NCBI GenBank assembly: GCA_002898895.1
Contig: BEHS01000007.1
Coordinates: 1-32,381 of the forward strand
DNA: 32,381 nt
Direction of reading: 5' to 3'
Source: a bacterium HR16
Lineage (GTDB): Bacteria > Armatimonadota > HRBIN16
Shown: positions 1 through 32,381 of the stretch, piece after piece
Position numbering within the stretch: position 1 is the first letter of the stretch
Layout of the letters: each line of letters opens with the position of its first letter
The notes under the pieces: model-generated
What the model was told of the DNA's origin: nothing
Databases searched by the model: none
What the model saw: the letters and a program-made list of their open reading frames with translations, nothing else
Program-made: the position numbers and the translations under genes

Positions 1-2
1 AA

Positions 3-638
3 GAGGAGTTCCTGTTGCTCATTGTGTACACACCGTTGAATCAGGAAAAGATGATTGCGTGGATGTGCGCCAAGTGCGACGGCGAGGACTACGGCAAAAT
101 CGTGCTCTACCGCTTCCCCAAGGAGCGCACCATCTACGGTCCCGCACAGATGGAGCGTTTGCTGGGGCAGGTGTCCGAAATCCGCACGCAGCTGCGCCTG
201 TGGGACCAGCCCGGCTCGCAAGTGGTCTGGGGGCATCTGCTGGTGATACCGATCGAACAGTCCCTGCTGTATGTGAAACCCGTTTACCTGCAGACCACCG
301 GCGGCGGCGAACAGCGTATCCCCGAATTGAAGAAGGTCATCGTGGCGTTCGGTGACCAGCGCGTGATGGCGGATACGTTAGAACAGGGCTTACAGCGCAT
401 CTTCGGTGCATCCGGTGTCACCCGGGCCGCCCCTGCCAGACCATCAACGACAACACCCGTCACCACTGCACCGCCGCCTCCTGCAGAAGATGTACGCGTC
501 CTTGTAGACCGGCTCGCCGAAGCTATCCGCGCCGCCGAAGGTGCGCAACGCGAGGGCAACTGGGCGGAGTACGGCAGGCAACTGGAGCGCGTCAAAGAGC
601 TGGTGCGACGGCTACAGCAACAAGTGAAGTCGCAGTAA
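3..638 (+). CDS. UPF0182 family membrane protein, C-terminal part (5' truncated by window edge)
   Basis: Frame is open to the window edge (EEFLLLIVYTPLNQEKMIAWMCAKCDGEDYGKIVLYRFPKERTIYGPAQME...GSQVVWGHLLVIPIEQSLLYVKPVYLQ...ELKKVIVAFGDQ), which resembles the conserved C-terminal block of UPF0182 proteins. Confidence 0.78.
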   Translation, partial: EEFLLLIVYTPLNQEKMIAWMCAKCDGEDYGKIVLYRFPKERTIYGPAQMERLLGQVSEIRTQLRLWDQPGSQVVWGHLLVIPIEQSLLYVKPVYLQTTGGGEQRIPELKKVIVAFGDQRVMADTLEQGLQRIFGASGVTRAAPARPSTTTPVTTAPPPPAEDVRVLVDRLAEAIRAAEGAQREGNWAEYGRQLERVKELVRRLQQQVKSQ

Positions 639-659
639 GCGGTAGCTTCCTGCGACATC

Positions 660-668
660 TGGTATAAT
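660..668 (+). promoter_or_regulatory. Possible extended -10 element (TGGTATAAT) upstream of gltX
   Basis: TGnTATAAT motif at 660-668; no good -35 seen. The implied TSS would lie at or within the SD. Confidence 0.35.
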
Positions 669-688
669 GCCATAAGGAGGTGATTTAG

Positions 689-2140
689 ATAAAAACCGTT
701 CGCGTGCGCTTTGCACCCAGCCCAACGGGTTCACCGCATATCGGCAACATTCGCACCGCGCTGTTCACGTGGCTTTTTGCGCGAAAGCATGGAGGCGTGT
801 TCATCCTGCGCATTGAGGACACCGACCGCGCCCGCTACGTGGAAGGCTCGGTGCAGGAGATAATGGATAGCCTGCGCTGGCTGGGGCTGGACTGGGACGA
901 AGGTCCCTATTTCCAATCCCAGCGTCTGCCGTTGTATCGCGAGGTGGCGGAGAAGCTGGTGAAAACAGGTCACGCCTATCGCTGTTACTGCACACCGGAA
1001 CGTCTGGAGGAACTGCGTCGCCAGCAGGAAGCCGCCAAACAGCCCACCGGCTATGACCGAAAGTGCCGTTACCTTTCGGACGATGAGCGGGCGAAGATAG
1101 AGGCGGAAGGCACACCTTACGTGATTCGCTTCGCCATGCCTCTCGAGGGCGAAACGGTCTTTCACGACGAGATTCGGGGTGAAATCCGCTTTGAGAACGC
1201 GCTGATAGACGACTTCGTGATGCTCAAGTCCGACGGCTTCCCCACCTACCATCTCGCCAGCGTGACCGACGACCATCACATGGGCATCACACACGTCATT
1301 CGCGGGGAAGAGTGGATTTCCAGCACCCCCCGCCACGTGCAGATGTACCTCGCGCTGGGCTGGGAGATGCCGAAGTTTGCCCACCTGCCGATGATTCTGG
1401 GAACCGACCGCAAGAAGCTCTCCAAACGGCACGGTTCGGTGCAGTTCGTGGAGTATATTCAGCAGGGCTACCTGCCGGAGGCGATGTTCAACTTCCTCGC
1501 CCTGCTGGGCTGGAGCGCGGATGAAGACCGTGAACTGTACTCGCGCGAGGAGCTGATAGAGCGGTTTGACCTGTCGGGCGTGCAGGAAAACCCCGCCATC
1601 TTCGACGGGCAGAAGCTGTTGTGGATGAACGGCGTGTACATCCGGCGCAAACCGATAGAGGAGCTGACGCAGTTGTGCCTGCCCTACCTGCAGGAGGCAG
1701 GGCTGATGCCACAGAACCCCTCGCCGGAGCAGATAGAGTACGCCCAGCGGGTGATTGCGCTGGAAGCGGAGCGGATGAAACTGCTCTCGGAAGTGGTACC
1801 GCTCACCGAGTACTTCTTCCGCGACAGATTGGAGTATGAAGAGAAGGGTGTGCGCAAGTGGTTCACCCAGCCGTACGTGCCACAGATGCTGGAGATGCTT
1901 ATCGAACGCTACACCGCGCTGGAGCCGTTTGACCTGGAGCATATCGAGGCGACCACTCGCTCTGTAGCGGAGGAGCTGGGCGTCGGCGCGGCGCAGGTGA
2001 TTCACCCCACGCGCGTGGCGGTCAGCGGGCGCACGGTGGGTCCGGGGCTGTTCGAGATGATTGAGGTCATGGGCAAGGAGCGCGTGCTACAGAGGCTGCG
2101 CGCGGCGCTGGAGATGATTCGGCAGGGCGCAAAGGGATAG
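689..2140 (+). CDS. gltX: Glutamate--tRNA ligase
   Basis: (I/M)KTVRVRFAPSPTGSPHIGNIRTALFTWLFARKHGG contains the HIGH-type motif (HIGN); KLSKRHG is the KMSKS-like motif. The start is probably ATA at 689 behind AAGGAGGTGAT (the ORF track starts at GTG 704). Confidence 0.95.
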   Translation: MKTVRVRFAPSPTGSPHIGNIRTALFTWLFARKHGGVFILRIEDTDRARYVEGSVQEIMDSLRWLGLDWDEGPYFQSQRLPLYREVAEKLVKTGHAYRCYCTPERLEELRRQQEAAKQPTGYDRKCRYLSDDERAKIEAEGTPYVIRFAMPLEGETVFHDEIRGEIRFENALIDDFVMLKSDGFPTYHLASVTDDHHMGITHVIRGEEWISSTPRHVQMYLALGWEMPKFAHLPMILGTDRKKLSKRHGSVQFVEYIQQGYLPEAMFNFLALLGWSADEDRELYSREELIERFDLSGVQENPAIFDGQKLLWMNGVYIRRKPIEELTQLCLPYLQEAGLMPQNPSPEQIEYAQRVIALEAERMKLLSEVVPLTEYFFRDRLEYEEKGVRKWFTQPYVPQMLEMLIERYTALEPFDLEHIEATTRSVAEELGVGAAQVIHPTRVAVSGRTVGPGLFEMIEVMGKERVLQRLRAALEMIRQGAKG

Positions 2141-2260
2141 AACCTAACCCCCTGTCCCCCTTCCCTATGAGGGAAGAGGCTGCGCGCGGCGCTGGAGATG
2201 ATTCGGCAGGGCGCAAAGGGATAGAACCTAACCCCCTGTCCCCCTTCCCTATGAGGGAAG
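2091..2260 (+). repeat. 84-bp tandem direct duplication (86-bp copies sharing 'AG')
   Basis: 2091-2176 and 2175-2260 read identically (agaggctgcgcgcggcgctggagatgattcggcagggcgcaaagggatagaacctaaccccctgtcccccttccctatgagggaag). Confidence 0.97.
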
Positions 2261-2317
2261 GGGGCATTCGACGCGAGGCTCCCCTCTCCTTGTAGGAGAG
2301 GGGCCGGGGGAGAGGTT
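2225..2317. repeat. Structured intergenic element: closing stem plus two hairpins
   Basis: Outer arms AACCT-aa-CCCCC (2225-2236) / GGGGG-ag-AGGTT (2306-2317); hairpin A CCCCCTTCCCT-atg-AGGGAAGGGGG (2240-2264); hairpin B CCCCTCTCCT-tgt-AGGAGAGGGG (2281-2303). Confidence 0.85.
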
Positions 2318-2346
2318 AAATCGCTTTATTTTTTCAAAGTTCATAA

Positions 2347-3450
2347 ATGATGGGCTATGAAGCAAATAAACCTGCCTTCGCAGGTTCCTCTCAATCCGCG
2401 CAGGCGGATTTGGTTTCCCCCATAGCCCATGATTTCAATCGTGGGACGGGTGTAGAGACCCATCGTGGCACGTACACGTATGACGGCGCGGGCAGGCTGA
2501 TACAGGTGGTCGATGCTGCCACCAACACCACGGAGACGTATGTATGGAACGCAGACGGCACGTTAGCCAGTTTTCCGGGGCCTGGCTACACTCGGTTGTT
2601 AGAGTATGACGAGGAGGGCAGGCTGGTTCGCATTCGCCGGGATTACGGCGGAGGCAACGTGCAGTTAGCGTATGAGTATGGCTACGGATTTGACGGAGGC
2701 AGGCGTTGGCGGAAGGACTACCTGAGTGGGGTCTGGACGCGGTATCCGTGCGGTGTCGCCTGCGGAGCGGGTGAGCTGGTAGAGCAGCAGAAGCCTCTGG
2801 AAGGTGGCAGTTGGACGACCACTGCCCTGTATTTGCAGGGGATTTCGCTGGTTCGTCGAAACAATGAATGGCATCACTTCGACCCGTTAGGCACAGCAGG
2901 GGTGATTACGAACGGTTCCGCCAGCGTCATCAGCAACAACCTGTATGACCTGTTCAGGATGAAGCGGTATGAGCAGGGCAGTGCGGAAACGCCGTGGAGG
3001 TGGAAATTGCGACAGGAGGAAGAAGAAGGGCTCATCGCTTACCCACCAGCGGGATACGTCTTGGCTGAGGTAGGCGTCCAGATCGCGAAGACAACCTCTA
3101 CACTCGGCATCGACATAGACTGGGATCGCGCTAAAAGCTGCCTCAGGAGTGCCCTTGAAGGAGCGATATCTGGATGTCTCGCAGGAGCTGGCCCCTATTG
3201 TGGGCCCTGTATTGTCGGTGCAGTACCTGTTTGCATTATAGAACCTCCGGCTTGTGGGGCAGTCATGGGACTGTGTAAGATCTTCTGCTCAGGTCAGGTT
3301 CTGCATTGCATATGGGGTGCTATCGTCGGCGGTGCTGCCAATTTTCTGAAGTGCTACCATGACTGTGTCAACAAGAAGAAGCAACGGCAGACGGATTGCC
3401 CGATGCCAATGCCTGTTCAACCTGTACGCGCAGGGCTATCCACTATGTAG
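2347..3450 (+). CDS. Truncated RHS/YD-repeat protein with Cys-rich hydrophobic C-terminal tip
   Basis: YD/RHS repeats (YTYDGAGRLIQVVDAATNTTETYVWNADGTLASF, LEYDEEGRLVRIRRDYGGG) then a divergent tip with 12 Cys. No signal peptide or N-terminal shell. The start ATG lies inside a hairpin repeat. Confidence 0.75.
   Translation: MMGYEANKPAFAGSSQSAQADLVSPIAHDFNRGTGVETHRGTYTYDGAGRLIQVVDAATNTTETYVWNADGTLASFPGPGYTRLLEYDEEGRLVRIRRDYGGGNVQLAYEYGYGFDGGRRWRKDYLSGVWTRYPCGVACGAGELVEQQKPLEGGSWTTTALYLQGISLVRRNNEWHHFDPLGTAGVITNGSASVISNNLYDLFRMKRYEQGSAETPWRWKLRQEEEEGLIAYPPAGYVLAEVGVQIAKTTSTLGIDIDWDRAKSCLRSALEGAISGCLAGAGPYCGPCIVGAVPVCIIEPPACGAVMGLCKIFCSGQVLHCIWGAIVGGAANFLKCYHDCVNKKKQRQTDCPMPMPVQPVRAGLSTM
2349..2428. 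repeat. Multi-hairpin repeat overlapping the start of the RHS ORF
   Basis: ATGGGCTATG...CATAGCCCAT outer arms, with internal ACCTGC-cttc-GCAGGT and AATCCGC-gcag-GCGGATT hairpins. Confidence 0.7.
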
Positions 3451-3467
3451 CCGGAAGGAGGACATCA

Positions 3468-3851
3468 ATGCGCAGATGGTTGTTCTACATGGTAATAGGG
3501 GTATGGAGTTTTGTCACCACTGGAATGTCCACGGGTAGAACAGACCTGCTCTTACTGCTGGGTTTCAGCTGCGTCAGTGGCGTGGTTGTTTTTCTCCTGC
3601 AGTATGACGCACAAATGGCCAGGCGGTTTGGAGAGGGCGTTCAGCGCACGCTTGGAGACAAAAGTACCCTATTCATCGTGACACCTCCACTACTGCTGCT
3701 GGCAGGTTTGGTGCTGCTTTGGCTGGTGCTGCGCTGGTCTCAGCCATCCCATGTGTTGAGAATGCTTCTCGCTGGCGGAACGTTTATTTGCGTGCAGTGG
3801 GTAGCTGGCGCAGCCACAACCTTGATGGTGAGACGTTCTAGCCGAGCATGA
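3468..3851 (+). CDS. Small ~4-TM membrane protein; candidate immunity protein of the RHS tip
   Basis: ATG at 3468 preceded by GGAAGGAGG, 17 bp after the RHS stop; four hydrophobic segments in 127 aa. Confidence 0.65.
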   Translation: MRRWLFYMVIGVWSFVTTGMSTGRTDLLLLLGFSCVSGVVVFLLQYDAQMARRFGEGVQRTLGDKSTLFIVTPPLLLLAGLVLLWLVLRWSQPSHVLRMLLAGGTFICVQWVAGAATTLMVRRSSRA

Positions 3852-3894
3852 TGCTTCAATGGATGAAGCAATAAGGCTCCTGCCCTGTCTACAT

Positions 3895-3919
3895 CGGCTC
3901 GGCAGGAGCCTCGCCCTCC
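3895..3919. repeat. 25-bp interspersed repeat, inverted copy of 17977-18001
   Basis: cggctcggcaggagcctcgccctcc is the exact reverse complement of 17977-18001. Confidence 0.9.
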
Positions 3920-3929
3920 ACAAGGTTCC

Positions 3930-4047
3930 ATAGCCAGCGCAGGCTGGCTTCGTTGGAAAGGGTGCGGCTTCAGCCGCAGACCCCCTCTCGGGGAGCGCCG
4001 CTACGGGACTCCCCTCTCCTGCGAGGAGAGGGGACGGGGGTAAGGTT
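3930..4047. repeat. Degenerate multi-hairpin repeat region
   Basis: AGCCAGC-gcag-GCTGGCT, TGCGGC-ttca-GCCGCA and CCCCTCTCCT-gcg-AGGAGAGGGG hairpins; the last is nearly identical to hairpin B at 2281-2303. Confidence 0.75.
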
Positions 4048-4061
4048 AATACACGCACTGC

Positions 4062-5033
4062 TCAGCCTGTTGCGGCGGCGTACGCCTCGTACACGATTTC
4101 CACCGCGCGCAAGCCGTCGTAGCCGGTTACCTGAAGCTCGGTTCTGCCCAGGCAGGCATCCACGAAGTGCTGTATCTCCCCGACAAAGCGGTCGGCACCG
4201 GACTCCTCCAGCGGCTGCCAGTCGTCCATTTTGTTCGTCTTATAACGGCTCTTGAAGCCGTCCCAGTAGTGCACCATCGCCGCGCCTTCCGTGCCGTATA
4301 CCTCCACCACGTTGAATCCGGCGGCGAGCACCCAGCTGGCTTCCACCACGCCCATGCGGTTGTCCGCGGTGGACAGCAGTGCGATGGCGGTGTCCTCCAC
4401 CTCACCGATAGCAGGATTCGTCTGGCGGGTGACCGCCTGCACGCGAGCGACCTCGCCTATCAGAAAGCGGAACAGGTCTATGCTGTGAACGCTGGTATCC
4501 ATCAGCACACCGCCGCCGGCGACCTCCTTATCGGAGAACCACCGTTCCTCAACCCCTTTGAACGGACCGGCGAAACGGTTACGGAACATCACCACTTCGC
4601 CCAGCTCTCCCGCCTCAATAAGTCGCTTCAGAGCCGCTATCGGCGGATGGAAGCGGTGGCAGAAAGCGGTCATCAGTTTCACGCCTTTCTCTTCGGCAGC
4701 ACGCACCATCTGACGGGCAGCGTCAGGCTGGTGCGCCAGAGGCTTCTCACACAGCACATGCAAACCGTGCTCCATCGCCAGCAAAGCTGCCTCCAGGTGA
4801 GCCGAAGGCGGCGTGCAGATATCCACCGCGTCCAGCTCCACGTGGCGGAGCATCTGTTCTACGTCGCGGAACGCCTGCGCTCCTGCCCGCTGTGCCGCGG
4901 TGCGGGCAGTCTCCTCGTTGATGTCGACTATCGCGACGATTTGCGCTTCGCGCACGCGCTCGTAGCTGGCGAGATGTGTTCGTCCAATGCCTCCAGCACC
5001 GATCAACCCAACACGCAGTGTATGGTTACTCAC
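4062..5033 (-). CDS. Gfo/Idh/MocA family oxidoreductase
   Basis: RVGLIGAGGIGRTHLASYERV Rossmann motif; CTPPSAHLEAALLAMEHGLHVLCEKPLA signature. Confidence 0.93.
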   Translation of the reverse strand: MSNHTLRVGLIGAGGIGRTHLASYERVREAQIVAIVDINEETARTAAQRAGAQAFRDVEQMLRHVELDAVDICTPPSAHLEAALLAMEHGLHVLCEKPLAHQPDAARQMVRAAEEKGVKLMTAFCHRFHPPIAALKRLIEAGELGEVVMFRNRFAGPFKGVEERWFSDKEVAGGGVLMDTSVHSIDLFRFLIGEVARVQAVTRQTNPAIGEVEDTAIALLSTADNRMGVVEASWVLAAGFNVVEVYGTEGAAMVHYWDGFKSRYKTNKMDDWQPLEESGADRFVGEIQHFVDACLGRTELQVTGYDGLRAVEIVYEAYAAATG

Positions 5034-5866
5034 AATGCCCGAACCTCCTGTAGAATCTTACGAACGTTATCCAGGCTTCTTTGCACACTCTTTGTGGCGT
5101 TCTCCATGCCCAGATACTCCAGGCTAAAGGGGCCACGAAAGCCTCCAGAAAGCAGCGCCTCTATACACCCCTGGATATTTATTTCGCCGTCGCCTACCAC
5201 AGTTCCCGCATACACCTCACCCGTTACCGAGCGATAGGGATACCCCTGGTAACCCTTACGCGCACGGCGCATGTCGTTGAGATGAGCCAGTTTACACAGG
5301 TCTGCCACCTCTGCGCACTCGCTTACAGGGTTCATCCCCATCAGCAGAAAGGTGCATACATCTGCGTTGACCCCAAAGGAGGTGGAGTTTACCTGCTCGG
5401 CAACATATCGAAGCGTCTCGGCGGAGTAAACTACGTCCTCATGCGGTTCCAGCACCACCGTAACACCGGCGTTGTGTGCGTAGCGTGCTACTGAAGACAC
5501 CGATTCCACCACCATCTGCAGGGCGTCCTCGTACGCGATGCCGTTTTTGATTTTTCCCGGCAGTAACCGCACTACTTGCGCTCCAACGCGCACCGCTTCC
5601 TCTACCGCTGCGTACGCCAGTTTAATCTGCTGCTGTCTGCTGTTGGGGTCCAGGTGTACGAAGTCGGTCGCGGTGTCGTACGCACACACGCGAATGCCGA
5701 GGTCGTGGAGAGAGGATAGGGGCTGTCCCGCAGATACCCAGAAGTAGTCCACCAGCTCTACGGTGTCTATTCCCACCTCGCGGCATGTGGTGGCGAAGCG
5801 TTCGACATCCATCTGATGCCGCTGAAAATCCAGAGCAAAACTCCACATACTGAGGCAGAGGTTCAT
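5030..5866 (-). CDS. Sugar phosphate isomerase/epimerase (xylose isomerase-like TIM barrel)
   Basis: MNLCLSMWSFALDFQRHQMDVERFATTCREVGIDTVELVDYFW...LEPHEDVV...KLAHLNDM...VVGDGEINIQGCIEALLSGGFRGPFSLEYLG; overlaps the Gfo/Idh start by 4 bp. Confidence 0.88.
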   Translation of the reverse strand: MNLCLSMWSFALDFQRHQMDVERFATTCREVGIDTVELVDYFWVSAGQPLSSLHDLGIRVCAYDTATDFVHLDPNSRQQQIKLAYAAVEEAVRVGAQVVRLLPGKIKNGIAYEDALQMVVESVSSVARYAHNAGVTVVLEPHEDVVYSAETLRYVAEQVNSTSFGVNADVCTFLLMGMNPVSECAEVADLCKLAHLNDMRRARKGYQGYPYRSVTGEVYAGTVVGDGEINIQGCIEALLSGGFRGPFSLEYLGMENATKSVQRSLDNVRKILQEVRAL

Positions 5867-5905
5867 CGATGGGGTAACGTCCTCCCCCTGACGTTGTCTG
5901 AGGGT

Positions 5906-5934
5906 AGTATACCTGATACAATTGCCGTCGTCAA
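5906..5934 (-). promoter_or_regulatory. Sigma70-type promoter for the isomerase-oxidoreductase pair
   Basis: Minus strand TTGACG-N17-TATACT about 40 bp upstream of the ATG at 5866. Confidence 0.65.
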
Positions 5935-5989
5935 ATGGCAACAGGAACGCCTGTATCCACCTGCGAATCGGAGATAGAAGGAGGGCAAT

Positions 5990-6967
5990 ATGCGCGTTAT
6001 CACTTTTGGCGAGACGATGCTCCGGCTGTCTCCGGCGGGCTATCAGCGGTTCACGCAGGCGGAGCGGTTCGAGATAGCGGTTGCGGGCACGGAGAGCAAT
6101 ACCGCTGCTGTGCTGGCGCAGCTGGGTGTTTCGGTTACATGGCTCTCTCGCCTGCCCGACAATCCGCTCGGACATCTGGTGGCGCAAAGACTGTGCGCGC
6201 TGGGTGTGGACGTGGGGCAGGTAACATGGGACGCCGACAGCCGACTGGGGTTGTACTTTGTGGAAGCGGGTGTGACGCCTCGTCCCACGCGCGTGCTTTA
6301 CGACCGCAAAGGCTCTGCCATGAGTCGGTGGAAGCCCGGCGAATGGGATTGGCGCGTTCTGTTGAAAGATGCGAGCCTGCTCCATGCTACAGGCATTACC
6401 CCTGCCCTCAGCGAAGGTTGCCTCGAAGCCACCCGTGAAGCGTTGCAATTCGCGCGAGAGATGGGCGTGCCGGTCTCGTTTGACCTGAACTACCGCTCCT
6501 TGCTCTGGTCGCCTCAGGAGGCGCGTCGTGCGCTGGAGCCGCTTCTTTCGCTGGTGCAGGTGCTGATAGTCTCTCCTGCCGATGCACGCACGGTGCTGGG
6601 GGTAGATGCCGAAGATGTCGAAATCGCTGTACAGGTACAGCGGCGCTATAGCATCCCCGTGGTTGCCACCCCCTTGCGCGACCAGCAATCGGCGACGACA
6701 GGAAGGCGCTACAGCGTGGTGGCGAGCACGGAGAGGGTATGGCAATCGGAAGGTTGTCCCTTTGAGGTGGTAGACCCCATCGGCAGCGGCGATGCGTATG
6801 ATGCGGGGTTTTTGTACGGCTACCTGCAAGGCGACATCGATCTGGCGATGCGTTGCGCCGATGTTCTGTCCGCCCTCAAGCACACTGTACCGGGGGACGT
6901 GCTGTTCACCTCGCCAGAGGAGCTTCGGCAATTGTTGCAGGGTATCCCCAGAGGAATCATCCGCTGA
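5990..6967 (+). CDS. PfkB family carbohydrate kinase, 2-keto-3-deoxygluconate kinase-like
   Basis: MRVITFGETMLRLSP N-terminus, FDLNYRSLLW, and DPIGSGDAYDAGFLYGYL C-terminal PfkB signature; SD GGAGGG. Confidence 0.9.
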   Translation: MRVITFGETMLRLSPAGYQRFTQAERFEIAVAGTESNTAAVLAQLGVSVTWLSRLPDNPLGHLVAQRLCALGVDVGQVTWDADSRLGLYFVEAGVTPRPTRVLYDRKGSAMSRWKPGEWDWRVLLKDASLLHATGITPALSEGCLEATREALQFAREMGVPVSFDLNYRSLLWSPQEARRALEPLLSLVQVLIVSPADARTVLGVDAEDVEIAVQVQRRYSIPVVATPLRDQQSATTGRRYSVVASTERVWQSEGCPFEVVDPIGSGDAYDAGFLYGYLQGDIDLAMRCADVLSALKHTVPGDVLFTSPEELRQLLQGIPRGIIR

Positions 6968-6977
6968 TGGGGTTGAG

Positions 6978-7748
6978 GTGGAGAGGTTGCCCGTTGACGT
7001 TTTGCTCATGTGCCTGGCATCGCTCAGCGCGGGCTTTTTCGATGCCATTGTGGGGGGCGGGGGGTTAATCCAGATTCCCGCACTACTGCTGCTGTTTCCT
7101 CAGTTTGCTCCGGCAACCGTGCTGGGCACCAACAAGCTTATCTCTATCAGCGGTACGACGGTGGCTGCGTGGCAGTATGCGCGCGGTGGGCATGTCCGGT
7201 GGCGTAGCCTGCGGATACCCGTTCTGGCAGCGTTCATCGGGTCGGCGGTTGGGGCACGCCTGGCAGCGTATCTCAGCGCGTCGGTGATGCGCCCGCTGGT
7301 GGCGGTACTGCTCCTGGCGGTATGGGTGTACACGTGGCGGCGCAAAGAGCTCGGTCTGGTCAAACGCAATCCCGCCACCTCGCGCCACCCGGAAGCGGTC
7401 ACCACTGTGATCGCGCTGGTGGTTGGCATGTACGACGGCTTCTTCGGTCCGGGCACAGGCAGTTTCATGATGTTCGCGATGACCGCGTTGCTGGGGATGG
7501 AGTTTCTGCAGGCGACGGCGCATACCAAAGTGCTGAACTGGACGACGAACCTCGCCGCGCTGGTCACCTTCGGCTGGCAGGGGCATGTGCAGTGGCTTTT
7601 TGCGATACCGTTTCTGGCGGCAAACGTGCTGGGTGGCTGGCTGGGCAGTCGTCTGGCGATGCGCCGCGGCAGTCCTTTCATCCGCAAGTTCTTCCTGTGG
7701 GTGGTGGCGGCGATATTGGCGAGATTAGTGTGGGATATATGGGCGTAG
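6978..7748 (+). CDS. TSUP (TauE/SafE) family transporter
   Basis: GFFDAIVGGGGLIQIPALLLL...GTNKLISISGTTVAAWQYA...GMYDGFFGPGTGSFM; duplicated TSUP motif. Start could be GTG 6978 or TTG 6987. Confidence 0.88.
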   Translation: MERLPVDVLLMCLASLSAGFFDAIVGGGGLIQIPALLLLFPQFAPATVLGTNKLISISGTTVAAWQYARGGHVRWRSLRIPVLAAFIGSAVGARLAAYLSASVMRPLVAVLLLAVWVYTWRRKELGLVKRNPATSRHPEAVTTVIALVVGMYDGFFGPGTGSFMMFAMTALLGMEFLQATAHTKVLNWTTNLAALVTFGWQGHVQWLFAIPFLAANVLGGWLGSRLAMRRGSPFIRKFFLWVVAAILARLVWDIWA

Positions 7749-7757
7749 CACGGTCTC

Positions 7758-8924
7758 CTACAGCGGATTCACCGGTTCGCCGTTGCGTCGCACCTCGAAA
7801 TGCAGGTGTGGTCCTGTTGCCAGCCCGGTTGCGCCGACGTAGCCGATAATCTGTCCTTGCTTCACCGTGGTTCCTTCGCTGACCGCCAGCGCGGAGCAGT
7901 GACCGTACAGCGTGGCGACGCCTCCACCGTGGTCGATAATGATGGTGTTGCCGTAGCCGCGCCGGTAACCGGCGAAGATGACCTCGCCGTCCGCTGCCGC
8001 CTTGATGGGTGTGCCGTGCGGCGCTGCGATATCCACGCCGTTATGCATCCGATTGACCTTCAGGATAGGGTGATAACGCATTCCAAAGCCGGAGACAATC
8101 GGTCCGTTGACCGGACGAATAAATCCGCCGTGAAACGGTCGGGCAAGGCGAACGCGCCCGCGAGGTGTCTGTTCCATCGCCCGTAGCATGGCGGCAATCT
8201 GGCGGGATTCCTCTTCCCATTCGTCCAGCGCCTGTTCCTTCAACATGCGGTCCTGGGCGATGTCCTGCAGGATTTCGCGTTTTGCCTCTGTTTGCTGATG
8301 TAGCCGATAGGTCTGTTGCGCCAGCTCCGCCTCCAGCTGAGCGATTTGCTGTGCTTGCCTGTCCAGTTGTGCCTTTGTCTGTGCGACCTCTTCTTTGTCT
8401 TGTTGAATGGCGAGCACCAATCGCGAGTCCGCACGGGCGATTCGTCCCAGCACGTACGAACGGCTGATGAGGTCATGCACGTCGCGCGAACCCAGCAACA
8501 CACGCACGGTACTGGCGCCCCCTTGCTGGTATGCCACGCGTACGCGACGGGCGAGCAGTTGTTGACGCTGTTGCAGGCGTTGCTCCAGCTCCTTCAGGCG
8601 TGCGGCGGTTTTACGCTGCAGGGAGCGGACGGTATCCAGGCGGGCACGTACCGTGTGCAGGCGTTTGCGGGTGGCGTCGAGCTCTTGTTCGGTAGCCAGC
8701 AGGTCGGCGGTCACGGCGCGTTCGCGCCGGCGAATCTGGCGGATTTCGGCACGCGCCTGCCGAATCTGCTTCTGCACCGTTGCCAGCTTCTTTTGCAGTT
8801 CGGTCTTGCTGGCTGTGGTTGGCTTAGAGGGTTTCGAGTACGATTGCTGCGGTGGTTTTGCCACTGCTGACGATAACATCAGAAAAACGATTAGACCAAT
8901 CAACCCTCCCAGTCGTAACCCCAT
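7758..8924 (-). CDS. Coiled-coil M23 (LytM) peptidase, EnvC-like murein hydrolase (activator)
   Basis: Signal peptide, long coiled coil, then HNGVDIAAPHGTPIKAAADGEVIFAG...GHCSALAVSEG...GLATGPHLHFEVR. Confidence 0.9.
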   Translation of the reverse strand: MGLRLGGLIGLIVFLMLSSAVAKPPQQSYSKPSKPTTASKTELQKKLATVQKQIRQARAEIRQIRRRERAVTADLLATEQELDATRKRLHTVRARLDTVRSLQRKTAARLKELEQRLQQRQQLLARRVRVAYQQGGASTVRVLLGSRDVHDLISRSYVLGRIARADSRLVLAIQQDKEEVAQTKAQLDRQAQQIAQLEAELAQQTYRLHQQTEAKREILQDIAQDRMLKEQALDEWEEESRQIAAMLRAMEQTPRGRVRLARPFHGGFIRPVNGPIVSGFGMRYHPILKVNRMHNGVDIAAPHGTPIKAAADGEVIFAGYRRGYGNTIIIDHGGGVATLYGHCSALAVSEGTTVKQGQIIGYVGATGLATGPHLHFEVRRNGEPVNPL

Positions 8925-8945
8925 GATACACCCCCAATCTTTGCC

Positions 8946-9830
8946 TCACACTGCCTGCAGGTATTTTCGGACGGAGAGTGTGCTGACCGCACCCCCTATC
9001 GCTGCGCCAAGCAGGGTCAACACCAGAAACACAACCCACACAGGCATCGGCGAACCGCCAAGGCTGTCGATGAACACCAGCTTGCGCATCACGAAGTGCG
9101 ATACCAGTTTGGACACACCGAAAATCAACCCGCAGGCAATCCAGGCACCCAGCACACCCTGAACCACTCCTTCCAGTACGAACGGTGTGCGAATAGTGCC
9201 GGACGTTGCCCCAATCAGCTGCATAATGCGTATTTCGCGTCGACGGGCGAACACCGTCAAACGAATAGCGTTATAAATAATGATACTGGTGGCGATGAGC
9301 AGGAGGATGGTACCCCCAACGCCTATCCAGCGCACCACCGTCGCCACCGACAGGATGATGTCTACCTCTTCTTTGGCGTCGCGCACCGCATCTACTTCAG
9401 GCAGGCTCTTCAGCCACGCGCTCACTGCCCCTGTGCGCGAAGGCTCTTTTACCTGAATGATGAAGCTGTCGGGCAGTGGGTTATACGGCAGCGCGGCGGT
9501 AATCTCCTGCTGAAGCTCCTTCTGGAACTCGGGCCACGCCTGCTCCTTGGGCTTGAAGGTCACCTGCGCGATGTCGGGGTGTTTCTCGAACTGCTTTTGC
9601 AGTTCCTGCGCTCGCTGGCGCGTGACGCTATCTTTCAGGAAAACGTCGATGGCGAACTTCGGCGGCAGGCTGTTCGCCAGATTCTCCAGCCGCCACAGGA
9701 TTAAACCGAATCCTCCGAACACCGCCAGTGCGAGCGCGACCGTGCCGATAGCCGCCAGCGTCATTAACCCGTTGCGTCGTAAATTGACCAGAGCCTCCTC
9801 CACCAGAAATTCGATGTGGCTAAGGTTCAT
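8946..9830 (-). CDS. ftsX: Cell division protein FtsX
   Basis: MNLSHIEFLVEEALVNLRRNGLMTLAAIGTVALALAVFG...RREIRIMQLIGATSGTIRTPFVLEGVVQGVLGA. Confidence 0.93.
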   Translation of the reverse strand: MNLSHIEFLVEEALVNLRRNGLMTLAAIGTVALALAVFGGFGLILWRLENLANSLPPKFAIDVFLKDSVTRQRAQELQKQFEKHPDIAQVTFKPKEQAWPEFQKELQQEITAALPYNPLPDSFIIQVKEPSRTGAVSAWLKSLPEVDAVRDAKEEVDIILSVATVVRWIGVGGTILLLIATSIIIYNAIRLTVFARRREIRIMQLIGATSGTIRTPFVLEGVVQGVLGAWIACGLIFGVSKLVSHFVMRKLVFIDSLGGSPMPVWVVFLVLTLLGAAIGGAVSTLSVRKYLQAV

Positions 9831-10506
9831 GCGCGTACACCCCACACGGAACGTCGCTGACAATAGTGCCCCGCTCCAGCATCACCACCCGCTTGCGCAT
9901 TCGGTCTATCACGTACTTATCGTGGCTGGCGACGAGCACGGTTGTGCCGCGAATATTAATGTGGCTGAGCAGTTGCATAATATCCCATGAGGTATCGGGG
10001 TCCAGATTGCCTGTTGGCTCGTCCGCCAGCAGCAGAGGCGGGTCGTTAGCGATGGCGCGAGCGATGGCTACCCGCTGCGCCTCACCACCCGACAGCTGAG
10101 CGGGAAAGCTGTCGCACCGGCGCAGAAGCCCAACCAGTTCAATCGCGTTGGCGGTGCGCTTGCGAATCTCCTTGCGCGGCAGACCCAGCACCCGCAGGGC
10201 GAAGGCTACGTTCTCCCATACCGTCTTGTTGGGCAGAAGCCCGAAATCCTGAAACACCACCCCCATCATGCGCCGGTAATAAGGAACCTCATGCGGGGGG
10301 ATTTCGACGACGTTACGCCCCGCTACAATCACCTTACCGTAAGTGGGCAGCACCTCGCGCGTGATGAGCTTGAGCAAGGTGGACTTTCCTGCCCCGGTCG
10401 CCCCTACCAGGAAAACAAACTCCCCCTTCTCCACGCGCAGGTTCACGTTCCTCAGCGCGTGCACGCCGTTGGGATATGTGACCGATGCTTCCTGTATCTC
10501 TATCAT
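9820..10506 (-). CDS. ftsE: Cell division ATP-binding protein FtsE
   Basis: Walker A GATGAGKSTLLK; LSGGEAQRVAIARAIANDPPLLLADEPTGNLDP; overlaps ftsX by 11 bp. Confidence 0.95.
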   Translation of the reverse strand: MIEIQEASVTYPNGVHALRNVNLRVEKGEFVFLVGATGAGKSTLLKLITREVLPTYGKVIVAGRNVVEIPPHEVPYYRRMMGVVFQDFGLLPNKTVWENVAFALRVLGLPRKEIRKRTANAIELVGLLRRCDSFPAQLSGGEAQRVAIARAIANDPPLLLADEPTGNLDPDTSWDIMQLLSHINIRGTTVLVASHDKYVIDRMRKRVVMLERGTIVSDVPCGVYAHEP

Positions 10507-10623
10507 GGCATCGCCCTGTTATGGTATGGTTCGCAACAGGGGGGCGGAATCCCTTTCGGCAGGAAGAAAGCCCGCGCGTGGAGAAAGCGTATACAGCAAT
10601 CATAGCGAAGGGCAGGTATCGCG

Positions 10624-13107
10624 TTGAGAGGTGCTGTGACAACACTGATAAAGTCGGTTGCCCTGCTGGCTGTCGCGCTCTCTGCGCAGGCGCAGCTGAT
10701 GATCGGGCAAGGTGTTTTTACCGACCGCGATGGCGGTACGCACCGCTGGCAGATTACCCCGGCACACAGTCTGCAATGGGATGGACAGGTTTACCTGCCT
10801 GTCGGGGTGTGGTTTACCCCGCAGTCGTTGCGTGCCGATGCAACGGAAGCGGACTTTCAGCGCGATGAACGCCTTCTGGACGCGCTGGCTCAGGCTGGCA
10901 TCGGCGACGTGTGCGTGGTTCCTCGCGACTCCGCAGCTAGCGTATCCGTTCAGCAGTGGCAGCGCATTGTGGACGCGCTGGAATCGCGTAACTTGCGTTA
11001 CGGCATCTCTTTGGGGGAAGCAGGCTTGCCTGTTGCGCAGGGGTATGTGGTGGCACCGGCATCCAACCGCATTGCCAATATCGCACAGGGTGGCGTTGTC
11101 GCCTTCCGTGCGCCGTACGCTGACCATGCTCTCACTTTCATCGTGGACACGCATGATAACAGCATCCTCAGCCATTCTCGGGTGAACGTGGAGCAGGGTG
11201 TTGGGCGTCTTCCCCTCCAGCTACAGGAGGGCGTGCTGGCGGTGATGGTCGCCTACCCGCATCGTCCGCTGGTAGACGCAGGGGGCTTCGTGCCCGATGT
11301 GTGGGAAGGCTACGATGCCTGGCGCGACGGGGTGTTGCAAACTCTGGGTAAGGTGCGATTTGGGAAGGGACTTCGGTTCTTTGTGGACCCGCTTGGGCGG
11401 TGGACGCTTCCCTTAGAGGACGATGGCATCGTGCCCTCTTCGGAGATGTTCCGCCTGGGTTTCGAGGCGTTTCTGTCGCGCAAGTACCAGACCCTGGAGA
11501 ACCTGATGAGCGCGTGGGCGCTCTCGGAGCGCAACATGGAATCCTTTGCCGATGCCGCTCGCCAGCTTCCGCTCTGGCGTGGGCAGAAGGGTATTCCGCA
11601 GCTGTTTGACCTCCAGACGGGCAACCTGCGCCGGGTAGAAACAGCCCGCTGTGCCTACTGGAAGGACATCAATCAGTATCGGCGCGAGGTGTTGCAGGAG
11701 GCGGCGGACCGCATGGCGGCGGTGCTGAAGCGGCACATCGCCGATGTGCCGGTGTTGCTCAGCTGGCAGAGATTCCATCCGGTATATGTAAGCACGCAGA
11801 ACCAGCCGGGTGTGGACGGGCTGCTGGTGGTGACGAGCGAGCGCGGCGCAAACCTCGCTCTCAAAAGCATGGCTCCCGCAATGGGGCAGGCGACGGAATG
11901 TGTGCGCCCCACCTGGCTATTGACCTCGCTGGCGCACGATGTCAAGCAGGGCTACGCGGATAGCCAGACTCTGCACAGCGAGGCGGAAACCCTCGCTCAA
12001 GCAGGCAGTCGGGGCTGGTTCTTTCGCGTGACCGAAAGCACCGCAGACGCCGCGACCCTGCAGTGGCTGCGCTCCTTCCAGCAGTCCGCGCTGGCACGGG
12101 CAGAGTGGCAACAGCCGCCGAAGGTGCTGTTTTTCCCGCAGTCTGCGTCAGGCATTTGTGAGGTCAAGCGGCTACCCGGCGAGGTGTGGTGGTTGCCCTC
12201 GGTGCGCCCGGGAAGCATCGTCAACGTCGGGCAGAACTATCGCGCCTACCAGATTAGCACGCTGAGCGGGGAGCAATACGTGATGTGGGCGGTGGACCGC
12301 GAGCGTCCGACGAATTTCCGCCTGACCGAGCCTCGTGTGTTTACCGCGCAGCTGCCAGATGGCACGCCGGTGAAAATCGGTGGCAAGGGGCGCAACTTCT
12401 CGATAAAGCTGCCCCCCGTGCCGGTGGTGTTTACCAATAGCGGTACGCTGTTTCCGGTGGAAGCTGCAGAGGACGCTATCAACGAGCTGGCGAGGCTGAT
12501 CAAGCTGGGCGAGTCGCGTCGCATAGATGTGGGCACGGCGCGTTTTCGCTGGCAACAGGCGCGTGACAATCTCAGAGTCGGTCAGGTATACACCGCCTAC
12601 CTGCTCGCCAGCGAGGCGCTGAACGAATCGATCCAGCGTCTGGCACAGTATCTGTGGATGGAAGCGGAGACGGCGGATGAGAGCAACTTCGATGAAATCG
12701 TGGAACAGCCCTGGGCGAGTGGGGGCAAAGTAATACGACTGCAAAACTTCAACGACCCACCTGCGCGAGGTTATTTCCTGCGCTACCGCTTTGCCGTGAA
12801 GGAGGAGGGAAATTACACCATCTGGGTGGCATGTCGTATGGAGGGCAGCTCGCCTCTGCTCTGGAGCGTCGACGACAACGCTCCACAGCCTCCTGAAAGC
12901 AATGTGCTCGTGGGCGAATACGGAGAAGGGTTTGGGTGGATACGCATGGGCACGGTCAGGCTGTCGCCGGGTGTCCATGCTCTTGAACTGAGAGTGGTCA
13001 ATCGCGCCGGGGAGGGTACCAAACCTTACGTGCAGTGGTGCGATGTGGTGCTGCTCACCGCTGAGAACATCATTCCGCAGGGAACCGTCAAACCGCCTGT
13101 CAGGTAG
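10624..13107 (+). CDS. Secreted GH42-like (beta-galactosidase-fold) protein with C-terminal carbohydrate-binding-like domain
   Basis: Signal peptide MRGAVTTLIKSVALLAVALSAQAQ; FEAFLSRKYQTLENLMSAWALSERNMESFADAA resembles GH42 A-domains; C-terminus EAETADESN...GNYTIWVACRMEGSSPLLWSVDD resembles CBM6/35-type folds. Confidence 0.8.
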   Translation: MRGAVTTLIKSVALLAVALSAQAQLMIGQGVFTDRDGGTHRWQITPAHSLQWDGQVYLPVGVWFTPQSLRADATEADFQRDERLLDALAQAGIGDVCVVPRDSAASVSVQQWQRIVDALESRNLRYGISLGEAGLPVAQGYVVAPASNRIANIAQGGVVAFRAPYADHALTFIVDTHDNSILSHSRVNVEQGVGRLPLQLQEGVLAVMVAYPHRPLVDAGGFVPDVWEGYDAWRDGVLQTLGKVRFGKGLRFFVDPLGRWTLPLEDDGIVPSSEMFRLGFEAFLSRKYQTLENLMSAWALSERNMESFADAARQLPLWRGQKGIPQLFDLQTGNLRRVETARCAYWKDINQYRREVLQEAADRMAAVLKRHIADVPVLLSWQRFHPVYVSTQNQPGVDGLLVVTSERGANLALKSMAPAMGQATECVRPTWLLTSLAHDVKQGYADSQTLHSEAETLAQAGSRGWFFRVTESTADAATLQWLRSFQQSALARAEWQQPPKVLFFPQSASGICEVKRLPGEVWWLPSVRPGSIVNVGQNYRAYQISTLSGEQYVMWAVDRERPTNFRLTEPRVFTAQLPDGTPVKIGGKGRNFSIKLPPVPVVFTNSGTLFPVEAAEDAINELARLIKLGESRRIDVGTARFRWQQARDNLRVGQVYTAYLLASEALNESIQRLAQYLWMEAETADESNFDEIVEQPWASGGKVIRLQNFNDPPARGYFLRYRFAVKEEGNYTIWVACRMEGSSPLLWSVDDNAPQPPESNVLVGEYGEGFGWIRMGTVRLSPGVHALELRVVNRAGEGTKPYVQWCDVVLLTAENIIPQGTVKPPVR

Positions 13108-13113
13108 AATCGC

Positions 13114-13902
13114 ATGGAAAAGCCGGTCTCTCCCACTATTACCTTCTTTAAAGCGCTGCGCAACGCCACAGGCGACGCCTACGACCGGTTGGGGTTGACC
13201 CTGGCCAGCAGTCTGTTGTGGTTTGCAGCACTGATGGCGGCAGCGATAGCGGTGAGCGCGGCAACCCGTACCCAGCAGGTGCTGGTAGTACTGGGAGTGT
13301 TTTTTGTCGGTTCGGTGGCGCTGGGTGAAGTATGGACAGGGTGTGTCTATCTCGCCTATCGCATCGCCACACGCGACGAACCGTCGTTGCTGTGCTTTGC
13401 GGAGGCGTGGCGCGGTCTGGGATGGAAAACGTTGTGGCTGGCAACGGTTCAAACCTTCGTCACGCTGGTTATCATCGCAAACATCGCACTGTATTTACAG
13501 AGCAGTCTGGTGGTGATGCGGGTGTTCGGGGTGGTTATCCTGTATATTTTGCTGTTGTGGATAACCGCCATGCTGTATCAGTATCCGTTGTTGATAGAGC
13601 ATGTATTCGGTGCATACACGGCGGAGCAGACGAAAACCGGCTGGTTGCGAAGGGTGCTGCGACGGTCTCTGCTGTTGACGATAGGCAACCTGCCTTTCAG
13701 CGCAGGGATGTTCGCTATCATCGCGGCGTGGACTGTATTCTGCTTTGTGAGCGTCATCGGTCTTGCGCTGATGTACACTGGCTTTGTATCGCTGGCAGCT
13801 GTACACTGGACGCGCGCCCTGCTGATAAACTACGGGGTGATTGTGCTGCCACCGGAGCCGGAGATTATCCCCGATGAGCAGTTTCGCCTGCCGGAGGAAT
13901 AG
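13114..13902 (+). CDS. Multi-pass membrane protein, DUF624-like
   Basis: 262 aa, several hydrophobic helices; starts 7 bp after the previous stop. Confidence 0.75.
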   Translation: MEKPVSPTITFFKALRNATGDAYDRLGLTLASSLLWFAALMAAAIAVSAATRTQQVLVVLGVFFVGSVALGEVWTGCVYLAYRIATRDEPSLLCFAEAWRGLGWKTLWLATVQTFVTLVIIANIALYLQSSLVVMRVFGVVILYILLLWITAMLYQYPLLIEHVFGAYTAEQTKTGWLRRVLRRSLLLTIGNLPFSAGMFAIIAAWTVFCFVSVIGLALMYTGFVSLAAVHWTRALLINYGVIVLPPEPEIIPDEQFRLPEE

Positions 13903-13908
13903 AGAAGT

Positions 13909-16900
13909 ATGCCAGCGCAACGTCGAACAGCCAGACAACCGCAGCTGTCACTAGCAGCACCATACGTGAATCGCGGACTGTTTGCCAGCAACTTTCTGCA
14001 GAACCACTTGCCTAACCTGCCCGAGTGGAGAGAGGCACAGGGGAGCGAAGAAGCTTTTCGCCGGGTCAGCGAACTGTACCAACAGAAGAAGCGGTTTCTG
14101 GAGACGAACCCCAACGAATCTCAAACAGAGCACGAGTTCATTCAGCCCCTTCTGGACATCCTCTGGGGAAGAGAAAACTATCGGGTACAACCGCCTCTGA
14201 AGACCGGCGACATACGGGGGCGACCGGACTATGCCCTGTTCCTCTCCGGGCAACAGCGCGACGAGGCAGATAAGCTGCAGGGGGAGCAGGAATACTGGCG
14301 ACATGCTGTGGCGCTGGCGGATGCGAAGCCGTGGGCAAGCTCCCTGGACAGGCAGAGAGGTTCGGGAGAAAACCCCAGCGCACAGGTTTGCCACTACCTC
14401 TACCGCTCGCAGGTGCGCTGGGGCATCCTGACGAACGGGCGTCACTGGCGGCTGTTCGAGCGCGACAGGTCCAGCCCGGGCGGCATCTACTTTGAGGTGG
14501 ACCTGCAAAGCATTCTCGATCAGGAGGATGTAGAAGGCTTTAAAACTTTCTATCTCTTCTTCCGTCGCGAAGCCTTCCTGCCTGATAAGACAGGCGTCTC
14601 TTTTGTGGAGAAGGTATTTCAGGGTAGTGTAGAACACGCCACCGAGGTGGGCAACCGCCTCAAGGATGCGGTATATGATGCCCTGCGCTACCTGATGAAC
14701 GGCTTTCTGGCGCATCCTGCCAACCGTCTGCACGCGGAAGAGGGAGAGACTCTCCAGCAAGTGCACGAAAACAGTCTTATCGTGTTGTACCGCCTGTTGT
14801 TCCTGCTGTATGCAGAAGACCGCGACCTGTTGCCCTGTGATGACCCCTGCTACCGTACCTACTCCCTGCGCGAACTGCACCGCGAAGTGAACGCGAGCCT
14901 GCGCAATAGTAAGCGTTACCTGCCAGGCACGACCGTACTGTGGGCGCGCCTGTGCAACCTCTTCCAGCTGATCGACAGGGGCTTTCAGGAAGGTGGACGT
15001 GTGGTCGTCCCCGCCTATAACGGCGGGTTGTTCAGTCCGTCGCACTATCCGCATATCGCCCATACGCCTCAAGAGGGAATACCTCATTGGGAAATCGGCG
15101 ACAGCTATCTGGCGGAGGCGATAGACCGTCTCGCCTACGAGCGTGAACGCTGGAACGAACCGGGCACGCTGGATGTGGACTACGCTACGCTCGACGTGCA
15201 GCATCTGGGCAGTATCTATGAGGGGCTTCTGGAGCTTCAACCTCGAATCGCTCAGAAGCCGATGGTAGAAACGATAGAGCAGGGCAAGGTGGTCTTTAAG
15301 GAGCGGACCGGCAACGCCCAACCCGCCAGGGTGCGCGGTCAACAGGCGCGTGAGGTGCAACCGGGCGAGGTGTACCTGGTCACCAATCGGGGCGAGCGCA
15401 AAGCCACCGGCAGTTACTACACGCCGCGCTACATCGTGAACTATATCGTCGAGAACACCCTTGCTCCCCTGGTGAATAAGGCGGCAGAGCAGGTAGCGCA
15501 GCTACGCCCGGAAGTAGAGGAGGAGATACAGCGGTTACAGGGAAAACAGCGCAAGTGGCAACGCTCCGGTATGCCCGACGCCGATAAGGAGGTTGCCAGG
15601 CTACAAGAACAGATAGAACAGCAAAAGCGCCGCCTGCTGGAGCCGTATCTGTCCATCAAGGTGCTGGACCCGGCGATGGGGAGTGGTCATTTTCTGGTGG
15701 GGGCGGCGGATTTCCTGAGCCTCGCGATGGCGACCGACCCGAACCTGCTTGCTCTCGACCAGATGGGCGACGAGGAGCCTCAGGCGTTCTACAAACGGCT
15801 GGTGGTAGAACACTGCCTGTATGGAGTGGACCTGAACCCGCTGGCGGTGGAGCTGGCAAAGCTCTCGCTGTGGTTACATACGGTGAGCAAGCAAAAGGCG
15901 CTATCGTTCCTGGACCACCACCTGCGCTGTGGTAACTCCTTGATAGGCGCGCGCATTGAGGAGGATCTGAGTCATCCCCCGCCCGCACCGGGTAGCAAAC
16001 GGCGGTCTAAAAGCGCGACGAACACACAGCTCGTGCTGGGCTTCGAGGAGACTCTGACAGGCACGCACCTGCATACCCTGCTGGACGCTTTCCGGCGCAT
16101 CATGGAGTCGCCTACTGGCGATGCCGAGACTGAACGCCAGAAAGACCGCAGGTATCGCGAAATGGATGCGGTGCGCAACCGCTTCCGCGCAGTGGCAAAC
16201 TGCTGGCTCGCCCCCTTCTTCGGCGTGCCTGTAACCGCACAGCAGTACGAGCGGGCTGTGGATGCTCTGAGCGACGTGGAGAAGTACAACGCTCTGACGC
16301 AGGAGCAGTGGTTTCAGAAGGTACAGGAGGTCGCCCGCCAAAAACGCTTCTTCCACTGGGAGCTGGAGTTCACCGAGGCCTTCTTCCATCCGCACGGCTT
16401 CAAACCACAGGAAGAAAGAGGCTTCGACGCGGTGATTGGCAATCCGCCGTGGCTGGGACTACGTACCGGTGAAATTCCTCAGGATCTTTTGGAATACCTT
16501 CGCTCTCGTTACCGCTCAGCAGTGGGGCAATTCGATTTAGCCTCCGTGTTTCTCGACCTGTCATGTGCTCTGTCATCAAGTGCAAGAGGCTGCATTGGGA
16601 CGGTGATTCCCAAGCGGATACTGACCAACGAGTCGTACGAAGTACTACGATACGCGCTCGCTATCGAACGACGGCTGACCGCCTCCATCGACCTGCGAGT
16701 AGCGTTCGAAGGTGTCGACAATGATGCTGCCATCCTGATCTCTGCACCGGCTAGCGACTCGTCCAGTACTTTGTTGCTCGGAAGACGAGTGGACCTGACG
16801 TCTATCACTGTGTCCGCTGTAGATTCGGCGGTCATCTCCAAGATGCCCTTCTACATCGTTCCAGTGAACAGTGACGTGCGCACTATCAAGCTGATCTCGG

Positions 16901-17952
16901 ATCTTGTCGGCGACGACGTAATCCCTTTGGGGGGGTTGATGGACATTGCACGGGGCGCCGAGTGTGGCATGAATCATCCTTCAATCTCGCGCATCGAAAC
17001 GCCGGACTCTCTACCGCTTGTTGACCACTTAGATGTCTGTCGGTACAGTATCGTGCACGGGGGGTGGTTTATAGACCCTTCCAAGATTGACCAGAGCACT
17101 ATGAAGTCACCTGACATCTATAGAAAGGTACCGAAACTTCTTGTTAGATTCTTGTCCGCAAGCCTAATTGTAGCACGAGACGATTACGGATACGCTTCAA
17201 CGAATCTTGTGTACCACGCTGCTGTTAAGCAAGGTGTGCCCTATGCGCTAAACTACCTCCTGAGCCTTCTCTGTTCACGGTTGCTCAATTTCTGGTATCG
17301 GAATGCGTTTCAAAATGAGGAAGTCAAGTTTCCCCATGTGCAAAAGTCCCATATTGAACGTCTTCCCATTCGCCGTATCGACTTCGTGACGCCCGCTGGG
17401 GAGCGGGCAAAGCGAGTGCAGCAAGGACAATCGCTCTACGAACGGTATCTGAAGAGGGAGGTCGCTCTGGAAGACATTCTCGCTTTCGTGGAGCAACAGG
17501 TCGGTTGCACCCCTGATCACGCCGACGTGGTGCACGATCTGCTGGCGTACCTGGCGGAGCAGATGACCACCATGCACCGCGAGAAGGCAGAGGAAATGTC
17601 GGGCTTCCTGCGCTGGCTGGAAACCGAGCTGGGTACGTCCATCGATGCCTTGCAGAAGAAGACAGCTATCCGCAACTACCATGAAAACAGCTTGCAAGAC
17701 CTGCTGCAGGCACTGCGGGCGAACAGCAACGCCCTCGGCGAAAAGGTGCATGAGCGCGAGTTCCAGCAGGCTTTGCGGAAGGAGTTCGAGAAGAGCATGG
17801 GCAAACTGAATCCGCTGCAGAATCGCATCGCGATGACTGACAGGTTGATAGACCACATCGTATATCGGCTGTACGGCTTAAGCGAGGAGGAGATTGCCAT
17901 CGTAGAGGCGTCGGAGCATTCCAGACAGCGGGGAGAAGTTGAGGGAGGATAG
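13909..17952 (+). CDS. Eco57I-like / type IIG restriction-modification protein (fused nuclease-methyltransferase-specificity)
   Basis: N-terminal GRPDYALF...ALADAKPW compatible with PD-(D/E)xK; MTase motif I VLDPAMGSGHFLVGA; motif IV GNPPW; C-terminal specificity region and helical tail. Confidence 0.9.
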   Translation: MPAQRRTARQPQLSLAAPYVNRGLFASNFLQNHLPNLPEWREAQGSEEAFRRVSELYQQKKRFLETNPNESQTEHEFIQPLLDILWGRENYRVQPPLKTGDIRGRPDYALFLSGQQRDEADKLQGEQEYWRHAVALADAKPWASSLDRQRGSGENPSAQVCHYLYRSQVRWGILTNGRHWRLFERDRSSPGGIYFEVDLQSILDQEDVEGFKTFYLFFRREAFLPDKTGVSFVEKVFQGSVEHATEVGNRLKDAVYDALRYLMNGFLAHPANRLHAEEGETLQQVHENSLIVLYRLLFLLYAEDRDLLPCDDPCYRTYSLRELHREVNASLRNSKRYLPGTTVLWARLCNLFQLIDRGFQEGGRVVVPAYNGGLFSPSHYPHIAHTPQEGIPHWEIGDSYLAEAIDRLAYERERWNEPGTLDVDYATLDVQHLGSIYEGLLELQPRIAQKPMVETIEQGKVVFKERTGNAQPARVRGQQAREVQPGEVYLVTNRGERKATGSYYTPRYIVNYIVENTLAPLVNKAAEQVAQLRPEVEEEIQRLQGKQRKWQRSGMPDADKEVARLQEQIEQQKRRLLEPYLSIKVLDPAMGSGHFLVGAADFLSLAMATDPNLLALDQMGDEEPQAFYKRLVVEHCLYGVDLNPLAVELAKLSLWLHTVSKQKALSFLDHHLRCGNSLIGARIEEDLSHPPPAPGSKRRSKSATNTQLVLGFEETLTGTHLHTLLDAFRRIMESPTGDAETERQKDRRYREMDAVRNRFRAVANCWLAPFFGVPVTAQQYERAVDALSDVEKYNALTQEQWFQKVQEVARQKRFFHWELEFTEAFFHPHGFKPQEERGFDAVIGNPPWLGLRTGEIPQDLLEYLRSRYRSAVGQFDLASVFLDLSCALSSSARGCIGTVIPKRILTNESYEVLRYALAIERRLTASIDLRVAFEGVDNDAAILISAPASDSSSTLLLGRRVDLTSITVSAVDSAVISKMPFYIVPVNSDVRTIKLISDLVGDDVIPLGGLMDIARGAECGMNHPSISRIETPDSLPLVDHLDVCRYSIVHGGWFIDPSKIDQSTMKSPDIYRKVPKLLVRFLSASLIVARDDYGYASTNLVYHAAVKQGVPYALNYLLSLLCSRLLNFWYRNAFQNEEVKFPHVQKSHIERLPIRRIDFVTPAGERAKRVQQGQSLYERYLKREVALEDILAFVEQQVGCTPDHADVVHDLLAYLAEQMTTMHREKAEEMSGFLRWLETELGTSIDALQKKTAIRNYHENSLQDLLQALRANSNALGEKVHEREFQQALRKEFEKSMGKLNPLQNRIAMTDRLIDHIVYRLYGLSEEEIAIVEASEHSRQRGEVEGG

Positions 17953-17976
17953 TGGTTTGTCAAATCCTGTTCTTGG

Positions 17977-18001
17977 GGAGGGCGAGGCTCCTGCCGAGCC
18001 G
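17977..18001. repeat. 25-bp interspersed repeat, inverted copy of 3895-3919
   Basis: ggagggcgaggctcctgccgagccg exact match. Confidence 0.9.
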
Positions 18002-18025
18002 ACTTCGCCAGATTGAGGAGCCTTT

Positions 18026-18124
18026 ACGGCTGAAGCCGTTCCCTGGCAGACGAAGCCAGCCTCCGCTGGCTAAAAGAGCCCTGCACAGACAGGGCTTGGT
18101 TTACGAGGGAACGGCTTTAGCCGT
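18026..18124. repeat. 99-bp structured element: 19-bp terminal inverted repeats enclosing two hairpins
   Basis: ACGGCTGAAGCCGTTCCCT (18026-18044) / AGGGAACGGCTTTAGCCGT (18106-18124), one mismatch; AGCCAGC-ctcc-GCTGGCT (18054-18071); AGCCCTG-cacaga-CAGGGCT (18077-18096). Confidence 0.88.
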
Positions 18125-18139
18125 GAAAGAGATAATCGG

Positions 18140-18492
18140 AGATTCTTCGCTTCGCTCAGAATGACAGGTTTGGCGTGTGTTCTTGTCATGCTGAACATCG
18201 GCGAAACACCTCGTCCTTTTTTGTCATGCTGAACGGAGTGAAGCATCTCTGAGATTCTTCGCTTCGCTCAGAATGACACATCCGCTTTTGTCATGCTGAA
18301 CGAAGTGAAGCATCTTAGCGTATCGCCGCAACGAGATTCTTCGCTTCGCTCAGAACGACATGCCTACGCCTGTCATGCTGAGCGTTAGCGAAGCATCTCT
18401 GCCTATCGCACCACCGAGATTCTTCGCTTCGCTCAGAATGACGGCAAAGCGGAACTGCTCCGCTCGTATCCAAGTAATCACATGTAGCGGAG
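18140..18492. repeat. Array of imperfect palindromes (TGTCATNCTGARCG...CGCTCAGAATGACA) with conserved 3' tail hairpin
   Basis: Half-unit 18140-18167; full palindromic units 18222-18278, 18289-18360, 18371-18443; tail hairpin 18458-18492. Confidence 0.92.
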
Positions 18493-18494
18493 TG

Positions 18495-20702
18495 CTACTT
18501 CTCCAGCCTTATTGCGATGTCCCGCTCTATTCGGGGCAGTTCCAGCCTCAGCCCGGCTCTGTCCACCGTGACCGTTCGGGTGGATAGAGGTGTCCCCTCA
18601 TAGGTGTCCCAAATCTGCACGCGATAGCGTCCGGGCGTCCATTCGGGTATGTGCAGGACGGTCGGCGGCACAGGCTGAGGCGGTCGCTTTACCACATTCA
18701 CCTGATACCACGTGTACTGCGCGTGCTCGATGTAGAGCAGGGAGGTCCTCTTGCCGTGTAAGCCAAACAGGCGCAGAGGCGGCTCGGTTTGCTTTACCGC
18801 CTTCTCCAGCATATAGGAGACGAAAACCCAGTCATTGCCGATGTTCTCTACCCTTACGGTCTGTTTGCCTGCGGGTATCTCCACTGTGTACTCGCCGTCG
18901 TACTGGTGGAGGGTATCGGTCTTTTGCGTGTCGTCCGGGTCGGGCATGTCTTTGTCCAGCACGCGCACGCCGTTGCGCTCCACAACCAGATGTGCTCCGC
19001 CGTGTCCCGATACGCCCGTGACGAAGATACGCAGGCGTGTGGGGTGGGGCAGGTTTGTTTCGAGGGTAAGCGGGTTGTGCTTGTCGCGGTGGTTGCGCAG
19101 ACCGTGCAGCAAGCCGGCAACCTGCTCGCGGATGGTGACTTTTCCTTCGGCATCTACCTGCACCGTCGTGGGGCGGTTGGAAGGGTGAGGTTCCCACGAG
19201 GTCGGTCCCTGCAGGGTCAAGTCGTTATAGGTGGGCGATATGGCTGGTTGCTTCAGGGTAAACGTGGCTTTTTCCACCCGTCGGAAGCGCTCTTTGGGAA
19301 AGTTCACACCCCGAATGAACCGGCTGAGCGCGGCGAAGTGATAGTACAGGTCGTGTGGGTGGATATGGTTATCCCACCACCAGAGCATAGCGGTTCCTGC
19401 CGAGCCGTCCGTGAGGGTGCTCCAGATACCGCTGTGCAGGGCGATGCCGGTGGGGTCCACGCGAGGGTCCTCGCCCATCGCGCCTGCGCCGAACTCGCCC
19501 ACCAGATGCGGTTTGCCGTAAGCCTCTTTCTTGCGATGGAAGAAGGTTAAGGCAGCAGAAATATCGCGTGAGCCATAGTTGTGGGTCTGTGAGAACTCTA
19601 TCTGCGGTAAACGGTCAATCACTTCGCGCCCGTTCGAGTCGGCGAAGCTGGTGGTGATGAGGTGTTTCCACGGGTCTATACGTCGCAGGTAATCGCCCAT
19701 CTCGCGATGCCATCTGGTGATAAGGTCCAGGTTGTATGCGTCCGGACCAACGATATCCACCTCGTTCCAGAACTCCCAGCACAACACGTTCGTACACCAC
19801 CCGTATCGCGCCACCATGTAGCGCAGTTTATTGCGATAGGCGCGGAGCATATCGGGGTGTGTCCAGAACTCGACAGGCTCCTTCAACGGACCGCCGTTGG
19901 CGGCGTTGTGGGGAGTCTCTTCCCAGTAGGGGAACCCACCATATCGCCGTTTGCGCAGCTCGTTGAAGCTGTCAAAGCACAACATCACGTACATGCCCAG
20001 CCGGCGCGCCATGTTCAGCACGGTGTCCAGTCGCCACGCATTAGCAAGGTCTATCTTGCCGACGCCGTAGCGTTCGCGCGGTTCTCCGGTTCGCTCCAGT
20101 CCGAAGGTCACCCATGCAGGACCCAGCCACACCCGGAAGTAGTTGCCTCCTGCCTGTGCGTAACGGGGCAGCCAATCGTCATAATCGAACGTGCCGCGAC
20201 TGCCGCCCCAGCACACGTTCGCGCCGACGGGGATGTACGGCTGACCGTTGTCGAAAGCGAAATATCGCTTGTCGTCTTTGCTCACGCGCACGAATCCAGG
20301 TCGCCGTGAAGCGACACAGTGGAAAACAACAGGCTGAGAGCGCACCGTTTTGCCTGTGCTGTCGCGTACGGTAACCACCATCTGATACTTGCCCACCTGA
20401 GTGGGGGCGAAGCGGATGCGCCAGTCGGGTTCGCCTGCGGGAGACAGGCGTTCCTCACGCCCCTCCAGTTTGCGCGTGTAAGGTCGGTAGAAAAAGCCCG
20501 GTACCTGCATCTTACCGCCTGAAGGGGTGGTAAAGATACCATCCACCGCTATCTCGTTCGGGTCAAAGGCGTTCCTGTAGGTGGCTTGCAGGTTCAACCG
20601 GAACTCTATCAGTTCATAGCACGGTATCCGCGTGCGGCTGGGCGTCACAGAAAGCAGGCGCAAAGGGCGGTTATCGGAGATGGGCGGTTGCAGTTCGGGC
20701 AT
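18495..20702 (-). CDS. Glycosidase: DUF5060-like N-terminal domain plus GH5-like cellulase/mannanase TIM barrel
   Basis: NLQATYRNAFDPNEIAVDGIFTTPSGGKMQVPGFFYRPY (DUF5060-like); CWGGSRGTFDYDDWLPRYAQAGGNYFRVWLGPAW; NVLCWEFWNEVDI; PHLVGEFGAG. Start ATG at 20702 (the ORF track start lies inside the upstream gene). Confidence 0.85.
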   Translation of the reverse strand: MPELQPPISDNRPLRLLSVTPSRTRIPCYELIEFRLNLQATYRNAFDPNEIAVDGIFTTPSGGKMQVPGFFYRPYTRKLEGREERLSPAGEPDWRIRFAPTQVGKYQMVVTVRDSTGKTVRSQPVVFHCVASRRPGFVRVSKDDKRYFAFDNGQPYIPVGANVCWGGSRGTFDYDDWLPRYAQAGGNYFRVWLGPAWVTFGLERTGEPRERYGVGKIDLANAWRLDTVLNMARRLGMYVMLCFDSFNELRKRRYGGFPYWEETPHNAANGGPLKEPVEFWTHPDMLRAYRNKLRYMVARYGWCTNVLCWEFWNEVDIVGPDAYNLDLITRWHREMGDYLRRIDPWKHLITTSFADSNGREVIDRLPQIEFSQTHNYGSRDISAALTFFHRKKEAYGKPHLVGEFGAGAMGEDPRVDPTGIALHSGIWSTLTDGSAGTAMLWWWDNHIHPHDLYYHFAALSRFIRGVNFPKERFRRVEKATFTLKQPAISPTYNDLTLQGPTSWEPHPSNRPTTVQVDAEGKVTIREQVAGLLHGLRNHRDKHNPLTLETNLPHPTRLRIFVTGVSGHGGAHLVVERNGVRVLDKDMPDPDDTQKTDTLHQYDGEYTVEIPAGKQTVRVENIGNDWVFVSYMLEKAVKQTEPPLRLFGLHGKRTSLLYIEHAQYTWYQVNVVKRPPQPVPPTVLHIPEWTPGRYRVQIWDTYEGTPLSTRTVTVDRAGLRLELPRIERDIAIRLEK

Positions 20703-20712
20703 TTTTCGCCTC

Positions 20713-21492
20713 CTACGCGATGCGTTGCAGTATCTGCCTGAGATGTCGGGCGAAGCGCGGCACCGCCTGCTCTGCGGGCTCCGTATACTCGTACTCGATG
20801 GACACATAGCCCCTGTAGCCCGCTTTCTGCAGGATGCGCAGGGCGCGCTCGTAGTCCACTTCTACGTGCTTGCCGTTGTTGCCGCGGTAGTGCGTCTTGG
20901 CGTGCGTGGTAACAACATAGGGCGCGAGCTGCTCGAACTGTCCGTAGATGTCACCGGTGAAGTTACCCAGGTCCAGGTTCAACCCGAACCAGGGGTTTTG
21001 CACCGCTCTGTAGATGCGCAGCACCTGCTCGGCAGTAGCGGTAATACCGTGATGGTTTTCCAGCGCGACCACCACACCCCGCTGCGCTCCGTAATCGATG
21101 ACCTCACGCAGGCACTCCACTACCCAGCCGAAGGCTTCGTCTTCGGTATGTCCCTCAGGAACGGGCCCGGCGAAGACGCGGATGCAGGGCGCGCCCAGGA
21201 TGACCGCATTATCTATCCACTGTTTGGTCATCTCCACGTGTTCGCGGCGTTTGGCAGGGTCTGCTTGCGCGAAGTTATTGCCCACTGCTGTGCCCGAGAT
21301 GTGCATTCCGTACTGGAAACAGGTGCGTTTGACCTCGTTCAGCGTGGCGCGTTCGGTGTTGGGAAAGTAGTAGGCGGTGAGCTCCACACCGTCCAGCCCC
21401 ATCTCTGCGCAGGTGCGGATGAAGTCCTGCAGGCTCATCTTGCGGCTGGTCAACAGGTCGCGATAGGAATAGGCGCAACAGGCAAGACGCAT
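20713..21492 (-). CDS. Sugar phosphate isomerase/epimerase (TIM barrel)
   Basis: MRLACCAYSYRDLLTSRKMSLQDFIRTCAEMGLDGVELTAYYFP...VALENHHGITATAEQVLRI...YRGYVSIEYEYTEPAEQAV. Confidence 0.9.
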   Translation of the reverse strand: MRLACCAYSYRDLLTSRKMSLQDFIRTCAEMGLDGVELTAYYFPNTERATLNEVKRTCFQYGMHISGTAVGNNFAQADPAKRREHVEMTKQWIDNAVILGAPCIRVFAGPVPEGHTEDEAFGWVVECLREVIDYGAQRGVVVALENHHGITATAEQVLRIYRAVQNPWFGLNLDLGNFTGDIYGQFEQLAPYVVTTHAKTHYRGNNGKHVEVDYERALRILQKAGYRGYVSIEYEYTEPAEQAVPRFARHLRQILQRIA

Positions 21493-21597
21493 GGTGTTCC
21501 TCCTCTATAATCGGCTATATAAGGATTCGTTCGGCGGGTTTGGGTTCCTGCGTCTTCTCCCCGCGGGCGCAGGGGAGCATCCTCCCTGTTTGCATCG

Positions 21598-21690
21598 TCG
21601 GCTAAAACCGTTCCCGCAGAAACCGAACCCTGCCTTCACAGGTGTCCAGAGCCAATACAGGCTGGCCCTGTCTGAGAGGGAACGGCAGCA
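21598..21690. repeat. Degenerate relative of the 18026-18124 structured element
   Basis: CGGCTAAAACCGTTCCC...GAGGGAACGG outer arms with AGCC-aataca-GGCT inside. Confidence 0.5.
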
Positions 21691-21783
21691 GAGGTCGTGT
21701 CCGCCCAATTAGCTACCAGGGGTATACCACCCCAGCAGTATAAAAATTTTTATGTTTTTTTCTTACAATTCGCCCCAAACACC

Positions 21784-21840
21784 CACTTTTGGTACGATTC
21801 TTGCAATATATATAAGTACTAAATTCCTCTAAGGAGGTTT
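21784..21840 (+). promoter_or_regulatory. AT-rich promoter/RBS region of the PEP-CTERM gene
   Basis: TTGGTA-N16-TATAAG then TAAGGAGGT; markedly AT-rich compared with flanks. Confidence 0.45.
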
Positions 21841-21843
21841 ACC

Positions 21844-22482
21844 ATGAGTGCTTCGAGGCAGTACGTGTTCGCTGTGATGCGCGCTATTCTGTTCGTGGCG
21901 CTGGTACTGGCTGGTTCGGTAGCGGTACCTGTGCGTGCGGACGACCTGGCTCCGCCACCGTGGCGCGGCGCGCCCGGTAGTGACTGGCAACACTGGGAGT
22001 TTCGTACCAATGGTCCGCTTCCCGATGCGTGGAACAACCCGTACGGTGTGCCTACGGAGAATGTTGCGCTCAGAAGTAACGCTACATGGCACAACAGCTT
22101 CGGAGGGCGCCAGGGAGTCTGGGAGTTAAGAGACGGATATATGCAGTGGGAGATTCCTGACGACTTCCAGCCTCACCTGCCCAAGTGGGTGCGCATCCAG
22201 TTCACCGTCAACATCGCCAACTTTAACTGGGCGGGCAATCCCACCTTCATCGGGCCCGTAACACAGCTGGAAACCGATCCGCAGACCAACATCACGTGGT
22301 ACCACCACTGGGCGGATTACGTCCTCCCGTGTCAGCCGTTCAGTGTGTTCTTGCAAGGTACTCTGGCAGTCGACCAGCTGGTGGTAGATTCCGTTTGTGT
22401 ACCGGAGCCCGGCAGTATGTTGTTGTCCACCATCGGCCTCGGCGTAGTGGGAGCAGCATTTCGTCGGAGACGGAAGGCATAG
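21844..22482 (+). CDS. PEP-CTERM sorting-domain protein
   Basis: N-terminal signal peptide; C-terminus VPEPGSMLLSTIGLGVVGAAFRRRRKA. Confidence 0.88.
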   Translation: MSASRQYVFAVMRAILFVALVLAGSVAVPVRADDLAPPPWRGAPGSDWQHWEFRTNGPLPDAWNNPYGVPTENVALRSNATWHNSFGGRQGVWELRDGYMQWEIPDDFQPHLPKWVRIQFTVNIANFNWAGNPTFIGPVTQLETDPQTNITWYHHWADYVLPCQPFSVFLQGTLAVDQLVVDSVCVPEPGSMLLSTIGLGVVGAAFRRRRKA

Positions 22483-22527
22483 GGGTACTCTATCCACGAA
22501 ATCGCTAACGTGCTTCCCTGCGAGCAA

Positions 22528-22555
22528 CTTGTGGCGGGGAAATCCCCGCCACAAG
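22528..22555. repeat. Perfect 13-bp stem hairpin between converging genes
   Basis: CTTGTGGCGGGGA-aa-TCCCCGCCACAAG. Confidence 0.85.
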
Positions 22556-22579
22556 CCTGTCAGGAGGGTCTTCGATGCG

Positions 22580-24481
22580 CTACTTACTGAACTGTTGAAG
22601 AAGGCTCATCTCGCCGTGCTCTATCAGCTGGTCCAGGTAAGCATGCTGCTGGGCGCGAGCGGGCAGGCTGGCGTAGCCCAGAATGGCGTACAGCCATAAC
22701 CCCAGCACCGCCAGAATCAGCGCGGACATGCCGAAGCGATACACCGCACGTTGCGTCTCCAGTCGGGCGTCTTCAGGCAGGCTTCTGCCCCATATCAGCC
22801 ACAGCACCAGTCCCACAGCGAGCCAGAGGGCGGTCTCTGTCAGAAAGCCTGTCCACGCGACTATCGACATCAGCCCCCAGAGCGCGGCGATCCCGGCACG
22901 AAGCGGCACGGGAAGGGGCTTGCGCAGCAGGAAGGCGTAGAACGGCGAGGCGACCAGTCCGGCTAGCCCCGTTACCGCAATCAGGAAGGCAAGCACAGCG
23001 TGAAATACATCTTCATAGACCCCCAGCGAGTAGGGTACTGCTGCGCCACTACTGAAGATAGATAACGCCAGCAGTAAACCGAGAACGGCAGAACCTGTTA
23101 CCCAGTATGCTTTCAGCTGTCGCGTTAGTCGGTATAGGGGAAGGGCAAAACAGACCACTGCCAGCGCGCAGGGTGCCGCCGCAGCAAGCTGGCGAAACGA
23201 CTGCGCGTGCTCCCGCAGGGAGAACCGGGTCAGGTTCGGCTGCTCCATATACAGCGGCCCCGCCAGCTGCTGGAATACTTCTGCGAACGGATACAGCGAA
23301 AGCCCAGCCGCCACCGACACGGCAATCAGCACCCCTGCAAAGGGAATCGCCGCCGTCCATGGCAGAATGCTGTCTTGCACCGTACGGGAGAAGTGCCAGA
23401 GGGGGGAGAGCAGCAATGTGGCAGCCACGCAAAAAAGCCACGTCCAGACCCATATCTGCAGCACAAAGCCGCCCGCTCTCATTCCAAATAGTCTGTTCAG
23501 GCGGTCTTCCCATGCTTCGGAGACTTTCGTGAATGCTTGCTGGAAGTTCTCATAGGTGTCCACGCTGGCGACCGCCCTCTTTGCGAGGTCCTGCCTGTTG
23601 TGCTGTCGCGCATAGTTCCCGAACTGCTCGGCAAGCCGGCGGTACTCCTCTTTCGGTGGATCTGTTGGTCTCTTTGGCGATAGCTTGCGTTGCCACGCGA
23701 TTCGCTCGATAGCAGCCCCAACAAACGCCTGAATAACGCTATCTCCGGCATGGCGCATGAGTTCGCCGCAGCGCATCATCCAATCGGCTACCTGCAGCGA
23801 TTCGCGATGGTGACCACGAACTTCCATTTCGTTTGCCCACTGTCGAGTGCGCTCGAAGGCATTGCGTAACTGCGCAAAGTGTGGAAACAGCAAACCACCT
23901 GCTGCTATCAGGCGTTCCTCCGCAGTAAGGCGCCGGGAGGAAACCATGCGCAGCCACTCCCGCTCGTAACCGTTGTAGACAGAACGTCCTGCCGCCTCGC
24001 GAAGAGCCTCCAACGCCTTTTGTCGTTCACCCAGACTGGCGTGGGCAACCATTTTCATCAGATAAGGAAAGGCGTTTTGCCTGTCTATAGAGGTCAGCTT
24101 CTCGCTGATGGACAGTAACTCTCGCGCATATCGAAGCCTCTCCTCTGCAGACTGCGGTGGCTCAGGCATGGAAAAGGGGAACAGACTGCGCAGGGTGACG
24201 CTACGCACCGCCGCGCCCAGCAGATACGGTTGCCGAAACCGCTCGTACAACTGGACGTACTCTCGTGCTTTGGTGAGGTGGTCGGGTTGCGGCGCTCTGG
24301 TTTCGAGTTCTAGGATAGCTTTCTTCTGCTCACCGTCAGTGGGGAGTGACAGTACTTCCACCTCGCCAGTGAAGGCAAGAGTCACGTCCTGCCTCCATAC
24401 CCGCCTCAGCTCCGGATGCACTACGACCGCCACCACAGGCAGAAGGGCAAGAACGAACGCGATGAGGAGCCGTCTTGCCAT
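22580..24481 (-). CDS. Large multi-pass membrane protein, function unknown
   Basis: Long ORF; N-terminal TM MARRLLIAFVLALLPVVAVVVHPELRRVW, soluble helical region, many C-terminal TM helices. Confidence 0.78.
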   Translation of the reverse strand: MARRLLIAFVLALLPVVAVVVHPELRRVWRQDVTLAFTGEVEVLSLPTDGEQKKAILELETRAPQPDHLTKAREYVQLYERFRQPYLLGAAVRSVTLRSLFPFSMPEPPQSAEERLRYARELLSISEKLTSIDRQNAFPYLMKMVAHASLGERQKALEALREAAGRSVYNGYEREWLRMVSSRRLTAEERLIAAGGLLFPHFAQLRNAFERTRQWANEMEVRGHHRESLQVADWMMRCGELMRHAGDSVIQAFVGAAIERIAWQRKLSPKRPTDPPKEEYRRLAEQFGNYARQHNRQDLAKRAVASVDTYENFQQAFTKVSEAWEDRLNRLFGMRAGGFVLQIWVWTWLFCVAATLLLSPLWHFSRTVQDSILPWTAAIPFAGVLIAVSVAAGLSLYPFAEVFQQLAGPLYMEQPNLTRFSLREHAQSFRQLAAAAPCALAVVCFALPLYRLTRQLKAYWVTGSAVLGLLLALSIFSSGAAVPYSLGVYEDVFHAVLAFLIAVTGLAGLVASPFYAFLLRKPLPVPLRAGIAALWGLMSIVAWTGFLTETALWLAVGLVLWLIWGRSLPEDARLETQRAVYRFGMSALILAVLGLWLYAILGYASLPARAQQHAYLDQLIEHGEMSLLQQFSK

Positions 24482-24903
24482 TTCCTGCTCCCTCCTTCTG
24501 TTCCCAGTAGCATCTGCGCCCATTCCATCGCCTCACGACCGCCTATCCACAGTGTGGGCGACGGCGTCTGCGTGCGTGGAGTGTGCCACCACATCGCCGC
24601 CAGCAAGCTGATGGCTATCAACATCCCCATCGCCGCCGAGGTGGCTATCCGAAACGCCGGAGAGGGTGTCCACGCTGGCTGTTGCCTTTGCGCCACCGCC
24701 TGCATCACCCGGGCGTCGAAGTCCGCGCTGGGCGTGATGGACGGGTAGGTGCGCAGAGCCTCACGTGCCCGAATCCACCGCTCAACCAGCTGGCGGCACT
24801 GCGGGCAGATGTTCAGGTGCTGCTGCAGCTGCGCCTGCTGGTCGTCGCTCAGCTGGTTGTCCAGCCAGAGGTTTATCCACTGTTGTGCTTGCCGACAGCG
24901 CAT
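24421..24903 (-). CDS. zf-HC2 anti-sigma factor
   Basis: CRQAQQWINLWLDNQLSDDQQAQLQQHLNICPQCRQLVERW (H-x3-C-x2-C) then a single TM AAMGMLIAISLLAAMWW. Confidence 0.87.
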   Translation of the reverse strand: MRCRQAQQWINLWLDNQLSDDQQAQLQQHLNICPQCRQLVERWIRAREALRTYPSITPSADFDARVMQAVAQRQQPAWTPSPAFRIATSAAMGMLIAISLLAAMWWHTPRTQTPSPTLWIGGREAMEWAQMLLGTEGGSRKWQDGSSSRSFLPFCLWWRS

Positions 24904-24928
24904 GGTTATGCCTCGTGAAGACGGTTTT

Positions 24929-25130
24929 TGTGACGCTGAGCGTCAGCGAAGCATCTCATCTTATCGTTCACACAAGATTCTTCGCTTACGCTCAGAATGA
25001 CAATCGTTTCCTGTCATGCTGAGCGTCAGCGAAGCATCTCAGAGTGGCGATACAGCGAGATTCTTCGCTTACGCTCAGAATGACAGGCACGCGGAACCGC
25101 TCCACTCATGTCCAATCACATGTGGTGGAG
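24929..25130. repeat. Second copy of the palindrome array plus tail hairpin
   Basis: Units 24929-25002 and 25012-25085; tail hairpin 25100-25130 matches 18458-18492. Confidence 0.9.
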
Positions 25131-25139
25131 TAGCACATT

Positions 25140-25712
25140 TTAGTGCGCATCTGCTTTGTGTTCAGGAACCTCGCCCTCCGTTCGCTTCCACATCTCGGCA
25201 AACCGCTGGCGAGCGGTAAACAGGCGCGAGCGCACCGTGCCCACCGGTATCCTCAGCACCTGCGCTATCTCTTCGTAGCTCAATTCGTGCATCTCGCGCA
25301 GGATAAGCACCTCGCGCAAGGGTTGAGGCAACCGGCGCAGCACCTCGTCCACCTGCTGTTTCAGCATCCACGCCTGTTCGTCAAAGCCGGTCTCATCGGG
25401 GCGGTGCACGTCGGACAGGGGCAAAGGACGGCGCTTGCGCAAGCGCATCCGACAGGCGTTGACCGCAATCCGATACAGCCACGTGAACAGGCTGGACTGC
25501 CCGCGAAACCTTTTCAGGTGCAGAAACGCCTGCACGAAGGTATCCTGCGCCACGTCTTCCGCTTCGTCGCGGTCGCCGAGCAGCTGGTAGGCGAGATTCA
25601 CTATCGGGCTGCGGTAGCGGCACAGCAACTGTGCGAAGAACCGCTCGATGTCTTCTTCGCAGTGTGTCTGCTGGTGTTCGTCGCTGGGTGTGTTGCCGCA
25701 CACGTTGCCCAC
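25140..25712 (-). CDS. ECF-type RNA polymerase sigma factor
   Basis: LAYQLLGDRDEAEDVAQDTFVQAFLHLKRFRGQSSLFTWLYRIAVNACRMRLRKR (region 2); VDEVLRRLPQPLREVLILREMHELSYEEIAQVLRIPVGTVRSRLFTARQRF (region 4). Confidence 0.94.
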   Translation of the reverse strand: MGNVCGNTPSDEHQQTHCEEDIERFFAQLLCRYRSPIVNLAYQLLGDRDEAEDVAQDTFVQAFLHLKRFRGQSSLFTWLYRIAVNACRMRLRKRRPLPLSDVHRPDETGFDEQAWMLKQQVDEVLRRLPQPLREVLILREMHELSYEEIAQVLRIPVGTVRSRLFTARQRFAEMWKRTEGEVPEHKADAH

Positions 25713-25779
25713 CTTGCTCGTGTCGTTCCACTGGTTGGATGCAGCGAGAGGGGAAAAGGTTCAGCAAGAGGCAGATTAT

Positions 25780-26163
25780 CTACCCGGCGGTTTGTGCGCG
25801 CTGAGGCATCACAGTAGAGGGAGCCACATGTGCCACCTGTATCAGCATCACCCGCTGGCTATCGCGCCAGATACAACGCTCTCTGCCCCAGTAGACCACG
25901 TACACATTGCGTCCGTCCGCCGCGCGCGCCCAGTGGTTCTCGCCCACGCCGGTGCAGAGGGCGATGTATGCGCCCGGTTCCACCATCAGGTCGTTGCGAA
26001 AGATGTAGAGCCGTTCTGCCAGCGTGTGTGGGTCGGCGCAGAAGTAGCTCTCATCGGTCACCGCCCAGCCGCGCAGGTTCTCATAGCGCAGAGATTGGTT
26101 GCGGATAACCACGAACTCTCTGCGTGGATGGTCGCCCGTTTCCACCCCGATCACGCGAAACAT
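25780..26163 (-). CDS. Small lamin-tail-domain-like protein
   Basis: EFVVIRNQSLRYENLRGWAVTDES...VEPGAYIALCTGVGENHW resembles LTD domains. Confidence 0.55.
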   Translation of the reverse strand: MFRVIGVETGDHPRREFVVIRNQSLRYENLRGWAVTDESYFCADPHTLAERLYIFRNDLMVEPGAYIALCTGVGENHWARAADGRNVYVVYWGRERCIWRDSQRVMLIQVAHVAPSTVMPQRAQTAG

Positions 26164-26182
26164 GAGACACCTCCCCGAAGGA

Positions 26183-26218
26183 AAAAGGGGTTGCGAGGGT
26201 GCTGCCACCCTCGCAACC
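26183..26218 (-). terminator. Intrinsic terminator downstream of nrdJ
   Basis: Minus strand GGTTGCGAGGGTG-GCAG-CACCCTCGCAACC followed by CCTTTTT; 13-bp perfect stem. Confidence 0.85.
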
Positions 26219-26236
26219 AATGTGGCAGCCCGGTTA

Positions 26237-29017
26237 TTAAGAGCATCCCGAAGTCGCGCCGCAGTTCAGGCACTTGTAACACGCGCCATTACGCACCATG
26301 ATGGAACCGCATTCCGGGCAGGGCGGTGCATCCGCCTGAAGCTGAAAGACCATCTGTTCCGCCTCCCGGAGCGTTCGGGCAGGTTCGGCTGCCTTCTCGG
26401 AAAGACCGGTATGGTTTTCAATGGACGCCACCTCGCCCGCGGGCTGTTGCTCCGGCGGGAGGAACTTGAGCGCGAGCCAGCGGAAGATGTAGTCCATAAT
26501 AGACTTGGCAAAGCGTATTTGCGGGTTGTTGGTTACACCCGACGGCTCGAAGCGCATGTGCGCGAACTTGTTCACCAGCGTCTCCAGAGGCACGCCGTAC
26601 TGCAGGGCGAGCGAGATAGCAGTGGCGAAGCTGTCCATCAGCCCCGACACCACCGAGCCTTCCTTGCTCATGGTGATGAAGATTTCACCCGGCTTGCCGT
26701 CGGGATACAGACCGACGGTGATGTAGCCCTCGTGTCCGCCTACGCTGAACTTATGGGTGATGCTCTGTCGCTCGTCGGGCAGTTTACGGCGTACGGGGCG
26801 CGCCTCCGGCACGGGCTGTTTCTCCAGCTGTTCGCTGGTCTTCTTCGTGCTGAGTGGCTGGGTGCGCTTGGAGCCGTCGCGATAGATGGCGATGGCTTTC
26901 ACGCCCAGCTTCCACGCCTCAATGTACGCCTCCATGATGTCCTCTACGGTGGCATCGTTGGGCATGTTGACCGTCTTGGAAATCGCGCCCGACAGGAACG
27001 GCTGTACCGCGCCCATCATCTTGATGTGCCCCATGTAGTGGATACTGCGCTGTCCGTTGGCGGGCTTGAAGGCGCAGTCGAACACGGGCAGATGCTCGGG
27101 CTTGAGGTGCGGCGCGCCTTCGATGGTGTCGGTGCGCTCGATGTAAGCCAGAATGTCCTCAATCTGCTCTTGCGAGTAGCCCAGCCGATGCAGTGCCTCC
27201 GGCACGGTGCGGTTCACAATCTTCATCAGCCCGCCGCCCACCAGCGTCTTGTATTTCACCAGCGCGATGTCGGGTTCCACGCCGGTGGTATCGCAGTCCA
27301 TCATGAAGGCGATGGTTCCGGTAGGCGCGAGCACGGTCACCTGCGCGTTGCGGTAGCCGTACTGTTCACCGAGCGACAGGGCGTCGTCCCAGCACTCGGT
27401 TGCCGCTCGCAACAGGTCAGGCGGCACGGTCTCCTTCGCTTCGATCTTGTCCACGTGCGCGCGATGCATCCGAATCACTTCCAGCATCGGCTCACGGTTA
27501 CGGGCATAGCCTGGGAAGGGACCACCGCAGTCGCGGGCGATGATAGCCGATTGCTTGTAAGCTTCGCCGGTCATGATGGCAGTGATAGCTGCGGCATAAG
27601 CGCGCCCTTCGTCGCTATCATAGGGTAGACCGCGAGCCATCAGTAACGCGCCCAGATTCGCATAGCCCAGCCCCAGCGGACGGTAGTCATGGCTGTTTTG
27701 CGTGATTTTGGGCGTGGGGTACGCCGCGTTGTCCACGATAATCTCCTGCGCGGTAATCATGATGCGCACCGCGTAACGGAACGCCTCGATGTCGAACTCG
27801 CCGTCCGGTTTGCGGAACGCCATCAGATTCAGGCTGGCGAGATTACAGGACGTATCATCGAGGAAGACAAACTCGGAGCACGGGTTGCTGGCATAGATGC
27901 GGTCGGTGTTTTTGCAGGTGTGCCACCTGTTGATGGTATCGTCGTACTGCAAGCCGGGGTCACCGCAAATCCAGGTCGCCTCGGCGATTTCGCGCAACAG
28001 GTCACGGGCGTTGTAGGTATCTGCTACCTCGCCGGTGGTGATGTAGCGTGTCTGCCAGGGTAAACCTTTGATGGCTGCCTCCATAAAGGCGTCGGAGACA
28101 CGCACCGAGTGATTCGCGTTCTGGTAGGAGACACTATCGTATGCACCGCCGGGCACGTTGAAGCTACCATCGTATCCGGCTTCAATCAGCGCCCATGCTT
28201 TCTTTTCTTCTTCTGCCTTGCAGCGGATGAAAGGCAAGATGTCAGGGTGGTCGGCGTTGAGAATGACCATTTTGGCGGCGCGTCGCGTCTTGCCTCCGCT
28301 CTTGATGACCCCTGCGAAGGCGTCGAAACCGCGCATGAAGGAGACGGGGCCGGATGCGGTACCGCCACCCTGCAGGTGCTCCCGCGAGGAGCGCAGGCGC
28401 GAGAAGTTGGTTCCCGTGCCCGAGCCGTATTTGAACAGCATCCCCTCGGTCTTCACCAGGTCCAGGATGCTCTCCATGCTGTCCTGTACGGAGTTGATGA
28501 AACACGCACTGGCTTGCGGTCGCTCGCCGGGCACGCCGACGTTGAACCACACAGGGCTGTTAAACGACGCCTTTTGCATCAACAGGAGGTGGATGAGTTC
28601 TTTGTGAAAGGTATCCGCGTCCTCTTCGGTGGCGAAGTAGCCATCTTTGCGCCCCCACGCAGCGATAGTATCTGCTACGCGCGAGATGAGCTGGCGCACA
28701 CTGCGTTCCCGCTGAGGGCTACCGAGCTGCCCGCGGAAGTACTTGGACGCCACCACGTTGGTAGCCAGCTGGCTCCAGAACTCCGGCACCTCCACGTCTT
28801 TCTGCTCGAAAATCACCTCGCCGCGCTCGCCAGTGATGGAGGCGGTGCGCAGCTCCCAGCGCACTTCATCGAAGGGATGCACGCCGGGGCGGGTGAAGTA
28901 GCGTTCAAAGTGCAAGCCGGGTGCAGATTTCTCTTTGACAGCGGTGACCGCTTCTTCTGCCGGCGGGGAAGTCTCTTCGATAATCTCCAGCTCGAAGTGT
29001 TCTTTCGTCGGTTCCAT
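26237..29017 (-). CDS. nrdJ: Vitamin B12-dependent (class II) ribonucleoside-diphosphate reductase
   Basis: KASFNSPVWFNVGV, GSGTGTNFSRLRSS, NPCSEFVFLDDTSCNLASLNLM, APTGTIAFMMDCDTTGVEPDIALVKYKTLVGGG; C-terminal CPECGSIMVRNGACYKCLNCG. Confidence 0.97.
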   Translation of the reverse strand: MEPTKEHFELEIIEETSPPAEEAVTAVKEKSAPGLHFERYFTRPGVHPFDEVRWELRTASITGERGEVIFEQKDVEVPEFWSQLATNVVASKYFRGQLGSPQRERSVRQLISRVADTIAAWGRKDGYFATEEDADTFHKELIHLLLMQKASFNSPVWFNVGVPGERPQASACFINSVQDSMESILDLVKTEGMLFKYGSGTGTNFSRLRSSREHLQGGGTASGPVSFMRGFDAFAGVIKSGGKTRRAAKMVILNADHPDILPFIRCKAEEEKKAWALIEAGYDGSFNVPGGAYDSVSYQNANHSVRVSDAFMEAAIKGLPWQTRYITTGEVADTYNARDLLREIAEATWICGDPGLQYDDTINRWHTCKNTDRIYASNPCSEFVFLDDTSCNLASLNLMAFRKPDGEFDIEAFRYAVRIMITAQEIIVDNAAYPTPKITQNSHDYRPLGLGYANLGALLMARGLPYDSDEGRAYAAAITAIMTGEAYKQSAIIARDCGGPFPGYARNREPMLEVIRMHRAHVDKIEAKETVPPDLLRAATECWDDALSLGEQYGYRNAQVTVLAPTGTIAFMMDCDTTGVEPDIALVKYKTLVGGGLMKIVNRTVPEALHRLGYSQEQIEDILAYIERTDTIEGAPHLKPEHLPVFDCAFKPANGQRSIHYMGHIKMMGAVQPFLSGAISKTVNMPNDATVEDIMEAYIEAWKLGVKAIAIYRDGSKRTQPLSTKKTSEQLEKQPVPEARPVRRKLPDERQSITHKFSVGGHEGYITVGLYPDGKPGEIFITMSKEGSVVSGLMDSFATAISLALQYGVPLETLVNKFAHMRFEPSGVTNNPQIRFAKSIMDYIFRWLALKFLPPEQQPAGEVASIENHTGLSEKAAEPARTLREAEQMVFQLQADAPPCPECGSIMVRNGACYKCLNCGATSGCS

Positions 29018-29064
29018 GATTTAACAACACTCCTCCTTGTAAAAACTGAACCTCTGGTGCGGCG

Positions 29065-29529
29065 CTATTTTTGCCGCCGCTGACGGGTGAGCATGTTCAC
29101 CAGCTCGCGGAACTGCGTGGCATCCTCGAACTGGCGGTAGACGGAGGCGAAGCGCACGTATGCCACCTGGTCCAGTTGCTTCAACCGCTCCATCACCAGT
29201 TCTCCGATTTCCGAGGATTTGACCTCGCGCTCTCCGCGATTGATGAGCACCTGCTCGATGTCGTTGGCGATCTCCTCGAGGGCATCGATAGAGATAGGGC
29301 GCTTTTCGCAGGCGACCTGCATCCCGCGCAGCACCTTGTTACGGTCAAACGGCTCACGCCGTCCGTCGTTTTTTACCACCATCAGCTTGAGCTCCTCGAT
29401 CTCTTCGAAGGTGGTAAATCGCCGACCGCACGCCAGGCACTCACGCCGTCGCTTAATCGCCTCGCCATCGCGTATCGGACGCGAATCCAGCACCCTGTCC
29501 TCGGGGTGACCGCAGTATGGGCACTTCAC
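29065..29529 (-). CDS. nrdR: Transcriptional repressor NrdR
   Basis: (V/M)KCPYCGHPEDRVLDSRPIRDGEAIKRRRECLACGRRFTTFEEIE; ATP-cone region. GTG start at 29529. Confidence 0.95.
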   Translation of the reverse strand: MKCPYCGHPEDRVLDSRPIRDGEAIKRRRECLACGRRFTTFEEIEELKLMVVKNDGRREPFDRNKVLRGMQVACEKRPISIDALEEIANDIEQVLINRGEREVKSSEIGELVMERLKQLDQVAYVRFASVYRQFEDATQFRELVNMLTRQRRQK

Positions 29530-29561
29530 GTTGTCATTCCCCCTTGCCGGCAATGGGGTAT

Positions 29562-29614
29562 TGCCCAGATATTGGGCTAACCTATTTATATCACACAAGA
29601 TATAGGGGTGTCAA
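29562..29614 (-). promoter_or_regulatory. Sigma70-type promoter with two NrdR boxes
   Basis: Minus strand TTGACA (29609-29614)-N18-TATAAA (29585-29590); boxes ACACAAGATATAGGGG (29593-29608) and TGCCCAGATATTGGGC (29562-29577), 31 bp centre to centre. Confidence 0.85.
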
Positions 29615-29711
29615 GGGGTTTGGGGGCGGATTTTGAAAAAATTATTCCCCCTGGTAACGGGTGGACCGTTCGCGTGTGGAGCGCACGGTTTGAGAGCGCA
29701 GGTTTGAAGGG

Positions 29712-30395
29712 TTACGCCGCTTTCTTATAACGGCACTCCACGTTTCGCACTCTGGTATAAAGGCTTCTAAACTCAGTGACGCCCATCTGTCTATCCAGCC
29801 TTCTGTAGTATCGCGACCGTCTATACTGCTCTCCCATGTGAACACAGTTTTTGTAAAGCTTACGGAAATCTTCGCAGAGTTCTCCTTTGTAAATCAGGTG
29901 TCCCACGATCCAGTCTTCCACATGGGGAAGCCATGTTGCCACGTACGGATTTTCTCGAAGCACCCACCTCTGCGGACGTTGTAGCACCACCTGGCGCGAT
30001 GGGTCTTCATGGGCTACAAAGATGTGTACCCTGGCGTAATCTTCTTTGTTATGATGAGTGAGGAAAAAGTAGTTTGTCTGGCATATGCAGCGTGCACGCA
30101 TTTGCTCGATGATCTCGGGATCGAGATATTCCTGTAAGGGATCGCCTTCAGAGGGGAGTATGTAATCGGGTGGTAAGCCCAGAATCCGACTGAGTGGCTC
30201 TAGGTGCTCATCGGTCAGTTCCGCTACGAAGTCTATATCGTAAAAGCGGCGTTCTTGGGGGTCTTTATCCTGAGAGAGTTGCCATTTGTACAGGTACTCC
30301 GCGGCGGAACCCACCAGCACATAACGCACGTTCAGCTGCTGCATCAGGTCGTCCACAAATGCAATGGCAGAATAGAAAACCTCGGCCATTCCCAT
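29712..30395 (-). CDS. Nucleotidyltransferase-fold protein
   Basis: VRYVLVGSAAEYLYKW...FYDIDFVAEL (GS...DxD); SD AGGAGG before the ATG at 30395. Confidence 0.7.
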   Translation of the reverse strand: MGMAEVFYSAIAFVDDLMQQLNVRYVLVGSAAEYLYKWQLSQDKDPQERRFYDIDFVAELTDEHLEPLSRILGLPPDYILPSEGDPLQEYLDPEIIEQMRARCICQTNYFFLTHHNKEDYARVHIFVAHEDPSRQVVLQRPQRWVLRENPYVATWLPHVEDWIVGHLIYKGELCEDFRKLYKNCVHMGEQYRRSRYYRRLDRQMGVTEFRSLYTRVRNVECRYKKAA

Positions 30396-30563
30396 GGCAG
30401 TATACCTCCTCGTCATGGAGTATGCACAGCACATTTACATAGTATTATACACGATTTCAGGGCAAGATGTTCCGTTTCTGCAGATATTTTTATGAAGACT
30501 GTCATAGAGGCGTAATCTCCTCCGCTCACATCTTGTTATCTCCCGGTGACCTTCTTTGCACCC

Positions 30564-30592
30564 TTGACAAATGTGGGGATTTCTGGTAGATT
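30564..30592 (+). promoter_or_regulatory. Promoter of tRNA-Asn
   Basis: TTGACA-N17-TAGATT ending 14 bp before the tRNA. Confidence 0.7.
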
Positions 30593-30606
30593 CTTATTCG
30601 CAAGGT

Positions 30607-30682
30607 TCCCCGGTAGCTCAGTCGGCAGAGCGGGTGGCTGTTAACCACTAGGTCGCAGGTTCGAGTCCTGCCCGGGGAGCCA
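30607..30682 (+). tRNA. tRNA-Asn (anticodon GTT), CCA encoded
   Basis: TCCCCGG/CCGGGGA acceptor stem, D-arm GCTC..GAGC, GGTGG-CTGTTAA-CCACT anticodon arm, GCAGG-TTCGAGT-CCTGC T-arm, GCCA end. Confidence 0.97.
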
Positions 30683-30829
30683 GTTTTGTTCGATGCCTTC
30701 GTACATCCGCTGGATATCTACTAGCAACAGCTTTTCGCCCTCTGTCGATGCCATCTGCTGCAGGCGTGGGGTGAAACCTGAGCGGGAGAAAAGGGCGAAG
30801 GTAAGGTCATGGTGAGCGTAGCGTGTCAT
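30683..30829 (-). pseudogene. C-terminal remnant of a DUF234/archaeal-type AAA ATPase
   Basis: MTRYAHHDLTFALFSRSGFTPRLQQMASTEGEKLLLVDIQRMYEGIEQ resembles the C-terminal block of these ATPases; no upstream body; the frame runs on into the tRNA antisense. Confidence 0.55.
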
Positions 30830-30838
30830 TGATTAAGC

Positions 30839-30958
30839 GCAGTTCGCGCTGGCGGTTGGGAAAAGGTCTTCGTAACATCTTCTCCGATTAGTATAATCGT
30901 GTTTACACTAGTCATGATTATACTATCTTCACCGTCAACCGCCAGCGCGAAACACTGC
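30839..30958. repeat. 120-bp nested inverted repeat (MITE-like or terminator)
   Basis: Outer TCGCGCTGGCGGTTG (30844-30858)/CAACCGCCAGCGCGA (30936-30950), 15/15; inner TAGTATAATC (30889-30898)/GATTATACTA (30916-30925), 10/10. Confidence 0.85.
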
Positions 30959-32381
30959 TTACTTCAGCGGGAACGCCAGCACCTTCCCGTTCGTAGACGC
31001 CGCCACAATCACGTCGTCCGCCGATAGTCCTGAAATGCTGGGTGAGCGCACGAACGACTCGCCGTTGTTGCTGCCGTCGTAGAGGTAAAACTCCTGCGGA
31101 TTGTCGGCGTTGATGGCATAGAATTTGCCGTTGTCGCTGCCGATGTAGATATAGGGCGTGTTGCTGCCGCTCTTGCGCACTACAATGGGCATCCCCAGGA
31201 ACTTGCCTGCGTCGCGGGGCTGGAAGGGATAACCACTCTTTGCAGTGCCGTCGGCGGCGTGGACAGCGTGAATCTTACCGTCTACCGTGCCGAAGTACAC
31301 CACCTTCGCCACCCAGTCAAAGAAGGGACTGCCCACTATCGCCGCGCCTGCGTCGTACATCCAGCGCACATGCGGAACCGTCGGGTCGGGAGTGGCGTTC
31401 ATGGCGTAGAACAGCCCGTTCTGTCCCCCGATGAACAGCGTGTTCGTGGCAAGGTCAATCCATGGCGAGCTGGTAACAGGTTGACCGGGTGACACTATCT
31501 CCGCCCACTCACCCTGCAAGTCGCTGGAGCGGAAGCACACCACAAACCCATCGCCAGTTCCTGCCCACAGGTGCGTGGTGCCCGGTGCGGATGGGGTAGA
31601 GGAGAACTCGCTTCCCCACTGGTTGGAGACGGCGAGAAGCATTCCGTTGGCATCAAATGCGCGGATGCGCCCGTCCTGCGCAGGCACGAACAGGATGCCG
31701 TTCTGCATCACCGGTGACGCGGCGATGCTTACTCCGCTGGCGACGGTGCGTGTGCCCTGTACGGCGCCGGAGTTGAGGTCCACCATCTGCACGCGCCCGT
31801 CGGCGGTGGGCACAAACAGCGTGCTGCCTCGTGCCGAAACGCGCCCCGACATCGCTGCGCCTATGTTCACCGGGGTGTCCCAAGCGGTTGTGCCTGCACT
31901 TTGTCCCTTCACCCAGTAGGTGTAGAGCTGTCCAGAAGTGGAACCGATGACTGCCTTGCCACCTGTAATGGTCACATCACCCTGTACGCCTCCGGGTACG
32001 CTGGCTGTCCACAGGGGCGAGAAGGGGTTTACCACATCCGCCGACACGCTGTTGAGGGCGAATTTCTGGTTATCGAAGTTGGATGTGACACGGAAGGGAA
32101 GTTCCTGCACCGAGCTTCCGGTCACCGGGTCTGGCGGAGCGGTGACCGTGACAAACATCTTGTATTCCTCGCCCATTCGGAGCGTGGGCGTGCGGCTGAT
32201 AGTAGTGTTCTCGTTGCTGTCGCGTTGACCGTTGCCGTTCGTGTCCTCGACGAAGATGACCGACCATCCTGCGGGCAATGTGCCCGCGCTCAGCTGATAG
32301 AAGTCATCGCCGTTGCCGGTGTTCTTTACGGTGACGGGAAAGTTGTAAGAGCTTCCCGGGTTCAGCGTCGCGTTTTGAACG
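30959..32381 (-). CDS. Extracellular protein with PQQ-type beta-propeller repeats (5' end outside window)
   Basis: Repeats such as GGKAVIGSTSGQLYTYW, RGSTLFVPTADGRVQMVD, NGILFVPAQDGRIRAFDANG; frame is open through 32381 (NATLNPGSSYNFPVTVKNTGNGDDFYQLSAGTLPAGW). Confidence 0.82.
   Translation of the reverse strand, partial: VQNATLNPGSSYNFPVTVKNTGNGDDFYQLSAGTLPAGWSVIFVEDTNGNGQRDSNENTTISRTPTLRMGEEYKMFVTVTAPPDPVTGSSVQELPFRVTSNFDNQKFALNSVSADVVNPFSPLWTASVPGGVQGDVTITGGKAVIGSTSGQLYTYWVKGQSAGTTAWDTPVNIGAAMSGRVSARGSTLFVPTADGRVQMVDLNSGAVQGTRTVASGVSIAASPVMQNGILFVPAQDGRIRAFDANGMLLAVSNQWGSEFSSTPSAPGTTHLWAGTGDGFVVCFRSSDLQGEWAEIVSPGQPVTSSPWIDLATNTLFIGGQNGLFYAMNATPDPTVPHVRWMYDAGAAIVGSPFFDWVAKVVYFGTVDGKIHAVHAADGTAKSGYPFQPRDAGKFLGMPIVVRKSGSNTPYIYIGSDNGKFYAINADNPQEFYLYDGSNNGESFVRSPSISGLSADDVIVAASTNGKVLAFPLK

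Follow-up and report, generated by a model that had tools for sequence, protein, structure and literature searches.

A probable orphan RHS cassette with a cysteine-rich candidate toxin tip and a candidate membrane immunity gene in bacterium HR16 (Armatimonadota)

Organization of the locus

We analysed a 32,381-nt stretch of DNA (here called the window), which is contig C7 of the genome of bacterium HR16 (G000; 3.8 Mb, 94% complete). Two intact open reading frames (ORFs) lie on its forward strand at positions 2347-3450 (367 aa) and 3468-3851 (127 aa), downstream of a gltX-like gene (704-2140). A perfect 84-bp tandem duplication (2091-2260) lies over the 3' end of the latter gene. The 367-aa ORF is a composite. 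It begins with a dispersed palindromic repeat, which is not RHS sequence and takes up the first ~34 codons (2347-2448). It continues with the 3' fragment of an RHS gene (2449-3003; 185 codons) and ends with a polymorphic C-terminal tip, a candidate toxin (3004-3447; stop codon, 3448-3450). The second ORF is separated from it by 17 bp and has its own Shine-Dalgarno (SD) sequence, AAGGAGG (3455-3461), with 6 nt between it and the ATG (3468). Its product has four hydrophobic segments and is a candidate immunity protein. An initial annotation had described the RHS end that switches to a Cys-rich tip and the closely linked downstream gene, and both were confirmed. Elsewhere in the window, a 1347-aa protein (13909-17952) contains a PglX-like DNA methyltransferase domain that scored far below the BREX cut-offs; it is probably a single-chain restriction-modification enzyme.

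The RHS fragment and its 5' boundary

Searches of the 367-aa ORF against Pfam and NCBIfam returned RHS/YD repeats only. The RHS part ends at the junction YDLFRMKRYEQGSAETPWRW, which is characteristic of an RHS subfamily described below. At the protein level, it is 95% identical to a longer RHS gene on contig C264 of the same genome and 92% identical to another on contig C38 of the sister genome G002.

The dispersed repeat forms the 5' boundary of the fragment. Its core is present in 27 copies in the genome at three or fewer mismatches, including the copy at 2347-2448. On at least four contigs (C7, C30, C136 and C227), RHS 3' fragments begin at the 3' end of this repeat, which may mark or cause RHS rearrangement. 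The sole ATG available to the tip fragment, at 2347, is located inside the repeat and shows no SD sequence. It is therefore unlikely to be a genuine translation start, and the fragment has no start of its own. A promoter scan of the orphan gave scores no better than those of shuffled sequences.

Selection was assessed for the RHS part, since the nearest homologue of the tip is saturated. The dN/dS ratio was 0.060 against the C264 gene and 0.069 against G002. Splitting the changes between the branches by arithmetic on the counts assigned ~7 nonsynonymous and 24 synonymous changes to the window copy, and 4.5 and 21, respectively, to C264. At the level of substitution counts, this shows purifying selection on the RHS fragment, and the branch of the window copy is not enriched in nonsynonymous changes. 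Thus, the branch-wise counts give no sign of long relaxation.

These data bear on the possibility that the cassette is a former toxin-immunity pair that was left by rearrangements between repeats as a non-expressed remnant and does nothing today. We consider this unlikely. The ORF start within the repeat, lacking an SD sequence, fits such a remnant, as does the genomic setting: several other RHS 3' fragments in the genome carry stops or frameshifts, and contig C136 looks as though an internal deletion had brought an RHS 3' end and the repeat together with a signal-peptide region. However, the frames of the tip and of its partner are intact in the window, the SD sequence of the partner is strong, and the RHS part, with a dN/dS of ~0.06, is not relaxed on the window branch. 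Of the two fates that the initial annotation had considered, displacement of a cassette is borne out by an orphan that has no start, and decay is weakened by the selection on the RHS part.

A family of cysteine-rich tips and its membrane-protein neighbours

The sequence switches at 3004 to a tip of 148 aa, and the RHS part before it stays conserved. A hydrophobic Cys-rich domain (3136-3399) contains 12 Cys in 88 residues versus ~0.9 expected (binomial chance, ~2e-10; background, 81 of 7701 residues in 15 other genes of the window). The tip is rich in Gly and Ala, with the GxxxG runs GAISGCLAG and GAIVG, and its hydropathy is moderate, with two segments reaching 1.79 and 1.50. The initial annotation recognised no nuclease or deaminase motif in it. 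No significant match was obtained in Pfam, NCBIfam, PDB sequences or PADLOC, and no recognisable catalytic motif was seen in the window tip. The tip was also unmatched in plasmid and phage collections. An AlphaFold2 model based on a 13-sequence alignment was all-alpha with four helices and of mediocre quality (pLDDT 74, pTM 0.46). The Foldseek comparison proposed in the initial annotation was run with this model and revealed no significant structural relative in PDB or BFVD; the best neighbours, which were insignificant, were ATP-synthase c-subunits.

Two described domains were considered and rejected. The Halocin C8 domain, which is small, Gly/Ala-rich and rich in Cys like the window tip, served as a lead. 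Its model TIGR04449 had no hit in G000, G002 or G015 at E 0.01, and none of 101 genomes exceeded the cut-off; the control, Haloferax volcanii, was matched. The only match in the 101 genomes, at 20.3 bits (cut-off, 24), was a different Cys-rich RHS tip (L064, on G035:C5), which has a DPYGL junction and is followed by hydrophobic ORFs. The pore-forming Tox-WTIP domain is characterised by RxxR and Wx[ST]IP signatures (PMC3482391), and inspection by eye of the translated tip revealed no Wx[ST]IP.

Single-sequence and profile searches detected homologues of the tip in about nine Armatimonadota genomes. The homologue in G002 is 36% identical (E 3.5e-17), and that in a Chthonomonas calidirosea metagenome-assembled genome (MAG; G056) was found at E 1.3e-6. 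Further homologues are present in G118, in G251 and in four genomes of another family; more cassettes composed of RHS end, tip and transmembrane (TM) gene were found in the family f7 genomes G015, G096, G097 and G098. Weak matches in G012 and G031 were read as chance. A wider GTDB scan with a three-row tip profile, which relies on two short patterns, returned the Chthonomonas MAG only. Ten Cys columns are common to the first three family members, and across 13 tip sequences six Cys are invariant and two more are nearly so. Based on these comparisons, the tip apparently represents an undescribed family of toxin domains, with putative toxicity.

The initial annotation had reasoned that a tip found only on fragments would speak against a toxin. 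This is not what was observed. In the C. calidirosea MAG (locus L053), the tip homologue forms the C-terminus of an RHS frame that spans 1084 aa or more and runs off the contig. There the tip sits behind YVNGRPTKWTDPSGL, a DPSGL junction, and a 124-aa multi-TM gene follows immediately. A second homologous tip (L063) is likewise preceded by a DPxGL-type junction (DPTGL). On contig C38 of G002, a long RHS gene bears a Cys-rich tip of another kind and is accompanied by a TM gene. Two orphan cassettes come next; in the first, the homologue of the window tip is paired with a TM gene of its own.

The 127-aa partner protein has hydropathy segments starting at about residues 5, 26, 70 and 96, with peaks of 1.22, 2.40, 2.52 and 1.50; the outer two are thus weaker than the inner two. 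A low-confidence model shows long helices at residues 2-22, 25-46, 66-90 and 95-126. No convincing homologue of this protein was found. BLASTP of the window partner against the G002 and G056 partners gave no signal, and no alignment was obtained among the partners of homologous tips. Nevertheless, a small multi-TM gene (at least two segments of 19 residues with mean hydropathy of at least 1.6) follows 10 of 12 distinct members of the tip family, two lacking a clear multi-TM neighbour, but none of 21 ordinary RHS tips (Fisher p 7e-7; the p values given here are indicative only, as loci were picked by best match, include some paralogues and were parsed with simple ORF rules). In this count, G251 was included through its second-longest candidate frame and G097 and G098a were counted as one; the ordinary tips were taken from canonical core ends surveyed across the phylum. 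The linkage anticipated in the initial annotation therefore holds, at the sequence level, for a kind of gene (multi-TM) and not for the window's partner gene itself, since the partner TM genes have no recognisable mutual homology. Together with the homologue on a long RHS frame, it supports the pair as a candidate toxin-immunity module.

The type of partner also varies with the type of tip within the genus. Multi-TM partners accompany 8 of 8 hydrophobic tips versus 1 of 6 soluble Cys-rich tips (Fisher p 0.003, likewise indicative). As judged by eye, several of the partners that are not multi-TM proteins start with a putative signal peptide.

An RHS subfamily without the DPxG junction

The DPxGL-type aspartyl-protease motif is absent at 2989-3010 and in the subfamily of the genus as a whole, in which the RHS body ends with YDxFGVxRYxQGxAxTPWRW instead. 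The initial annotation was right that DPxG is missing, and its reading of this as a sign of damage was dropped: the absence is normal for the subfamily, and many intact tips stand behind the same junction. All 16 intact tips behind it contain 8-18 Cys, versus 1 of 26 parsed tips behind canonical cores. The subfamily body comprises DUF6531 and 13 RHS repeats, and the longer genes are preceded by MLRRFPYLRTLATVCILSLTVQVAAPLFA, a Sec-signal-like sequence. VipA (PF05591) of the type VI secretion system (T6SS) had no match in the window's own genome, at 94% completeness. Behind the same junction, a 15-Cys tip (L117, on G001:C22) contains the phospholipase-A2-like motif CCMAHDTCYD (Pfam E 0.021, below cut-off). 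From the Sec-like start, the missing VipA and this sister tip, we infer that the subfamily tips act outside the cytoplasm.

The 5' ends of the longer genes (L144-L153, L016, L026; the own-genome copy is on G000:C25 near 24350) share a further feature. In all ten gene copies that were inspected, the signal peptide is in a different frame from the RHS body. In 8 of the 10, a poly-G tract lies between the signal-peptide-like ORF and the RHS body, with 7, 8, 8, 10, 10, 10, 10 and 13 G; it is interrupted in the remaining two. To bring the two parts into one frame, the tract would have to lose one G or gain two at offset 1, and lose two or gain one at offset 2. G/C runs of at least 9 are rare in the genus loci analysed: 150 kb contain five distinct ones, of which four fall at the poly-G site. 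This arrangement could reflect phase variation, slippage or a shared inactivation, which assembled alleles alone do not separate. It is conceivable, if more doubtful than probable, that the genus has a distinct system of Sec-exported RHS proteins that dispense with DPxG cleavage, carry exclusively disulphide-rich membrane or envelope tips with membrane or exported immunity proteins, and are expressed under poly-G control.

Interpretation of the cassette

Positions 2449-3851 probably represent an orphan rhs-CT/rhsI cassette, with a candidate disulphide-rich, membrane-disrupting tip and the TM protein as its antidote. Known orphan rhs-CT/rhsI and cdiA-CT/cdiI modules likewise combine a core fragment, a variable tip and a small downstream gene (PMC3150448). 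At the window locus, an RHS core with a variable tip and no start of its own is followed by a small gene, an arrangement that recurs in other genomes. As in the orphan rhs-CT/rhsI modules, own start signals are missing, tandem or displaced copies occur, and a longer locus exists elsewhere in the genus. Orphan CDI fragments generally have no starts, and their toxins work once expressed; toxicity and its neutralisation have been demonstrated for orphan modules, as has the production of one orphan immunity protein (PMC3150448). The window subfamily differs in its YDxFGVxRYxQGxAxTPWRW junction, which replaces DPxGL, and in that all its tips are Cys-rich; the function is putative here.

For the mode of action, two precedents are relevant. 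Tse5 of Pseudomonas aeruginosa has a DPXGL aspartyl-protease junction and a PAAR-like N-terminus and is delivered by a T6SS (PMC9637101, PMC10684867). In both Tse5 and the CDI ionophores, the tip is hydrophobic and helical and depolarises the membrane, and the immunity proteins are hydrophobic as well (PMC9637101, PMC10684867, PMC11630599). The window system resembles Tse5/Tsi5 in having a hydrophobic RHS-borne tip with no enzymatic motif and an integral-membrane partner. In contrast to Tse5/Tsi5, its tip is Cys-rich, the partner has four TM segments rather than the two of Tsi5, and the longer relatives have a signal-peptide-like start. Tse5 is thus a working analogy and not a family to which the window tip belongs, as neither DPxG nor T6SS VipA was found. 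CDI ionophores share with it the helical hydrophobic tip, glycine-zipper-like runs and hydrophobic, highly divergent immunity proteins (CdiI). They are delivered by CdiA, have a separate entry domain and form a five-helix bundle, and Cys-richness is not described for them (PMC11630599). The window tip is carried by an RHS protein instead of CdiA, its mediocre model has four helices, and no sequence link between the two was found.

Given these precedents, the GxxxG runs and the four-segment partner, we favour a disulphide-stabilised membrane disruptor with a membrane-embedded antidote. The cassette, composed of RHS end, polymorphic tip and immunity gene, would have been displaced from a longer RHS locus, and recombination in the conserved RHS 3' end could join the tip to an RHS body. 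The tip would be exported, as suggested by the signal-peptide-like start of the longer subfamily genes. Once folded, with disulphides in place, it would enter the cytoplasmic membrane of an adjacent cell and collapse the membrane potential. The four-segment partner has its own ribosome-binding site; in the membrane of the owner, it would bind to and block the tip. The orphan cassette may serve mainly as stored immunity. Module anatomy, tip family, multi-TM linkage and selection on the RHS part can be read directly from the DNA; we infer that the tip is toxic, targets the membrane as a pore or ionophore and has disulphides, and that the partner confers immunity. We are considerably more confident about what kind of module this is than about how precisely it acts.

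It is quite unlikely, in our assessment, that the Cys-rich tip works in the envelope as an enzyme or a binding toxin instead of as a pore or ionophore, its TM partner guarding a membrane or periplasmic target. The phospholipase-A2-like sister tip, whose Pfam match is below cut-off, and the several soluble Cys-rich tips with exported-looking partners are compatible with such an activity; in the window tip itself, no catalytic motif is recognisable, GxxxG runs lie in a Gly/Ala-rich sequence, and the family to which it belongs pairs with multi-TM genes.

Cys-rich protein ends can cross-link or bind metal, and the tip has no known activity; still, a structural or surface-anchoring RHS end beside an unrelated TM gene is very improbable, because tips that are highly polymorphic behind one junction, and whose partners differ from one tandem cassette to the next, point to toxin-immunity modules, as does the strong association with TM genes.

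A search of full-text literature found no paper on RHS toxins in Armatimonadota. The analysis adds a testable candidate toxin-domain family, with its partners, in this phylum, and points to an RHS subfamily in which all tips are Cys-rich and probably work outside the cytoplasm. Hydrophobic tips with membrane partners and soluble tips with exported partners form a natural series in which it can be studied how the delivery route shapes toxin chemistry.
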